Of a stretch of DNA of 64,000 bases, positions 1-64,000 are shown piece after piece. Position 1 is the first letter of the stretch. Every line of letters begins with the position of its first letter. The notes below the pieces were generated by a model that was given only the letters and a program-made list of their open reading frames with translations, made no database searches and was not told where the DNA came from. The translations under genes were made by a program, and so were the position numbers. Source of the DNA: an uncultured Bryobacteraceae bacterium (GTDB lineage: Bacteria; Acidobacteriota; Terriglobia; Bryobacterales; Bryobacteraceae); NCBI GenBank assembly GCA_937924525.1, contig CALDSU010000005.1, positions 124,001 to 188,000 of the forward strand, given 5' to 3'.

Positions 1-1
1 C

Positions 2-1246
2 ACGGCGATCGACGCGCGCGGACTGATCGTGACGCCCGGTTTCATCGATCTGCACTGGCACGGGCGGGACCCGGCCAGCGACCGGTGGGGCGCGCTTCAG
101 GGAGTCACCGCGGCGCTGGAACTCGAGATCGGCGTGGCGGATCTCGAGCCGTGGTACGCGGCGCGCGCGGGGCGTTCCCGCATCCACTATGGCGCAGCCG
201 CCGGACATCCGCCCATTCGCATGCGCGTCATGGGCGATCCGGCGGATTTCCTGCCCACCGGCGATGCCGCGCACCGGGCCGCCACGCCCGCCGAGCTCAC
301 GGAGATGGCCCGGCGTCTGGAAGACCAGTTACGCTGGGGCGCGCCCGCGGTGGGTTTCGGCCTGGCGTATACGTACGGGGCCTCTTACCGCGAGATCATC
401 GAGATGTTCCGTGTCGCGGCGCGGTTCCGGGCTTCCTGCCACGTCCACATGCGCGGCAGCACCAGTTTCTCCGGCGAGGTGGAGCAAGGGCTGAGCGAAG
501 TGATCGCCGCCGCGGTCATCAGCGGCGCGCCGCTCCAGGTGGTCCATATCAACGCGACCGCGGGCCAGGCGATCGCCAGCGCGCTCGGGATGATTCGCGA
601 CGCCCGCGCCCGCGGCATCGACATCACCACCGAGGCTTACCCCTACACGGCGGGCGCTACTTCCATCGAGTCCGGCGTCTTCAAGGATTGGGAGCAGATG
701 CCGGACAGCTGGTTCCAGACGATCCAATGGGTCCGGACCGGCGAGCGGCTCACCCGCGAATCCTTTGCGCGCTATCGCCGGCAGGGCGGCGGCGTCATTG
801 TGCATTCGAACACTCCCGCACGGCTGGACCAGGCCATTTTGAGCCCGCTCACCATGATCGCCAGCGACGGTTCCGACCTGCGCGGGGGACAGGGCCACCC
901 CCGTTCCTCGGGATGCTACGCCCGGATCCTGGCGCACTACGTCCGGGACCGCCAAGCCCTGCCCTTGCGGGAAGCCATTCGCAAGGCGGCGCTGATGCCG
1001 GCGCAGCGGCTGGAAGGGCGCGTCCCGATGATGCGGAACAAGGGCCGCCTGCGCGAAGGGGCGGACGCGGATCTCGCCGTCTTCGACCTGGCCCGGGTGC
1101 GGGACCGCTCCACCTACGAGCAGCCCGCCCTGGAGCCCGAAGGTTTTGTGCACACCCTGGTCAACGGCGCGTTTGTCCTGCGCGACGGCCGGCTCGTCGA
1201 AGACGTTTATCCCGGCCAGGCGATCCGCGCGCCACGCACGCCATAA
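2..1246 (+). CDS. N-acyl-D-amino-acid deacylase-like amidohydrolase (5' truncated)
   Basis: The reading frame is open to the left edge, so the gene starts outside the window; the first visible GTG at 29 lies inside the typical 'TPGFIDLHWHG' metal-site strand and is not a believable start. HWH is the HxH metal motif of amidohydrolases. Further on are a VVHIN strand carrying another metal-ligand His, the TTEAYPYTAG segment usual in D-aminoacylases, an ASDGSDLR strand with the catalytic Asp, and the C-terminal GRLREGADADLAVFD element that closes the small beta-sandwich domain. Family members hydrolyse N-acyl-D-amino acids or related amides with Zn; the substrate here is not determined. It ends 2 bases before the convergent PQQ-propeller gene. 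Family confidence is high, exact substrate low. Confidence 0.85.
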   Translation, partial: TAIDARGLIVTPGFIDLHWHGRDPASDRWGALQGVTAALELEIGVADLEPWYAARAGRSRIHYGAAAGHPPIRMRVMGDPADFLPTGDAAHRAATPAELTEMARRLEDQLRWGAPAVGFGLAYTYGASYREIIEMFRVAARFRASCHVHMRGSTSFSGEVEQGLSEVIAAAVISGAPLQVVHINATAGQAIASALGMIRDARARGIDITTEAYPYTAGATSIESGVFKDWEQMPDSWFQTIQWVRTGERLTRESFARYRRQGGGVIVHSNTPARLDQAILSPLTMIASDGSDLRGGQGHPRSSGCYARILAHYVRDRQALPLREAIRKAALMPAQRLEGRVPMMRNKGRLREGADADLAVFDLARVRDRSTYEQPALEPEGFVHTLVNGAFVLRDGRLVEDVYPGQAIRAPRTP

Positions 1247-1248
1247 GT

Positions 1249-2505
1249 CTATTTCTTCACGCGCTTGCCGATGCACCACAGGTGTCCCGTGGTGCGCAGA
1301 AAGATCTGCCCGTCAGAGATGGCCACGGTGCTCAGGCAATAGTCGGCCAAGTTGTTCTCGCTCACCAGTTCGAACTTCGGTCCCGCCTTGAAGACGCTGG
1401 TCACCCCGTCCTCGCTGGTGATATAAATCTTGCCGTCAGCCAGAATCGGCGAAGAACTGTAAGTGCCCGTGGCCAGCCGCGCGCCGCCGTAGACTTCTTC
1501 GCCGGTCTTGGCGTCCAGCACCCACACGATGCCCTTGTCGTTCACCGAATAGAAATATTTACCGTCGACGACCGGCGTCGGCACGTCCGGGCCATTCTGA
1601 AACGAGAAGACGTGATGGCTCTTGGTGATGTCGCCGCGTCCGCCGCCGCGAAAAGCCTGGAGGGGGCGCACCCGGGTGGGGGCATAAACAATCCCGTCGG
1701 CAGCCACCGGCGAGGCGATGATGCGGTTAAAGGGGTTGTTATCCGGATTGAACCCGCGGCCGCGCCAGAGTTCTTTGCCGGTGGCCAGGTCGTGGCCGGT
1801 CACGCAGTCCCCGCCGTTGATGATCAGTTCTTCGGCATTGCCGAGCTTTAGGACGACCGGCGTCGCGTACGAGTCCGGCGACTCGCGGATCGCGTCGGTC
1901 GGCCGCTCGACGCGCCACACGGTCTTCCCGGTCTTGGCGTCGATCTTCAGAACATAAGACGGATCGTCGGTGAGCATGCCGTGGAGCACCTGGACATACA
2001 GGTGTCCCCGGTGCAGCAGAGGCGACGAAGCATAGCCGTGATTCAGCCCGAACTGTCCGTAATCTTTCTGGATATCGCGCGCCCAAAGCTCGTTGCCGGA
2101 GAAATCGAAGGCCTTGAGGATGCCCGTACCGGTCATCACCCAGACGGTCTGGCCGTCGGTCACCGGCGACGGGGACGACATGTTTTGCTTCTGCCGCATG
2201 CGGTCGCCGCCCGAGAGGAATTTCTTCCAGAGAATGGCGGGCTGGTTCCGATCGACGCACCACAGGTAGAGGTTGCCGCCGTCGGCGACATGGAGAAAGA
2301 TCCGTTCGCCCCAAAGGATGGGCGTGGATCCGCTGCGGCCCGGCATGGGGAGTTTCCAGGTGATGTTTTCCGTGGGGCTCCACCGGACAGGCAGGTTGAT
2401 TTCGCGGCTGATCTGGTTGTTTTCCGGACCCCGCCATTGCGGCCAGTTGGCGGCGGACACCACGGCGGGGAGCAGGAGCAGCAAACGCAGCACGGACTTG
2501 GTCAT
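1249..2505 (-). CDS. exported PQQ-like beta-propeller protein
   Basis: A protein of about 418 residues with an N-terminal Sec-type signal ([19 protein letters not shown]) followed at once by the WPQWRGP motif that opens many acidobacterial and planctomycete PQQ-like (BamB/quinoprotein-fold) propellers. Repeated blades show AxDxxTGKxxW-type patterns such as [22 protein letters not shown] and [11 protein letters not shown]. An in-frame extension upstream to 2817 is open, but it is basic, low in hydrophobicity and precedes the signal peptide, so the ATG at 2505 is chosen. Some family members bind PQQ and others are plain scaffolds; I see no dehydrogenase metal site that would decide. It probably acts in the periplasm. 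It faces the amidohydrolase tail to tail. Confidence 0.82.
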
Positions 2506-2878
2506 TGCTTCAAAGATACTGCGAAACAGGCGGCGCGGGCGGCTGCGGCGGGCGGGCCGTTCCGCTGGCGGAGTCCAGGCGCCGGACAACAGACCTCCGC
2601 CGGTCGGAAGCAGCACCAACCCCGGGGCGACTCGCGCCGCGGTCATGCGCCTGCGGCGAAGATCCCGAAAAGGATTTTGTCGAACGTGCCCTGTGTTCGG
2701 GTCAGTGTTGGCAGCAGTGGACTGCCTTGCGCTTGTGACGGCGGCAGGCCCGCTCCCTTCCGGTCGCGGCTCCGCCAGCAATCCAGTGCGACTACGACAC
2801 GAGACCGAGCACGACAAGCGCAGGTATCGGAGTCAGCTAGGTTACTTGGTTCAAAGACGTTAAGATAGGACAGGGATC
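2506..2878. other. gene-free stretch between divergent genes
   Basis: 373 bases separate the divergent starts of the PQQ-propeller gene and the exported papain-fold-like gene. Reading frames crossing it are arginine-rich shadows. The part nearest the plus-strand gene (about 2838-2875) is less GC-rich than the rest and includes TAAGAT at 2861-2866, which resembles a -10 element, but no matching -35 is obvious. Promoters for both genes should lie here. Nothing else is recognised. Confidence 0.4.
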
Positions 2879-3901
2879 ATGCGGCATGAACTCCGGCTTC
2901 TTCTCCTATTCACCTGCGCGGGCATCGCGCGTTTGTGCGCCGGCGTGACTCTGCTGGTAAGCGAGCCATATGGCGCATTCGGTTTCTTCAATCCGACCGG
3001 ACATGCCGCCATCTACCTCTCGGGCGTCTGCGCGGAAACGCCCACGAAGTTGCGGCTTTGCCGGCAAGGGGAGGCCGGAGTCGTCATCAGCCGGTACAAC
3101 CGCGTCGCCGGATACGACTGGATCGCGGTTCCGTTAGTGCCTTATCTTTACGCCGTGGAGCGGCCCGAGGACGTACCCGATGCCGCGGGCGCGGAGTTGG
3201 TGGCCGAACTCAGGGACCGCTACCGCCGCGCGCATCTGACGGCGCTGGCTGCTGACACACCGGACGGAACGGCGCCGGCGGGCGACTGGATTCAACTGGC
3301 CGGCTCCGCGTACGATCGCACCACCTACGGATTTACGCTGGAGACTTCACGAGAGGACGACGAACGGCTTATCGAGTATCTCCATTCGCGGCCGAACATC
3401 AGGCGGTTCCACCTCTTGTATCGTAACTGCGCCGATTTCGCGCGCGAGATCCTCAATTTTTACTATCCAGGAGCGCTCCGCCGGAGTTTTGTCGCGGATC
3501 TGGGCATCTCGACGCCCAAGCACTCCGGCAAGGCGCTAGTGAAGTACGCGCGCCAGCGGCCGGAACTGCATCTCTCGCAGTTCGTGATCCCGCAGATCCC
3601 CGGCTTGCGTCCGAGCGCCAAGGTGCGGGGCGTGAATGAATCCCTTATCCGGTCGAAGAAGTACCTGGCGCCCTTGCTGATCGTGCAGCCCTGGGTGGCG
3701 GCGACGGCGGGCGTGGCCTACCTGGCCGCCGGCCGATTCAATCCCGCAAAGCAATCCCCAGCGCTTTGCGAGCCGGCGAGTCTGCGGGAATGCACGACCG
3801 TTCCCGAACCGATGGCCGTATCCCGCCGGACGGGCTCAGCGGAGTCTCTGCCCGCCAAGCCCGGATTGGGCGCCGAGGCGCAGGATCCGCCCCGGCTTTA
3901 G
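2879..3901 (+). CDS. exported protein with a possible permuted papain-like (NlpC/P60/DUF4105-like) fold
   Basis: 340 residues with a Sec signal peptide (residues 1-22, cutting near LCAG). The mature part has GHAAIYL with a His at about residue 42, and much later YRNCADFARE with a Cys at about residue 184. A His early and an 'NC' Cys about 140 residues later is the order seen in circularly permuted papain-like families (LRAT, YiiX, DUF4105), so a cysteine hydrolase or transferase in the periplasm is possible. The family is not firmly recognised. The last 60 residues are rich in Pro, Ala and Arg and look disordered. AGGACAGGG just upstream serves as ribosome binding site. It ends tail to tail with the isomerase-like gene. 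Confidence 0.6.
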   Translation: MRHELRLLLLFTCAGIARLCAGVTLLVSEPYGAFGFFNPTGHAAIYLSGVCAETPTKLRLCRQGEAGVVISRYNRVAGYDWIAVPLVPYLYAVERPEDVPDAAGAELVAELRDRYRRAHLTALAADTPDGTAPAGDWIQLAGSAYDRTTYGFTLETSREDDERLIEYLHSRPNIRRFHLLYRNCADFAREILNFYYPGALRRSFVADLGISTPKHSGKALVKYARQRPELHLSQFVIPQIPGLRPSAKVRGVNESLIRSKKYLAPLLIVQPWVAATAGVAYLAAGRFNPAKQSPALCEPASLRECTTVPEPMAVSRRTGSAESLPAKPGLGAEAQDPPRL

Positions 3902-3918
3902 CGGCATAGGCGCAAACC

Positions 3919-3953
3919 AGGAGGGCGGCGGCGCGGGCCGCTTCAACCCTCCT
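3919..3953. terminator. nested hairpin between convergent genes
   Basis: AGGAGGG (3919-3925) pairs with CCCTCCT (3947-3953), and a GCGGC/GCCGC stem sits inside. It lies between the stop at 3901 and the stop at 3943 of converging genes, covering the end of the latter. There is no T-run, so an intrinsic terminator is only a guess. Confidence 0.3.
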
Positions 3954-5361
3954 CGGTGAACCCGAATCCGAGCAGCGCGGCAATGTTTTTCACCGGACGC
4001 CGCAGGTCGCCGTAGAACGTGACGCGGTGCCAGCCCCAACGGTCCCATTCCGTAAGCAACTTGTCGGGATCCTTCACCTCCACTGCCAGTTTGGTGCGGC
4101 ACGCCTTGTCTTCGTCGATGTTGGCGACCGATTTGCCCTGGTGGAAGACCACCTCCCGCTTGGTAGCGTCGAACAGGAGCGTAGTGGTCATTTCATTCAG
4201 CGGCATCAGCGAGCGGATGGAAGCTCCCTGCCGGTCCTCGGAGTGGGACCGGATGTGGTAGGGGTTGCTGGGGCCCTCGGGACCGTACACTTTGGTAGGC
4301 GCCACGCAATGGGCGTAAATGATCTGGTTCTTCGCCGTGTCGATCACCGGGTCGGAGATGTACCCCGGACGCCCTGTCAGGTAGGTCATCAGGAGCATCG
4401 AGATGGTTGATTTGAGATCCGCCTCGCAAGCGCCCACCTTCCCGTCGTTGTTGAGCTGGAAGAAGCCGAGGCACGGGTAAGCGGGCATCCTGCCGCTGTA
4501 AAACAACGACAGGCAATCGACCGTGATGGCGTCGGCGCGGTGGCGCTGCATCAAATCCCGCATGCCGATGAAGATCACGGCGGAATCGTCGATCACCTGG
4601 CGGGAGGGCTCGACCACCTTGGCCGCGCCGCGCACCCAGCGGTCGGCCCATTGCTTGGCTTCCGCCCGGTCGGCGGCGCGATACGCGTCGTTGAACTCGG
4701 CCGCGCCCACGCGCTGTACCGTGGAACCAAACGTGTCTTGAATCGCGGAAGCCGACAGCCCGGGCTCTCGCTCGGTGACGTCCAGGATCACCGCGGAGCG
4801 AAGACGCTTGATGGTCTCAAACGCCTTGATCGCTTCCGGGACGTCCTCAAAGCGCGAGGAAGCAACCGGGGCCACGCGGAATCCCTTGCGTTTGGCCGCG
4901 GCATACGCGGTGAGAAATTCGCCGGACCCGGCGTACAAGTCGTCGACGAAAAGCGTGGGGCGGTTGGAGGCCGCGATGGTGAGCGCCGCGCCGGTCCAAA
5001 TGCCGATCATGTAGACCACATAGCCGTCGACTTCCGCGTCCTCCAGCAGGATGCGGCGGGCATCGGCCACGTTGTGCGCGGTGGCGGGCAGGAACTTCAC
5101 GTTCGGGCAGGCTCTTTCGAGGCGGGCGGTGAGTTCCTTCTTTCGCCCTTCGTAGTCATAACCGAGATAAGGCCAGGTTTCCCGCTCCACTGGGACATGG
5201 GTGAATACCAGGCGCAGGACGGGCTGGACGGGCGCCGCCGCCGGGTCCACGCGGGAGGCGCCGGCGGCAAGCCGTGGGCAAAACGCGCTGGCGGCGCAGG
5301 CCGCGCACGCGCCGAGAAACTGCCGGCGGTTGGGCGCCGCCAGCATGGGAAGTTGAGACAT
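3943..5361 (-). CDS. Tat-exported L-fucose/L-arabinose isomerase-fold protein
   Basis: About 472 residues. The N-terminus carries a Tat signal (NRRQFLGACAACAAS, then ACPRLAAG-type c-region). The mature protein resembles the C-terminal half of the FucI/AraA isomerase superfamily: TVDCLSLFYSG, ACEADLKSTISMLLMTYL with the metal-ligand-like Glu, and HCVAPTKVYG. These enzymes interconvert aldoses and ketoses with Mn in the cytosol, so export is unusual. ATG at 5361 is preferred over the longer frame because AAAGGAG lies about 10 bases upstream and the start places RR correctly for Tat. The sugar substrate is unknown, and the protein may be a non-isomerase relative. It sits downstream of the dynamin-like gene in the opposite orientation to its left neighbour. 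Confidence 0.75.
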   Translation of the reverse strand: MSQLPMLAAPNRRQFLGACAACAASAFCPRLAAGASRVDPAAAPVQPVLRLVFTHVPVERETWPYLGYDYEGRKKELTARLERACPNVKFLPATAHNVADARRILLEDAEVDGYVVYMIGIWTGAALTIAASNRPTLFVDDLYAGSGEFLTAYAAAKRKGFRVAPVASSRFEDVPEAIKAFETIKRLRSAVILDVTEREPGLSASAIQDTFGSTVQRVGAAEFNDAYRAADRAEAKQWADRWVRGAAKVVEPSRQVIDDSAVIFIGMRDLMQRHRADAITVDCLSLFYSGRMPAYPCLGFFQLNNDGKVGACEADLKSTISMLLMTYLTGRPGYISDPVIDTAKNQIIYAHCVAPTKVYGPEGPSNPYHIRSHSEDRQGASIRSLMPLNEMTTTLLFDATKREVVFHQGKSVANIDEDKACRTKLAVEVKDPDKLLTEWDRWGWHRVTFYGDLRRPVKNIAALLGFGFTEEG

Positions 5362-5463
5362 CGGGAGCGTACTCCTTTCCGAGCTTCCTCCTCCCGCGAC
5401 GATCATACGCGGACCGAACTCTGAGAGCAACGGGTAAGGGAGCCAGTTCCGGAACCGGGAAGG

Positions 5464-7536
5464 TCAGAGACTTGCCGGGCGAAGGGATGGAGTCTGCTCA
5501 TCGCCTTCGCCCCCGCCGGACGGCCAGTTTTCCAGCTCCGCCAACTGCCGCCGGGCCCGCTCCCGGTCTTCCGCGGACGCCGGCCCCGCACGGATCAGCC
5601 TTCCTAGCTGGGCGCGGTAGACGTCGGCCCGTTCGTCGAATCGTTGTTGCATTTCCCGCAGCGTACTCCGGCACCACAACTCGAGCGACCGCGCGTAATT
5701 CACGAAGGCGGCCTCGAGCGCGCCGCCCGCCGCGCGTCTTAGCTTCCGTGCCGCGGCCGGCCGGGCGATGCGCTTGATGGCGGTAAACCAAGGGGGCGAG
5801 ACGGGGCTTTCCGGGAGCGCCGCGTCGAACCGGGGCATCCCGCGAACGCACTGCTCCAATCGCCCGTCCGGCGATGGCTCTTCATCACGCAGCGCCGCCG
5901 CCGCGGCCCGCAGCGCCGATTGCAGTTGCCGGGCCAGCCCGGTCAGCCGGTCCGCGATCCGCGCCGCGGCATCGGCAGCCAGTTCCCCAGCGATGTCTCG
6001 CACCGCCGCGGGCACGGCCACTGGCTGCGGCCAGCCGCTGAGCATGCGCTCCACCGTCCGTGCCGACGCAGCTTCTCCGAGGCGGCGGACGTCGTCCGTG
6101 GCATCCAGGCACTCCCGGCTCGCCTGTTCGATTTCCCCCGCGGCGGCGCGGAGCGCCGACTCCGTCTCCTCAAGCGAACTCGCACCCGAAACCTCCCCTG
6201 CCCCGTTCTGACCCAGCTTGGCATGTAAGGCCCGGATGACCGATTCCCTCAACGCTCCGGTCTTCCGCCGGACGGACTGCTCCGCCAGTTCCCTGTGGCG
6301 GGCGAGGACGCGGGCAAGCTGCTCCTGGAACCAGATCTCCAGCAGGCGCTGCTCATCTCCGACGGTACTGACCGGATGCACCTCCACCGGCAAACCCAGG
6401 TTGGCCTGGATTTGCCCTCGGGCATAGGCGGCTGCCTTATCCCGGTCGGCCGGCGACAACAGATCGGCCTTGCTGAGCAGCGCCATCACCGGGATGCCCG
6501 CCTGCGACAGGGCATGGAGGGTGTTTAGATCCTCCTCGTCCAACGTGTTGACCGCGCTGATCAGCACGATACCCAGGTCGCATTGCGGCAGGTAGGAAAG
6601 CGTCTCCGCCGCGCCCGCCGCGGCAAGCGAGCCGAGCCCGGGCGTATCCACCAGCACCAGCCCCTCGCTGAGCCTCGGGCTCGGCAACTCGACCTCCAAC
6701 TTCACCACCCCGAGGCTGTTCCCCGGGTTCCGCTCTTCGCTGGCGTATTCCACCAGTTCTTCCAGGGGGGCTTGTTTTACCTGCCGGTCCGCCAGCGTCA
6801 CCGTCAGTGACGGGCGCTCGCCGAACGCGATCCGGGTGGCCACCGCAGTGATGGGGTTCACGCCCACGGGCAGCACTTCAGTCGAAAGGAGGTGGTTCAG
6901 CAACGAGGATTTCCCACTGCTCACCCGCCCGAAAACCGCGGCTTCAAATCGCGGCGCTTCCAGCCGGTCCACCAGGTTCAACAGCGTGCCGCGGAATTCG
7001 GCCAGTTCGTTGTCGCTGACCACCTGGTCGAGCAGCTTCAGCAGATCCGCCTCGCGGGCCGTTTGATCCAGGCGGGCAAGCCGAGCCTGGAGGTCCGCGC
7101 CGTCGCCCAGGGCGAGGTTGCGTTCCAGCCCGTCGATCATTCCCTCGAGTTCCGCGCAAAGCCCGCACAGTTCCGCCGCTGCCTCCTCCGGGAACGCGCC
7201 ATAGCCGCGCAGGTGACCTGGTCCCATCTCCTGCACCGCAATCCGCACAAAGGTAAGATTCACGCGGATGGAGTGCAGGGCCCCGAAACGGGCAGCGCCT
7301 GTTTCGATTCCCAGCCCCGCCAGGACCCGCACCAGATGATCCCGGAAACGGGCAAGGTGGCCGCGGATCAGGCGCGCTTGCTGTAGCGAGACATCCGGAC
7401 GGTACTTGGGGAACGGTGACTTCGACTCAGACGCGGCCAGAATGGCTTCGATGTCCGCGAGCAGCTTGTCGGCGTAACGGGCGCTCGCAAGGAGCCGCCG
7501 CTGGTGAGATTCGTTCAGGCTGCCCGGCGTCAGCAT
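5464..7536 (-). CDS. bacterial dynamin-like GTPase
   Basis: About 690 residues. The GTPase core starts late, near residue 200: G1 P-loop GRVSSGKS (203-210), a Thr in NPITAV for G2 (about 230), G3 DTPG (297-300) and G4 SKAD (355-358). A helical region of about 190 residues precedes it and a long Ala/Arg/Glu-rich helical region follows, as in bacterial dynamin-like proteins that bind and remodel membranes. A basic and hydrophobic patch near residues 590-620 (WFTAIKRIARPAAARKLRR) could be a membrane-contact paddle; that is inference. ATG at 7536 is chosen over GTG at 7545 because GGGAGGT then lies 7 bases upstream. No second dynamin gene is adjacent, although many bacteria encode pairs. Confidence 0.82.
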   Translation of the reverse strand: MLTPGSLNESHQRRLLASARYADKLLADIEAILAASESKSPFPKYRPDVSLQQARLIRGHLARFRDHLVRVLAGLGIETGAARFGALHSIRVNLTFVRIAVQEMGPGHLRGYGAFPEEAAAELCGLCAELEGMIDGLERNLALGDGADLQARLARLDQTAREADLLKLLDQVVSDNELAEFRGTLLNLVDRLEAPRFEAAVFGRVSSGKSSLLNHLLSTEVLPVGVNPITAVATRIAFGERPSLTVTLADRQVKQAPLEELVEYASEERNPGNSLGVVKLEVELPSPRLSEGLVLVDTPGLGSLAAAGAAETLSYLPQCDLGIVLISAVNTLDEEDLNTLHALSQAGIPVMALLSKADLLSPADRDKAAAYARGQIQANLGLPVEVHPVSTVGDEQRLLEIWFQEQLARVLARHRELAEQSVRRKTGALRESVIRALHAKLGQNGAGEVSGASSLEETESALRAAAGEIEQASRECLDATDDVRRLGEAASARTVERMLSGWPQPVAVPAAVRDIAGELAADAAARIADRLTGLARQLQSALRAAAAALRDEEPSPDGRLEQCVRGMPRFDAALPESPVSPPWFTAIKRIARPAAARKLRRAAGGALEAAFVNYARSLELWCRSTLREMQQRFDERADVYRAQLGRLIRAGPASAEDRERARRQLAELENWPSGGGEGDEQTPSLRPASL

Positions 7537-7701
7537 GGTGTTCACCTCCCACGGGTCCCCCGGCTGGGGCGAACCTTGCAGTAGGAGTTATCTGCCTCTT
7601 CGGGAGGCGGTTGAAGGCGAACTCCAACGCCTGTTCTCATTATCGGATCGGCGGGCGTTCGGCGCGACGCAAAGAGTGCTATCTTAACGGCCAGCATCCG
7701 C

Positions 7702-8904
7702 ATGCCGGTCCTCCACCGCCGCCCGCGCTGGTTCAACGCGACCGTACTGGGCATTGGTCTCGCCTCGCTCTTCAGCGACCTGAGCCACGAGACGGTAACC
7801 GCGCTGCTGCCTGGACTGCTGGCCACGCTTGGCGTCGCCGCGGCGGCGCTGGGAACCATTGAGGGCGTCGCCGACGGTCTCTCCTCGGTCGCCAAACTCT
7901 ACGGCGGCTGGTGGACGGACCAACTCCGCCGCCGAAAGCCGTTGTGCGCAGCCGGTTATGGCGTGATGGCCGCGGCCACGCTGGTCATCGCCGCGGCGGG
8001 CCATTGGGTCATGGTGCTGGCGGGCCGCGCCCTGGCCTGGATCGCGCGCGGACTGCGCACGCCCGCCCGCAAGGCGCTGCTGGCCGAGGCGGTGCCCACC
8101 ACTTTCCTCGGCCGCGCCTTCGGCTTCGAGAGGATGATGGACACGCTCGGGGCGGTCCTGGCCCCGCTGGCGACACTGTACTTGCTCCGTCAGGGGTTCT
8201 CGGCCCGGGAACTCCTGTATGGGGCTACCGTGCCGGCGCTGCTCGCCGTCCTCGCGATCGTCTTCCTGGTCCGCGAAACGCCGAGGCGCGAGCCCCAGGC
8301 GCGGCCTCTCACCGCGAGTTACCGCACCCTGCCCGCGCCATATTGGCGTCTGCTGCCCTGGATCGGCGTGTTCGGCGCCGGCGACTTCGCCCACTCGCTG
8401 CTGATTCTCTACGCCACCGTCTCCCTCGCGGCGGAACTCGGCCCGTCTGCCGCCGCCAGCACCGCCGTGGCGCTGTACGCGCTTCACAACGTCTGCTACG
8501 CGGCCAGCACCTACCCCGCCGGCTATCTGGCCGATCGCTGCAATAAGCGCGCGCTGCTGGCGGGAGGCTATGCGTTCGGCGCGGCGTTCGCCTTGCTCCT
8601 TGCCGCCGGCGTCGCTTCCGTCACGCCTTTGGCTGTGGTGTTCGCCCTCGGCGGAATCTATGTGGGCGTCGAAGAGACCCTGGAGGACTCCCTCACGGCC
8701 GAAATCGTGCCCGCCCCGCAGCGAGGCGCCGGCTTTGGTGCGCTCGCCATCGTGAACGGGGCCGGCGACCTCATCAGCAGCGTGCTCACCGGCTGGTTGT
8801 GGGCGCTTGCCGGTCCCCGCGTCGCGTTCCTCGCCGCCGGGCTCCTGATGGCCTCCGGCGCGATCGGTCTCGCCCTTCAGAACAGCGCGGCCAAAACACG
8901 CTGA
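7702..8904 (+). CDS. MFS transporter
   Basis: 400 residues with about 12 predicted hydrophobic helices. The N-terminal SLFSDLSHETV segment is typical of a widespread family of MFS permeases found in soil bacteria, and the loop between helices 2 and 3 has GGWWTDQLRRRKPL, the MFS signature A pattern (G-x-x-x-D-R-x-x-R-K). A second partial copy, GYLADRCNKRALL, begins the C-terminal half. It would move a small solute across the inner membrane; the substrate cannot be read from the sequence. It is divergent from the dynamin-like gene across 165 bases and ends 22 bases from the convergent DUF1501 gene, where a 12-base palindrome (8908-8919) sits. Confidence 0.85.
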   Translation: MPVLHRRPRWFNATVLGIGLASLFSDLSHETVTALLPGLLATLGVAAAALGTIEGVADGLSSVAKLYGGWWTDQLRRRKPLCAAGYGVMAAATLVIAAAGHWVMVLAGRALAWIARGLRTPARKALLAEAVPTTFLGRAFGFERMMDTLGAVLAPLATLYLLRQGFSARELLYGATVPALLAVLAIVFLVRETPRREPQARPLTASYRTLPAPYWRLLPWIGVFGAGDFAHSLLILYATVSLAAELGPSAAASTAVALYALHNVCYAASTYPAGYLADRCNKRALLAGGYAFGAAFALLLAAGVASVTPLAVVFALGGIYVGVEETLEDSLTAEIVPAPQRGAGFGALAIVNGAGDLISSVLTGWLWALAGPRVAFLAAGLLMASGAIGLALQNSAAKTR

Positions 8905-8926
8905 CGCCGGCGTACGCCGCGGCGAA

Positions 8927-10357
8927 TCAGGCCAGGATCTCTTCGACCACGTTTCCGTGCACGTCCGTCAGCCGGAAGTCCCGCCCGGCGTAGCGGTAGG
9001 TCAGGCGCAGGTGGTCCAGCCCCAGCAGGTGCAGGATCGTGGCGTGGAGGTCGTGGAAGTGGACCTTCTTTTCCACCGCATAGTAGCCGTAATCGTCGGT
9101 CGCGCCGTAGGCGAGGCCGGGCTTGACGCCGCCGCCCGCCAGCCACATTGTGAACGCTTCCGGATTGTGATCGCGGCCGTCCGAGCCCTGCGCCGTCGGC
9201 GTGCGGCCAAACTCGCCGCCCCAGAGCACCAGCGTGTCCTGCAGCAAACCGCGCGCCTTCAGGTCCCGCAGGAGGCCCGCGATGGGCACGTCGACCTCGC
9301 GGGCGTTCTGTTCGTGGTCCCGCCTGAGCTGCGCGTGCTGGTCCCACTTGTACGTATGGCTCACCTGCACAAATCGGACCCCGCGTTCGGAAAGCCGCCG
9401 CGCCATCAGACACTGGCGTCCGAAATCTTCCGTGACCGGATGATCCAGGCCGTACAGTTTCCGCGTGGCGGCGGTTTCGCCGGAAAGGTCCTGCAACTCG
9501 GGCGCTTCGGCCTGCATCCGGAAGGCGAGTTCGAACGACTCAATGCGGCCCTCCAGCGCGCGATCCGGTCCGGTCAGTTCCAACTGGCGCCGGTTCATTT
9601 CCTGGGTGAAATCGATTTCCAGTCGCTGGATGTCGCGCGGCGTTTCGTGGTTGGCGATGAACGGAATCCGGGCTTCGCGCGCGGGCACACCCACCGACCC
9701 GATCGGCGTGCCCGCGTACGGGGCGGGCAGAAACGCGGAGCCGTAATTGTTCGCGCCGCCATGGCTCTGGGTCGGGCAGATGGTGACGAACCCCGGCATG
9801 CTCTGGTTCTCGCTGCCGAGGCCATAGGTGATCCACGAGCCCATACTGGGCCGCACAAAGGTGTCGCTGCCCGTGTGCAGCTCCAGCAGCGCGCCGCCGT
9901 GGCGCGAGTTCGACCCGTGCATCGACTTGATGAAACAGATCTCGTCCACCAGCTTTGCGACCTCGGGGAAGAGATCGCTCACCCACATGCCGCTCTGGCC
10001 GTACTGTTTGAAGTTCCAGGGCGACTTCAGCAGGTTGAAGGTCTCGCTGGACACCACCTTGGGCCGGGCGAACGGCAAGGGTTTGCCGTGGTCGCGCTGG
10101 AGCAGCGGCTTGTAATCGAACGTATCGACCTGCGACGGCCCGCCATGCATAAACAGAAAGATGACCCGTTTGGCGCGGGCCGGAAAGTGAGGCGGCTTCA
10201 CGGCGAGCGGACTGGCCGCCTGGCCCGCGGTGGCCGCGCGCGCCTGTTCGCCCAGCAAGCCCGCCAACGCCAGGCTGCCGAATCCCGCGCTGCTGACCCG
10301 CAGCAGGTCCCGGCGGGAGAGATTCCGATCGAAATACGAATTCCAGTGACGATGCAC
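8927..10357 (-). CDS. DUF1501 family Tat-exported protein
   Basis: 476 residues with a Tat motif (SRRDLLRVSSAGFGS). DUF1501 proteins have an alkaline-phosphatase/sulfatase-like fold; landmarks here are FLFMHGGPSQVDTFDYKP, MHGSNSRHGGA, GAWITYGLG-like text and LWGGEFGRTPTAQ near the end. They are almost always encoded beside DUF1549/DUF1553 proteins, as here: the DUF1553 gene lies 13 bases upstream on the same strand, so the two form one operon. The biochemical role is not established. The start is GTG at 10357, with GAGGAAGGA upstream overlapping the end of the previous gene. Confidence 0.9.
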   Translation of the reverse strand: MHRHWNSYFDRNLSRRDLLRVSSAGFGSLALAGLLGEQARAATAGQAASPLAVKPPHFPARAKRVIFLFMHGGPSQVDTFDYKPLLQRDHGKPLPFARPKVVSSETFNLLKSPWNFKQYGQSGMWVSDLFPEVAKLVDEICFIKSMHGSNSRHGGALLELHTGSDTFVRPSMGSWITYGLGSENQSMPGFVTICPTQSHGGANNYGSAFLPAPYAGTPIGSVGVPAREARIPFIANHETPRDIQRLEIDFTQEMNRRQLELTGPDRALEGRIESFELAFRMQAEAPELQDLSGETAATRKLYGLDHPVTEDFGRQCLMARRLSERGVRFVQVSHTYKWDQHAQLRRDHEQNAREVDVPIAGLLRDLKARGLLQDTLVLWGGEFGRTPTAQGSDGRDHNPEAFTMWLAGGGVKPGLAYGATDDYGYYAVEKKVHFHDLHATILHLLGLDHLRLTYRYAGRDFRLTDVHGNVVEEILA

Positions 10358-10370
10358 AGCGCGTCCTTCC

Positions 10371-13628
<3,258 letters not shown>

Positions 13629-13743
13629 GCGCCCTATTCTATCTCATGCCGCCCGGACGCCACGTGCTCCCCGCCCCCCCACACTCGATATCTCCCGGCT
13701 GTAGAATGGGCTCGCGACCACCAGGCGCGCGAGGAGACCGGCG

Positions 13744-16332
13744 ATGAGCGCAACACGCAGACAGTTTCTGGGCACCATGGCCGTGGCGGCGGCCCTGGGG
13801 GAAACCACCATCGAGGACGGTCCGCGGACCGATCGGTTTCATCCGGCGCCGCTGCGTGGCAACGCCGCCTTCGAAGACCTCCAGCTGGAGGACGTTGCTT
13901 TGGCGCCGCGTGGCGCCTGCGTCTCTTGGGGCATTCCCTTCCAGATTGGCAGGCCCGTGGTCCTGAAAGACGTTACCGTCACCGAACCTCTGCCCCGGTG
14001 GAAGGCCGAGTGGCTGGTGTTCCTGCACACCAGCGACGTCCGCACGCCCGAACGCGACGAGCACGGCTTCATCAAACCGCCCATGCGAGGCAATGGCTTC
14101 CTGGGCGAGCACGCGGCGGATTACGTAGTGGTCTACGCCGACGGCACAGAAGCTGCCACCCCGATCCGGCTGCGTCACCAGTTGGGAGCGTATCGGCGAG
14201 GCTGGGGCGAAAACTGCTTTCAGGCCGTCGCTCACCGCAAACCACATCCGTTGCGCGCGGTCCACGAGCAACCATCCATCCTGGCGGACTCGCCTGGCTT
14301 GGGCTGGGGGACGACGCAGACACGCGTCAGCGCCGCCGACGGCGGCCGGTGGGTGAACTGGCTGTGGGCCTGGCGGAATCCCCACCCTGGAAAAGAGATT
14401 GCAGCCCTGCGGTTCGTTCCAAAGTCGGGCACGGTGATCATCTCCGCCGTCTCCGCGGGGCGGGCCTCGGCACAACCGCTGCGCTGGGAACCGAGAAAGA
14501 AAGCGATCCTCCAGCTTCCGGAAGGCGCGACCTTCGATTTCAAGGCCGACCGGCAGGGCCAGTGGAAGCAAGTCCGGCTGGACATGGGGCAGGTGATTTC
14601 GGTGGAGCCGCGCAAGCTCTACCCCCATGCCGAGTGGGAGGGGACCTACCACAACCGCCTCCCGGAGATCAGCTCCCGCGAAGTACTGGTCGAGTACACC
14701 GCGCACCCGGATGCCCGCTTTCATCTCCAGGACGGCGCCACGGTACCGGTGGCGTCCCTGGGCGGCGCCCTCGCGCCGGTCACGCCGGCCACCCAGCGGG
14801 TGCGTATCCGCGTTTACGACCTGGCAAGCGGCAAACCCGTGGCGGTGAAACTGCACCTGCACGGCGAGAGCGGAGAATACCTGGCGCCCATCGACCGGCA
14901 CCGCCAGCCGAACACCGCCTGGTTTGAAGATTACGCCCCGGAGTTCCAGCACCAGGGCCGGCACTACTGCACGTATATCCCCGGCGAAACCGTGGTGCAC
15001 CTCCCGCTTGGCAAGGTGTACCTGGAGGTCAGCAAAGGTTTCGAAATCCGCCCCGTGCGCAGGACCTTGCGGATTGACCGGTCGACCGAGCGGATCGAGA
15101 TCCCGCTGGAGAAAGTGCTGCCGTGGCGGGAGCGCGGCTGGGTTTCGGCCGATACGCACGTCCACTTCCTTTCCCCGCCTACCGCGCAACTGGAGGGCGC
15201 CGGCGAAGGCGTGAACATCGTCAACCTGCTCGCCAGCCAGTGGGGCGAGTTGATGACCAACGTAGGCGACTTCGATGGCCAGACCACTTTCGGCTCCCGT
15301 GAGGCGGGCGGAGACGGCGAGTGGCTGGTGCGCGTGGGGACGGAGAACCGCCAGCACGTGCTGGGGCACATGTCGCTGCTCGGCTATCGCGGCGAGATCA
15401 TCGCGCCGATGTGTTCGGGCGGACCGGACGAAGCGGCGCTGGGGGATCCCATCGCCACGCTGCTGATGGAGTGGGCCGAGCGCTGCCGCGCCCAGGGCGG
15501 GTTGGTGGTGCTGCCCCACTTTCCGAACCCGCGCGCCGAGCACGCGGCGGGCCTGATCGAAGGGATCGTCGACGCGGTGGAAATGACCTCCTGGGGCAAC
15601 CTGTACGCGGGCATCGATCCCTACTCGCTCTCCGATTACTACCGCTACCTGAACTGCGGTCACTTCATCGCGGCGGTGGGCGGCACCGACAAGATGTCGG
15701 CGACGACCGCCGTCGGCACGGTCCGCACGTACGCCAGGATCCCGGCCGAACGCGCGTTTACCTACGAAGCATGGCTGGAGGCGGTGCGCGCCGGACACAC
15801 TTTTGTGAGTTACGGCCCGTTGGTGGAGTTCGCGGTGGACGGCAAACCCGCCGGAGCCCGCATCCACCTCAGCGCCTCCGGAGGCACGCTCGATGTCACC
15901 TGGGAGACCGCCAGCGTCACGGTGCCGGTGAGCAAAGTCGAACTGGTGGTCAACGGCGAAATTCGCGAGAGCCGCACCGCGCGGCCGGACCAGGATTCAG
16001 GGCATTGGCGCTTGCGCGTGGACCGCAGTTGCTGGGCGGCGCTGCTGGTTCGCGGCCACTACGCCGACAAGCCGGAGATCATCGTGGCGCATACCTCGCC
16101 GGTGATGCTCCACGTGGAAGGAGCGCCCTTCTTCTCGGCGGTGGACGCCGTAACGATTCTCGATCAGATCGAAGGCGCACTGGCTTATCTGGACACCGTG
16201 GGCACGCGCGCCGAGGACGCCATCTACAAACGGCTGCGCTTGAAGCTCACTGCCGCGCACCGCAAGCTGCACAACGCACTGCACCGGCGCGGCCACTTCC
16301 ACCACCACGCCGGCCCGCTCGAGCACGCGTAG
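13744..16332 (+). CDS. Tat-exported CehA/McbA-type PHP metallohydrolase
   Basis: 862 residues with a Tat-type start (TRRQFLGTMAVAAALG). The C-terminal half (from about residue 465) is a PHP-like metal-dependent hydrolase: SADTHVHF gives the first HxH, and further His and Asp residues follow (LGHMSLLGYRGE, VVLPHFPNPRAEH, GGTDKMS). The first half is beta-rich with carboxypeptidase-regulatory-like text (VRIRVYDLASGKPVAVKLHLHGESGEY). CehA is a known carbaryl-hydrolase relative, but most homologs are uncharacterised exported enzymes. A consensus GAGGAG lies upstream of the ATG. It is divergent from the DUF1553 gene (115 bases) and could be a functional neighbour. Confidence 0.8.
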   Translation: MSATRRQFLGTMAVAAALGETTIEDGPRTDRFHPAPLRGNAAFEDLQLEDVALAPRGACVSWGIPFQIGRPVVLKDVTVTEPLPRWKAEWLVFLHTSDVRTPERDEHGFIKPPMRGNGFLGEHAADYVVVYADGTEAATPIRLRHQLGAYRRGWGENCFQAVAHRKPHPLRAVHEQPSILADSPGLGWGTTQTRVSAADGGRWVNWLWAWRNPHPGKEIAALRFVPKSGTVIISAVSAGRASAQPLRWEPRKKAILQLPEGATFDFKADRQGQWKQVRLDMGQVISVEPRKLYPHAEWEGTYHNRLPEISSREVLVEYTAHPDARFHLQDGATVPVASLGGALAPVTPATQRVRIRVYDLASGKPVAVKLHLHGESGEYLAPIDRHRQPNTAWFEDYAPEFQHQGRHYCTYIPGETVVHLPLGKVYLEVSKGFEIRPVRRTLRIDRSTERIEIPLEKVLPWRERGWVSADTHVHFLSPPTAQLEGAGEGVNIVNLLASQWGELMTNVGDFDGQTTFGSREAGGDGEWLVRVGTENRQHVLGHMSLLGYRGEIIAPMCSGGPDEAALGDPIATLLMEWAERCRAQGGLVVLPHFPNPRAEHAAGLIEGIVDAVEMTSWGNLYAGIDPYSLSDYYRYLNCGHFIAAVGGTDKMSATTAVGTVRTYARIPAERAFTYEAWLEAVRAGHTFVSYGPLVEFAVDGKPAGARIHLSASGGTLDVTWETASVTVPVSKVELVVNGEIRESRTARPDQDSGHWRLRVDRSCWAALLVRGHYADKPEIIVAHTSPVMLHVEGAPFFSAVDAVTILDQIEGALAYLDTVGTRAEDAIYKRLRLKLTAAHRKLHNALHRRGHFHHHAGPLEHA

Positions 16333-16371
16333 GGACGGCGCGGTGGTAGTAAGTATGCGGATTCATCTGCC

Positions 16372-16391
16372 CCGCCTGGCAGGCCAGGCGG
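16372..16391. terminator. perfect 8-bp hairpin between convergent genes
   Basis: CCGCCTGG (16372-16379), loop CAGG, CCAGGCGG (16384-16391). An outer CGGATT/AATCCG pair (16358-16363 and 16406-16411) encloses it. It lies between the stops of the metallohydrolase and aqpZ. No T-run, but the position and stability suit a bidirectional terminator. Confidence 0.5.
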
Positions 16392-16403
16392 CGCGGCTCT
16401 GAC

Positions 16404-17108
16404 TTAATCCGAATCCTGCTTGCCTGCCACTGCCGGATAGACCCATCCGGCGATCGCGGCGCCCACCAGCGGGGCGATCCAGAACAGCCACAACTGCGCG
16501 ATGGCCCACCCGCCGGCGAACAGCGCCGGACCCGTGCTGCGCGCCGGGTTGACCGAGAGATTCGTGACCGGAATTCCGATCAGGTGAATCAGCGTCAGTC
16601 CCAGGCCGATGGCGATCGGCGCGAAACCCTGCGGAGCACGGCGGTCGGTGGCCCCGAGAATGATGAACAGGAACATAAACGTCAGCACGACTTCGGCGGT
16701 CAGGCATGCCATCAGCGAGTACTGCCCGGGCGAGTGCTCCCCAAACCCGTTGGCTGCAAATCCCGCGGCGGCGTCAAAGCCCGCCTTTCCGCTCGCGATG
16801 ATGAAGAGGACGCCCGCTCCCAGCACCCCTCCCACCACCTGGGCGCCGATGTACGGCAGCAATTCCGCAGCCGGAAAACGCCCCGCCGCGCACAACCCCG
16901 CCGACACCGCGGGGTTCAGATGACACCCGGAAATGTGTCCGATGGCGTACGCCATCGTCAGCACGGTGAGACCAAAAGCCAGGGCCACCCCCAGCAGTCC
17001 GATCCCGACATCCGGAAACGCGGCGGCCAGCACCGCGCTCCCGCAGCCTCCAAACACCAGCCAGAATGTGCCAATAAGCTCGGCAACGGATCTCTTTCCC
17101 AACGGCAT
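16404..17108 (-). CDS. aqpZ: aquaporin Z
   Basis: 234 residues, close to the usual length of AqpZ, starting with [21 protein letters not shown]. Both NPA boxes are present: HLNPAVS and [12 protein letters not shown]. The selectivity filter residues match a water channel: [11 protein letters not shown] supplies the His and Thr positions before the Arg of NPARS. Six membrane helices are readable. It would conduct water across the inner membrane. A strong AAGGAGGT lies upstream of the ATG. The gene is single and divergent from the creatininase gene; no glycerol kinase neighbour argues for a glycerol facilitator. Confidence 0.93.
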
Positions 17109-17304
17109 AAAAACCTCCTTGGCGACAAATCACTTGACGGAATGGTTGAATTCTGGGCCGGACACCTTCGGGCCCGCCCGCGAACCCGGAGAAATGAAGC
17201 TGATGGCCTGGTATCAGGAACTGCCGCGTCCGAGACTGCCACAATCCCGTCCCGGCCGGAGCCCCCCTCTGGCGCTCGAAGTCCTTCGGCGAAAATAGGC
17301 GAAT

Positions 17305-18120
17305 ATGCCCAAACACCTCGATCGCACCCTCACCTGGACGGAAGCGCGCGACCGGGCGGCGCAAGGCGCCGTCATCGTCATTCCCGTGGCGGCGATCGAG
17401 CAGCATGGCCACCATCTCCCCATCGACGTAGACAACGTTCTGGTCGAACACGTCACCGAAGAAGCGGCGCGGCGGTCCGCAGGGCGGTTGCTGACCGCGC
17501 CGATGATCCACTACGGGTTCAACGAGCACAACATGGGTTTTCCCGGCACCATCACGGTCCGCGAGACCGTGTTCATGGACTTCTGTTACGACGTGGCGCA
17601 CTCGTTTGTCCGGCAGGGGTTCGACCGCCTGATCTTCATCAACGGACACGGCAGCAACCAGATGCTGCTGAACCTGGTGGCGCGGCGGATTGTGAACTCG
17701 ACGCAGGCCCTGGCCGCCAGCGCCGCGCATTGGTGGCTGGCCAAGCGCGCGGTGGACGAGCGCCGCGCCTCTGCGTTTCCGGGCGGCATGGCCCACGCCT
17801 GCGAATTCGAAACCTCGATGTACCTTTACCTGAAACCGGAGCTGGTGGACATGAGCAAAGCGACCGGGCGCGAAACGCCGTCCACGTTGAACGAATGGAT
17901 CTACGACGACCTGTTCGGGTCCGGGCCGTTTCACTTCGTCAACCGGTGGAGCCGCATCAGCGAATCGGGCGTGGAAGGCGACCCGCAACTGGCCACGCCG
18001 GAGAAGGGGCGCGCCTTCGCCGAGTGCGCGATTGAGAACCTGATCTCGTTCGCGCGCTTTTTCCGGGAGTACACGCCGCCCCCCGATCGCGACTTCAACT
18101 ATCAGCCGCCTGGTCTGTAA
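17305..18120 (+). CDS. creatininase family amidohydrolase
   Basis: 271 residues. The family metal site is visible: AAIEQHGHHLPIDVDN supplies Glu, His and Asp ligands, and FINGHGSNQ supplies another His. The later GMAHACEFETSMYL segment contains the conserved Glu. Family members act on creatinine, formamidopyrimidines (ArfB) and peptide-like pro-mycofactocin substrates (MftE), so the exact amide cleaved is not known. It opens a run of four plus-strand genes with the Gfo/Idh, M14 and threonine-synthase-like genes. The spacing to the next gene is 113 bases, so co-transcription is plausible but less certain than for the last three. Confidence 0.85.
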   Translation: MPKHLDRTLTWTEARDRAAQGAVIVIPVAAIEQHGHHLPIDVDNVLVEHVTEEAARRSAGRLLTAPMIHYGFNEHNMGFPGTITVRETVFMDFCYDVAHSFVRQGFDRLIFINGHGSNQMLLNLVARRIVNSTQALAASAAHWWLAKRAVDERRASAFPGGMAHACEFETSMYLYLKPELVDMSKATGRETPSTLNEWIYDDLFGSGPFHFVNRWSRISESGVEGDPQLATPEKGRAFAECAIENLISFARFFREYTPPPDRDFNYQPPGL

Positions 18121-18233
18121 AGCACCCGGGCGGGAGGTAGCGCTGCCGCACGTTCGCAAGGTACAGTTCGATTTCTGCCCGGCGACGCTGAGCCGGGCCG
18201 AATCCGGGCCGGGCGCCACGGCGAGGAGAGAGG

Positions 18234-19217
18234 ATGATCCGCATCGGCATTTGCGGCGCGGGCCGGATTGGCCGCGTGCACATCGAGAACCTGCAGTCGT
18301 TGCGCGGCTGCGAAGTGGCGGGGATTGTCGAACCCCATCCTGCCCGCTTGCGGGCCGCGGTCGATGATTTCGGCGTGTCCGCCTACGCCGACTTGGACAC
18401 GCTGCTGGGGGACCGCAGCGTGGATGCCGTGGTGGTGGCGGCGCCCAGCGACGCCCACGCCGACGTGGCGTGCCGGGCGCTGGCCGCGGGCAAGCACGTA
18501 TTCATCGAGAAGCCGCTGGCGGATACGCTCGAGGCCTGCCGGCGCATCCAGCAGGCGGCCGCCCGTGCCGGGCGGGTGGCCCAGACGGGTTTCTGCGAAC
18601 GCTTCAACGTCCACTACCTGGAGGCGCGCCGGGCCGTACGGACCGGCCAGTTGGGCGTCGTGCGCGCCATCCACACGTCCCGGTATGCTCCCTGTCGCAG
18701 CGCCGATCCGAACTGGCCGCTGGGCGTGCTCGACACCGCGGTGCACAACCTGGACTTGATTCTTTGGCTGTTCGGCCGCCTGCCGCGCAGCGTGCTGGCG
18801 CGCGGCGTCCAGGTGTACGGCAATCCGCCGATCCCGCACTCGGCCACCATCCTGCTCACCTTCGACGACGGCGCGATGGCGGTAGAGCAGATCGCTTGGC
18901 TGGACGACGCCGGGCATCCGCTGGGCCACTGCGCCCGCTCGCGGATGATGATTCAGGGCACGCACGGCGTCTTCACGGTGGACTTGGAGGACCGCCCATC
19001 CTCCCTGCTGTCCCAGGGGGACTACCGGCAGGTCGACACGGTCATTCTGGGCGCTCGTGAATACCCCGGGTGCCTGAAACTGCAATTCGAGTACTTTCTT
19101 CAGGCGATCGAGAGCGGCGCCCCCGTGCTGGCCCCGATCGAGGACGCCGTGAAAGTCGAGCGCGTGGCCTTGGCGGCGAAAGAGTCGCTGGAAACCGGAC
19201 GCGAGGTGTCGCTGTGA
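18234..19217 (+). CDS. Gfo/Idh/MocA family oxidoreductase
   Basis: 327 residues. A Rossmann domain opens the protein (GICGAGRIGRVH), followed by VVVAAPSDAHADVA and the EKP motif (FIEKPLADT) with the catalytic Lys. DTAVHNLDLILWL carries the Asp/His pair of the sugar-binding domain. The family oxidises or reduces cyclitols and sugars with NAD(P); myo-inositol 2-dehydrogenase is the closest named relative by eye, but the substrate is not determined. GAGGAGAG precedes the ATG. Its stop overlaps the start of the next gene as GTGA, so translation is probably coupled. Confidence 0.87.
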   Translation: MIRIGICGAGRIGRVHIENLQSLRGCEVAGIVEPHPARLRAAVDDFGVSAYADLDTLLGDRSVDAVVVAAPSDAHADVACRALAAGKHVFIEKPLADTLEACRRIQQAAARAGRVAQTGFCERFNVHYLEARRAVRTGQLGVVRAIHTSRYAPCRSADPNWPLGVLDTAVHNLDLILWLFGRLPRSVLARGVQVYGNPPIPHSATILLTFDDGAMAVEQIAWLDDAGHPLGHCARSRMMIQGTHGVFTVDLEDRPSSLLSQGDYRQVDTVILGAREYPGCLKLQFEYFLQAIESGAPVLAPIEDAVKVERVALAAKESLETGREVSL

Positions 19218-20128
19218 CCGTTCCGTGGGAGCGTCTCCCGGTCGGGTCCGCCGGCTGGGTGGACCTGCCGCTGGGGGTGGAGGCGTTCGTATGCCGCGGC
19301 ACTCGCGGCGGACCCTCGGCCGTGGTCGCCGCCGGGATCCACGGCGATGAATATGAGGGTCCCGCCGCCGCCGCGCGGCTGGCCTCCACGGTGACGCCCG
19401 AGGCGGTGCGCGGCAGCGTCGTGCTCATCCCGGTGGCGAATCCGATGGCTTGGCATGCGGGACTGCGCGTCACGCCGGAGGACGGCAGGAATCTGGCCCG
19501 CACGTTTCCGGGCGACCCGCATGGCACGCTTACCGAAAGGCTGGCCGCCAGTCTGTTTGCGTGGATCAGCCAAGCCGATTACCTGATCGATCTGCACAGC
19601 GGGGGCGTGAAGTACCGCTTCGCGCCCTTGGCCGGTTTCTACGGAGACCCGGTGGCCGGGAATCCTTCCTACCAGGCGGCGCGGCGCTTCGGCCTGCCTT
19701 GGCTTTGGCAGTTGCCGGAGACCCCGGGGGTGCTGAGTTGCGAACTGCATCGGCGCGGCCGGACCGCGATTGGCTGCGAATACCTGGGCGACGGGCAACT
19801 CGCGCCGGAAGGCGTGACAGCTTACGTCCGGGGCGTCGTGTCCTGTCTGGCCGCGTGGGGAATGCTCCCGGACGGGCAACCGCTTCCCCCTGGCGGAGTC
19901 GCCGTCCGCGGCGACTGGGTCCTGGCCGGGGCGGCCGGGCTTTTCGCGGCGGAGGTCGACCTGGGCGCCGCGGTGCGCGACGGCCAGCGCCTGGGAACGA
20001 TCTCGAGCGAGAAAGGCCAGGAGGGGGAAACGCTGGTGGCGGCGCGCGCCGGGACGGTGCTCGCGCGGCGCAGCAAGGCGTATATCCGCAAAGCCGACTG
20101 GGATGTGCTGGTGGCGAGCAATGCCTGA
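19214..20128 (+). CDS. M14-type succinylglutamate desuccinylase/aspartoacylase-like deacylase
   Basis: 304 residues from GTG at 19214, which overlaps the previous stop as GTGA; the longer open frame upstream (from 19070) runs inside the dehydrogenase gene and reads as Arg-rich shadow. Zinc ligands of the M14 deacylase family are visible: GIHGDEYEG (His and Glu) and LIDLHSGG (His). NLARTFPGDP carries the conserved Asn-Arg substrate-binding text. The last 80 residues form the typical barrel-sandwich tail (GLFAAEVDLGAAVRDGQRLG). The reaction would be removal of an acyl or dicarboxylic group from an amino acid or similar amine. It overlaps the next gene by 8 bases. Confidence 0.84.
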   Translation: MTVPWERLPVGSAGWVDLPLGVEAFVCRGTRGGPSAVVAAGIHGDEYEGPAAAARLASTVTPEAVRGSVVLIPVANPMAWHAGLRVTPEDGRNLARTFPGDPHGTLTERLAASLFAWISQADYLIDLHSGGVKYRFAPLAGFYGDPVAGNPSYQAARRFGLPWLWQLPETPGVLSCELHRRGRTAIGCEYLGDGQLAPEGVTAYVRGVVSCLAAWGMLPDGQPLPPGGVAVRGDWVLAGAAGLFAAEVDLGAAVRDGQRLGTISSEKGQEGETLVAARAGTVLARRSKAYIRKADWDVLVASNA

Positions 20129-21326
20129 CGTCTGCCTGGCGTGTCTGGTTTGCGGGGCAACCCAGGAGTTCGCCCCGCTGTTTGCCGGGTGCCCGGTCTG
20201 CGCCAGGCAGGGGCGGAAGGCCGCGCTCGAGGTCCGCTATCCGTCCCGGTGCGCCGAGGTCGATTCCTCCCAACCCGGATTATGGAAGTGGCGTTCCCTG
20301 CTCCCGCCGGTGCGGCCGGAAGCGATCGTGTCGCTGCACGAAGGCTCCACGCCGCTGCTTCCTTTGCCGGGGCGCGGCGTCACGCGACTGTTCGTCAAGA
20401 ATGAAACGATGAATCCCACCTGGGCGCACAAAGACCGGCCGAATTGCGTCACGGCTGCCGTGGCCCGGCACTTCGGCTTCCGCCAGGTAGTCACGATCAG
20501 CACGGGGAATCACGGCAACTCGGCAGCGGCCTACGCGGCGGCCGCCGGCCTGCGCTGCGTCATCTTCTGCAACGCGCATGCCCCGGTGGAGCAGACCCGG
20601 CTGATGCGGCATTACGGAGCGGAAGTCTTTCTGGGCGGGGACGCCGATCGTCTGGCCGCCGCGCTGATGGCGCGCGGCGACTGGTTTCCGGCCCTGACGA
20701 TTTGCCCGCGCTCCGGTTTCGGGAGTCCGTTCGGAGTGGAGGGGTTCAAAACCATCGCCTTCGAGATCTTCGCGCAACTGGGAGGGCGGATGCCGGACCG
20801 GGTGTTCGTGCCGGCGTCGAGCGGCGACGGGCTTTACGGCATCGCGAAGGGGTTTCGCGAACTGGTGGCTGCCGGTCAGGCGCCGCGCATGCCGCGGATG
20901 ATCGCCTGCCAGACCGAGCGCGCCAACTTCTACGTAGAGGCGTTTCGTGAAGGGCGGCGCACCGTGCGCGCCGTGCATCCGGTGGAAACCGTCGCGCTTT
21001 CCATCGGCGACGAGATCGGCGGACTGCCCGCGTTGTGGGCGGTGTATGACTCGGGCGGCGAGGCCTTGGAGGCCCGTGAAGAGGCGATTCTAGCCGCCGC
21101 GCGGGAGTACGCGCGGATGGGTCTGGCGTTCGAGCCCGCTTCATCCGCGGCCCTCGCCTGTGCGCGGGCGCACCCGGATTACGGCCAGGCGGACGAAACG
21201 TGGGTGCTGATCGGTAGCGGCACGGCGATCCGCTGGCCGCAAACGTTCGCGGCGGACGACCCCGGACCGCGCCATCTCGAGCCCGGGTTCGCGGATGCCG
21301 GCGCGATTCTGCCGCCGGGGTCGTGA
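20121..21326 (+). CDS. threonine-synthase-like PLP enzyme with N-terminal zinc ribbon
   Basis: 401 residues from ATG at 20121, overlapping the previous gene by 8 bases. Two Cys pairs at the N-terminus (CLVCG and CPVCARQG) form a small zinc ribbon, as in some threonine-synthase relatives. The PLP Lys lies in AHKDRPNCVTAA, and STGNHGNSAAAYAAAAGL is the phosphate-binding and substrate-lid region of fold-type II enzymes. LIGSGTAIRW near the end matches the usual PLP ring-nitrogen Ser-Gly strand. True ThrC is normally beside hom or thrB; here the neighbours are a deacylase and a sugar-type dehydrogenase, so it may be a lyase or synthase for an unusual amino acid. Confidence 0.82.
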   Translation: MPDVCLACLVCGATQEFAPLFAGCPVCARQGRKAALEVRYPSRCAEVDSSQPGLWKWRSLLPPVRPEAIVSLHEGSTPLLPLPGRGVTRLFVKNETMNPTWAHKDRPNCVTAAVARHFGFRQVVTISTGNHGNSAAAYAAAAGLRCVIFCNAHAPVEQTRLMRHYGAEVFLGGDADRLAAALMARGDWFPALTICPRSGFGSPFGVEGFKTIAFEIFAQLGGRMPDRVFVPASSGDGLYGIAKGFRELVAAGQAPRMPRMIACQTERANFYVEAFREGRRTVRAVHPVETVALSIGDEIGGLPALWAVYDSGGEALEAREEAILAAAREYARMGLAFEPASSAALACARAHPDYGQADETWVLIGSGTAIRWPQTFAADDPGPRHLEPGFADAGAILPPGS

Positions 21327-21428
21327 GGCGCGTCTCCGCCGTCAGCCGCCGCTGAGTTGGCGCTGGCAATCGGCGTCATCGATTGACCGCAAGTGCCGCG
21401 GTTTCGAGCGACGCCAGGTGTCTGTTGA

Positions 21429-22173
21429 TCAGGTTGCCCGCTCTTGCGGCGCCGTGCCTTGGCGGCATCCCACCCGCCGCGCGATCTCGCGGCAAAGCCG
21501 CTCGAAATCCTTGCGACACTGCTGCACGTTGGATTGATGCGCCCCGATCGCGCCGTCCCCGCTGGTCAAGTCGAACATCGGCTTACGCGCTTCCATGGCC
21601 ATGGGCATCAGGCTGCGGTAATGCTTGATGCGTTGAATCAGATGGTCAGTCTGGATGAGAGGATCTTCGTGCTGTCCTAGGACGTTCCTACGAAACTCGG
21701 TAGGCAGTCTCGACTCCCACCTGGCGTATGCTTTGGTTGGCCGCCCCAGGCGCTCGGCGTGCTGCATCTGAACATAGCCGATGGCTTCCATCCGGCCTTC
21801 CGGCATCTCCCCAAGGACAGCAGGAGCTTCGAGGCCACTCCGTGGAAAGGTCATCCTCAATGCGGGACAGCGCCAGGTCGCCCACGAGCAGTCCCAAGCC
21901 GTCAACGAGTTCCTCGATGTGCGCGGTGCGGATGTCGCCGGCGCCGCTGAACAGCGGCGCCACCGCTCCGTGCAGCGTGTCCGGGTGGTCGTCGTCGGGC
22001 CACAGCGCTTCCAGCCGCTGTTCCTCGAGCGCCATGATCGAGAGATTCGATTGCGGGTCCAAATCCACCGCCAGCACCCGCCAGCCGAGTTCGGCGAACA
22101 TCCAGGAGCAATGGTAGACCAGGGAAGTCTTTCCCACGCCTCCCTGGTTACTGAAAAACGCGATGCTGCTCAT
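21429..22173 (-). pseudogene. ParA-type ATPase, internally deleted and frameshifted
   Basis: The first part reads MSSIAFFSNQGGVGKTSLVYH with an intact deviant Walker A (NQGGVGKTS) and VDLDPQSNLSIM, as in small ParA/MinD-like ATPases. After EDDLSTEWPR the frame changes and the text resumes with APAVLGEMPEGRMEAIGYV, continuing to KPMFDLTSGDGAIGAHQ, which matches the usual C-terminal part. The central block that should carry the Walker B-like LVDVGPN motif is missing, roughly 85-100 residues, with the junction near 21826-21838. The gene is therefore broken, not merely frameshifted. Its start overlaps the stop of the upstream pseudogene as ATGA, which shows that the two were once an operon. Confidence 0.8.
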
Positions 22174-22726
22174 GGCCGCAGTTCCTCCCCGATGGCGGCT
22201 ACAGACCCTGGCTGCACCTCGACGCGCAGCCTCTTGCCCAGCGCTTTACGCGCAATCGCGATGCCTGCTCCGAAACGCTGCACATAGCCTAGAGCGCGCA
22301 GCGCCTCGGCCAGATTCGGGTTGCGGTAATCCACGACTCCGGGCTCTCCAAAGTTGTCCGGCGTCACCGCCCCGAAGGGCCCACCTGGATTGTGAATCTC
22401 GATGCGCTCGTCGAACCAGCACACGCGCACCGCAGATACTCCTGCTCAAAGCGCAGCCGGTCAAGTTCCTCCAGCGTGGCCTCCCGCACCGGCTGGATGT
22501 CAAAAGGGCGGTCCCGATGACGCCGGCGTTCATTAAGGATGCGCTCGTCCTGTGGGCTCGCGAATCCGCGCTGGGATCCCCACCGCACGTGGATCCGGCC
22601 CCGCTAGCGCACGGGCGGCGTGTCGCAGGGCCAGACTGTGACCACCGCAAGGTCTGCGTCCCCGAACGGCCCGACTTCGGACGTCGCCAGGCGATTGCCA
22701 TAGCCCCTGCTTGTATTAGAACGCAT
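22170..22726 (-). pseudogene. AlbA_2/Schlafen-like ATP-binding protein, nonsense mutation and internal deletion
   Basis: Three pieces in one direction can be joined. YGNRLATSEVGPFGDADLAVVT runs up to TPPVR and an in-frame TAG at 22604-22606; the same frame then continues RGRIHVRWGSQRGFASPQDERILNERRR up to LRFEQEYL near 22431. The frame then shifts into VCWFDERIEIHNPGGPFG, DYRNPNLAEAL and YVQRFGAGIAIARKALG, the C-terminal GHKL-like portion seen in AlbA_2-type predicted regulators. The region that normally lies between EEYL and the NPGG block, probably some 200-300 residues, is absent, and no AlbA_2 N-terminus is seen. It is dead by three lesions. Only the short motifs are quoted; the pieces are longer. 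Confidence 0.75.
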
Positions 22727-23032
22727 GACAGCTCGCGGTACGCTGGTCATTGGCTCGACGGTCTCTGAGGACTCGGCCGGGTTCGGGTTCGCGCGACCGC
22801 GATCAGCGATGGGTGGAGTCTCCGCGGCCCCACGCGCGCGGCGGCCGGACGAACTCGGTTGTCGGGTGAGCCTCTCCCACGTCGAGGTCTTTGCCGCAGA
22901 AGCCGGGGCGGGCGGAAGGACTGGGGCGCTCCACCAAAACCGCCCCCCCATTCTTGGGACGCCGACAAACCGCAAGGTCCTCAGCCCTGAGACTCGGAGG
23001 GCAGAGCCGGCCGGCATGGTATCGTGACCGCG
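22727..23032. other. gene-free stretch
   Basis: About 306 bases between the degraded AlbA_2-like gene and the beta-lactamase-like gene. All frames read as low-complexity Arg/Pro/Gly shadows. It probably contains eroded 5' sequence of the pseudogene and the promoter of the beta-lactamase-like gene. No repeat, RNA or clear promoter was seen. Confidence 0.4.
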
Positions 23033-24043
23033 ATGGCGCATTCGTGGTTCCCGACCCGCCGCACCGCGCTGGGGGCGATGCTGGCCTCCATGGCGGCGGC
23101 GGACGAGTTCACCCGCCGGCTCGAGGACTTCGTCCTTCCGCTGGGCGGAGAACTGGGATTTGCGATGCTGCATGTCGAAGGAGGCGAGCGGGTGGTCCTC
23201 CGCGGAGCGGAGCGTTTCGCGATGTTTAGCGTCTCTAAGCTCCCCATCGCCCTGGCCGCGCTGCATGCGGTAGACACGCGCGATCTCGCGTTGGATCAGC
23301 CCGTCCGGCTCACGCCGGCGGATGTGCGGCTGGGGCCGGGCAGGAACGAGGTTGCCGAACTGGTGGGCGCCTCAGGGCGTGACTTTCCGGTACACGAACT
23401 GCTGCGGCGCGCGCTGGTGGACAGCGACAGCGCCTGTTCCGACGCCCTGCTGCGGCTGGTGGGCGTGCCCGCGGTGAATGAACGCCTGGCGGCGCTGGGC
23501 ATCCGGGGCATGCGCGTGGACCGCTCGGAACGGGAGCTACAGTTTGATTTCGCCGGTGTCTCCCACGAGCCGCCCCCCGGGGGCTGGACCCTGGAGCGGA
23601 TGAACGAGCGCTACCGCTCGGCGAGTCGCGGCCAGCGAATGCAAGCCTTGGCGAACCTCGCCCGGGATCCCCGCGACACGACGACGCCGGACGCGATGGC
23701 GGATCTGCTGCTGCGGGTACATCAAGGCCGCGCCTTGCGGCCGGATTCCAACGCGCTCCTGCGCAGGCTGCTGGCGGAGTGCCAGACGGGCGCCCACCGG
23801 CTTCGCGGGCGCTGGCCCGCACAAGTCCCTTTCCTGCACCGCACTGGCAGCTCAGGCGCGACGGGTGGGGTCACCGCCGCCACCAACGACGTGGGGATGG
23901 TCCCCTTGCCCGGCGGCCGTGGCCACGTGATGCTGGCCGCGTTCTTGCGGAACTGCCGCGGTTCGATGGCGGAGCGGGAAGCGGTGCTGGCCGCCATCGG
24001 GCACGCGGTGTTCGCGCGGTATGCGGCCGGGCAGCCGGCCTAG
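23033..24043 (+). CDS. class A beta-lactamase-like serine hydrolase (exported)
   Basis: 336 residues with a Tat-like signal (TRRTALGAMLASMAAA). The active-site serine motif is S66-V-S-K69. The second motif is S131-D-S133, where most class A enzymes have SDN, and the third is R270-T-G272 in place of KTG. An omega-loop Glu candidate is E166 in RSERELQ, arranged as in PER/CfxA-like relatives; GVTAATNDVGMVPLP matches the same branch. The fold and motif order support the family, but the altered second and third motifs leave beta-lactam hydrolysis unproven; a peptidoglycan-related or other esterase role is possible. GTG at 23024 is an alternative start. It is probably periplasmic. Confidence 0.78.
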   Translation: MAHSWFPTRRTALGAMLASMAAADEFTRRLEDFVLPLGGELGFAMLHVEGGERVVLRGAERFAMFSVSKLPIALAALHAVDTRDLALDQPVRLTPADVRLGPGRNEVAELVGASGRDFPVHELLRRALVDSDSACSDALLRLVGVPAVNERLAALGIRGMRVDRSERELQFDFAGVSHEPPPGGWTLERMNERYRSASRGQRMQALANLARDPRDTTTPDAMADLLLRVHQGRALRPDSNALLRRLLAECQTGAHRLRGRWPAQVPFLHRTGSSGATGGVTAATNDVGMVPLPGGRGHVMLAAFLRNCRGSMAEREAVLAAIGHAVFARYAAGQPA

Positions 24044-24045
24044 GC

Positions 24046-24083
24046 GTTCCCCCGGATTGACGGCCTCCCTGCTCGGGGGTAAC
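24046..24083 (+). terminator. hairpin after the beta-lactamase-like gene
   Basis: GTTCCCCCG (24046-24054) pairs with CGGGGGTAAC (24074-24083) with a single bulged T, three bases after the stop codon. No T-run follows, and the next gene on the same strand starts 20 bases later, so it may be a partial terminator or an RNA stability element. Confidence 0.35.
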
Positions 24084-24102
24084 CTGAAATAGCGGGGCTT
24101 CA

Positions 24103-24648
24103 ATGCTACGCTTTTTGCCAGCTCGCCATTACCTGTCGTTTGGATTCCTCGGCCTGGGTTTCGCGGCGTTCTCCGGTTGGCTAGGCATGGCATGGGCGCC
24201 GGCTTTCCTGCCGAGCGCGCTGTTCCTGGGTTCGTCCGTGCTGTTCTTGTTTTTGGCCTACCGGCCCCCGATCGAAGTGCACCCGCATCACCTGGTGATG
24301 GGGTCGCGCACCGTGCACTGGATCGATATCCGCCGCGTCGACCGCACCCGCTGGCTCTCGCCCCTGGTGGTCCGACTCACGCTGTTTGATGATTCGGAAA
24401 TTTTACTGCTCTACCCAGGCGATCCGGAGGCCTGTCGGAATCTGCTGCGGCACATCCGGCGCGCCTCCCGCGACGCGCTGATCGATGGCGTGCCCTATCG
24501 CCAATACTGGGGAGAAGCGCCAGCCGACAGCAAGCGCGCGTCGCCGCGCTTCCGTCTCTTGCGGCCCGAGGATGAAGCCGAGGTGGAGCGTCTCTACCAG
24601 CGGCTGAAAACCGTCGGCCATCTCGACCCCAAGTCCGACGAGAAATAG
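24103..24648 (+). CDS. small inner-membrane protein with a PH-like cytosolic domain
   Basis: 181 residues. Two hydrophobic helices occupy about residues 10-50 (YLSFGFLGLGFAAF and LPSALFLGSSVLFLFLAY). After them, IEVHPHHLVMGSRTVHWIDIRRVDR followed by alternating strands resembles bacterial PH-like (YdbS/bPH-type) domains that sit under the membrane. The C-terminus is helical and charged. No enzyme motif is visible. It is separated by 3 bases from the DUF218 gene and that by 4 from the ABC transporter, so the three form one operon with a likely envelope role. The exact family is not recognised. Confidence 0.6.
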   Translation: MLRFLPARHYLSFGFLGLGFAAFSGWLGMAWAPAFLPSALFLGSSVLFLFLAYRPPIEVHPHHLVMGSRTVHWIDIRRVDRTRWLSPLVVRLTLFDDSEILLLYPGDPEACRNLLRHIRRASRDALIDGVPYRQYWGEAPADSKRASPRFRLLRPEDEAEVERLYQRLKTVGHLDPKSDEK

Positions 24649-24651
24649 CCA

Positions 24652-25257
24652 GTGACGGCGACCCGTCGTTGGCTCCTGGCGGGCGCAGGCGCCGCTGCGC
24701 TGCTTCTGACCGCGATGGGGCTCACCCGCCATGTCTGGCTCACGGGCTTGGGGCAATTCCTGGTTCGCATGGATGCCCCGGCTCGCGCCGATGTGATCGT
24801 CGTGTTGGCAGGCGACAGGGACGGGTACCGGGTTTTGACGGCGGCCAACCTGGTGCGGCTCGGCCTGGCGCCCCGGGCGCTGGTGAGCAGCGGCGAGACG
24901 ATTTATGGGGTCTACGAAAGCGAACTGGCGATCCGGTTCGCCGTCGGGCGAGGCTATCCTGCGGAGTATTTCGAACCGGTCAATACCGGGGCCAACTCGA
25001 CGGTCGAGGAGATCTCCCGGTTGCTGCCGGAACTCCGCCGCCGCGGCTGCCGGAGGATCCTGCTGGTCACCAGCGACTACCATACCCGGCGGGCCCGCGC
25101 CATTTTCCGGCGCCTTGCCGGGGGTGACCCGCAAGTGCTGGTGATCGGGGCGCCCGCGCCGCCTTTCGCTCCGGCTTCGTGGTGGCAGACCCGGCCGGGG
25201 CGGAAGATCTTCCTCCAGGAATTGGTAAAGACTGCCGCCGACCTGCTGGGCTTCTAG
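24652..25257 (+). CDS. DUF218 (YdcF/SanA-like) membrane-anchored protein
   Basis: 201 residues from GTG at 24652. One N-terminal helix (WLLAGAGAAALLLTAMGL) is followed by ADVIVVLAGDRDGYRVLTA, NTGANSTVEEI and LLVTSDYHTRRA, the three conserved patches of DUF218. Relatives include SanA and YdcF, linked to envelope barrier function and possibly to nucleotide or lipid-linked precursors; the reaction is not established. The globular domain most likely faces the periplasm. It is the second gene of the three-gene envelope operon. Confidence 0.84.
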   Translation: MTATRRWLLAGAGAAALLLTAMGLTRHVWLTGLGQFLVRMDAPARADVIVVLAGDRDGYRVLTAANLVRLGLAPRALVSSGETIYGVYESELAIRFAVGRGYPAEYFEPVNTGANSTVEEISRLLPELRRRGCRRILLVTSDYHTRRARAIFRRLAGGDPQVLVIGAPAPPFAPASWWQTRPGRKIFLQELVKTAADLLGF

Positions 25258-25261
25258 AACG

Positions 25262-27001
25262 ATGAGGAAGACTCTCCGCCCGCTCTGGCCTTACCTGTGG
25301 AGCCATCGCCGCCGCATGGCGGCCGGCATGGCGGCGCTGGTGATGAAGGACGTCGCCGGAGCGGCCCTGCCCCTGATCATCCGGCAAGCCGTGGACGAAC
25401 TGGCGAGCGGGGCGGGCCTCCGGCGCGTCGCCGCCATCGTGGTTTTCCTCCTGGGCGGGGCCGCGGTCAAAGGCGTTTTCCAGTTCACGATGCGTTATGT
25501 CCTGATCGGCATTTCGCGCGATATCGAGTTCGATCTCCGCAACGACCTGTTTCGCCATCTCCTCCGTCTTCCCCCCGGCTTCTACCAGAGCCACCGCACG
25601 GGCGACCTGATGGCCCGGGCGACCAACGACCTGAACGCCGTGCGCATGATGGTGGGGCCCGGCATCATGTACTGGACGGAAACCAGCCTGACGTTTGTGC
25701 TGGCGCTTGCGGTCATGCTGTCGTTCGACTGGCAGCTTGCGTTGCTGGCCGTGCTGCCCGCGCCGCTGGTGAGCGTCGCGGTGGTCTATTTCGGCCAGCG
25801 GATTCACGACCGCTTCGAGAAAATTCAGGAGAGGTTCGCGGCCATCTCCAGCCGCGTGCAGGAAAACTTCTCCGGCGTGCGCATGATCCGGGCTTACGTG
25901 CAGGAAGAAGCGGAACTGCGCCGCTTCGCCGCGCTCAATCGCGACTATATCCGGGAGAACATCCGCCTGGCCCGGATCTCGGGGGTATTTCAGCCGCTGC
26001 TGGAATCGCTGATCGGCCTGACTTTTCTCATGGTGCTGTGGGCGGGAGGCATGCGGGTGCTGGAGGGCCAATTGAGCCTCGGCGTCTTCGTGATGTTCTC
26101 GACCTACATGGGGTTGTTGATCTGGCCGATGATCGCGCTGGGCTGGGTCATCAACCTGATGCAACGGGGCGCCGCGTCGATGGGCAGGATCAACCAGCTC
26201 CTGGAGGCGGCGCCCTCCATCGCCCCGCCGGCCCGGCCCGCGCCCGTGCCGGTCCCGCTCGGCGACCTGGAATTCCATGGGGTGCGCGTGGAATACCCCG
26301 CGGGCATCGCCCTGGACGGCGTCGACCTGCGCATCGCCTCGGGGAGCACTGTGGCGATCGCCGGGCACACCGGATGCGGCAAGAGCACGCTGGTGAGCCT
26401 GATTCCCCGCCTGCTGGACCCGTCCGCAGGGCAGGTGCTGTTGGGCGGAAGGGATCTCCGCGAGTACGATCCGGCGGAAGTCCGCCGCCGCATCGCGCTG
26501 GTGCCCCAGGAGACCTTCCTGTTCAGCGCGACCATCGCCGAGAATATCGCATTCGGAGTGGAGCAGGCGACGCCGGCGGACATCCACCGCGCGGCCGAGA
26601 TCGCCGGTCTGGCCGGGGACATTGCCGGCTTTCCCGACGGTTATCAGACGATGGTGGGGGAACGCGGCCTGACGCTCTCCGGCGGTCAGAAGCAACGCAC
26701 CGCCATCGCCCGCGCCCTGCTGCGCGAGCCCGACCTGCTGATCCTAGACGACGCGCTCTCCGCTGTCGACACGGAAACCGAAGAACGGATCCTGTCGCGT
26801 CTGACGGATGTGTTTCGCGGCCGCACCGTGATTCTCATCTCCCACCGGGTGTCCACGATCCGGCAAGCGGAGCGCATCGTCGTGCTCGACCGGGGCAAGA
26901 TTGTCGAGCAGGGAACCCACCTGGAGTTGGCGGCCCGGGGCGGGTACTACGCGGATCTCTATCAGAAGCAGTTGCTGGAAGAAGAGTTAGACGCGATCTG
27001 A
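25262..27001 (+). CDS. MdlA-like ABC exporter half-transporter
   Basis: 579 residues with an exporter-type membrane domain (about residues 15-310, including RTGDLMARATNDLNAVRM and the coupling text RVQENFSGVRMIRAYVQEE) and a C-terminal ATPase. The ATPase has Walker A GHTGCGKST, Q-loop VPQETFLFSA, signature LSGGQKQRTAIARALL and Walker B LLILDDALSAVD. The residue after the Walker B Asp is Asp rather than the usual catalytic Glu, as in MdlA-type halves that pair with an MdlB-type partner. No partner gene is adjacent, so it may form a homodimer or pair with a half encoded elsewhere. The substrate may be a lipid, peptide or drug. Confidence 0.88.
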   Translation: MRKTLRPLWPYLWSHRRRMAAGMAALVMKDVAGAALPLIIRQAVDELASGAGLRRVAAIVVFLLGGAAVKGVFQFTMRYVLIGISRDIEFDLRNDLFRHLLRLPPGFYQSHRTGDLMARATNDLNAVRMMVGPGIMYWTETSLTFVLALAVMLSFDWQLALLAVLPAPLVSVAVVYFGQRIHDRFEKIQERFAAISSRVQENFSGVRMIRAYVQEEAELRRFAALNRDYIRENIRLARISGVFQPLLESLIGLTFLMVLWAGGMRVLEGQLSLGVFVMFSTYMGLLIWPMIALGWVINLMQRGAASMGRINQLLEAAPSIAPPARPAPVPVPLGDLEFHGVRVEYPAGIALDGVDLRIASGSTVAIAGHTGCGKSTLVSLIPRLLDPSAGQVLLGGRDLREYDPAEVRRRIALVPQETFLFSATIAENIAFGVEQATPADIHRAAEIAGLAGDIAGFPDGYQTMVGERGLTLSGGQKQRTAIARALLREPDLLILDDALSAVDTETEERILSRLTDVFRGRTVILISHRVSTIRQAERIVVLDRGKIVEQGTHLELAARGGYYADLYQKQLLEEELDAI

Positions 27002-27049
27002 CTGGCTCGATTAGCATCCCTTCATCCGGTGTAGAAAAAGCTTGCGCTA

Positions 27050-27095
27050 AGACAGGCCACGGTGTTACTAATACACCAGCATCAAGGGTCTGTCT
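27050..27095 (+). promoter_or_regulatory. nested inverted repeat upstream of the Oar-type receptor
   Basis: Outer arms AGACAGGCC (27050-27058) and GGTCTGTCT (27087-27095) pair at 8 of 9 positions. Inside is GGTGT TACTAAT ACACC (27061-27077), a perfect 5-bp palindrome around an AT-rich centre. The structure lies 35 bases before the ATG. It could be a repressor operator overlapping a promoter (the AT-rich centre may act as the -10) or a leader hairpin. No regulator is identified. Confidence 0.4.
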
Positions 27096-27129
27096 CGCCG
27101 TTCCGAGATAGGTCCATGGGAAGGGGCTC

Positions 27130-30100
27130 ATGAAATCACGCATCGGATTTTTTGCGGTAGCGCTGCTGCTGGCAGGCTCGCTGCCGTCGTTTCCGCAGGC
27201 CATCACCGCCAACGTGGTGGGCACCGTTTCCGACCCTTCGGGAGCATTGGTGGGCAACGCGCGGGTGGAAATCCGCAACCTCCAGACGAACCAGGTACGC
27301 TCGGCCACGACGGACGGGCTGGGCAATTACGAATTTCGCTTTCTGCCCACAGGACCATACGTGATCACCGTGGAGGCCACGGGCTTTCAACGCGCCGAGG
27401 TGCAGAACGTCAACCTGAGCGTGGACCAAGTGGCGCGGGTGGACGTGCGGCTGGCCGTGGGCCAAGCCACCGAGTCGATTCAGGTCCGGGCGGAGACGAT
27501 GCTGATGCAGACCGAGAACGCCACGGTCGGCACCGTCATCGATTCGCAGAAAGTGGTGGAGCTGCCGCTGAACGGGCGCTCGTTTGTGCAGCTTGCGCTG
27601 CTGACGCCGGGCGTCAACCCGGGCACCCCGGGCAGCATCACGGTGCGGCGGCTGCGCGGATCCGTGGGCCAGGCGGTGGGCATGTCGGCCAACGGCGCGC
27701 GCGACACCCAGAACCGCTTTTACTACGACGGCATCGAGGCGATGGACCTGGACAGCTACAGCTTCAGCTTTTCGCCTTCCATCGACGCGATCAATGAATT
27801 CAAGGTGCAGAGCAGCACCTACTCGGCGGAGTTGGGCGGCGCGCCGGGCGGGCAGGTGAACCTGACCACCAAGAGCGGCACCAACACCTATCACGGCACC
27901 GCGTGGTGGTTCAACCGGAACGACGCTTTTACCGCGCTCAACGGCTTTCAGCCGCGGACGCCCGGCGCCAAGCCGCCCCGCCTGAACCGGAACCAGTACG
28001 GGGCCAACCTGGGCGGGCCGGTCCTGATCCCGAAGCTGTACAACGGCAAGGACAAGAGCTTCTACTTTTTCAACTGGGAATCCGGCCGGCAGATCGCCGG
28101 TTCCTTTGGCGGGCAGGCGCTGATTCCGCCCGCGCCGCAGCGGCAGGGGGATTTTTCGGGCGTGGCCGCGGTGATCAACGATCCGGTGGCGAGGCAGCCA
28201 TTCCCCGGCAACCGCATTCCCGCCGCCCGCATTCAGAACTACGCCCGCGTGTTCCTGGACCGCTTCGTGCCGCTGCCCAACACCAACGAGCCGGGCATCA
28301 ATTATCGCGGTCCGCGCGCCGCCGCCCCGATCAACCAGGACCAGTACGTAGGCCGTTTCGACCACACGTTTTCGTCCCGGGATACGATGTCGTTCAGCTA
28401 CATCTACAATGAGCAGGCCGACGACACGGTGCCGACGTTTGCGTGGGACACTCGCGGCAACGCCGCGCGCGGGCAGAACGCCAGTCTCGCGGAAGTGCAC
28501 ATCTTCTCGCCCTCCATCGTGAACGAACTTCGCCTCGGCTGGCACCGTTTCTTTGAGAGCGAGTTCTTCGGCACCACGAACAAAGAGGAACTCAACATCG
28601 CCAATATCATTGGCATTCCCGGAGTGGCGACGCGGCCGCGTGACTACGGGCCGCCGACGTTCAACGCCGGCTACGTGCTGCCGACCGTGCGCAGCATCGG
28701 GCCGCGCGACCGGCTGAACCAGTTGTGGCAGGTCAGCGACAATCTATCCATCCGCTCCGGCCGGCACACGTTTAAGCTGGGCGGCCTGGTCGCCCGCCGC
28801 AACTGGACGTTCGACGAAGCGGTAAATGCTCGCGGCACTTTCGGCTTTGACGGCACCGTGACGGCGCTGGGCGCCACCGGCACGCTGGACAACCAGTTCG
28901 CCGAGTTCCTGCTGGGCCAGGCGACCACCGCCCAAGTCAGCGCGGAACCGTTCGCCACCCGCATGAATAACTGGTGGCACGGCTACTATTTCCAGGACGA
29001 CTGGAAGATCACGCCCACTTTCACCCTGAACTTGGGCATGCGCTACGAGTACTTTACGCCACCCATTCAGCGCGGCAAGGCAACTAATTTCGACCTGAAC
29101 GGTTTTGTGCCGGTCAGGCAGACGTTCCGCGGCTTCCCCGACATTCCGGACACGACGGACCGGCCGGATGCGCTGGTCTACCCGGACCGCAACGACTTCG
29201 GCCCCCGCATCGGGTTCGCCTGGTCGGTGCCCAAAGTCCGCGACTTCGTCGTACGCGGCGGCTATGGCATTTACTACACCCCGGAGATTACCAACTCCTG
29301 GACGACGCTCACGCTGAATCCGCCCATCGTGCGGACGTTCCAGTTCACCGGGAACGCCTTGAATCCCATCAACGTGGCGACGGCGTTCCAGGGACAAGGC
29401 ACCACGCAGGTGGGCCTGTTTGGTTCCGGCGCGCTCGACCCCAATCTGCGCACCACCTACACGCAGCAGTGGAATTTCACCTTGCAGAAGAAGCTGCCGG
29501 GGTCGATCTTCTACGATCTGGGCTACGTCGGTTCCAAAGGCACGCGCCTGACCGCCACGTTTGACGGCAACCGGCCGATCCAGACCGTGGTGCCGGGTCC
29601 CGGCGTTCCATCGATCGCAAGCCGGCGTCCGTTCCAGGGCTTTAACAACATCAGCACGACGAAGGCGATCGGGAACTCCATCTATCATTCGCTCCAGATG
29701 AAGGGCGAACGCCGGATGGCGCGGGGGCTGTCGGTGCTGGGTTCGTACACCTGGTCCAAAAGCCTCAGCAACGCCGACATCTCAAGCGTGGGCGGGGGCA
29801 GTTTTCTCGCCGGGATCCAGGACTACTTCAATCTGCGGAACGACCGGTCGCCGTCGGTGTTCGATATCCGACACCGGCTCTCGATCGCCGGGATTTACGA
29901 CATCCCCATTTTCCGGGAATCGCCGCACCGCGCCGCGCGCGCCATCCTGGGCGGCTGGCAGCTCGGGACCATCATCACGCTCCAGACCGGCTTTGCGTCC
30001 GCATTGAGCGGCGTGGTGGACACCACCGGCACCGGCATCGCTTCGCGGACCGACCGGGTGTTGGGGACCGCCGCGATGCTCCCCCGGGATCAGCGGACGC

Positions 30101-30420
30101 GGGCGCGCTGGTTCAACACCGGAGCCTTCGCCTTGCCGCAACCAGGTCAGTTCGGCAATACGGCGCGGCATCCAATTCATCTGCCCGGCATGAATCAGGT
30201 AGACGCGTCGCTGAACAAGGCGTTCCGGTTCTACGAGAACCACCAGGTTCAGTTCCGGGCGGAGTTCTTCAACGCCTTCAACCATGTCAACCTGGGAGCG
30301 CCGGGCCTGAACATCCGCGATCCCGCGAACTTCGGCCGGGTGACCAGCACCAACCAGGGCGCGGCCGGCATGCCGGGCGACGCCCGGGTCGTGCAGTTCG
30401 CGCTCAAGTACGTATTCTGA
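27130..30420 (+). CDS. Oar-type TonB-dependent outer-membrane protein with carboxypeptidase-regulatory domain
   Basis: 1096 residues: signal peptide (residues 1-23, ending FPQ), an N-terminal carboxypeptidase-regulatory-like beta-sandwich (about 25-110, with VVGTVSDPSGALVGNARV and GNYEFRFLPTGPYVITV), a plug region with VVELPLNGRSFVQLALLTPGV, then a beta-barrel of about 800 residues ending in ALKYVF, the C-terminal Phe being the signal for barrel assembly. Families like this are greatly expanded in Solibacter-like Acidobacteriota and are thought to import oligosaccharides or other large substrates using TonB. GGAAGGGG is the ribosome binding site. It is a single gene; no SusD partner is present. 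Substrate unknown. Confidence 0.92.
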   Translation: MKSRIGFFAVALLLAGSLPSFPQAITANVVGTVSDPSGALVGNARVEIRNLQTNQVRSATTDGLGNYEFRFLPTGPYVITVEATGFQRAEVQNVNLSVDQVARVDVRLAVGQATESIQVRAETMLMQTENATVGTVIDSQKVVELPLNGRSFVQLALLTPGVNPGTPGSITVRRLRGSVGQAVGMSANGARDTQNRFYYDGIEAMDLDSYSFSFSPSIDAINEFKVQSSTYSAELGGAPGGQVNLTTKSGTNTYHGTAWWFNRNDAFTALNGFQPRTPGAKPPRLNRNQYGANLGGPVLIPKLYNGKDKSFYFFNWESGRQIAGSFGGQALIPPAPQRQGDFSGVAAVINDPVARQPFPGNRIPAARIQNYARVFLDRFVPLPNTNEPGINYRGPRAAAPINQDQYVGRFDHTFSSRDTMSFSYIYNEQADDTVPTFAWDTRGNAARGQNASLAEVHIFSPSIVNELRLGWHRFFESEFFGTTNKEELNIANIIGIPGVATRPRDYGPPTFNAGYVLPTVRSIGPRDRLNQLWQVSDNLSIRSGRHTFKLGGLVARRNWTFDEAVNARGTFGFDGTVTALGATGTLDNQFAEFLLGQATTAQVSAEPFATRMNNWWHGYYFQDDWKITPTFTLNLGMRYEYFTPPIQRGKATNFDLNGFVPVRQTFRGFPDIPDTTDRPDALVYPDRNDFGPRIGFAWSVPKVRDFVVRGGYGIYYTPEITNSWTTLTLNPPIVRTFQFTGNALNPINVATAFQGQGTTQVGLFGSGALDPNLRTTYTQQWNFTLQKKLPGSIFYDLGYVGSKGTRLTATFDGNRPIQTVVPGPGVPSIASRRPFQGFNNISTTKAIGNSIYHSLQMKGERRMARGLSVLGSYTWSKSLSNADISSVGGGSFLAGIQDYFNLRNDRSPSVFDIRHRLSIAGIYDIPIFRESPHRAARAILGGWQLGTIITLQTGFASALSGVVDTTGTGIASRTDRVLGTAAMLPRDQRTRARWFNTGAFALPQPGQFGNTARHPIHLPGMNQVDASLNKAFRFYENHQVQFRAEFFNAFNHVNLGAPGLNIRDPANFGRVTSTNQGAAGMPGDARVVQFALKYVF

Positions 30421-30437
30421 TTGGGAAACTGAGCGGC

Positions 30438-30466
30438 GCCGGTCGGGGACCAGCTTTCCGACCGGC
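30438..30466. terminator. 9-bp perfect hairpin between convergent genes
   Basis: GCCGGTCGG (30438-30446), an 11-base loop, CCGACCGGC (30458-30466). It lies between the stop of the Oar-type gene (30420) and the stop of the methyltransferase (30480), so it could terminate both. No T-run on either side. Confidence 0.5.
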
Positions 30467-30477
30467 CGCGGCTTGCC

Positions 30478-31230
30478 TTAGCCTTCGCGCCGGCGGGCCC
30501 GCCAGAAAGTCCGGTTGCCGGGACGGGTCAGCGGATCGCGAAAGAAAGGGGCGGCGTCCCAACAGCGGATCTGGTCGAAGCCGGCGCGGCCGAGGGCGGC
30601 GCGGATTTCACCGGCGCTCCAGCACACCTCTCCCACGCGCTCCTGAGAGCGCTTCCAGCAGTTTCCCTCCCGGACGAACCACACGAGGTCCGCGCGCGCC
30701 CGGGCGGCGCCTCGCCGGTGGCTGCTCCGCATGACCATCGCCACCGGCTCCTTCTCCAGGAACCACGTGCCGTTCCAGACACGCGCAAAGGCCAGGCGGT
30801 TGTTGACATCGAAGGCGAAGTGCCCGCCCGGGCGCAAGGCCCGGGCGACGCACCGCAGCACCCGCGCCAGGTCCCGCGTCCGCGGCACGTGGTTGAGCGC
30901 GTCGCATTCGCAAGTGATCAGGTCGACGGGGCGCGGCAGCCGGAAATCGCGCATGTCCGCGCGCAGCACGCGCACGGGCAAGCCCGCGCGCCGCGCCTTC
31001 GCGCGCGTCTGGCGGCACATTTCCGGCGACAGATCCACGGCGAAGGTTCGCAGGCCCGCAGCGGCCAGGCGCAAAGCCGGTTCGCCCGTGCCGCAGCCAA
31101 GATCGCACGCGCTCTCGACCCGCGGCAGGATCGGCCCCAGGATGGTCTCCCGCGCCGCGTCGAACGGCCTCCGGAACTCGCACAGGTGGTCGTAGTATTG
31201 CGCCAGCCAGCGGTAGACGGAGACAGCCAT
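30478..31230 (-). CDS. class I SAM-dependent methyltransferase
   Basis: 250 residues from ATG at 31230; the longer frame upstream runs antisense through nadB and is rejected. Motif I is DLGCGTGEPALRLA, followed by VDLSPEMCRQTR, an acidic DMRDFRLP motif II region and ITCECDALNHV. A second part (about 150-250) shows FDVNNRLAFARVWNG and REGNCWKRSQERV, typical of small-molecule methyltransferases. It would transfer a methyl group from SAM in the cytosol; the acceptor is unknown. It is divergent from nadB. Confidence 0.88.
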   Translation of the reverse strand: MAVSVYRWLAQYYDHLCEFRRPFDAARETILGPILPRVESACDLGCGTGEPALRLAAAGLRTFAVDLSPEMCRQTRAKARRAGLPVRVLRADMRDFRLPRPVDLITCECDALNHVPRTRDLARVLRCVARALRPGGHFAFDVNNRLAFARVWNGTWFLEKEPVAMVMRSSHRRGAARARADLVWFVREGNCWKRSQERVGEVCWSAGEIRAALGRAGFDQIRCWDAAPFFRDPLTRPGNRTFWRARRREG

Positions 31231-31330
31231 GGGTTGCGCGCGATCGTCTCTAATTTTACTGGTTCCCTCTGCTCCCGGGGCCGGCTCGGATATCGCGGGT
31301 CGCTGCGGGCTGCTAGAATCGCGGTGAACG

Positions 31331-32839
31331 ATGAGTCCGGATTTTCTGGTAATTGGCGCGGGGGTGGCGGGCTTGCGCGCCGCCATCGCTCTGGCCGCAG
31401 CCGGCAAAGTGCTCGTCGTCGCCAAGGACCATCTGCGGGAATCGGCCTCGGAGTACGCCCAGGGCGGCGTCGCCGTGGCCTTGAGCGACGACGACGAAGT
31501 GCGGCTCCACGAACAGGACACGCTGGCGGCGGGCGACGGGCTCTGCGACCGCGAGGCCGTGCGGGTGCTGGTGGAGGAAGGGCCCGCCGCCATTGAAGAG
31601 CTGATCCGCTGGGGCATGGAATTCGACCGCGAGGGAGGCCGGCTGGCGTTTACCCGCGAGGGCGCGCACAGCCGCAACCGCGTCTTGCACGCGGGCGGCG
31701 ATTCGACCGGCCGGGAGATGGCGCGCACTTTGTACCGTAAAGCCATGTCCCTGCCGAACCTCGAGTTGCAGAGCTTCCGCGCCATCACCGACTTGCTGGT
31801 GCGCGAGGGGGAAGTTTATGGCGCCTGCGTGCTGGACGGCCAGACCAACCGGATTCTCCGCGTGGAAGCGCGCGCGGTGCTGCTGGCGACCGGCGGGCTG
31901 GGCCGGGTCTTCCTGGAGACCACCAACCCGGACGTGGCGACGGGCGACGGCGTCGCCATGGCATACCGCGCCGGGGCGAGAATCAGCGACATTGAGTTCA
32001 TCCAGTTCCACCCCACCGCGCTGCGCGCCGAGGGGGCGCCGCGGTTTCTGCTGTCGGAGGCGCTGCGCGGGGAGGGCGCGCGCCTGTTGAATTTGGCCGG
32101 CGAACGGTTTACGGACGAACTGGCCCCGCGCGACGTCGTCTCCCGGGCGATCGTGGCGGAGATGAAGCGGACCGGCGCGTCCCATGTGTTCCTGGACCTG
32201 AGCCACCGCGGCGAAGAATTCGTCCGGACGCGCTTTCCGCGCATCTACTCGACGTGCCTGCAATATGGCGTGAATATCGGCCGGGAACCGGCGCCGGTCC
32301 ACCCCGCGGCGCACTATGCGATGGGGGGAGTCTGGACGGACCTTGACGGGGCCACCACCCTGAAGCGCCTCTATGCCGCGGGCGAAGCAGCCTGCACGGG
32401 CGTGCATGGCGCCAACCGGCTGGCGAGCAATTCACTGCTCGAAGGGTTGGTTTTCGGCGCGCGCGCCGGACGGGCGATGCGGGAGATCGCCGGCGCGCCC
32501 AAGCCGGGCCTGGCGCGGATCGAGTGGAGCATTCCCGCGCTGGAGGAGCGGCAACTGCGCTGCCTGGCGTGGGAATCTTGCGGGATCACCCGGAACCGCG
32601 AAGGGCTGGCGGAAGCCTGCCTGCGGCTGGAGTCGGCGCCCCTGCAGGCCACGCCGCATCCTTCGCTGGAAGAACTGGAGCGCCGCAACATCCACGGGGT
32701 GCTTCTGCTGATCGCCTCGGCCGCGCTGGCGCGCGAGGAGAGCCGCGGCGGCCACTTCCGGAGCGACTTCCCCTACAAGCGGCCGGAATTTGAGAAGCAC
32801 TCGATCCTGGTGCGCGGTCTCGGCGTCCGCTTTGCGTAG
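31331..32839 (+). CDS. nadB: L-aspartate oxidase
   Basis: 502 residues. The FAD-binding Rossmann motif is VIGAGVAGLRAAIALAAAG, followed by SEYAQGGVAVAL, GGLGRVFLETTNP, IEFIQFHPTAL, HPAAHYAMGGVWTD and TGVHGANRLASNSLLEGLVFG, all diagnostic of NadB and the succinate dehydrogenase flavoprotein family; the absence of a quinone-linked partner and the C-terminal helical domain point to NadB. It oxidises L-aspartate to iminoaspartate for NAD synthesis in the cytosol. nadA and nadC are not in the window. The start has only a weak ribosome binding site. It converges with the enolase-superfamily gene. Confidence 0.93.
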   Translation: MSPDFLVIGAGVAGLRAAIALAAAGKVLVVAKDHLRESASEYAQGGVAVALSDDDEVRLHEQDTLAAGDGLCDREAVRVLVEEGPAAIEELIRWGMEFDREGGRLAFTREGAHSRNRVLHAGGDSTGREMARTLYRKAMSLPNLELQSFRAITDLLVREGEVYGACVLDGQTNRILRVEARAVLLATGGLGRVFLETTNPDVATGDGVAMAYRAGARISDIEFIQFHPTALRAEGAPRFLLSEALRGEGARLLNLAGERFTDELAPRDVVSRAIVAEMKRTGASHVFLDLSHRGEEFVRTRFPRIYSTCLQYGVNIGREPAPVHPAAHYAMGGVWTDLDGATTLKRLYAAGEAACTGVHGANRLASNSLLEGLVFGARAGRAMREIAGAPKPGLARIEWSIPALEERQLRCLAWESCGITRNREGLAEACLRLESAPLQATPHPSLEELERRNIHGVLLLIASAALAREESRGGHFRSDFPYKRPEFEKHSILVRGLGVRFA

Positions 32840-32856
32840 CCCCTCTCGGCCGGCGG

Positions 32857-34239
32857 CTACCGGCTGTTGACCAGTTTGCCGTTCTCGTCCAGGTGCGGAT
32901 AGGGTCCGCCGATCCGGAAACGATCCAGGATGTAGTCGTCGTACTGCGGGGTCGGCGCGAAGTAGCCGCCCTTACGGATGTGCTGCTGGACCACTTCCTC
33001 GTTGAGTTCGACGCCGAGACCCGGACTGTCGGGCACCGCGATGTAGCCGCGATTCACGATCGGCTTGGCGGCGGGCTGCGCGACCAGGTCATCCCACCAC
33101 GGGATATCCACGGCGTGGTTCTCCATGGCCAGCATGTCCTTCAACGTCGCAGCCATATGGACGCAGGCCATGCACCCCACCGGCGACCCGGCGAAGTGAA
33201 TCGCGGTCTGGATGCCGTGCATGGCGGCGTAATCGGCGATGCGTTTGGTTTCGCGGATGCCGCCCGCGGTCAGCGGGTCCGGGTGGATGATGTCCAGCGC
33301 GCGGTGGTCAATGAATTCCTTGAAGCCTTCCTCCAGTCCGAACAGGCTCTCGCCCGTGGCGATGGGCGTGGTGGTGGCTTCCTTGAGTTCCTGGTACGCG
33401 CGCCAGCTTTTCGGCGCGTCCCCGCCGGGCCCCAGATGGCCGATCTGGATCATGTCCTCGGCCCACGCCAGGTTGAATTTCTCAAACGCCCGGGCGTAGC
33501 GGATGCTGTCCTTCACGGTGAGCGGGCCGAAGTGGTCCGCGCCGAGGGGCACCTCCCAGCCGATGGCGTCGCGCACCGCCTGGAGGTACTCGCACAGATA
33601 GGCGAGTCCCTTTTCGGTCGCCACGCGCTGGTCGTTCACCGCGCCCGGGCGGTTCGCCACCAGCCGGGTGCCCAGGTCCATCTTGAAGAAGGTGAATCCT
33701 TGCTGCTGCCGGCGGCGGAAACGCTCGGCGTAGATCTTGGGGTCCTGGCTCTCGTTGGTGTCGCAATAGATGCGGATGCGGTCGCGATAGCGGGAGCCGA
33801 TCAGCCGCCAGGCGGGCACGTGGTAGACTTTGCCCGCGATGTCGTGCAGCGCCATGTCCACGGCGCTGTAGCCTCCGCCCATGCGCTGGTGGTTGGCGAA
33901 GATGCGGAGCGTGTCGAGAACCGGTTCAATGGCCAGGGGGTTCCTGCCGATCAGATGAGGCTTCAGCACCAGCGCCGTGCCCTCGCGCCCGGCGTCGCGC
34001 GCTTCGCCCAAGCCATACACTCCCTGGTTGGTGTCGATGCGGATGATGGGGTAGTCGTAATTGGAGGCCACCAGCACCGCGCGCATGTCGGTGATCTTGA
34101 GCTGGCTGGGAGCCGAGTTGCGGTTGACGCCCGCGGCGGGCTGTGCGCCCGCGCGAGCCTGGGCGAAACGGAACATCCCGCCCCAGGCGGCAGCCTGGGC
34201 GAGGAGTCGGCGGCGGCTGAAACGGCGGCGGTTCGGCAT
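32857..34239 (-). CDS. Tat-exported mandelate-racemase/muconate-lactonizing (enolase superfamily) protein
   Basis: 460 residues with an N-terminal Tat-type signal (SRRRLLAQAAAWGG). The barrel has TFFKMDLGTR (catalytic Lys position), GADHFG (metal Asp), AEDMIQ (metal Glu), GESLFG (metal Glu) and DIIHPDPLTAGGI, followed by IQTAIHFAGSPVG with a His. This is the mandelate racemase subgroup, whose members dehydrate or isomerise sugar acids with Mg. Such enzymes are normally cytosolic, so the Tat signal, if real, would place it in the periplasm. AGGAG lies about 10 bases before the ATG. The exact sugar acid is unknown. Confidence 0.84.
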   Translation of the reverse strand: MPNRRRFSRRRLLAQAAAWGGMFRFAQARAGAQPAAGVNRNSAPSQLKITDMRAVLVASNYDYPIIRIDTNQGVYGLGEARDAGREGTALVLKPHLIGRNPLAIEPVLDTLRIFANHQRMGGGYSAVDMALHDIAGKVYHVPAWRLIGSRYRDRIRIYCDTNESQDPKIYAERFRRRQQQGFTFFKMDLGTRLVANRPGAVNDQRVATEKGLAYLCEYLQAVRDAIGWEVPLGADHFGPLTVKDSIRYARAFEKFNLAWAEDMIQIGHLGPGGDAPKSWRAYQELKEATTTPIATGESLFGLEEGFKEFIDHRALDIIHPDPLTAGGIRETKRIADYAAMHGIQTAIHFAGSPVGCMACVHMAATLKDMLAMENHAVDIPWWDDLVAQPAAKPIVNRGYIAVPDSPGLGVELNEEVVQQHIRKGGYFAPTPQYDDYILDRFRIGGPYPHLDENGKLVNSR

Positions 34240-34302
34240 GAGGCGTGGCTCCTGTTCGCCTCTTAGAGCTAGCAGGCGCGCGCACGGGAGAAAAGCCCGG
34301 GG

Positions 34303-35019
34303 TTACAGCAATTCCTGCACGCGCCTCAGCACCAGGCGCGCCGGATCGGCGGCGGCCAGCAGCTCGCCGGGCGGGACCGCGGGCCCGAAGCGAATCACCA
34401 ACCGTCCCGCTTCGCTGACGCCGGCCGGCACGGCGGCGATCCCCTTGCGCGCCAGCAGGGCGATCAACCGCTCTACTCCCGGGAGGGGATCGGTCAGGTG
34501 GCCGGCCGCTCCCGCCACGCCTTCGGGGAAGAGGCCGATGGGCCGTGCGAGCCGCCCGGCGTCCCGGACGATCCGGCGCAGCGCCCGCGCGGTGAACGCC
34601 GGGTCCTGCGCGGCGAAGGCCACCGGGTAACAGCACAGCGCGCGCGCCACCCGGGGCAGCAGCCAGTCGCCCGGATTCGGCAGCCGCCAACGGCCCAGAC
34701 GGAGCGGCGGCCAATTGGCCGTCACCACCCACCGCACCGGCGGATCGCCCGGACCGTAGCGCTCCCGGATCGCGCGCGTCAGCGCGGCGGCGGTGTGCAG
34801 AATCCACAGCCCCTTACGCTGGTAATGGTTCGCCACCAGCAGGAAGCCGGGGTTCTCCGGAAGGCGGTGGAGGCCTTCGTACCGCGGGGGCGGGTTCATC
34901 CGCGCCACGATTCCGGCGGTGAACGCGTCGATCGACTGCTCGGTGCCGTGCGCGATGTGCGGCGTCAGTCCGCACACCAGGTCCCAGGGAACGGGATAGC
35001 GCAGCGGCGCCTGGCTCAC
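34303..35019 (-). CDS. PlsC-like acyltransferase of the carotenoid operon
   Basis: 238 residues from GTG at 35019, overlapping the upstream stop as GTGA; the longer frame upstream is shadow. It resembles lysophospholipid acyltransferases: FLLVANHYQRKGLW is in the place of motif I, but the Asp of HX4D is Gly here (H65, G70). Motif III is IGLFPEGV (FPEG at 164-167). The last gene of the operon, it could acylate the sugar added by the preceding glycosyltransferase, as CrtO does in staphyloxanthin and CruD in chlorobactene glucoside ester. The motif change makes activity uncertain. There is no strong membrane anchor; it is probably a peripheral inner-membrane protein. Confidence 0.7.
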   Translation of the reverse strand: MSQAPLRYPVPWDLVCGLTPHIAHGTEQSIDAFTAGIVARMNPPPRYEGLHRLPENPGFLLVANHYQRKGLWILHTAAALTRAIRERYGPGDPPVRWVVTANWPPLRLGRWRLPNPGDWLLPRVARALCCYPVAFAAQDPAFTARALRRIVRDAGRLARPIGLFPEGVAGAAGHLTDPLPGVERLIALLARKGIAAVPAGVSEAGRLVIRFGPAVPPGELLAAADPARLVLRRVQELL

Positions 35020-36083
35020 ACCGGGCGGCCCTTCCACAGTACCTTCCGCCGGAACACCGTCGAGAACATCCCCTTCATGGCCACCACGTGAAACAAATAA
35101 ATGGCCAGCGGCGCGCTGAGCGCCCACGCGTCGCCATACCAGGGCAGGAACACCAGCGAGGGCAGAAAAGCGAGGGCGGTGGCAGCGACGGGATGGCCGT
35201 CAATGATGAAGTAAGCGAGCAAAGGGGCGTACAACAGCAACAGCATGGAGGCTAAGATCACTTGCACGCCGCCGGCGGGGTTGGCCACCAGGAAGCGGAA
35301 CGAGTTCTTCTCGAACCCTCGCAGGATGGCGCCCAGGCTATCGTACATGCGGACCGCCCCGAGGGCTTCCGCGCGGACGACGCGCAGGCGCAGGCCGTGC
35401 TGTTTGGCCAGAGCGGCCAGATCGACGTCCTCAATGATGGACTCGGCTACCGCGGCGTGCCCGCCGATGCGCAGGTACGCCTCGCGGCGGAACAGCAGGC
35501 ATTGGCCGTTGGCGAGCGCCTCCCCGCCGCCCAACCGGTTCACGCTGCGGGCGCTGACCCCGCAGAAGTAGAGGCCAAACGCGTAAGGCAGCAGGATGTG
35601 CTCCGCGGCGGAACGGCGCTCCTGCCGCAGGAAGGCGGTAGCCACGTCCAGTTGCTCCTGTTCCGCATAGCCCGTCAGCGACGCGAGGAAGGGACGGGCG
35701 AACCAGGTGTCCGCGTCTACGAACAGGATCCAGGGAGTTTGGGCGGCCCGCGCGCCGGTCCAGCAGGCGTGAGGCTTGCCCAGCCAGCCCTCCGGCAGCG
35801 GCGGCGCGTCGATGACCTCCGCGCCCGCCCGCCGCGCCAGTTCGGCCGTCTCGTCTTCCGAAGCGTCGTTCACCACCAGGACCCGCGCGCCGGGGAAACT
35901 CCGCACCGCGCGCTCGATATTCGCCGCTTCGTTGCGGGCGGGGATCACCACCGTAACGCTGCGGGGAAGGTCCGCGCCCCGCGCCTTCAGTTCCGGCAGC
36001 CGCAGATAGTTCCAGCGGGACTTCAGCACAAAAAACGCGATAGCCGCCGCCAGCAACGCGGGGACGATCAGCGCCTGGCTCAA
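35016..36083 (-). CDS. family 2-type glycosyltransferase of the carotenoid operon
   Basis: 355 residues from TTG at 36083, overlapping the upstream stop as TTGA; the frame further upstream is shadow. One N-terminal helix (IVPALLAAAIAFFVL) is followed by the GT-A core: VTVVIPARNEAANIERAVR, VLVVNDASEDET, ILFVDADTWFARP (DAD metal motif) and a Glu-Asp motif in SIIEDVDLAALAK. Helices at the C-terminus (VILASMLLLLYAPLLAYFI and others) anchor it. By context it is analogous to CrtQ or CruC, which glycosylate carotenoids. The acceptor is inferred from the operon, not from motifs. Donor sugar unknown. Confidence 0.82.
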   Translation of the reverse strand: MSQALIVPALLAAAIAFFVLKSRWNYLRLPELKARGADLPRSVTVVIPARNEAANIERAVRSFPGARVLVVNDASEDETAELARRAGAEVIDAPPLPEGWLGKPHACWTGARAAQTPWILFVDADTWFARPFLASLTGYAEQEQLDVATAFLRQERRSAAEHILLPYAFGLYFCGVSARSVNRLGGGEALANGQCLLFRREAYLRIGGHAAVAESIIEDVDLAALAKQHGLRLRVVRAEALGAVRMYDSLGAILRGFEKNSFRFLVANPAGGVQVILASMLLLLYAPLLAYFIIDGHPVAATALAFLPSLVFLPWYGDAWALSAPLAIYLFHVVAMKGMFSTVFRRKVLWKGRPV

Positions 36084-37531
36084 GCGATTCTCCGCACGGT
36101 GGGGCCCTTGACGCCATTGGGGAAAAGCTGCGTCGGTTCCACCGCCTGCCACGCGCCTGTTCCGTCCTGCGCCCGGGCTTCCACGATCTCGGCGCCGCGC
36201 GCCCCGGCGATCTCCCCATGCCAGCGGGTCCAGGTGTAGGGCGAGAGCGGGGGCTCGCACACCGCGTCCACCCACCGGCCTTGATCGGCGCGGATTTGCA
36301 CCGCTTTCACTCGCCGGTCCCCGGCATAGGCCACGCCGCCCATCCGCAGCACGCCGTCGCCAAGTCGCACGCGGTCAATATACGACGTGGTGTGGATGGT
36401 GGCCTCTTTCGTGTAGCCCATCTTCGGCCAGGTTCCGTAATAGGGTTTGCTCACCAGCTCGATCCGGTCGATCCACTTGACGTTCTTGAAACCAAAATAC
36501 CGCGGCACGAGCAGGCGAATGGGAAAGCCATGATCGCGGTTCAGGGTCTGGCCATTCATCCCATAGGCCAGCATGGCGTGCTCGGACAGCGCGTACGCGA
36601 CCGGATAGCTGTCGCCGTGCCCGTCCACGCCCACCACGGCCACCTCGACAATGTCGGCGGGCACCTGGCGCGGATCGATGATCTGGCGAAGCAGGATGCC
36701 GCTCCAGTACGCGGTGCCCATCAGGTTCGACTTCAACGTATTGCTGATGCAGCGCAGCGTGACGTAGCGTTCGAGGCGCGGCAGCGAGCGCAATTCCGCG
36801 TAGCTGAACTGGCGGAGCGGCTGGCCGTCGAGCAGGATGCGCAGCCGCCACTCCAATGGATTGATCGTGGGATCGACCGCGTTCTTGCTCATCACGTAGA
36901 ATTCGGCCACCGGAGTGACGGCTTTGCGCACCAGGCCGCCGCCGAAGTTTTCCGGCGGGGGCGTGAACGGAAACAGCGGCTGCGGCGTCGCGGCCCGGCG
37001 GGCGGCCTCCCGATTCCGCCAGAAGCTCTCCGCGGCGACCAGCGCGGTGCTCCCCGCCATCAGGAGCGGCAGCGTTCCCGGGGCGGTGAGCGTCAGGAAG
37101 CGACGCCGCCCGGGGCGGACGGCGTGTGCCGCGGGCGGAGCCGTCATCCAGAAGGTCGCCAGCAGCGCGGGAACCCAGAAGGCGGCTTGCCCGACCAGCG
37201 AGGAATACTCGAAGATCGCCCCGGCGGCTGCGGCGGCCGCCGCCCCCGCCCCCAGCGTCGCGGCGGCCCGCCAGCGCGAGAGCGCGGCCATCGCCACCAC
37301 CCAGCACAACAGGCCCAGCGTGAACAGCCCGCCGGTGACCGCGAACGGCTTGGCCCATTCGCCGAGGTGCTCGAGCAGCCAAACCGAGTACGTGTTCGGC
37401 GTCCGCGCCATGATCCACTCGCCGATCGCGTCGGTCCAGAGCGGAAGGCCGGCCAAGCGGGCCGCCAGATAATGCGGCGCCAGCCCCGCCAGCGCGGCGG
37501 CGGAAGAAACCTGCATGGAGCGGCGGATCAC
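36080..37531 (-). CDS. polytopic membrane protein with C-terminal sulfite-oxidase-like molybdopterin domain
   Basis: 483 residues from GTG at 37531, overlapping the upstream stop as GTGA; the open frame that continues into crtB is antisense-like shadow and no fusion is claimed. Residues 8-30, 64-86, 90-107 and 111-131 are hydrophobic. GRRRFLTLTAPGTL (141-154) is a Tat-like motif before a further hydrophobic segment at 150-168. The soluble part from about residue 190 is a sulfite-oxidase-like fold: the molybdenum-ligand Cys is C261 (LRCISNTL), followed by GTAYWSGILLRQII and RDHGFPIRLLVPRYFG. It may have dual Sec/Tat insertion with the Mo domain in the periplasm. It is a quinone- or haem-linked oxidoreductase by analogy; the link to carotenoids is only by operon. 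Confidence 0.78.
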   Translation of the reverse strand: MIRRSMQVSSAAALAGLAPHYLAARLAGLPLWTDAIGEWIMARTPNTYSVWLLEHLGEWAKPFAVTGGLFTLGLLCWVVAMAALSRWRAAATLGAGAAAAAAAGAIFEYSSLVGQAAFWVPALLATFWMTAPPAAHAVRPGRRRFLTLTAPGTLPLLMAGSTALVAAESFWRNREAARRAATPQPLFPFTPPPENFGGGLVRKAVTPVAEFYVMSKNAVDPTINPLEWRLRILLDGQPLRQFSYAELRSLPRLERYVTLRCISNTLKSNLMGTAYWSGILLRQIIDPRQVPADIVEVAVVGVDGHGDSYPVAYALSEHAMLAYGMNGQTLNRDHGFPIRLLVPRYFGFKNVKWIDRIELVSKPYYGTWPKMGYTKEATIHTTSYIDRVRLGDGVLRMGGVAYAGDRRVKAVQIRADQGRWVDAVCEPPLSPYTWTRWHGEIAGARGAEIVEARAQDGTGAWQAVEPTQLFPNGVKGPTVRRIA

Positions 37532-38427
37532 CACGCTCTCCAAAACGCCAGCCGTCCCGCCGAGTAACGCGCCACGGGCGCGGCCATCAGGCGGGCGATG
37601 GTGCGGTACTTCTTCCAGCCGGGCACCACGGCGCGCCGGGAGAAAGAATCGTAACCGTTGCGTTCGATCTCGGCAAGAATCCCACGGTACACCTCCGCGG
37701 CGATCTGCACCGCAAACCGACCGTCCGGATGCAGCAGGGGGATGCCCGGCTCCGCCAGCGCGTAGTATTGCCGCGCGCGCTCCACCTGGTATCGCATCAG
37801 ATTGACAAACCGGGGGTTGATGCGGCGCTGGCGCAAATCGGACGCCGGATAGCCGTAAGCCTCCAGTTCCTCTTCGGGCAGGTAGATCCGCCCGCGGTCC
37901 AGGTCCTCTCCGAGATCGCGCAGGATGTTGGTCAACTGCATCGCGATGCCCAGGTCGGTAGCATACGCATCCGCGGGCGCCAAGGTCCCGATCACCCGCG
38001 ACATCATCAGCCCGACGACCGAGGCGACCCGGTAGCAGAACACGCGCAATTCGGCGAAGTTTCGGTAGCGGACGCCGTTGGCGTCCATCCGCATGCCCTC
38101 GATGAGGTCCAGCGGGAACTCGGCCGGAATGCGGAACCGGTGCGCCGCATCCAGGAACAGGCGCAGCACCGGGTGAGTGGCTGAGCCGAGGCGCAACGCG
38201 CGATCCACTTCCTCCGCCCAGGCCGCCAGATTTCGCCGGGACTCCTCGACCGAGGCCGCTTCGTCGACCAGGTCGTCGGTGTACCGGCAAAACCAGTAGA
38301 CGGCATGCGCCGCCTGCTGCAATTCGGCGGGGAAGAAACGCGCGGCAAGATAGAAGCTTTTGGAGCCCCGCGCCGTTTCCCGCGCCGCGGCCCGGCGGAG
38401 GGACTGCTCGATCAGATGCGCTCGCAA
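37528..38427 (-). CDS. crtB: phytoene/squalene synthase family (CrtB-like)
   Basis: 299 residues from TTG at 38427; GGAGAAG lies about 6 bases upstream. Two Asp-rich motifs are present: DDLVDE (51-56) and NILRDLGEDLDRGRIYLP (DLGED at 171-175). The N-terminal SKSFYLAARFFP and VYWFCRYTDD match the family. The enzyme condenses two prenyl diphosphates head to head (GGPP to phytoene, or FPP to C30 analogues). It overlaps the crtI stop by 16 bases and itself ends in GTGA overlap with the next gene. CrtB versus a C30 synthase (CrtM or HpnD) cannot be separated by eye; with a CrtI neighbour, CrtB or CrtM is favoured. Confidence 0.88.
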   Translation of the reverse strand: MRAHLIEQSLRRAAARETARGSKSFYLAARFFPAELQQAAHAVYWFCRYTDDLVDEAASVEESRRNLAAWAEEVDRALRLGSATHPVLRLFLDAAHRFRIPAEFPLDLIEGMRMDANGVRYRNFAELRVFCYRVASVVGLMMSRVIGTLAPADAYATDLGIAMQLTNILRDLGEDLDRGRIYLPEEELEAYGYPASDLRQRRINPRFVNLMRYQVERARQYYALAEPGIPLLHPDGRFAVQIAAEVYRGILAEIERNGYDSFSRRAVVPGWKKYRTIARLMAAPVARYSAGRLAFWRAW

Positions 38428-39896
38428 ACCAACTTCTCCGCGATTTTCGCCGAGGACAATACCCCCGGCACGCCCGCGCCGGGATGCGTCCCCGCACCGG
38501 CAAAGAACAGATTATCGAAATCCTCAGAGGCGTTGTGCGGCCGGAACCAGGCCGATTGCCGGAAAATCGGCTCGAACGAGAATCCGGCGCCCTGGTAACT
38601 GTTCAACGTAGTTTCAAAGTCCAGCGGGGTGAACAGCCGCTCGGTCGCCAGGTGGTCCAGGAGGCCCGGCAGGTATTTGCGGTCGAGGAACTGCATCACG
38701 CGGTCGCGGAACGGGCGCGCCTCCTGCGTCCAATCGATCCCGCTGGCCTGGTTGGGCACCGGGATCAACGCGTAGAAGCACTCGTGGCCGGGCGGAGCGA
38801 CGCGCGGGTCCGTTGCGCTCGGCCGGTGAAGATAGAGCGAAAAATCCTCCGCCAGCTTCTTTTTGTTGAAGATGTCGTCCAACAGTTCCTGGTAGCGTTC
38901 GCTCAGGATGATCGTGTGATGCCGAATCTCGGGGTACAGTTTGGACGCGCCGAAGTAGATCACAAAGAGCGACATCGAGTAACGCATGCGCTCCAGTTTA
39001 CGGTCGGTCATGCGCGGCCGAGCCTCCGGCGCGATCAGTTTGCGGTAGGTGTTGGCCACGTCGGCATTGCTGACGATCGCGTCCGCTTCCAGCAACTCTC
39101 CGCGCGCGGTCTCGACGCCCAATACCCGCCGCCCTTCGGTCCGGATGCGGGTTACCGGCGTCGAAAGCCGCACGCAGCCGCCGATTTCCCGGAACAGGCG
39201 CCCGAAGGCGTCCACCAGCGCGCCGGTGCCGCCCATCACGTAATGCACGCCCCACTCGCGCTCCAGGTAATGGATCAACGCGTAGATTGAGGTTGTCTGG
39301 AAGGGATTGCCGCCCACCAGCAGTGGATGGAAGCTAAACACGCGGCGGAGCAGCGGGTCTTTGACGTACTTGGACACGAAACTATATACCGTGCGATACG
39401 ACTCCAGCCGCACCAGGTCCGGCGCCACGCCCAACATATCTCCGAATCGCAGGAACGGCCGGTCCGACAGTTCGACAAAACCCTTGTCGAAGATCGCCTT
39501 CGCTTTGCGGATCATGGCGCGGTAGCCGTCCAGATCTGCGGGGGCGAACTCGGCGACGCGGCGTTCGGTTTCCCGCTCATCGCCGTTGTACTCGAACCAG
39601 CGACCGTCGTGGAATTCGATGCGGTAGAACGGGTCCACCGGCACGATCCGGACATAGTCCTCCGTGCGCCGGCCGGCGGCGGCAAAGATCTCGTCGATCA
39701 AAAACGGCGCGGTGATGACGGTGGGCCCGGCATCGAACGTGAACCCGTCTTGCTGATAGACGTAAGCGCGACCGCCGAGTTTGTCACGCGCTTCGATCAG
39801 GTGGACCTGATAGCCGGCGGCTTGCAGGCGGATGGCGGTCGCCAAGCCGCCGAAACCGCTACCGATAACAATGATCTTTTTCGGAAGCTCTGCCAT
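38412..39896 (-). CDS. crtI: phytoene desaturase-type carotenoid dehydrogenase
   Basis: 494 residues, the normal CrtI length. The FAD-binding motif is VIGSGFGGLATAIRLQAAG; the family landmarks GFTFDAGPTVIT (after GGRAYVY) and LFFAGAGTHPGAGVPGVLSSAK near the end are clear. It introduces conjugated double bases into phytoene or its C30 counterpart with FAD in the membrane. Its start lies 38 bases inside the upstream crtE end and its end overlaps the crtB start, so it is within the operon. Desaturase and oxygenase members of the family (CrtN, CrtP) look alike, so exact product is not certain. Confidence 0.88.
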   Translation of the reverse strand: MAELPKKIIVIGSGFGGLATAIRLQAAGYQVHLIEARDKLGGRAYVYQQDGFTFDAGPTVITAPFLIDEIFAAAGRRTEDYVRIVPVDPFYRIEFHDGRWFEYNGDERETERRVAEFAPADLDGYRAMIRKAKAIFDKGFVELSDRPFLRFGDMLGVAPDLVRLESYRTVYSFVSKYVKDPLLRRVFSFHPLLVGGNPFQTTSIYALIHYLEREWGVHYVMGGTGALVDAFGRLFREIGGCVRLSTPVTRIRTEGRRVLGVETARGELLEADAIVSNADVANTYRKLIAPEARPRMTDRKLERMRYSMSLFVIYFGASKLYPEIRHHTIILSERYQELLDDIFNKKKLAEDFSLYLHRPSATDPRVAPPGHECFYALIPVPNQASGIDWTQEARPFRDRVMQFLDRKYLPGLLDHLATERLFTPLDFETTLNSYQGAGFSFEPIFRQSAWFRPHNASEDFDNLFFAGAGTHPGAGVPGVLSSAKIAEKLVCERI

Positions 39897-40692
39897 ACAG
39901 ATAGTCGAGAAGGAGATGCGGACCGCAGCCCGGGTCCGCGAAGGGAACGAGCAGGTCCCGTGCTTGGCTGATCGTCCGGGTCACCTCGCCGAGGTCGCGC
40001 AGTTCGTCGTCCAGGTAATCGTCCGTGGTCTGGAAGGCCAGGCCGAAAGCGCGGCCGAAGCTTTCCAGGGCGCGTCGCCGGTCTGCGGTCAGGCGCGCGA
40101 ACAGGGTGCCGGCGCGTACCGCGAGCAAGAACAGCGGGGCGGTCTTCAATTCGTTCATCCGTGCGCGGGCCTGCTCGCGCGAGGCGCCGGACAACGCGAG
40201 GTCCATCGCCTGCCCCGCCACCAGCGCGTCGCAGTCCAGCACCTTGAGCAGATCCTGCTGGAAAGCGACCAGCACCGGGAGTTCCCGCGGCGACGACGGA
40301 AGGTTCAGGACGCACCGCGCGGCCAGCGCCACCAGAGAGAACGCCGCCAGCAGCGCGACCGGCTCGCCGAAAGCCACGTGCGTGCTCGGACGGCCGCGGC
40401 GGAGCGCCTCGTCGTCCATGCAAGGCAGATCATCCACGATGAGCGATGCGCAATGCAGCAGTTCCACGCTCAGCGCGGCGCGCAGCACCCGGGCGTTCTC
40501 CGCGCCCAGCATGTCCGCCACCAGCAGGGAAAGGAGGGGACGGAAGCGCTGGCCGCCACCCAGGACGGCGTAGCGCATGGCTTCGCGCACGCGTCCTCCT
40601 TCCGAGCCGGGACAGTCCGCGAGCAGATCCTCGAGGTGCGCTTCGATCAGTCTTCGCCGCGCCGAGAGTGCGGGATGGAGGAGCCTCGTCAT
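39859..40692 (-). CDS. crtE: polyprenyl diphosphate synthase (GGPP/FPP type)
   Basis: 277 residues. First Asp-rich motif DDLPCMDDE (87-95, with the four-residue spacing usual in bacterial GGPP/FPP synthases), then GRPSTH; the second is TTDDYLDDE (222-230, DDxxD). The pocket-floor residues before the first motif (SLIV) and the helices fit short-chain C15-C20 products. It makes the precursor for phytoene synthase. First gene of the operon: no ribosome binding site is strong at the ATG, and the presumed promoter lies in the 165-base gap to the uroporphyrinogen-decarboxylase-like gene. The last 38 bases overlap crtI. Confidence 0.85.
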   Translation of the reverse strand: MTRLLHPALSARRRLIEAHLEDLLADCPGSEGGRVREAMRYAVLGGGQRFRPLLSLLVADMLGAENARVLRAALSVELLHCASLIVDDLPCMDDEALRRGRPSTHVAFGEPVALLAAFSLVALAARCVLNLPSSPRELPVLVAFQQDLLKVLDCDALVAGQAMDLALSGASREQARARMNELKTAPLFLLAVRAGTLFARLTADRRRALESFGRAFGLAFQTTDDYLDDELRDLGEVTRTISQARDLLVPFADPGCGPHLLLDYLYGRASEKDHCYR

Positions 40693-40770
40693 TTTAGTCT
40701 TGCCTTACACAGATTAAGACGCCTTCTTCCACGCCGCATTTAATTTTGCCGGGGCAGCAAGCCGTACGCC

Positions 40771-40788
40771 GCCGACGCGCCCGTCGGC
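40771..40788 (-). terminator. 7-bp hairpin upstream of the carotenoid operon
   Basis: GCCGACG (40771-40777), loop CGCC, CGTCGGC (40782-40788), perfect. It lies about 70 bases after the stop of the UroD-like gene on the minus strand and 80 bases before crtE, so it may end the previous transcript. No T-run. Confidence 0.4.
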
Positions 40789-40857
40789 TCGGAACGGACG
40801 CCGCTGCCTCCCGGCCGCGCGCGATCTCGTGCAGCCCTGCGAGAATTCGAGATCTCG

Positions 40858-41898
40858 TCAGGCTTGGCGCGCCCGCACGGCCTCCGCCAGTGCCTGGATA
40901 TTGGCCGCCGGCATGCCGGGGCTCACGCCGCCGCCCAGCGACAGGATCGTGCGGCCCGCGTCCGCCCGCTCCAGAATGCGCCACGCCGCTTGTTTGACTT
41001 GCGCGGGCGTGCCGCGCACCCCCACCTCGAGCGGCGCGACGTTCCCCATCAGGCACAGCCGCCCGGCGGTCGCCGCGCGCACTTCCTCCATGTCGAGGTT
41101 GTGGGTGAAGTTCAGCACGTCAAAGCCGGTCTCCGGCAGGTCGTGGAGGAAGGGCTTGATGTTGGCGTCGTTGTGATACGCCTTCACCCATGTATCCGGA
41201 AACGACGCGCAAATCCGCTGGAGATAAGGGTGAGCGAACTCGAGATACATCCGGCGCGAGAGCAACCCCGGGATATCGTCCAGCACAAAGATCCCCTCGA
41301 CGCCTGGCCCGACGGCTTCCACCTGCGTTTCCAGCCAGCGGATGGTGGCCTCGGTGGTACAGCGCAGCAACGCGTGGGCGCCCTCCGGGGACTCCACCAG
41401 ATCGGTGAGGAATTCGTTGACGCCGCGGACGAACGCCGCAGTGCAGAGCGGCCCCCGCGCGGTGACAAGCGGCGTGACAAAACCTTCCCGGGCGATCCGC
41501 GGGACGATCCGCCGGTAACGCTGCAACGCCCACGGCATCAGGCCGTCGGTGGCCGGCTTGATAGGCGAAAAGCGGGCGATGTCCTCCGCCCGGAACAGCA
41601 CCGGCGACTGCTGCGGAGGCTGGTCCGGCAGAAAGTGCAGCCGCGTCCCGAACGCCGAAGGCTCGATGGCCATCCCGTACTCGACCCACCACGAGGGAAA
41701 CGGAATCACCTCGGGAAACTCCCGGGCGAACCGCAGGTTGGCCTCGAACCAGGCGTGCTCGTCCAGGTAGAAGTCTAGGTGGCTGACGCCCGCCCAGCCG
41801 GGAATCCAGGGGCTGTCGATGATCAGCGCGAGCGGCGTCCGCGCGACCGGGTCCCCTTTGGCCGCCGCGCGAATCTGTTCCCACTGTTCGGGACGCAT
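40858..41898 (-). CDS. uroporphyrinogen decarboxylase-fold protein (methyltransferase-like)
   Basis: 346 residues of the UROD/MtaA superfamily. The N-terminus lacks the usual Arg cluster of true HemE, so haem synthesis is unlikely. Later segments (FAHPYLQRICASFPDTWVKAYHNDANIKPFL and GRLCLMGNVAPLEVGVRG, then ILSLGGGVSPGMPAANIQALAEAV) resemble the corrinoid or methyltransferase-like members that are common near polysaccharide catabolism genes in this type of organism. GAGGAG precedes the ATG. It follows the heparinase-like gene by 9 bases, so they are one operon. Function is not determined. Confidence 0.78.
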   Translation of the reverse strand: MRPEQWEQIRAAAKGDPVARTPLALIIDSPWIPGWAGVSHLDFYLDEHAWFEANLRFAREFPEVIPFPSWWVEYGMAIEPSAFGTRLHFLPDQPPQQSPVLFRAEDIARFSPIKPATDGLMPWALQRYRRIVPRIAREGFVTPLVTARGPLCTAAFVRGVNEFLTDLVESPEGAHALLRCTTEATIRWLETQVEAVGPGVEGIFVLDDIPGLLSRRMYLEFAHPYLQRICASFPDTWVKAYHNDANIKPFLHDLPETGFDVLNFTHNLDMEEVRAATAGRLCLMGNVAPLEVGVRGTPAQVKQAAWRILERADAGRTILSLGGGVSPGMPAANIQALAEAVRARQA

Positions 41899-41907
41899 AC
41901 GTGCTCC

Positions 41908-43863
41908 TCAGGATTGAGCCAGACGCAGGGTCCAGTCGGCCTGTAGGGGCGGCCGCGCGGCTCTCAGGAGGAGCCGGTAGAGCTTGCCGCCCCACGACCC
42001 GCGCAAGGATTCGTCTTCGATCGGGATCTCTTCCGCCTGCGCCTGGAAGGTCTGCGCTGGAAAGCGGAGCGTGACCCGCGTGTCCTTCAGGAAACCGCCG
42101 CTGAGCGTGACCCGGCCGGCCTCCACCCGTGGCGGGCAGGGCGTCATGAACGTCAGGGTGATCTCCTCCGGCGTTCGCTCGAGGCTAAACTGCTCCCGCA
42201 GCACAATCTGGTTCTGCCGGCGGTCCAGCCGCAGAGTACGAATCCAGGACCGCAAGCCCGCCTTCGGCGGATAGGCGCCCGCGATGTCGAGCCGGAACTC
42301 GGCGGCCTCGCTGTCCGCCCGGTACGAGACGTGGCGCGCCTCGGCGCCGCGTCCGGGGAACTGCATCACGCCGCCGATGGTCGGCAGGTTGTGATAAGCC
42401 GACTGCATGGTCCAGATGTCGTAGCGCTTCGGTCCGAAGGTCTTCGCCGTATAGGTCTCGACGCCGACATCGATGACCGCCGGCTGGCCGTTGGCGTAAA
42501 CGATGAAATTGCCGACGTCGTTGTGGTTGTGGCTTTCGGCGTTGTGCCCGCCTTGCGCCGCCAGGTAGAGCCCTTCCGCCGACCCTTCGCGCACGCGCGC
42601 GGTCATCACCTGGATTCCTGGCATCCACGCGTCGCGCGCCAGGGGCTGGCCGGCGGGGGCCTGCCGGAGCGTTTCGCGGTTGAAGATCGCGTGCAGCGTC
42701 CGGCCGATGCTGCCTTCGCTGCCCCGCCGGGAGCGCCCCGCCCAGGCGCCCAGCGCTTGCAGCGGCGCATCGCCGATCCGGCGGCCATATCGGAAGACGA
42801 GGTCGCCCGGCAACCGTACCCGAGCCGGCGCGTCGGCGAAGTTCACGAACCAGTCTTCGAAAATATGCGCCCGCCACACGTAACGGCCGATTTCGCCGAT
42901 CAGGGGCATGCGGTAGAAATCGATGCGGCCTTCGCTGGCCGAATACAACAGTTCGAGGTTGTCGAACAGCGAACCGCCCGCCCGGGTCCAGTAGCTGGGA
43001 CCTTCGTCGCAGCCGCCGTCCTCGTGGTATCCGTCCAGAAAGCGGTCCAGGCTGCGCAGGATCTTGTGGACCGAAGCGGTGCGCCGCCGCGGGTTTCGCT
43101 CCATCAGCAGGGTTGCGGTCAGCCAGTTGGAGTTGATCCACGGGTTCCAGTTATTCACCGGGCGGTCGGAGTGGAATCCCATCCAGCCGAAGGCCTCGCG
43201 GTCGATGCAGGGCGTCAGGATGCGGCGGTCGATCTCCCCATGGATGCGGGGGCGCACCAGGGGAGAAACCTCGTCCAGACGCGATCCTACCAGATAGTCG
43301 GTCCAGGCCAGCAGGCTGGCGGTTTCGGCGGCGAACAGGTCGACCACAGGTTCGGTGAAATCGGGCAAGCCCACGCCCGCGCGCTGCGCTCCAAGATGCG
43401 CGGGAACTCCCCAGAAGGTTTCTTCACAGGTGGCCCAAATGCCATTCACGATCTCGTCCGTGAAGCGGCCCTTCCCTTCCGCGCACTCGCCCAGCACCAG
43501 TTCCTCCAGGCGGTGGCGGCGTTGGTCGCGGATCCGCTGGTACCCCGTGCGGTTGCCGGTGCGCTTGAATTCGAGAAACACGGAGGCGGGCAGCACGGGC
43601 CACGCCGCGCCCAGGTGCGGCTCGGCGGCGCGGACCAACTCCTCGCGTTCGGCGGAAGGTAGCCGCTCCCAGGCGGCGCGGTCGGTGGCCGGGGGGAACG
43701 GCCGCCACTGCTCCCTGGGAAGCAGCGCGGGCCCCAGTTTCTCGAACGGCCAGTTGCTGGAGAGTTGGCGGCGCTCCGGCGGCGCTTGCGCGCCCGCCAG
43801 CGCGAGCGGGCCGAGCGCGCCCCCGATCAGAAACTCGCGGCGGGAGGGAACGTGCCTGTTCAT
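41908..43863 (-). CDS. Tat-exported heparinase II/III-like protein
   Basis: 651 residues from ATG at 43863 (GGAGGATC upstream); the longer open frame is antisense to rhaM and is rejected. The Tat motif is SRREFLIGGALG. An alpha/alpha-toroid region (NNWNPWINSNWL) is followed by a beta-sheet region with ESHNHNDVGNFIVYANGQPAVIDVG and TMQSAYHNLPTIGG. Lyases of this family cleave acidic polysaccharides (heparin, alginate, oligo-uronides) using His and Tyr. It probably acts in the periplasm. Specificity is unknown; the divergent rhaM may hint at rhamnose-containing glycans but this is weak. Confidence 0.84.
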   Translation of the reverse strand: MNRHVPSRREFLIGGALGPLALAGAQAPPERRQLSSNWPFEKLGPALLPREQWRPFPPATDRAAWERLPSAEREELVRAAEPHLGAAWPVLPASVFLEFKRTGNRTGYQRIRDQRRHRLEELVLGECAEGKGRFTDEIVNGIWATCEETFWGVPAHLGAQRAGVGLPDFTEPVVDLFAAETASLLAWTDYLVGSRLDEVSPLVRPRIHGEIDRRILTPCIDREAFGWMGFHSDRPVNNWNPWINSNWLTATLLMERNPRRRTASVHKILRSLDRFLDGYHEDGGCDEGPSYWTRAGGSLFDNLELLYSASEGRIDFYRMPLIGEIGRYVWRAHIFEDWFVNFADAPARVRLPGDLVFRYGRRIGDAPLQALGAWAGRSRRGSEGSIGRTLHAIFNRETLRQAPAGQPLARDAWMPGIQVMTARVREGSAEGLYLAAQGGHNAESHNHNDVGNFIVYANGQPAVIDVGVETYTAKTFGPKRYDIWTMQSAYHNLPTIGGVMQFPGRGAEARHVSYRADSEAAEFRLDIAGAYPPKAGLRSWIRTLRLDRRQNQIVLREQFSLERTPEEITLTFMTPCPPRVEAGRVTLSGGFLKDTRVTLRFPAQTFQAQAEEIPIEDESLRGSWGGKLYRLLLRAARPPLQADWTLRLAQS

Positions 43864-43948
43864 GATCCTCCACAAGTAACACCACAGAGGACGCGAGGGA
43901 AGCCGCTGCCCGCGCCCGTTCCGCCGGATTACAATCGGGGAACCTGCC

Positions 43949-44269
43949 ATGCAACGTGTCTGCTTCTTGCTGAAGGTCCGGCCAGACCGGCTGGAAGAAT
44001 ACAAACAGCGCCATCGGGAAGTGTGGCCCGACATGCTGGCAGCCCTCCGCGAAACCGGCTGGCGCAACTATTCGCTGTTCTTGCGCGACGACGGGCTGCT
44101 CGTCGGCTATCTGGAAACCCCGGACTTTGAGGCGGCGCTGGCGGGAATGGCCGCCCGCGAAGTCAACCAACGGTGGCAACGCTCGATGGTTGAGTTCTTC
44201 GAGGGAGTCCCCGGAGCGCACGCCGACCAGCAACTGGAACGGCTGGAGGAAGTTTTCCACCTGGAGTGA
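43949..44269 (+). CDS. rhaM: L-rhamnose mutarotase
   Basis: 106 residues, the same length as known RhaM. The conserved Tyr-His set is visible (EEYKQRHREVWP), plus Trp and Tyr of the active site region (GWRNYSLFL, VNQRWQRSM). RhaM interconverts alpha and beta anomers of L-rhamnose. It is divergent from the heparinase-like gene by 85 bases and its stop touches the next gene. Other rhamnose genes (rhaA, rhaB, rhaD) are absent from the window. Some homologs act on other deoxy sugars. Confidence 0.9.
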   Translation: MQRVCFLLKVRPDRLEEYKQRHREVWPDMLAALRETGWRNYSLFLRDDGLLVGYLETPDFEAALAGMAAREVNQRWQRSMVEFFEGVPGAHADQQLERLEEVFHLE

Positions 44270-45091
44270 ATGTGGATGAGGGGTGCGACCGTGGGCCGAG
44301 TATTCCCAGCCGGCAACGCCAGAATCGCGCGCCGTCTTCCGCCGCTGCTGCTCGTGCTGGCGGCCGGGGCGGCCTCCCAGCCGGCCGAGCGGCTGGCCGG
44401 CTGGACCCAAACCGCGGTGATCCCGTTGCGGGGGCAATTACATCACGTTCAGGGAATCGATGTGGAAGGCGGCGTCCTGTGGGTCTCCTCGGTGCATGCG
44501 GCTCGCGGGAAAGGGTACCTGACGCGGTTCGAACTGCCCTCCGGACGGCTGCTCAGACAGGTGGAAGTGCAGCAAGGCCGCCGCATTCATCCTGGCGGGA
44601 TCACCCTGGATGGCGATTCGCTCTGGATCCCGGTGGCGGAGTATGACCGCGACGGTCCGACCACGATCGAACGCCGGCGCAAGGATTCGCTGGCGCGCGA
44701 AGCCTCCTTCGAAGTGGCCGACCACATCGGCTGCGTGGCCGCCAGCCCGGAAGGGCTGATCGGAGGCAACTGGGATAGCCGCCTGCTCTATCGCTGGTCG
44801 CGCCAGGGGAGGGAACTCAGCCGCCGGCCCAACCCCGGACGGACCGGATACCAGGATCTGAAAGCGGTGGACGGTTTTCTGATCGGCGCCGGCATCGCCG
44901 GGCGGGAAACCGGCTGGGTGGAATGGCTGGATTTGCGCAATTTTACCGTGCGGCGGCGGGTCGAGGCCGGCAGGACGGACCGCGGGGTGCTGTACACCCA
45001 GGAAGGAATGACCTTCCGGGATGGAAAACTCTACCTGCTGCCCGAGGACGATCCGAGCCGCCTTTTCGTCTTTACGCCGCCGGGGGACTAG
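44270..45091 (+). CDS. exported DUF6454-like propeller protein
   Basis: 273 residues. A positively charged N-terminus and the hydrophobic core LPPLLLVLAAGAAS suggest export. The rest is beta-rich with WD/propeller-like blades: HHVQGIDVEGGVLWVSS, HPGGITLDGDSLWIPVAEY, GGNWDSRLLYRW and EGMTFRDGKLYLLPED, consistent with DUF6454-type proteins that look like SMP-30 or beta-propeller relatives. No catalytic site is recognised. The start follows the rhaM stop immediately (TGAATG), so co-translation is likely. A second ATG two codons on is also possible. It converges with the first PilZ gene, 9 bases away. Confidence 0.65.
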   Translation: MWMRGATVGRVFPAGNARIARRLPPLLLVLAAGAASQPAERLAGWTQTAVIPLRGQLHHVQGIDVEGGVLWVSSVHAARGKGYLTRFELPSGRLLRQVEVQQGRRIHPGGITLDGDSLWIPVAEYDRDGPTTIERRRKDSLAREASFEVADHIGCVAASPEGLIGGNWDSRLLYRWSRQGRELSRRPNPGRTGYQDLKAVDGFLIGAGIAGRETGWVEWLDLRNFTVRRRVEAGRTDRGVLYTQEGMTFRDGKLYLLPEDDPSRLFVFTPPGD

Positions 45092-45100
45092 CCGCTTTAC

Positions 45101-45499
45101 TTAGGGCACGTCGCAAAGCGGGATCGGTTCTTCCACCTCGCAGTCCGGCGGAATCCAGCGCAGCCCCGTGGCGAACTCCACGCCCACCATGTACGAGTTG
45201 GTGATCTTTTGGGCGTGCCGCACCGCCGCCGAACCGGTGAGCTTGAAGCGTTCGGACTGAAACCGGATCATGGACGTGGGCAGTGGCTTCTCCGGCAGTT
45301 CCAGGGCCATCCCCGATTCCGAGACATTCAACACCTGGGCGGCCGCCACCATCTTTAGGGTGCCGTTCATATCGAGGTACGAAACCCGGAGCGTGCTGCC
45401 TGCGACCTGGTAACGGCGATGACGTCTCCGCTCTTTTCGCCGCAACGCGCTCCAACTGGGGGTGGACGTGACGCTGATGGAAGCCATTGCGATTGTCAT
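45101..45499 (-). CDS. PilZ domain protein
   Basis: 132 residues. The c-di-GMP binding signature of PilZ is recognisable: RRRHRRY (the RxxxR part) near residue 22-30 and VLNVSESGMALELPE (the NxSxxG part), then SYMVGVEF as the last strand. It would bind c-di-GMP in the cytosol. A paralog lies 109 bases upstream on the same strand, so the pair may form one unit. Neither has extra domains, so they are likely adaptor or effector proteins. Confidence 0.82.
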   Translation of the reverse strand: MTIAMASISVTSTPSWSALRRKERRRHRRYQVAGSTLRVSYLDMNGTLKMVAAAQVLNVSESGMALELPEKPLPTSMIRFQSERFKLTGSAAVRHAQKITNSYMVGVEFATGLRWIPPDCEVEEPIPLCDVP

Positions 45500-45608
45500 G
45501 TTATCAGCGCCGTGAGTTTTCGGTTAGGTGCTCTACGCCTGTGTCCTTAGGAAAATATGCTGTAGGCAGCTACTGGGAAAACTTGGACTTACGTTCTAAA
45601 ACCGGAAG

Positions 45609-45947
45609 TCATGGCTGGCTCTGGCGTACTGGAGAAATAGTCCTCGCCCGCTCCGGGTTCCACCGGTAACCCCCGGTGAACTCCAGCCCTACCCGGTAGC
45701 GCGGTCCCCAGCGGTCGCAGTGCCGGACGGCTGCCGAGGCAGCCAGCCCGAACTTCTCCGCCCGCAGGTGCAGCGTCGCCGGAGGCTCGATGGCTTGGGG
45801 CACCTCGACCTGCAAGCCGGATTCGCAGATGTCGATCCCCTTGGCCTGCATGGCCTGGTATCGGCCGTGCGCGTCCTGCCAGCTAATCCCCACCGCCACG
45901 CCGAGTCCGAATCGTGGAAAACGCCGATGTTCCTTGCCTCGCCGCAT
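45609..45947 (-). CDS. PilZ domain protein (second copy)
   Basis: 112 residues. Like its neighbour it has an N-terminal Arg cluster (EHRRFPRFG) and a D-x-x-E-S-G motif (IDICESGLQVEVP), with RYRVGLEF near the end. The final strand and the WNP ending parallel the other copy (RWIPPDCE). The second motif reads DICESG where the consensus is DxSxxG, so the Ser position is Cys and ligand binding is less certain. Located just upstream of the first copy. Confidence 0.8.
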   Translation of the reverse strand: MRRGKEHRRFPRFGLGVAVGISWQDAHGRYQAMQAKGIDICESGLQVEVPQAIEPPATLHLRAEKFGLAASAAVRHCDRWGPRYRVGLEFTGGYRWNPERARTISPVRQSQP

Positions 45948-45966
45948 CGTGGCCCTCTATCGTAGG

Positions 45967-45972
45967 AGTATA
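45967..45972 (-). promoter_or_regulatory. possible -10 element of the second PilZ gene
   Basis: TATACT on the minus strand lies about 20 bases before the ATG at 45947. A poorly matching -35 (TTACTA) is about 16 bases further upstream. A weak but best candidate in this intergenic stretch. Confidence 0.3.
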
Positions 45973-46081
45973 CGCTCCCGCCTACGGTTAGTAACTGAGA
46001 CCGACGGCGGGAAGTACTAAGCCATCGAACAGCCAAGTACTGGATTTCGTGCCCAGTTTCCGTGGAAGTGAACCGACGACC

Positions 46082-46303
46082 ATGACCAAAGTCGAATTGA
46101 CGTATCCCCTGGCCAAGCCGCTCGACGAAGACCTGCTTCGCCGGTTGGGGGATGTGCATGCGATTTACGGAATCAATCGCCTGGAGGTGAATCCGGATCT
46201 CAAGTCGTTGCGGGTGGGCTATGACGCGAGCCGGCTAACGCCGAAAGACGTGGAGGGAGCGCTGCGCCGGGCGGGAATCCCGATTGCGGCCGCCCATTCG
46301 TAA
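46082..46303 (+). CDS. small HMA-like ferredoxin-fold protein lacking CxxC
   Basis: 73 residues from ATG at 46082; an upstream GTG at 46049 is possible. Two alternating strand-helix-strand units (KVELTYPLAKPLDEDLLRRLG, IYGINRLEVNPDLKSLRVGYD, TPKDVEGALRRAGIPI) fit a heavy-metal-associated-type ferredoxin-like fold. The usual metal motif CxxC is absent, so it is not a normal metal chaperone. No function can be assigned. It precedes a gene-poor stretch and the carbamoyltransferase gene, on the same strand. Confidence 0.6.
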   Translation: MTKVELTYPLAKPLDEDLLRRLGDVHAIYGINRLEVNPDLKSLRVGYDASRLTPKDVEGALRRAGIPIAAAHS

Positions 46304-46630
46304 CCGGAACCGCTTCCCGGCAGGCGTGCGGGAACTTGCTAGAGTAAGACGAAGGCGTCACGATTACCTGGTCGAGAAGGATAGCGCCCGCGCCTCATGG
46401 CGCGAGCTTGCGAGCCCCGGCTGGGCGCGGGCCTGTGAGTTCGCCGAAGCAGGCGTGGCGGTGGAGCTCCGCCGGTTGGCCGAAGAACGGGGTGTGACGG
46501 CCGGCCGGTGCATCCACGGCGGGCGCGCCGCGCTCCCGGATCGGACGGCGTCCCCAAGCGCCTTTGCGCTGCTCGCGGCCAGCGGCCGCGCGTGCCCGGC
46601 CAGCCAGGCTACGTCTGAAGGAGGGATGGA
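46304..46630. other. gene-poor stretch before the carbamoyltransferase
   Basis: About 327 bases. One plus-strand frame (46284-46637, 117 codons) crosses it but is not similar to anything recognised and starts inside the preceding gene; the opposite frames are Arg/Pro-rich shadows. GC is high and there is no visible -10/-35. GGAGGG at 46619-46625 is the ribosome binding site of the next gene. It should hold a promoter; nothing else is seen. Confidence 0.4.
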
Positions 46631-48199
46631 TTGCTGATTGTGGGAATCGGCGGCGTGCTTCGCAGCGCGTCCGCCGCGGTCCTGAAGGACGGCGAGATCG
46701 CTGCCGCCATCGAAGAGAACAAGCTGAGCCGGGAGCACCGTCCGGGAGAATTGCCGCTCCACGCGATTCAACAATGCCTGCGGATCGCGGGCGCGCCGGC
46801 CGGAAAGGTGGATATCGTGGCCCTGGCCCGGCCCATCTCGCCGATCGGCAGCCAGCTTCACCTGCAATTACGGACGATGTTTCCCGCCAGCCGGGTGGTG
46901 GTGGTGGAGCATCACGCCGCGCACGCCGCCGCCGCGTACTTCGCCTCCCCGTTCGCATCGGCGACCGTGCTCACGCTGGACCGCTCCGGCGATTTTCGCT
47001 GCGGCGCCCGCTGGAACGCCGAGGGCAACCAGCTTACTTTGGACCAGGAACTGTATTTCCCGGATTCGTTTGGGGAACTCTACGGGCGGGTGACGGAGCT
47101 GCTGGGGTATCAGTCCGGCGCCGACGAACACAAGGTCCAGTGGCTTTCGGCCGCCGGGGATGACCGCTACCGCAGCCTGTTCTCGGAGATCCTGGGCGTT
47201 GGCCGGGGACTGCGCTCCGACCGCAGCTTCTTTACCGCGGACCGGCTCGCCCACGGCGGTTTCAGTGCTAAGTTCTTCGAAAGGTTAGGGATCGATGACG
47301 GCGCCGCCATCCCCGCCGCTCTCCGCGAGCCCCTCGCCGCAGGGCTGCAACGCGCCATGGAAGACGCGGTGCTCGAGTTGGCCGGGTCCGGCCGCCCGCT
47401 GTGCCTGGGGGGCGGGCTGGCGTTCAACGCCCTGCTGGTGGCGGCTCTCGAACAGTCCGGGCGCTTCCCCGGCGTGTTTGTCCAGCCTAATGCAGGCAAT
47501 GCGGGGAACGCGCTCGGCGTGCTGTACCACGTCTGGAATGTGGTGCTCGGCGAGTCTTCCCGGCCCTCCATCGGCAATTTCTGCCTCGGCCCCAGCTATT
47601 CGGCGGAAGAAATCAAGCAAGTGATCGAGAACTGCAAGCTGCGGTTTCGTTACCTGCTGACCACCGACGAACTGGTCGACACGGCGGTGGCCGAACTCGG
47701 CGACCACAAGATTGTCGCCTGGATGCACGGGCGCATGGAGTTCGGTCCGCGAGCCTTGGGCAACCGCAGCATTCTGGCTTCTCCCCTGGACCCGTATTCC
47801 ACGGAAAACCTCAACGCGTTCATCAAGCACCGCGAGCCTTTCCGCAAGTTCGCCGCTTCGGTGCCCGCCGAGGTGGCGGGGGAGTATTTTGAGGTCGGTC
47901 CCAACGCGCGGTTTCTGGCCACGGTGGGCAAGGTGCGCCCCGCCTATCGCGACCTGTTTCGGGCGGCGATTCTCGGCGCGGACTGGGTTCGCGTGCACAC
48001 GGTTTCCGAGCAGGACAACCCGCTCTACTGGCGGCTGCTTCACGCCGCAGGCCGCCGGACCGGCCTGCCGGTCCTCTACAACACCTCCTTCAACCTGTTC
48101 GGTTACCCGCTGGTCTGCACGCCCCGCGACGCAGTACGGAGTTTCTATTCGAGCGGCATCGACACGATGTTCGTCGGTAATTTCCTGTTACAGAAATGA
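46631..48199 (+). CDS. NodU/HypF-type carbamoyltransferase
   Basis: 522 residues from TTG at 46631 with GGAGGG upstream. The N-terminal Kae1-like ATP-grasping domain begins LIVGIGGVLRSASAAVLKDG, with the metal His pair HHAAH (94-98) and TLDRSGDFRCG; from about residue 330 the C-terminal carbamoyltransferase domain has HGRMEFGPRALGNRSILASP and YNTSFNLFGYPLV. Relatives (NodU, TobZ, GdmN) move a carbamoyl group from carbamoyl phosphate to a hydroxyl of a sugar or antibiotic through carbamoyl-adenylate. Acceptor unknown. No YrdC domain is present. The next gene, 57 bases on, is a free acylphosphatase. Confidence 0.87.
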   Translation: MLIVGIGGVLRSASAAVLKDGEIAAAIEENKLSREHRPGELPLHAIQQCLRIAGAPAGKVDIVALARPISPIGSQLHLQLRTMFPASRVVVVEHHAAHAAAAYFASPFASATVLTLDRSGDFRCGARWNAEGNQLTLDQELYFPDSFGELYGRVTELLGYQSGADEHKVQWLSAAGDDRYRSLFSEILGVGRGLRSDRSFFTADRLAHGGFSAKFFERLGIDDGAAIPAALREPLAAGLQRAMEDAVLELAGSGRPLCLGGGLAFNALLVAALEQSGRFPGVFVQPNAGNAGNALGVLYHVWNVVLGESSRPSIGNFCLGPSYSAEEIKQVIENCKLRFRYLLTTDELVDTAVAELGDHKIVAWMHGRMEFGPRALGNRSILASPLDPYSTENLNAFIKHREPFRKFAASVPAEVAGEYFEVGPNARFLATVGKVRPAYRDLFRAAILGADWVRVHTVSEQDNPLYWRLLHAAGRRTGLPVLYNTSFNLFGYPLVCTPRDAVRSFYSSGIDTMFVGNFLLQK

Positions 48200-48256
48200 T
48201 GGTCTCCAGCGGGGATCTTGCACGGCGTGCCGCGCCGGCGGCACACTGAGGGAAGC

Positions 48257-48523
48257 ATGCAGGCGAGACGGTTCTTCGTCCGGGGCCGGGTGCAAGGAGT
48301 GGGGTATCGGTATTTCGTCCAGCGGGAGGCGGAGGCTCGCCGCCTGACCGGCTACGCGCGAAATCTGGCCGACGGGCGCGTGGAAGTCTATGCCGCCGGC
48401 GAACCGCCGGCCCTTGCCGAACTGGCCGGACTGCTCTGGAAGGGCCCGTACCTGGCCGAGGTGCGTGACGTGGCGGAAGAGGAGGCCGCGGTGGAATCGC
48501 GCGCCTCGTTCCGCATTCTCTGA
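48257..48523 (+). CDS. acyP: acylphosphatase
   Basis: 88 residues from ATG at 48257; the extra upstream codons in the open frame are not needed. The active-site Arg and loop are in GRVQGVGYRYFVQREAEARRL, and the Asn is in YARNLADGRVEVYA, matching the family consensus. It hydrolyses acyl phosphates such as acetyl or carbamoyl phosphate, in the cytosol. Its neighbour is the carbamoyltransferase; HypF fuses the same two kinds of domain. It converges with the histidine kinase gene. Confidence 0.92.
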   Translation: MQARRFFVRGRVQGVGYRYFVQREAEARRLTGYARNLADGRVEVYAAGEPPALAELAGLLWKGPYLAEVRDVAEEEAAVESRASFRIL

Positions 48524-48537
48524 GGCGCTCTGGGAAT

Positions 48538-50010
48538 TCAGGCCCGGACGGTGTCGGCGCTGCGGGCGCTGTCCCCCTCCGCGGCCAGCGGCAAATACAC
48601 GGTGAAACGCGTCCCCGCGCCTGGCCGGCTGTGGACCTCGACGTGCCCCCCGTGCGCCCGCGCGATCCATTGCACAAAGCTCAATCCCAAGCCCAGTCCC
48701 TTCTCGCGCGCGACCGCCGTACTGCTCACGCGGTAAAAGCGGGTGAAAATATGGGGCAGCGCTTCTTCCGGGATGCCGCACCCGGTATCCTCCACCTCCA
48801 GACGGATCTGGTCGCCCTCCCGGGCGAGGCTGACCCGGACCCGTCCCCCCGCCGGAGTGAACTTGATCGCATTGCTCAGCAGGTTGGAAAGCATCCGCTC
48901 GAATTGGACCCGGTCCACCTCGGCCAGACATTCCTGCGGCAGAGACTGCTCCAGACGGACGCTGGCTTCCTCGGCGGGCAGCTCGAACTGTTCCAGAATC
49001 CCGCGCACGGAGGCTGTCAGGTCGGCCGGGGCGCGCTGGAGAACCACTTGTCCGGTTTCCGCTTGCGCCAGTTGCAGGAGCGCGCGCACAATCTGCGTCA
49101 GCCTTTCAACGTCATCCAGCGAAGCGATGATCGCTTCGCGCAGCGCATCGGCGTCCGGCGCCGTCATCAGCGCGATTTCCAACTGGCCGCGGAGCGCCGT
49201 CAGCGGCGTGCGCAACTCGTGGGAGACATCCGCGGAAAACTGCTGGATCTGGCGAAAACTGGTTTCCAGCCGCTCCATCATTCCGTTGAAGGTGACAATG
49301 AGATTGTCGAGTTCGTCGGCCGCACCGCGCGTGGGGATGCGGAGGCTCAAGTTCGAACCGGAAATCCGCCCGGCCGCCGCCGCCAGAGAAACCACTGGCA
49401 GCAGCGCGCGCCCCGCCAGCAGCCAGCCCAGGAAGCACACCAGCGCGATCAGTAGCGGCGCGGCCAACAGGTACCCTTGGACGAACTGCTCGACAATCCG
49501 CCGGCTGTCGCCCAGCGGGCGTCCGATCGAAACATAATACGGCCGGCGGCTCTCGTCGCCCGAGTGTAAGACGCCGGAGCGCAGCAGGTACTCCTGGCCG
49601 TCCCTCGTCTCGCGTACGCTCCAGCGCGTCCCCTCAGTCGCCAGCACGTCCCGGATCTGCCCGGGCGGGTCCGGACCCAGCGTCCGGTACAGACCCGACA
49701 GCGCCAGGTGCGTCCCGGCGCCGTCGGTGACAAAGAGAATTCTTTGAATACGCGCCACCAGGAAGGTTTCCTCGCGATCCTGCCGGTCGTGCACCCAGTA
49801 CAATCTGCCGTTCTCGATACGCAGCAGCGCTTTCAGCGAACCCCATTCCTGGTCGAGCACCTCCCGCAGCGAAGTGTCCAGGCTGGTGGAAAGACTGCGC
49901 TGGAAGACGGCGCCGATGACGCCCAACAGGAGCGCGAAGAACAGCGCGTAGCTGGCCGCCAGCCGAAACCGCAGGCCGCGCGTGATGCGGCGGATGGACT
50001 CCCCGTTCAC
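48538..50010 (-). CDS. sensor histidine kinase
   Basis: 490 residues from GTG at 50010. Two membrane helices (RLAASYALFFALLLGVIGAVF and LLAAPLLIALVCFLGWLLAG) flank a periplasmic loop of about 140 residues. HAMP follows (ALLPVVSLAAAAGRISGSNL), then the phosphorylated His in FSADVSHELRTPLTALRG. The ATPase domain has the N box NLLSNAIKF, G1 DTGCGIPEE and G2 GLGLGLSFV. It pairs with the OmpR-type regulator directly upstream (10-base gap), and both follow the cytochrome gene, so the signal sensed may relate to the periplasmic dehydrogenase. That link is inference. Confidence 0.92.
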   Translation of the reverse strand: MNGESIRRITRGLRFRLAASYALFFALLLGVIGAVFQRSLSTSLDTSLREVLDQEWGSLKALLRIENGRLYWVHDRQDREETFLVARIQRILFVTDGAGTHLALSGLYRTLGPDPPGQIRDVLATEGTRWSVRETRDGQEYLLRSGVLHSGDESRRPYYVSIGRPLGDSRRIVEQFVQGYLLAAPLLIALVCFLGWLLAGRALLPVVSLAAAAGRISGSNLSLRIPTRGAADELDNLIVTFNGMMERLETSFRQIQQFSADVSHELRTPLTALRGQLEIALMTAPDADALREAIIASLDDVERLTQIVRALLQLAQAETGQVVLQRAPADLTASVRGILEQFELPAEEASVRLEQSLPQECLAEVDRVQFERMLSNLLSNAIKFTPAGGRVRVSLAREGDQIRLEVEDTGCGIPEEALPHIFTRFYRVSSTAVAREKGLGLGLSFVQWIARAHGGHVEVHSRPGAGTRFTVYLPLAAEGDSARSADTVRA

Positions 50011-50020
50011 CGCCGGCCTG

Positions 50021-50770
50021 TCACGCGGACGGATCGGCAGGCTTCTCCGCCCTGGCGTCCGCCGGACTGTCGATGAGATAGCCGATGCCGCGCACCGTAT
50101 GAATCAGTTTCACCTTCCACTTGTCGTCGATTTTGCTGCGAAGGTGGCGGATGTAGACGTCGACGATGTTCGTCAATCCGTCATAGTCCATCTCCCAGAC
50201 ATGCTCGACGATCATCGTGCGGCTCAGCGGCCGGCCGCGGTTGCGCATCAGGAATTCCAGAATGCCGAATTCCTTCGGCGCCAGTTCGATCAGTTCCCCG
50301 GCGCGCCAGACCTTGCGGCGAATGGTGTCCATCACCAGATCGCCCACCGTCAATTTGTCCTGGAGCGGGAGTCCGCGCCGGAGCAGGACGCGGACTCGGG
50401 CCAGCAGTTCGACGAAGGCAAAGGGCTTCGTCATGTAATCGTCCGCGCCGAGTTCCAGTCCTTTCACCTTGTCGTCGACGGCGGCTCTGGCGCTCAGAAT
50501 CAGGACGGGAGGCCCGCCCTTGCGATTGCGCAGTTTCTCGAGCACCGTCAGTCCGTCCGCGTCGGGCAGCATGAGGTCCAGAATCACCAGGTCGTAATCG
50601 GCTTGATGCAGCGCGGCGAGCGCCTTGGCGGCATCGTCCGCCACGTCGACCGCGTAGCCGGCGCCCTCGAGGCCGCGACTCAACACGTCCGCGATCCGTT
50701 GTTCGTCTTCCACTAGCAGCAGACGGTTCCGGACGCCGTCGCGCCCGGAAACCTCATTGGCGGGGTTCAT
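50021..50770 (-). CDS. OmpR/PhoB-family response regulator
   Basis: 249 residues from ATG at 50770; the longer frame lies antisense to the cytochrome gene's neighbours and is rejected. Receiver landmarks: LLLVEDEQR, phospho-acceptor VILDLMLPDADG, a switch Ser/Ala in LILSARA and the conserved Lys in MTKPFAF. The C-terminal winged helix has LAPKEFGILEFLMRNRGRPLSR and VDVYIRHLRSKID. It binds DNA when phosphorylated by the downstream kinase. Its start overlaps the cytochrome gene end by 17 bases, so it is co-translated with the dehydrogenase operon. Confidence 0.92.
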   Translation of the reverse strand: MNPANEVSGRDGVRNRLLLVEDEQRIADVLSRGLEGAGYAVDVADDAAKALAALHQADYDLVILDLMLPDADGLTVLEKLRNRKGGPPVLILSARAAVDDKVKGLELGADDYMTKPFAFVELLARVRVLLRRGLPLQDKLTVGDLVMDTIRRKVWRAGELIELAPKEFGILEFLMRNRGRPLSRTMIVEHVWEMDYDGLTNIVDVYIRHLRSKIDDKWKVKLIHTVRGIGYLIDSPADARAEKPADPSA

Positions 50771-51245
50771 GGCAATAGTTGCAGTCAAGGCTGGCCTTCC
50801 TTGCCCGATGGCAGTCCATGCAGGCCCCCATCGAAATATCTCTCTCCTTCCAGAGTTTATCCCTTTCCCCAACCGGACCGTGACAGCCTTCGCAGGCGCC
50901 GCCGGCTTCCAGGTGCGCCTGATGGCTGAAGAACACATAGCTGGGAATTTGATAGACCCTGACCCAGGGCACGGGACGCTTGTCCCGGTGAAAAGACGCC
51001 AGTTTCTCAATCGCGGGGCTGCCCGTCTTCACGCTTGCGTGACACGACATGCACTTGGCCGTGGCGGGGAAAGTCATCAATTCTCCCGGGTCCGGCATCG
51101 TGTGGCAGTCGGAACACTTCAACCCCAACGCGACGTGTTGCCGGTGGCTATAAGGAATGGGCTGCTCGGGCGCGGTTTCCGGTCCGGAGGCGGCCCAGAC
51201 CGCCGCCGCGGCGGCCAGTAGGATTCCACGCCTCGCCCGGTTCAA
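50754..51245 (-). CDS. penta-haem c-type cytochrome (class III/c7-like)
   Basis: 163 residues from TTG at 51245, which overlaps the upstream stop as TTGA; the longer upstream frame is not needed. A signal or anchor helix ([15 protein letters not shown]) is followed by five CxxCH haem sites at residues 44-48, 65-69, 118-122, 142-146 and 155-159. Extra His residues at 34, 37, 86, 108 and 111 could be distal ligands, as in bis-His cytochromes. [18 protein letters not shown] between haems 2 and 3 is like the periplasmic subunits of quinone-linked complexes. It may take electrons from the GMC oxidoreductase; that is inference from operon order. Confidence 0.87.
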
Positions 51246-52807
51246 AGCTCGCCCCGCTTTTTCTGCTCCACCAGGTATTCGCAAGCCCGCATCGTGAGCG
51301 CCAGCATCGTCAGCGTGGGATTCTGCACGCCTCCGGAAACGAAGGCGCTGCCATCCACGACAAACAGGTTCTTGACGTCGTGCGACTGGTTATAGCGGTT
51401 CAGCACACTCGTCCGGGGATCGGCGCCCATCCGGCAGGTTCCCAATTCATGGATGCTTTCTCCGGGCGGAACCGGCTCGGCGTGTTTGCCCAGAATCTCA
51501 AAGCCCGCGCCGCGGCAGAGTTGCTCGGCTACTTCCATCGAGTCGCGCGCCATGCGGAACTCGTTCTCGGTGTAACGCTGGGTAATGTGGAGCACGGGGA
51601 TGCCCCAGGCGTCGCGCACGCCGGGATGGATGCGGACGTGATTTTCGCGGCGGGGCAGCACTTCGCCCATGGTGGTCATGGCGAAACCGGCGCCTTCCAG
51701 TTCCTGCATTTCCTTGCGCAGCGCTTCGCCATACAGCGGCACGTAGCGCGGGTGTGGGGTGTGGCCGCTGCCGAAGTCGTAGGCGTAGCCGCGGATGAAG
51801 TCTTTCTCGCGTTTGGCCAGGTTGCGGAAGCGGGGAATGTAACCGCCTCCGCCCATCAGGCTCCGGCCACCCTTGCCGCCGCGCGCCTCGGGCACCACGC
51901 ATTGCACCACGTTCTTCACGTAGAACTGGTCGAACAGGTAGTGTCCCAGCACGCCGCTCGAGTTGGCGATGCCGGAGTTGAGCAGAATGCGGGTGGATTC
52001 CAGGCACGAGGCGCCGAGCACGATTACCTTGGCGCGCACATGAAAGTCCCGCTTGGAACGCCGGTCGACGAAGTGCGCGCCGTTGGCGAGTCCCGTGGCG
52101 CGATCCAGGGTGATCTCGCGCACGATGGCGTTGGGCACGATGCGCAGGTGGCCCGAGGCCAGGGCTTCCGGCAGCAGCAGATTCACCGAACTGGCCAGCG
52201 TGCCGGTCGCCCGCCGGGGCTTGGTGGTCGGCACCCCCAGCCGCTTCGCCGAGGCAATAAACCGCTGCACGGATCCGCTGTCCCGCGAGTCGTCCGGCAG
52301 GAGATTGCCGTCCGGCATTTGCGGCCAGCCCTCGTTTCTCCCGGCGACCCGGAACAACGGCTCGACGCGGTCGTAATAAGGAGCCAGCTCCTGGTACGAG
52401 ATCGGCCAGTTGTCTCCGAACCCGTCGTGATCGCGGCACTTGAATTCGTAATCGCTCAAGCGCCACGAGGCGCGGCCCCACAGCAGGGTCTTGCCGCCGA
52501 TCTTGCGAATGCGGACCCAGTAGTAGGGGGCGCCCGCGTCGTAGGTGTACGGATTCTGCTTTTCGTCCGCCCACACGTTGGCGTTGAACTCATTGGCTTG
52601 CGTGACGTGCGGGAAGCGGCCCGGCTGGCCGAAGCCGCGGTAGGGCAGGTCGGAGACCGGACGCAGCGAGCGGTCTTTCTCCAGGTCCACCGGCGGGCCC
52701 GCGTCCAGCATCAGGCACTTCACGCCCAGGCGCGTGAGCGTGTAGGCGGCCATGCCACCCGTGGCGCCGGAACCGATGATCAGCACGTCGTGGAGTTCCA
52801 TGGTCAT
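51242..52807 (-). CDS. GMC family oxidoreductase (gluconate-dehydrogenase large-subunit type)
   Basis: 521 residues from ATG at 52807 (ATGA overlap with the upstream gene). The FAD site is [21 protein letters not shown]. The C-terminal GMC motif is [35 protein letters not shown] and [21 protein letters not shown], with the His/Asn active-site pair. No Tat or Sec signal is seen; such large subunits are exported with the Tat-bearing small subunit, here encoded upstream. The substrate is probably a sugar or sugar acid. The operon order (subunit 3, GMC, cytochrome) is that of membrane gluconate 2-dehydrogenase, with a multi-haem cytochrome in place of the usual one. Confidence 0.87.
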
Positions 52808-53379
52808 TCCGCCGCGTGCCAGTACAAGCCGAGGCCCGAGGCGCCGCGCCGCCGACCGGACAGCGCCCGCGCCTGCGCGCGGGAGTTCGCCACGGCCTGC
52901 CAGAAGTCGTCCTTGGCGGCCAGCAGGAACCGGGCCAGGGGATCGTGCGGCGCCGAGCGGGTCCAGGCCTGCCGGAGCGGCGCCAGCAACGGCGCGGCCT
53001 CCTCGTCGCTCACGGCCGCGAACGCCTTTCCCCAGCGCTGTCGCGCCGCCGCGTGCAGCGCGCGCAGCCCCTCGCGATAAAGCGTTTGCCGTTCCGCGGG
53101 CGACTGGCCGATGAGGAAGTCCAGAAACAATGCGGCTTCCGCCTCCACCGCGCCGGGCAGACCCTCCGCGGACGGGATCAACAGGCGTCCCAAGCGCTCG
53201 AGCGCGGCGAACTCGGTCTCGTCAAAAAAGCGCCGCACGCCCGCGGCCGCGGCCTCCGGTGAGTCGAATGCCAGCTTCACGGCGGTCTCGGCGGGTGGCG
53301 GCGCGGTCTGCGCGGGAGCGGGCGCGGCCCAGGCGGCCGGCAAGCTCAGCGCGCTTCCCAGGATCGTCCGGCGTTTCAT
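52804..53379 (-). CDS. gluconate 2-dehydrogenase subunit 3-like protein
   Basis: 191 residues with a Tat-like signal ([17 protein letters not shown]). The conserved subunit 3 text is visible: [22 protein letters not shown] and [12 protein letters not shown], followed by [16 protein letters not shown]. This subunit is needed for assembly and Tat export of the GMC large subunit. First gene of the five-gene operon, divergent from the ceramidase-like gene with 55 bases between starts. Confidence 0.85.
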
Positions 53380-53434
53380 TGGTTGCTAGTTTCGCATACT
53401 CCCCGCCGGCGCCGGCCGTGCTAGGGTCGTAGCG

Positions 53435-54784
53435 ATGCGCTTGTGCTTCTGCCTGTTCCTGGCCGTCCTGCGAGCCAGCGCCGCCCTGGAGGCCGGCGTG
53501 GCGGTCACGGACCTGACGCCGTCCCAACCCGTGCCGCTTGCCTGGCGGACCAAGCCCCCGACTAATCAGGTCTACCACCCGCTGCGGCTCAAAGCCCTGG
53601 CGCTGGCCGACGGACAGACGCGCGTGGTCCTGGTGACCGCCGACATCGGATATTTCTGCCGCGAACTCACCGAGCAGATTCACACGCGCGTCCGCCGCCT
53701 GGGCCTGCGGCCGCACCAGGTGTTCCTGAACGCGTCGCATCATCACTCCGCGCCCGCGCTCTGCCCGGTGGACGATGTGGTCGAACCAGGCGCGCTCGAC
53801 TACGGCTACCAACAGTTCGTCCTGGGCCGGGCGGTGGCGGCCATCGAGTCGGCGCTGGCGACGCGCCAGCCGGCCCGTCTGGCCACCGCCGAATCCACCT
53901 GCGACGTCTGCATCAACCGCCGCGGCGGCGACCGGGACATCTCCCCGAACCCTGCCGGCCCGAACGACCGGCGCGTGCGCGTCCTCACCGTGCGCGACGC
54001 CGGGTCGGGCGCGCTGCGCGCCGCCGTGTCCCTCTTCGCCTGCCATCCCAGCGATGTCGACAACGGGCAACTCGGCGCGGACTTCTTCGGCTTCGCCCAG
54101 ACCGAGTTCGAGCGCCGCCATCCAGGCGTCCCGCTCCTGACAGCCCAGGGCGCCGGCGGGAATATCCGCCTCGCGCATCTGGACGAGAGCGGAAAGAGAT
54201 TCTCCCGGACTACGGGTTCGCACTTTGGGTTTGTCCGCGAAGCGGGCGCGAAGTTGGCGGAGGCGGTGTCGGCCGCGCTCGGCCACGAAACGCCGGTGGA
54301 GGGGCCGATCCGCTCCAGCCTGCTGGAAATCCGCATCCCGCTCGACGAGCCGGTCCGCATCAGCGAAGCCCGCCAGGCGGCGTCCTCGCCGGACCCCTGG
54401 AAGGCGCGCTGGGGCCAGCGCCTGCTCGACCTCGCCGAGCGCCACGCCGAGCTCCCTCGGAACGTGCCCTATTGGATTCATGCCATTACCATCGGCGCGG
54501 ACTTCGCCGCCGTTGGCCTCGATGGCGAGGTGTTCGTCGAATACGCCGGGCTCATCGAAAAACAATTGGCCCCGATGCGCGTCTACGTCTTCGGCTACAC
54601 GAACGCCAGCCTGGCGTACATTCCGACGGCGCGGGCGGTGGGCGAGGGCGGCTACGAAGTGGAGGCGTTCTATTGGTGGCTGCTGCCCGCCCGCATCAGC
54701 CCAGCGGCGGAGCCCCGCATCGTGGACGCCGCGGTTTCGCTGGTGAAGGAACTCCGCCAGACGCCAGTGCGGTTGCGCTTGTAG
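53435..54784 (+). CDS. exported neutral/alkaline ceramidase-like protein
   Basis: 449 residues with a short signal peptide (CFCLFLAVLRASA). The N-terminal domain of the neutral ceramidase family starts with GVAVTDLTPSQP and has VLVTADIGYF, LNASHHHSAPA (Zn-binding His residues) and FACHPSDVDNGQLGADFFGF with another His. The final part carries GEVFVEYAGLIEKQL and Tyr-Thr text (GYTNASLAYIPTARAVGEGGYEVE), also family-like. True ceramidases are longer (about 650 residues or more), so this is the short form often found in environmental bacteria, with unknown amide or lipid substrates. Confidence 0.82.
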   Translation: MRLCFCLFLAVLRASAALEAGVAVTDLTPSQPVPLAWRTKPPTNQVYHPLRLKALALADGQTRVVLVTADIGYFCRELTEQIHTRVRRLGLRPHQVFLNASHHHSAPALCPVDDVVEPGALDYGYQQFVLGRAVAAIESALATRQPARLATAESTCDVCINRRGGDRDISPNPAGPNDRRVRVLTVRDAGSGALRAAVSLFACHPSDVDNGQLGADFFGFAQTEFERRHPGVPLLTAQGAGGNIRLAHLDESGKRFSRTTGSHFGFVREAGAKLAEAVSAALGHETPVEGPIRSSLLEIRIPLDEPVRISEARQAASSPDPWKARWGQRLLDLAERHAELPRNVPYWIHAITIGADFAAVGLDGEVFVEYAGLIEKQLAPMRVYVFGYTNASLAYIPTARAVGEGGYEVEAFYWWLLPARISPAAEPRIVDAAVSLVKELRQTPVRLRL

Positions 54785-54842
54785 CGCCGGCGAGCAGCGC
54801 ACCGCCGCACGTAACCCACGGAAGACTGCGGTTCGGAAGGCT

Positions 54843-55988
54843 TCACGCGGCCAGAAAACGCTCGACGAACGGCAGCCCTTCCCGCCCGTGAAAACTGTGC
54901 TCGCCCGGGAAAACTTCGTGACCGATGCGGTCCGCCGCGCCCATGATCTCGTACACCCGCCGGACGCGGGCGACGGCCTCGCGGCACGCCGCCACCGGGA
55001 AAATGTTGTCCTTCTCGCCCGACTCGACAAACAGCGGCCGCGGCGCGATCAGCCCGCCAATGTCGTACATCTCGGCCCAGGCGAGGATGCCAGGCACGTA
55101 GTTGTCGATGCAGTGGGCGAGGCTGAAGATGCTGTCCTTGAACGTGCACAGGTAGCCGCTGATAAAAGCGACGCGGATGCGCGGTTCGAGCGCCGCGGAA
55201 AACAGCGTGCACGTGCCGCCGCCGGAAATACCCATGCAGCCGACGCGCTTGGCGTCGAGTTCGGGACGCGTGGCGATCCAGTCGATGGTGCGCATCACGT
55301 CGCGCACCCGCCAGCCGATCATGGTCTGGCCGAGCAGCAGCGCCGCGCCGGCGTTCGGCATACAGGAAGAGGAGCCGAGCCCCTTCTTTTTGGTGAGAGC
55401 GTCGCGGCGGCAACCGAACGACATCGGTTCGATGGCGACGGCGGCGATGCCGCGTTCAGCCGCCTGGATCGCGAAATCGTGCTGGTAACCCGCCTTGTCC
55501 GTGCGGTCCCGCCCCTGGTCGTCAATCCCGACGATGTCGTCAACGCCGCGACCGTGGCCGGGGACGCACACCATGGCGGGATACGGGGGCTTCCCCGTCT
55601 TGGGGATCAGCAGATACGCCAGCAGCCAGGAACCCGGCGTAGCCTCAAAGGCGATCTTCTCCCGCCGGTAGGCAGGAAACTCGCGGGTTTCGAGCGCCAC
55701 AGGCTGCATGGCGCCCCTCACCGCCAAAGGTACGCCGAGCAGTTCGGCCAGTTTGGCGCGCAACCGGCGTTGCCAATTTTCCGCCTGCCGGAACGTGCCG
55801 GCGCGGAACGTCAGGCGGAGCGGCGCCTGATCATAGAGGGTGCGGGTCCAGGCCACGGGATCGAACCCCGCCAACGGGACCTTGGATTCGAAGCCGTCCA
55901 GCGCGCCGGTGTAGTTGGCGGGGGCGGCGGGAGCGCCGGCGGGCCACAGGGCCGCGCCGGCCAGGGTTGCGAGTTCTCTGCGAGTCAT
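54843..55988 (-). CDS. Tat-exported acetyl-xylan-esterase-like alpha/beta hydrolase
   Basis: 381 residues with a short N-terminal signal that carries TRRELATLAGAALW. The core shows a nucleophile elbow MGISGGGTCTLFS (Ser at residue 255) and a PGHGRG oxyanion-type loop (143-148); the catalytic acid (Asp/Glu) and His are in the C-terminal text ESGEKDNIFP and GEHSFHGREG. It resembles the abhydrolase_7/acetyl-esterase families common in Acidobacteria. The substrate is most likely an ester of a polysaccharide, but not proven. It faces the SbcD-like gene divergently. Confidence 0.84.
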   Translation of the reverse strand: MTRRELATLAGAALWPAGAPAAPANYTGALDGFESKVPLAGFDPVAWTRTLYDQAPLRLTFRAGTFRQAENWQRRLRAKLAELLGVPLAVRGAMQPVALETREFPAYRREKIAFEATPGSWLLAYLLIPKTGKPPYPAMVCVPGHGRGVDDIVGIDDQGRDRTDKAGYQHDFAIQAAERGIAAVAIEPMSFGCRRDALTKKKGLGSSSCMPNAGAALLLGQTMIGWRVRDVMRTIDWIATRPELDAKRVGCMGISGGGTCTLFSAALEPRIRVAFISGYLCTFKDSIFSLAHCIDNYVPGILAWAEMYDIGGLIAPRPLFVESGEKDNIFPVAACREAVARVRRVYEIMGAADRIGHEVFPGEHSFHGREGLPFVERFLAA

Positions 55989-56180
55989 GACCGATTCGGC
56001 GGGAACCAGCCCCGGCGGGCGTTCCCTCCTTTGCGATTCTATCCGCTTCCGGCCGTCCGGACCCCGGTTTGTCTCGGGTGAGCAGAGCCGGCGGGGAAGA
56101 TGTGTGGTCCCAGTGTCTCTCGTGCGGGCTTCGGGTGGAATCCTCTATTGCTTCGCCGCCTGCCTGGCCCAAAAATGATA

Positions 56181-56209
56181 GCCTTGGAGGGTTTTTAGCC
56201 TTCCAAGGC
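56181..56209 (+). promoter_or_regulatory. 8-bp inverted repeat in the leader of the YhaO-like gene
   Basis: GCCTTGGA (56181-56188) and TCCAAGGC (56202-56209) flank a 13-base loop, ending 21 bases before the ATG. The GGAGGG ribosome binding site follows at 56216. It could be an operator or a leader hairpin affecting translation. Confidence 0.35.
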
Positions 56210-56230
56210 GCCACCGGAGGGTGAAACGCC

Positions 56231-57502
56231 ATGCGTTTTCGTTTTCTGCATGCCTCGGACCTGCACCTGGACAGTCCGTTTGAGGGGATTGGCGGCGCGC
56301 CGCCCGATGTCGCGGCCCGGTTGCGGGATGCCTCGCTGGAGGCCCTGGATCGCCTGACCGCGCTCGCCTTGGACCGGCAGGTAGCCTTCGTCCTCCTGGC
56401 GGGCGACCTCTACGACGGGCCGGAACGCGGATTACGGGCGCAGTTGCGGTTTCTGCGCGCGGTGGAACGGCTGGGCGGCGCGGGCATTCCGGTGTTCGTG
56501 GTCCATGGCAACCACGACCCTGCCGGCGGCTGGAGCGCGTGCCGGGCGCTGCCGCCGAACCTGAGAATCTTCCCCGCCGGGAAGGTGGAGGCCGCCCCCG
56601 TCGAACGGGATGGAACCCGGCTCGCCACCGTGTACGGCATCAGCTATGCGGCCTCCGCGATCACCGAGAACCTCGCGCTGCGGTTTGCGCGGGCGGAGGG
56701 GGTTCCGGGGCTCCACATCGGACTGCTCCACGCGGCGGTCGGCGCGCAGGCGGAGGGCAATCCCTACAGCCCGTGTACCTTGGCGGATCTGGCGCAGGCA
56801 GGCATGGATTACTGGGCGCTGGGGCACGCTCACGAATACCGGGTGCTGAGCGAAGCGCCATGGACGGTGTATCCCGGAACGCCGCAAGGACGGGGGGCGC
56901 GGCCGGGGGAATGGGGGGCGAAGGGCTGTGTGCTGGCGGAGGCGACGCCCGAGCGCGTCGAGTCCGTGGAGTTTACTCCCCTCGACAGCATCCGCCTGGT
57001 CGAGGCGCAAGTGGGGATTGAAGGCGTCCAGGATGTGGCGGGCTTGTCGCGCCGGATGCTTGGCGAAATCCGGCGTCTCCGCGAGACCCACGAGGGTTTG
57101 GGGTTGCTGGTGCGGGTCTCGCTCACCGGGCGCGGCGGCGTGCACCGGGAGTTGCAGACGCCCGGCCGGCGCGAAGACTTGCTCGAGGATCTGCGCGACC
57201 AGACGGCCGGCAGCGCCCCGCTGATCTGGGTGGACGACCTGGTTGATGATAGCCGCGCCTTGCTGGACCGCGACGCAGTGGCTCGGCGGGGCGATTTCCT
57301 CTCGGACCTGCTGCGACGCAGCGAGGACCTGGCTGCGGAACCCGGCCGCTTACGGGAGCGGACTGCCGAAGCGGGTTTGGCGCTGTCCACCTCCCGCTAC
57401 CGGGCGTGGCTGCCTGACCGAAGCGCGTGGGATCCGCTGGCGCTGCTGCGCGAAGCGGAACGCCGCGCGCTGGATCTGCTGGAAGGAGACGCGGCGTCAT
57501 GA
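56231..57502 (+). CDS. YhaO/SbcD-like metallophosphoesterase
   Basis: 423 residues. The Mre11/SbcD nuclease motifs are in order: FLHASDLHLDSPF, LAGDLYDGPE, VHGNHDPAG and LGHAHEYRVL (GHAH). After about residue 270 the sequence is helical and DNA-repair-like, without the SbcD cap motifs, matching the Gram-positive YhaO subgroup. It should be an Mn-dependent nuclease acting with the next gene product. Starts with a good GGAGG. Its stop overlaps the start of the next gene as ATGA. Confidence 0.9.
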   Translation: MRFRFLHASDLHLDSPFEGIGGAPPDVAARLRDASLEALDRLTALALDRQVAFVLLAGDLYDGPERGLRAQLRFLRAVERLGGAGIPVFVVHGNHDPAGGWSACRALPPNLRIFPAGKVEAAPVERDGTRLATVYGISYAASAITENLALRFARAEGVPGLHIGLLHAAVGAQAEGNPYSPCTLADLAQAGMDYWALGHAHEYRVLSEAPWTVYPGTPQGRGARPGEWGAKGCVLAEATPERVESVEFTPLDSIRLVEAQVGIEGVQDVAGLSRRMLGEIRRLRETHEGLGLLVRVSLTGRGGVHRELQTPGRREDLLEDLRDQTAGSAPLIWVDDLVDDSRALLDRDAVARRGDFLSDLLRRSEDLAAEPGRLRERTAEAGLALSTSRYRAWLPDRSAWDPLALLREAERRALDLLEGDAAS

Positions 57503-60471
57503 AGCTGGAGGGTTGGTTCGTCGAAGCGTTCGGCCAGTTCCAGCGCTACGAGGTGCGGGGACTGACCGGGGGATTGACCGTCATCGCCGGCCCGAACGAG
57601 TCCGGAAAATCGACGCTGCTGGCGTTCCTGCGCGGGGTGCTCTTCGGGTTTCCCGACCGGCGCAGCCGCGAGCCACAGTACAGCCCCGCCGGTGGCGGGC
57701 CCGCCGGGGGACGGGTCTTTCTGGACGGACCCGAGGGATTGTGTACAGTCGAGCGGTGGGCCGGACGCCGCCACAGTTTGCGCGTGACGTTGAGCGGAGG
57801 ACAGGAAGCGGCGGCGGCCGACCTGGCGCGCTGGCTTGGCGGAGCGGACGAAACGCTCTTCCGGAATGTCTTCGCCTTCAGCCTCGCGGAGTTGCAGACC
57901 TTGCAGACGCTCCAGGTGGATGAAGTGCGGGACCGCATCTACTCGGCCCACGTGACGGGCGCGGGCCAGTCCGCGCGAGGAGCGGTGCGGCAGTTGGAAG
58001 CGGAGATGACCGCGCTGCTGCGGCCCCGCGGGGCGTCGCGCATTGGCGAACTCGCGCAGCGGGTGGCGCAGCTTGAGGAAATCTGCCGTGACGCGCGGGC
58101 GCACGCCGCGGAGTACCCGAAGTTGCTGGAGACCGAAGCCGCGTTGCGCGACGAGGCGCGCGCGGCGAGCCAGGAACTGGAAGAAGCCGCGCAGGAGGCG
58201 CGCTGGTACGGCGCGCTGCTGGAACTATGGCCGCTTTGGCAGGAGCGCGAGCGGGCGCGGCAAGCTCCCGCGCCGCCCTCCTCGGCGGATGGGCTGCGCG
58301 AGGCTCTCGCCGCCCTCGCCGGGCAGCAGCGCGCCCTCGAACAGGAACTGGCGCGCACGCGCGCGGCGGCGGCGGCCCTGGAGGATCCGGAGCGCGCGGC
58401 GGTATTGGAGCGCCTCGCGGAGGCGGACCAATTGGCGGCCCGGCTGCCCTTGTACGAGGAGCAGCGGCGGCAATTGGCGGACTGGCGGACCAAAGAGGCC
58501 GCCTGCGCGGAACAGGTCGCGCGCGTGCTGGAGCGTCTAGGGCCGGAGTGGAGCGAGCCGCGGGTCGCCGCCTTCGACCCGCCCCCGGATTGGATCGACC
58601 AGGCGCGAGCGTGGGCCGCGTCGCTGGCCGCCGACTGGCGCGACATCCAAGAGCGCCGGGCCAACTGGGAGCGGGCCGCGGCCGAACGCGAGCGGCTGGA
58701 ACAGGCCCTGGCGCAGGAAACGCCCGCTCCGCACGCCGCCGACCGCGAGGTCCTTGTAAACCTGCAAGGGAAACTGGCGGCCCTCGCCGCCGAGGAGCGG
58801 GCCGCGGAAGCGCTTCGGGCGGCCGCGCCGATCGAGGGGCAGACGCCGGGTCCGCCTCGCTGGGCGCTCGGCCTGGTGGTGGTCGCGGTCTTTGCGCTGG
58901 TCGGAGTGGGCGGGTGGTTGTCGACGGTTTCCGCCGCGGCGGGCGGGTTCGTCATTCTGCTGGCCCTCGCGCTGCTGGCAGCCTTCTTTGTGAAAAGCAC
59001 CGCCACGCAACGGGCGGAGTCTGCGGGAGAAGACGCCGCGCTGGCGGCCGCCGAGCAGCGGATGGCGGCCTTGAAGTCCGCGCTAGCCGAGGAGGGCGCA
59101 CGCGCCGGGCTGGCGCCGGGCTTTACCTTGGAAGACGTCGAAGACCGGTTGCGCGAGGCGCTCGGCCAGGAGGAAGCGCCACTCCGCCGGCAGTTGCTTG
59201 AGGCCACTCTCGCCGACGCCCGCGAACACGAGCAGGCGCAGAAAGACGCTTACGAGGCGGCGGAGGCGGCGTTCGCCGAGCACCGCCAGGGGTGGGTTTT
59301 CTGGCGGCAGCAGAGCGAACTGCCCGAATCCCTGACCCCGGAGAACGCGGGCGTTCTCCTGGCGGATCTCCAACTGGCCCACAGCCTCGTACGCGCCCGG
59401 CAGGAAGCGGCCGCTCGCGTCGCGCAACTGGAGAAGGACGTCCTCGCGTGGGAACAGAGCCTGCGGGCCTGGGGGGAACCGGCCGGGACCGACCCGGATG
59501 GGCGGGAAGCGCTGGCCGCCTGGCGGCAGCGGATCGCCGAGGCCCAGCGGCAGGAGAGCCGCCGGGAAGAGTTGCTCCTCGCGGCGGCCGCGCTCGAACG
59601 GCGGCTGGAAGACACCCGGCAGGAGGCCGCACGTCTGGAACTGGCGGCGGCGCGCGACGCGGGCGCGGACGCCGACGCGGTGCGGGCTTTCGAAGAGCGG
59701 CAGGCGGATCTGCTGGCTCGCCTGACGGGCTTGGGGGATCGCGCCGCCGTGGACGCGGCGCTCTCGGCGGGAGATCCTGCCGTCTGGGAGCAACGGGCGC
59801 GCGCGGCGGCCGAAACCGCCGAACGCCTTCGCGCTCGGCGCGACGACGCGATCGGGCGGCTCCGTCTGACCGAGGAGCGCCGGCAACAACTGGAGGAGTC
59901 CGGCGAGGTGGCCGTTTGTGAGAGCCAACTCGCGTTCGCGCGGGCGGAACTCGCACGCGCCACCCGGCAGTGGCTGGTGGCCTCGCTAGCCGCCGGCCTG
60001 ATTACCGAAACGCTGGCCGAATACACCCGGACCCGCCAGCCGGAGGTGCTCCGCGAGGCTTCGGCGGCCTTCGCGCGCATCACCGACGGGATGTACCTGC
60101 GGGTGGCGCAGGACGAAGACGGTCCCAGCCTCGTCGTGGAGGACTGCCGCGGCCGCTGGTGGAAACCCGAACAACTGAGCCGCGGCGCCGCCGAGCAGTT
60201 GTTCCTGGCGCTGCGCTTCGGTCTCGCCACCGAGTTCGCGCGCCACGGCGTTCCCTTGCCCGTGGTGATGGACGATGTGCTGGTGAATTTCGATCCGGAG
60301 CGGGCCCGGGCGACGGCCGCCGAGATCGCCCGGTTCGCCCGCTCGACGGAACCGGAGCGGCAGGTCCTGTTTTTCACCTGCCACCCGGAAACGGTCCGCT
60401 TGCTGGAGGAAGCCTATCCCGGGGCGCGCCGGATCGAACTGGCGCGCGCCGCGGCGCTGGCGGCGAGCTAA
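57499..60471 (+). CDS. YhaN/SbcC-like coiled-coil ATPase
   Basis: 990 residues from ATG at 57499; the earlier frame start is not needed. Walker A is GPNESGKST (31-39). A very long Ala/Glu/Arg-rich coiled-coil fills about 180-900 and is interrupted near residue 450-500 by a hydrophobic hairpin (WALGLVVVAVFALVGVGGWL and GGFVILLALALLAAFFVK), a feature of YhaN proteins. The ABC signature (LSRGAAEQLFLALRFGLA) and Walker B (LPVVMDDVLVNFD) are near the C-terminus. It forms the SMC-like partner of the YhaO nuclease in DNA repair or processing. The hydrophobic hairpin may tether the complex to the membrane, which is inference. Confidence 0.9.
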   Translation: MKLEGWFVEAFGQFQRYEVRGLTGGLTVIAGPNESGKSTLLAFLRGVLFGFPDRRSREPQYSPAGGGPAGGRVFLDGPEGLCTVERWAGRRHSLRVTLSGGQEAAAADLARWLGGADETLFRNVFAFSLAELQTLQTLQVDEVRDRIYSAHVTGAGQSARGAVRQLEAEMTALLRPRGASRIGELAQRVAQLEEICRDARAHAAEYPKLLETEAALRDEARAASQELEEAAQEARWYGALLELWPLWQERERARQAPAPPSSADGLREALAALAGQQRALEQELARTRAAAAALEDPERAAVLERLAEADQLAARLPLYEEQRRQLADWRTKEAACAEQVARVLERLGPEWSEPRVAAFDPPPDWIDQARAWAASLAADWRDIQERRANWERAAAERERLEQALAQETPAPHAADREVLVNLQGKLAALAAEERAAEALRAAAPIEGQTPGPPRWALGLVVVAVFALVGVGGWLSTVSAAAGGFVILLALALLAAFFVKSTATQRAESAGEDAALAAAEQRMAALKSALAEEGARAGLAPGFTLEDVEDRLREALGQEEAPLRRQLLEATLADAREHEQAQKDAYEAAEAAFAEHRQGWVFWRQQSELPESLTPENAGVLLADLQLAHSLVRARQEAAARVAQLEKDVLAWEQSLRAWGEPAGTDPDGREALAAWRQRIAEAQRQESRREELLLAAAALERRLEDTRQEAARLELAAARDAGADADAVRAFEERQADLLARLTGLGDRAAVDAALSAGDPAVWEQRARAAAETAERLRARRDDAIGRLRLTEERRQQLEESGEVAVCESQLAFARAELARATRQWLVASLAAGLITETLAEYTRTRQPEVLREASAAFARITDGMYLRVAQDEDGPSLVVEDCRGRWWKPEQLSRGAAEQLFLALRFGLATEFARHGVPLPVVMDDVLVNFDPERARATAAEIARFARSTEPERQVLFFTCHPETVRLLEEAYPGARRIELARAAALAAS

Positions 60472-60527
60472 GCCGGGGCATGGCGACAGGATGAGCGCCT
60501 TGCGGCGACGGGTGCGCCGGAACTCCC

Positions 60528-62621
60528 CTACCTGCGCTTCCGGACCCACTCGACCAGCGCTTCGCGAACCCCGGATTCCTCCAGAGCAGCGTGGAGCGCC
60601 ACGCCGGCTGGGGCGGTCGCGCCGCCATACAACATCCTCGCCCGGGCTTCCGCCAGCGGCTGCTTCCGGGCATCGAGCGGGTTCACCAGCAGGACCGGCA
60701 CGCGCAGGGAAGCGGCCAGGCCGGGCAGATCGTAGTGACGCAGCACGCGCGGGAAGAACAGGTCCTGGCTCCAGGTGTAATCCGGCGCGCGGACCAGGGC
60801 GGCGAAACTGGCGGGGAAGTCCCTGGCGAAGACACCCTCGACATCCGGAGCGGCTGCGGCCACGTGGAGCGCCACCAGCGCTCCGCCGCCGTGCCCGCCC
60901 ACCAGAATGCGCGCGGGGTCGACTGCCGGTCGGGTCCGGAGCCAGGCCAGGGCGGCCAGCCCGTCGCGGATGCGCATGGCGAACACGGGGTCGCCGAGCG
61001 CGGCGGAAAGGTAGGCGAACCAGCGGTCCGGCGCGCCCCAGGAGACGACTTCGTAAGGGGCGGGCGCGGGCGCGGTGTCGCCCCAGCCGCGCAGGTCCAC
61101 GGTGAGCAGGTGGCGCGCGGAGGCCTCGCGCGGAAACAGCGGAATCATGGCGCCCAGCGGGCCGCCGCTGCGCAGATCGGTCCAGCGCCCGCGATCGTCA
61201 AAGTAGAGCACCGCCCCGGCCCGCTTGCCGATTCCGATCCAGGTGGCTGGCAGTTCGATACCCGGCTCGGGCGTCAGCAGCAACTCCTGAAGCTGCTGGC
61301 CCCAGAGCTCGAACGCAGGCGCGGCGCGGTGCGCGGGGACGGGCGTTTGGCGGTTCGGCGGCAGTCCGGCAAGTTCGGCGACCGCGTCCCGGACCGGCCT
61401 CCCCAGCCGCGTCGCCGCCCGCCCTTCGGCTTGACGATTCGCCAGCGAAAACAGCGTCTCCGAGCCATCCGGACGGCATTCCAGCACGGCGCGTGGGGCC
61501 AGCTCGAGCATTTCCCGCCGGAGGCGCTCACGTCCCGGCCGCGGCGGGGCGCCCGTCCACCGGTCCAGCCACTCGACGAATTCAAGCGCCTGCGCCACCG
61601 TATACGCGTGCCCGCTGCGATCCAAAAAGAACCGGAACCGGTCGGTAGCGCCCGCGGCGCGATACGCCTCCGCGACTTCGCCGGCGAGGCGGCTCATCCA
61701 CTCCGCTTTCAGCACCGCATCGTCGCGGCCGGCCATCATCAGCAGCGGACGCGGCGCGAGCGCCGTCAGCAGCGCCGCCACGTCCAGTCCGTCGCGGTAG
61801 ACGCCGAAATGGAGCGGTTCCGGGCAGAGCGCGTAGCCATTGCGGACCGGATGTTCGGTTTCCAGCGTGCCAAAACACGAAGGCGCCACCCACCGCACCC
61901 GGCCGTCGAGCACCGCCGCGTAAATGGCCGTCAGCCCGCCGCCGGACAGCCCGGACATCCCAGCGCCGCGGGTCAGGTCGACATCGGCGCGGGTCGAAAG
62001 ATAATCCAGCGTCCGCAGGGCGTCGAGCACAAATAATCGCTGCGGGGTCTCTCCGGTCAGGTAGCCGCGCGCCCCGTCGCGAAAGTGGTCGTTGCCGGCG
62101 CGTTTCTCGCCGAACATCGGCGGGTCGAACGTCACCGCCACGTACCCGCTCCGGGCCAAGACCTGTGCGGGGATCTGCTCATCCTCGCCGAACTTCCCGC
62201 TATGTCCGACCGGCATCACCACCGCCCGCCAGGGCGGCGGGAATTCTTCCGCGCGCGGCAAGTACACCGAGGCGTTTACCAGCCACCCGGGCAGCGACTG
62301 GAACAGGACGTTCTCCACGCGATAGCCGGGCCGGTCGTGCCGCGACACCAGACGCGCCTCCAGGCCGGCGGCGGTCCCAAAGCGCATCTCGCCCAGAGAC
62401 GCCGCCAGCGCCTCCCTGACCGCGCGTCCGTAATCGCCGACGCGCCCCTCGCGGATCGCCTGGCGCCGGCGCGCCGCCGAACGCTCCAGGGCCGTCACGC
62501 TCCGCTGGATCAGATACTCGCGGAACATGGTGCGCGGATCCGCCGCCGGCCGCGGCAGTTGGAACCCGGGCTGGGCGGCCGCGGCCGCCGCGCAGAACCA
62601 TCCTAGTGCGATGAGACGCAT
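60528..62621 (-). CDS. exported double alpha/beta-hydrolase, second domain lacking its nucleophile
   Basis: 697 residues with a signal peptide (LIALGWFCAAAAAA). The first hydrolase domain has an oxyanion-like GHSGKFG and the elbow GLSGG (nucleophile Ser at residue 226), with later Asp (AGRDDAVLK) and His (DRSGHAYTV). A second domain from about residue 400 repeats the fold, but its elbow is GGHGG (575-579), so Ser is His577. It therefore has one active and one degenerate copy, with the second perhaps binding substrate or shaping the dimer. It resembles acetyl-xylan-esterase/prolyl-type hydrolases. The start is the ATG at 62621. Confidence 0.82.
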   Translation of the reverse strand: MRLIALGWFCAAAAAAQPGFQLPRPAADPRTMFREYLIQRSVTALERSAARRRQAIREGRVGDYGRAVREALAASLGEMRFGTAAGLEARLVSRHDRPGYRVENVLFQSLPGWLVNASVYLPRAEEFPPPWRAVVMPVGHSGKFGEDEQIPAQVLARSGYVAVTFDPPMFGEKRAGNDHFRDGARGYLTGETPQRLFVLDALRTLDYLSTRADVDLTRGAGMSGLSGGGLTAIYAAVLDGRVRWVAPSCFGTLETEHPVRNGYALCPEPLHFGVYRDGLDVAALLTALAPRPLLMMAGRDDAVLKAEWMSRLAGEVAEAYRAAGATDRFRFFLDRSGHAYTVAQALEFVEWLDRWTGAPPRPGRERLRREMLELAPRAVLECRPDGSETLFSLANRQAEGRAATRLGRPVRDAVAELAGLPPNRQTPVPAHRAAPAFELWGQQLQELLLTPEPGIELPATWIGIGKRAGAVLYFDDRGRWTDLRSGGPLGAMIPLFPREASARHLLTVDLRGWGDTAPAPAPYEVVSWGAPDRWFAYLSAALGDPVFAMRIRDGLAALAWLRTRPAVDPARILVGGHGGGALVALHVAAAAPDVEGVFARDFPASFAALVRAPDYTWSQDLFFPRVLRHYDLPGLAASLRVPVLLVNPLDARKQPLAEARARMLYGGATAPAGVALHAALEESGVREALVEWVRKRR

Positions 62622-62714
62622 GCTGTTACTTTGCCAGAGCGCGCGGCGGTCAGGGCAGCCGGGGCCGATTGTGCCGCGCCGGGCAATTGCCTATCATCCG
62701 GAAACAGGCAGCGT

Positions 62715-64000
62715 ATGATCCTCGGCAGGCGAGAGTTTCTGCAATCCGGCGTGGCGGCCTGCAGGCCGGGCGCTCCCCGCCCCGTGCCCGCGAAACTGGT
62801 GGTGCTGACCTTTGACGACGCCGTGAAGTCGCACCTGACGGTCGTCGCGCCGCTGCTCCAGCGGTACGGGTTTCACGCCACGTTCTTTGTCACCCATGCA
62901 TGGATGAAGGACCGGGAGAACTTTCTCACCTGGGAGGAGATCGCCGAACTGCACCGGATGGGCTTCGAGATCGGCAACCACAGTTGGAACCATCCCAACT
63001 TCGCCGTGCCGAAGACGGTGGCCCGCATGGAAGCGGAACTTTACCTGGTGGAGCACATGCTGGAACGCACCTCGGCGAAGATTCCCCGCCCAGTCAGTTT
63101 CGCTTATACCGGCAATGGTTTTGGCCCCGAGGCCTTCGCGCGGCTTGCGGCGCTCGGATACCGCTTCGCGCGGCGCGGGATGCAGCCCGAAGTCCCCTAC
63201 GGCCAGCTGCGCGTGGGCGCGGCGTTCCATCCCCGCAAACACCATCCCCTGCTGATTCCGACCACCGGCGACGCGTATCCGAACTGGACCGAGGAGCACT
63301 TTCAGTCTGTCGTCGCGCAGGCCCAACCCGGGCAGATCGCCGTGCTGCAATTCCACGGGGTGCCGGATGTCGCGCACCCTTGGGTGCACACCCCGCCGGA
63401 GCGGTTCGGCCGCTACCTGGCCTACCTGCATGACCACGGATTCCGCGCCATCGCGTTGAAGGACGTGGAACCATACTGCGACCTGGCGAATCCCCCCCAG
63501 GACCCCCTGCGAAACGTACGGCATCCCCAGCCGCAAGACGGGAGACTGGTGTTGCCTGTGGAGGTGGAGGCCAGCCGGCGCGAGCCGCGCTTCTGGCTGA
63601 CCAACATGCTGGTGGACCACCGCTATGCGCCCGCCGAGGCGGCCAGGGTGATGAGCTGGACCGAAGCGGAAGTGCAGCGCCGGGCGAAGGAACTGGGAGT
63701 GCGAAACACGCGTCCCGGCAAGGGCAAACTGCGCATTCTGCCCTATCCCGGCGGGCGGGAGCCGCGCCTCGGCTTCTTCGCCAACAAGGATCCGCATCGC
63801 GGCGTCAAGGCCAGCATCTTTCCGCCCTGGGATCCCGCCAGCTACCTCCTGGCCGACCTGCCGGAAGCGATCTTTACGGGCGCCGAGCTGCTGTACCTGG
63901 CGCACACGCACCTTCCCACGCTGTGGGACGAGCAGGGCGTAGTGCTGGACAACGTGGACTGGGCGCGAGGTCCGGCCGGAGAACTCACCAGCGAACGGGT
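62715..64000 (+). CDS. Tat-exported polysaccharide deacetylase (3' truncated)
   Basis: The frame is open to the right edge, giving at least 428 residues. The Tat motif is GRREFLQSGVAAC. NodB-type landmarks follow: VVLTFDDAV (catalytic and metal Asp), FHATFFVTHAW and GNHSWNHP (metal His pair), then GQIAVLQFHGVP with the second His. After residue 255 an additional C-terminal part (RREPRFWLTNMLVDHRY and RILPYPGGREPRLGFFANKDPHRG) of unknown role continues past the window. It would remove N- or O-acetyl groups from an exopolysaccharide or peptidoglycan. No upstream partner; it starts divergent from the double hydrolase with 93 bases between. Confidence 0.86.
   Translation, partial: MILGRREFLQSGVAACRPGAPRPVPAKLVVLTFDDAVKSHLTVVAPLLQRYGFHATFFVTHAWMKDRENFLTWEEIAELHRMGFEIGNHSWNHPNFAVPKTVARMEAELYLVEHMLERTSAKIPRPVSFAYTGNGFGPEAFARLAALGYRFARRGMQPEVPYGQLRVGAAFHPRKHHPLLIPTTGDAYPNWTEEHFQSVVAQAQPGQIAVLQFHGVPDVAHPWVHTPPERFGRYLAYLHDHGFRAIALKDVEPYCDLANPPQDPLRNVRHPQPQDGRLVLPVEVEASRREPRFWLTNMLVDHRYAPAEAARVMSWTEAEVQRRAKELGVRNTRPGKGKLRILPYPGGREPRLGFFANKDPHRGVKASIFPPWDPASYLLADLPEAIFTGAELLYLAHTHLPTLWDEQGVVLDNVDWARGPAGELTSER

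Follow-up and report, generated by a model that had tools for sequence, protein, structure and literature searches.

Gluconate 2-dehydrogenase belongs, with fructose dehydrogenase and the glucose dehydrogenase of Burkholderia cepacia, to the three-subunit FAD dehydrogenases with direct electron transfer. The latter two enzymes combine a GMC flavoprotein with a small subunit of the hitchhiker kind and a multihaem c-type cytochrome. For the B. cepacia enzyme, a three-haem subunit and the use of Cys212, Cys218 and Cys222 for a 3Fe-4S cluster are described in the excerpt of PMC6719666. In the ped cluster of Pseudomonas, dehydrogenases of the periplasm are grouped with their cytochrome and a two-component pair; in the excerpt of PMC12997753, these are PQQ dehydrogenases, the cytochrome c550 PedF and PedS2-PedR2.

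Here we analyzed five genes in a window of 64,000 nucleotides (the whole stretch of DNA under study) from an uncultured Bryobacteraceae bacterium. The row has the GMC flavoprotein, small subunit and multihaem cytochrome of the three-subunit enzymes, but its predicted cytochrome resembles ActA and has five CxxCH motifs close together in place of three haems, its catalytic subunit lacks the 3Fe-4S cysteine cluster, and a two-component pair follows. The ped cluster, as excerpted in PMC12997753, differs from the row in enzyme class and cytochrome, and in its LuxR-type regulator and rare-earth cue.

Gene content and junctions

All five genes lie on the minus strand, in the order subunit 3, GMC flavoenzyme, pentahaem cytochrome, response regulator and kinase, at the positions given in the initial annotation. 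The spacings of 4, 4, 17 and -10 listed there also agree with the sequence, the last being a gap of 10 bases between regulator and kinase. Subunit 3 and GMC share four bases (ATGA, read from the sequence), as do GMC and cytochrome (TTGA), the latter junction requiring that the cytochrome start at the TTG at 51245; extended upstream of this codon, its open reading frame reaches 51284. The regulator starts inside the cytochrome gene, with an overlap of 17 bases. For each of the five open reading frames, other genomes contain relatives (39-79 % identity) that keep the same order and strand, and the frames are therefore not chance. Spacing and gene order suggest that the five genes are transcribed as one unit.

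The enzyme and its cytochrome

Subunit 3 (52804..53379, minus strand, 191 aa), the hitchhiker of a secreted FAD dehydrogenase, belongs to the PF13618 family (54.2 bits, cut-off 23.4), and its N-terminus, MKRRTILG, resembles a Tat signal by eye. Five solved chains were listed as matches to it, the best with an E of 0.4, and these look like chance. The GMC catalytic subunit (51242..52807, minus strand, 521 aa) exceeds the cut-offs of both PF05199 (81.2 bits) and PF00732 (36.8 bits); its nearest solved chains are those of fructose dehydrogenase (8k6k/7w2j, 126 bits) and glucose dehydrogenase (6a2u), and no signal peptide was seen by eye. The pattern C-x(3-8)-C-x(2-5)-C was found in none of 44 GMC rows from cytochrome-linked loci, the window's included (at least six genes are present twice in this set), and is present in L002, a cytochrome-free GMC paralogue of the same genome. 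Two aligned blocks are separated by 24 residues in the window GMC versus 45 in fructose dehydrogenase. By these sequence criteria, the 3Fe-4S cysteine cluster known from glucose dehydrogenase is missing from the window GMC. Among secreted FAD sugar dehydrogenases, the enzyme half of the row is a variant form, common in the order.

The cytochrome (50754..51245, minus strand, 163 aa from the TTG) begins with a hydrophobic stretch, as judged by eye, and carries CxxCH motifs at residues 44, 65, 118, 142 and 155, all five within 116 residues. It shares these five motifs and its c7/c3-type family matches (PF14522, PF02085) with QrcA and with ActA of alternative complex III (ACIII). ACIII chains were matched strongly (8k9e, 123 bits; 6f0k, 6lod, 6btm), and the score against the QrcA model was 76.9, below the cut-off of 180. 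These matches point to a protein related to ActA and not to the three-haem subunit. Unlike ActA of ACIII, it sits beside a dehydrogenase, with no other Act genes in the window's row; an ACIII-like operon, in which an ActB-like gene comes after the five-haem gene, is found elsewhere in the same genome (L274).

The initial annotation had proposed that a five-haem cytochrome replaces the usual triple single-haem one, and a five-haem protein does occupy the place of the three-haem subunit in the glucose dehydrogenase of the PMC6719666 excerpt. The regulatory pair is indeed tightly joined to this cytochrome. The GMC-cytochrome pairing is not special to this locus: GMC lies directly upstream in 41 of the 72 cytochrome rows in our tree, a set collected by likeness to the window's cytochrome. 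This tree was built without 14 same-genome duplicates and without identical rows, and it keeps 7 of the 36 distant loci L048-L083. Relatives of the cytochrome also adjoin PQQ and FMN dehydrogenases. The occurrence of one kind of small cytochrome beside GMC, PQQ and FMN dehydrogenases suggests an interchangeable wire.

The kinase and regulator

The pair consists of an OmpR-family response regulator (50021..50770, minus strand, 249 aa; PF00072, PF00486) and a sensor histidine kinase (48538..50010, minus strand, 490 aa), in which an N-terminal sensor region between two long helices is followed by HAMP, HisKA and HATPase_c. With an OmpR-type regulator and a HAMP-HisKA kinase, and in sequence, the pair is near the CusSR/CzcRS-type systems; however, the window's row has no metal gene and the sensor no conserved metal-type ligands. 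The kinase exceeds the TIGR01386 cut-off (309.3 versus 292.55 bits), and the regulator is under that of TIGR01387 (259 versus 279.2 bits). The AlphaFold model of the kinase (pLDDT 82.7, pTM 0.47) matches solved kinase cores, its core being similar to that of CusS (7zp0), and none specific to the sensor stood out among the best 50 of 1391 matches.

The window regulator is 66-79 % identical to regulators adjoining kinase orthologues. The mean identity of the sensor to its orthologues is 34 %, versus 38 % between random orthologue pairs; judged by these alignments, the divergence of the window sensor exceeds the usual level only slightly, and the sensor is hardly specialized. No Cys, His or Met occurs among the sensor positions more than 80 % conserved in 113 orthologues, and the kinase sensor has no haem motif. 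The aromatic and acidic residues W56, W72, D75, D78 and Y108 are kept.

Distribution of the pair

Kinase orthologues were detected in 202 of the 257 genomes of the order, and genomes of this acidobacterial group usually gave a single good match; since six candidates were scored per genome, paralogue numbers may be underestimates. The pair is a conserved regulator of the group, sometimes found near respiratory and redox genes. We retrieved neighbourhoods for 113 of the 201 other genomes with a kinase match. At 106 of these 113 loci (104 if two ACIII neighbours, L219 and L230, are set aside), the gene directly upstream on that strand is not a cytochrome of this kind. In 111 loci, the upstream position is shared among 77 distinct gene families. 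The kinase pair is not enzyme-specific. The initial annotation had named orthology to an unrelated stand-alone pair as evidence against its reading, and these 106 loci, together with a sensor little more divergent than usual, largely supply that evidence.

The five-gene row recurs in full in L168 and L170, and in L169 as far as the contig end, which falls inside GMC; four further loci (L164-L167) have cytochrome, regulator and kinase alone. Two other loci, L219 and L230, have the kinase orthologue head-to-head with an ACIII-type operon, in which a five-haem gene comes first and an ActB-like gene next. The linked clade retains the cytochrome-regulator junction in seven of eight loci, GMC being missing in four of the seven. 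In G116, a congener of G117 that belongs to this clade, the pair occurs but the cytochrome does not accompany it (L241). By automatic calls, the family most often found upstream is that of the ActA-type cytochromes (7 of 111 loci), a count biased upward because the seven linked loci were retrieved on search lists that already showed the adjacency. On the trees, ActA-type cytochromes take the upstream position at three points, versus 0.05-0.08 separate placements expected by a rough, post hoc estimate assuming ~5,000 genes and 3-5 cytochromes per genome. The proposal that sensing is linked to electron flow thus keeps some ground from these three places, but most orthologue loci speak against it.

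A gapped-word search of 96 regions upstream of the regulator revealed no clear regulator box. TAAGCTGA was present in 15 of the 96, versus 0.4 expected from shuffles. In 13 of these 15 regions, it stops 4-6 bases short of the start codon; it was therefore set aside as a box and interpreted as a promoter element, the transcript being leaderless. The remaining enriched words were G+C-rich and weak.

Origin of the linkage

We compared gene trees for signs of one or several joinings. RpoB (matched at threshold in 28 of 30 genomes; the tree is without G103 and the linked genome G216) rejects a single clade of the window and the linked genomes, with G116, G123 and G124 (p-AU 2.3e-5). The cytochrome nearest to the window's is that of G103. 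The GMC tree, from which L006, L110 and L169 were omitted for their shortness and in which some genes still occur twice, rejects one clade of the window, L168 and L170 (p 0.011), and does not reject one that includes L011 and L095 (p 0.105). In a 39-row kinase-regulator tree, the window is grouped with its RpoB relatives, in their F5-type clade (support 94, not starred). In a 114-row tree it falls beside L188 and L244 (support 90), neither of which is its RpoB relative, so its place there is unsure. Kinase-regulator trees are compatible with a single origin of the linkage (p-AU 0.417 and 0.13 in two tests). Collectively, the RpoB tree and, with less force, the GMC tree speak for the genes having been joined separately in the lineage of the window, and against a single ancient linkage, which the kinase-regulator tree allows.

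Discussion

We consider it an even call that the row specifies a dehydrogenase that oxidizes sugars or sugar acids in the periplasm and has an electron wire of its own, and that a two-component pair conserved in the lineage was joined to it. By homology, subunit 3 would take the GMC flavoprotein out via Tat, and FAD would accept two electrons from the substrate. Because the GMC subunit has no 3Fe-4S relay, electrons would then go directly into the ActA-like cytochrome and on to the respiratory chain; the cytochrome probably empties the secreted sugar-oxidizing enzyme of electrons. Gene order further suggests that the pair, transcribed with the other three genes, could tune expression of the electron branch and of itself to a periplasmic or membrane cue. 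A link of the pair with ActA-type electron transfer is plausible, and its recurrence beside such a cytochrome in more than one lineage makes the regulatory link worth testing.

The adjacency may mean less than this. Operon drift, in which the group's general regulator landed behind the cytochrome by chance and is co-transcribed with no regulatory bond to the enzyme, is a reading to which we give appreciable but minority weight: the 106 loci without the cytochrome directly upstream, the varied upstream families, the hardly specialized sensor and the pair of G116 all agree with it. The same cytochrome type in three tree places, set against the post hoc chance estimate, and the junction retained across the linked clade, often without GMC, do not. 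A stronger proposal, which we consider rather unlikely, is that ActA-type multihaem electron transfer has in this pair its dedicated regulator, tracking the state of the periplasmic wire through cytochrome contact or the quinone pool, and controlling ActA-like dehydrogenase branches that stand alone as well as, in some genomes, ACIII, with the genes repeatedly brought together by selection.

Two readings give the kinase a chemical cue. It might detect the sugar or sugar acid and induce the dehydrogenase, much as catabolic operons are controlled by regulators encoded beside them; the close linkage to the enzyme, seen here and again in three other genomes, and the retained aromatic and acidic sensor residues, would suit this, but orthologues occur where no GMC was found beside the pair, including the four cytochrome-only loci, and we judge it improbable. 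A CusS/CzcS-type response to copper or another metal, coupling cytochrome supply to metal, seems very improbable. Although the kinase passes the NCBIfam heavy-metal sensor kinase cut-off, has a CusS-like core and, in L219 and L230, starts ~3.8 kb from a protein that by eye resembles an NRAMP metal transporter and lies behind another two-component pair, the regulator falls below the matching model's cut-off, the sensor has no conserved Cys, His or Met, and the row contains no metal gene.

To our knowledge, little is known about sugar oxidation outside the cell membrane by soil and groundwater acidobacteria. Silence in the open-licence papers searched is weak evidence, and we do not claim the row as unpublished. 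If the electron path is as proposed, a GMC enzyme that has no iron-sulphur relay and is connected to an ACIII-family cytochrome would be a second solution beside the direct-electron-transfer enzymes used in glucose sensors. The conserved sensor pair beside this wire in several lineages would be a testable candidate for matching respiration to electron supply.

A five-gene row with a flavoenzyme, a pentahaem cytochrome and a two-component pair

In the window's genome (5.52 Mb, 21 contigs), five minus-strand genes form a row: subunit 3 (52804-53379), the GMC flavoenzyme catalytic subunit (51242-52807), a five-haem cytochrome (50754-51245), a response regulator (50021-50770) and, last, a histidine kinase (48538-50010). 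Read from the sequence, the first two junctions are ATGA and TTGA; the third is an overlap of 17 bases and the last a gap of 10. The initial annotation was accurate as to order and tight spacing. Convergent with the kinase gene, on the plus strand, are genes for a carbamoyltransferase (46631-48199, TTG start in the ORF listing) and an acylphosphatase (48257-48523).

Subunit 3 belongs to Pfam family PF13618 and, judged by eye, starts with a Tat-like signal. No signal of its own was seen on the GMC protein, which would fit co-export with subunit 3; the catalytic subunit of B. cepacia glucose dehydrogenase is described in PMC6719666 as exported along with its small subunit. Among solved structures, the GMC protein is closest to fructose dehydrogenase (126 bits), followed by glucose dehydrogenase (84 bits). 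In the latter, electrons travel through a 3Fe-4S cluster at the protein surface, with three cysteines as its ligands (PMC6719666). A 3Fe-4S-type cysteine pattern was found in none of the 44 GMC rows from cytochrome-linked loci, the window's among them (some genes occur twice in the set), and the fructose dehydrogenase alignment breaks at the cysteine-cluster region, which has 24 residues in the window's protein versus 45 in fructose dehydrogenase. The pattern is present in the genome's other subunit 3-GMC pair, on contig 8. This second pair comprises L276 3641-4327 and the GMC paralogue L002, and the 10 kb retrieved there showed no CxxCH-bearing gene.

As the initial annotation pointed out, the row differs from three-haem FAD dehydrogenases in its five-haem cytochrome, which matches ActA of alternative complex III (ACIII; 8k9e, 123 bits; also 6f0k, 6lod and 6btm). 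The five haems of ActA form a wire of about 45 Å, according to the part available of PMC5928083. The enzyme probably works in the periplasm, where it would oxidise a sugar or sugar acid and feed the pentahaem wire directly. Cytochrome matches occur in 252 of 257 genomes of the order Bryobacterales, a count that will include ACIII subunits. Elsewhere in the window's genome, an ACIII-like operon (L274) has a five-haem gene followed by one for an ActB-like protein, so called for its fused molybdopterin-type and Fe-S parts, with QrcB and QrcC matches below cut-offs; ActB itself gave no hit in the profile libraries searched.

Neighbours of the cytochrome relatives

Among the 72 rows kept in the cytochrome tree, GMC lies directly upstream of the cytochrome in 41 (37 without and 4 with a regulator downstream), a PQQ dehydrogenase beside it in six (including L033, L036, L037 and L038), an FMN-dependent dehydrogenase downstream in three (L008, L022 and L024) and a regulator-kinase pair without GMC in four, while 18 have none of these neighbours; Pfam confirmed the family call for one PQQ and one FMN example. 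Given these different dehydrogenases, the ActA-like cytochrome seems to be an electron acceptor that can be exchanged between enzymes. No two-component pair adjoins the GMC-cytochrome genes in 24 named loci, in some of which the contig ends soon after the cytochrome; the closest such pair, in L035, lies some 2.5 kb off. A few neighbours would suit a role in sugar or sugar-acid metabolism: enolase-superfamily proteins (L021 and L034), a lactonase-family protein (L029) and an AraC regulator (L020). Others, a luciferase-like protein (L007) and a ureide-permease match (L016), give no substrate hint.

The regulator-kinase pair across the order

The kinase search, in which six candidates were scored per genome, gave matches with an E-value of at most 1e-60 in 202 of 257 genomes, usually a single match in each. 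Besides the window's genome, 201 thus carry an orthologue, and its surroundings were fetched from 113 of them. An ActA-type cytochrome lies directly upstream on the same strand in 7/113 loci, a biased rate, as these seven were fetched since the search lists already placed the genes adjacent. Four have the cytochrome-regulator-kinase row (L164-L167), and L168-L170 also have subunit 3 and GMC, the L169 contig ending inside GMC. Of 114 loci, counting the window (which has no STAS-domain gene there), 40 have a STAS-domain gene next after the kinase and 18 a gene for a small secreted-looking protein; a NuoI-type ferredoxin family, named from one member, is nearby in 23. A STAS protein, a CoA-disulphide-reductase-like flavoprotein, a thioredoxin-like protein and the NuoI-type ferredoxin recur as a redox row after the kinase (L165 2979-7340, L160, L170). 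We also noted TAAGCTGA ahead of the regulator gene in 15 of 96 loci (L157, L161 and L190 among them). In 13 of these it ends 4-6 bases 5´ of the start codon, and it looks like a -10 element of leaderless transcripts.

In L219 and L230, from one genus, the kinase has no regulator upstream; facing it head-to-head is a five-haem gene, with an ActB-like gene next in line (L219 by profile scan, L230 by its likeness to L219). These ACIII neighbours are a third place of linkage. An NRAMP-like transporter, recognized by eye, lies further along in both.

Single or repeated joining

A tree of kinase and regulator with 114 rows unites the seven linked loci and L241, a pair without the cytochrome, in a clade with support 100; the window falls outside it, at the tip of a long branch (0.71), beside L188 and L244 (support 90). 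A single joining, with the window grouped with the linked clade, was not rejected by these proteins (p-AU 0.417; 0.13 in a 39-row set); the 39-row tree itself places the window in the F5-type clade, that of pairs from its RpoB relatives (support 94, not starred). In the RpoB tree (28 of 30 genomes), the window's genome and eight others form a 100/100 clade, and in all eight the fetched pair is unlinked; a single clade of the window and the linked genera is rejected (p-AU 2.3e-5). For GMC, a clade made up of the window, L168 and L170 is rejected (p 0.011), though with L011 and L095 included the grouping is no longer rejected (p 0.105). The closest partner of the window's cytochrome in its tree is L004 (support 82), where no regulator adjoins the cytochrome. 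Taken together, the trees and the L004 pairing favour, short of proof, an independent joining of pair and cytochrome in the window's lineage. As 111 kinase loci have 77 distinct upstream families (a rough count), 0.05-0.08 placements beside an ActA-type cytochrome are expected by chance versus two or three seen; the probability of at least two is 0.001-0.003 and of at least three 2e-5 to 7e-5, in a post hoc estimate with assumed gene numbers.

Sensing and regulation

Judged from the orthologue alignment, direct redox sensing by the kinase lacks support: its sensor has no CxxCH motif and no conserved Cys, His or Met; the best conserved residues include W56, W72, D75, D78, G99 and Y108. The AlphaFold model (pLDDT 82.7, pTM 0.47) has a kinase core similar to those of HK853 and CusS; of the matches listed with the model as query, none stood out as specific to the sensor. 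The initial suggestion that sensing is linked to electron flow is weakened by stand-alone orthologues of the pair but partly revived by the repeated linkage, and a regulatory link between pair and enzyme is possible. We read the pair as a group-wide regulator, attached here to an electron branch that it probably controls.
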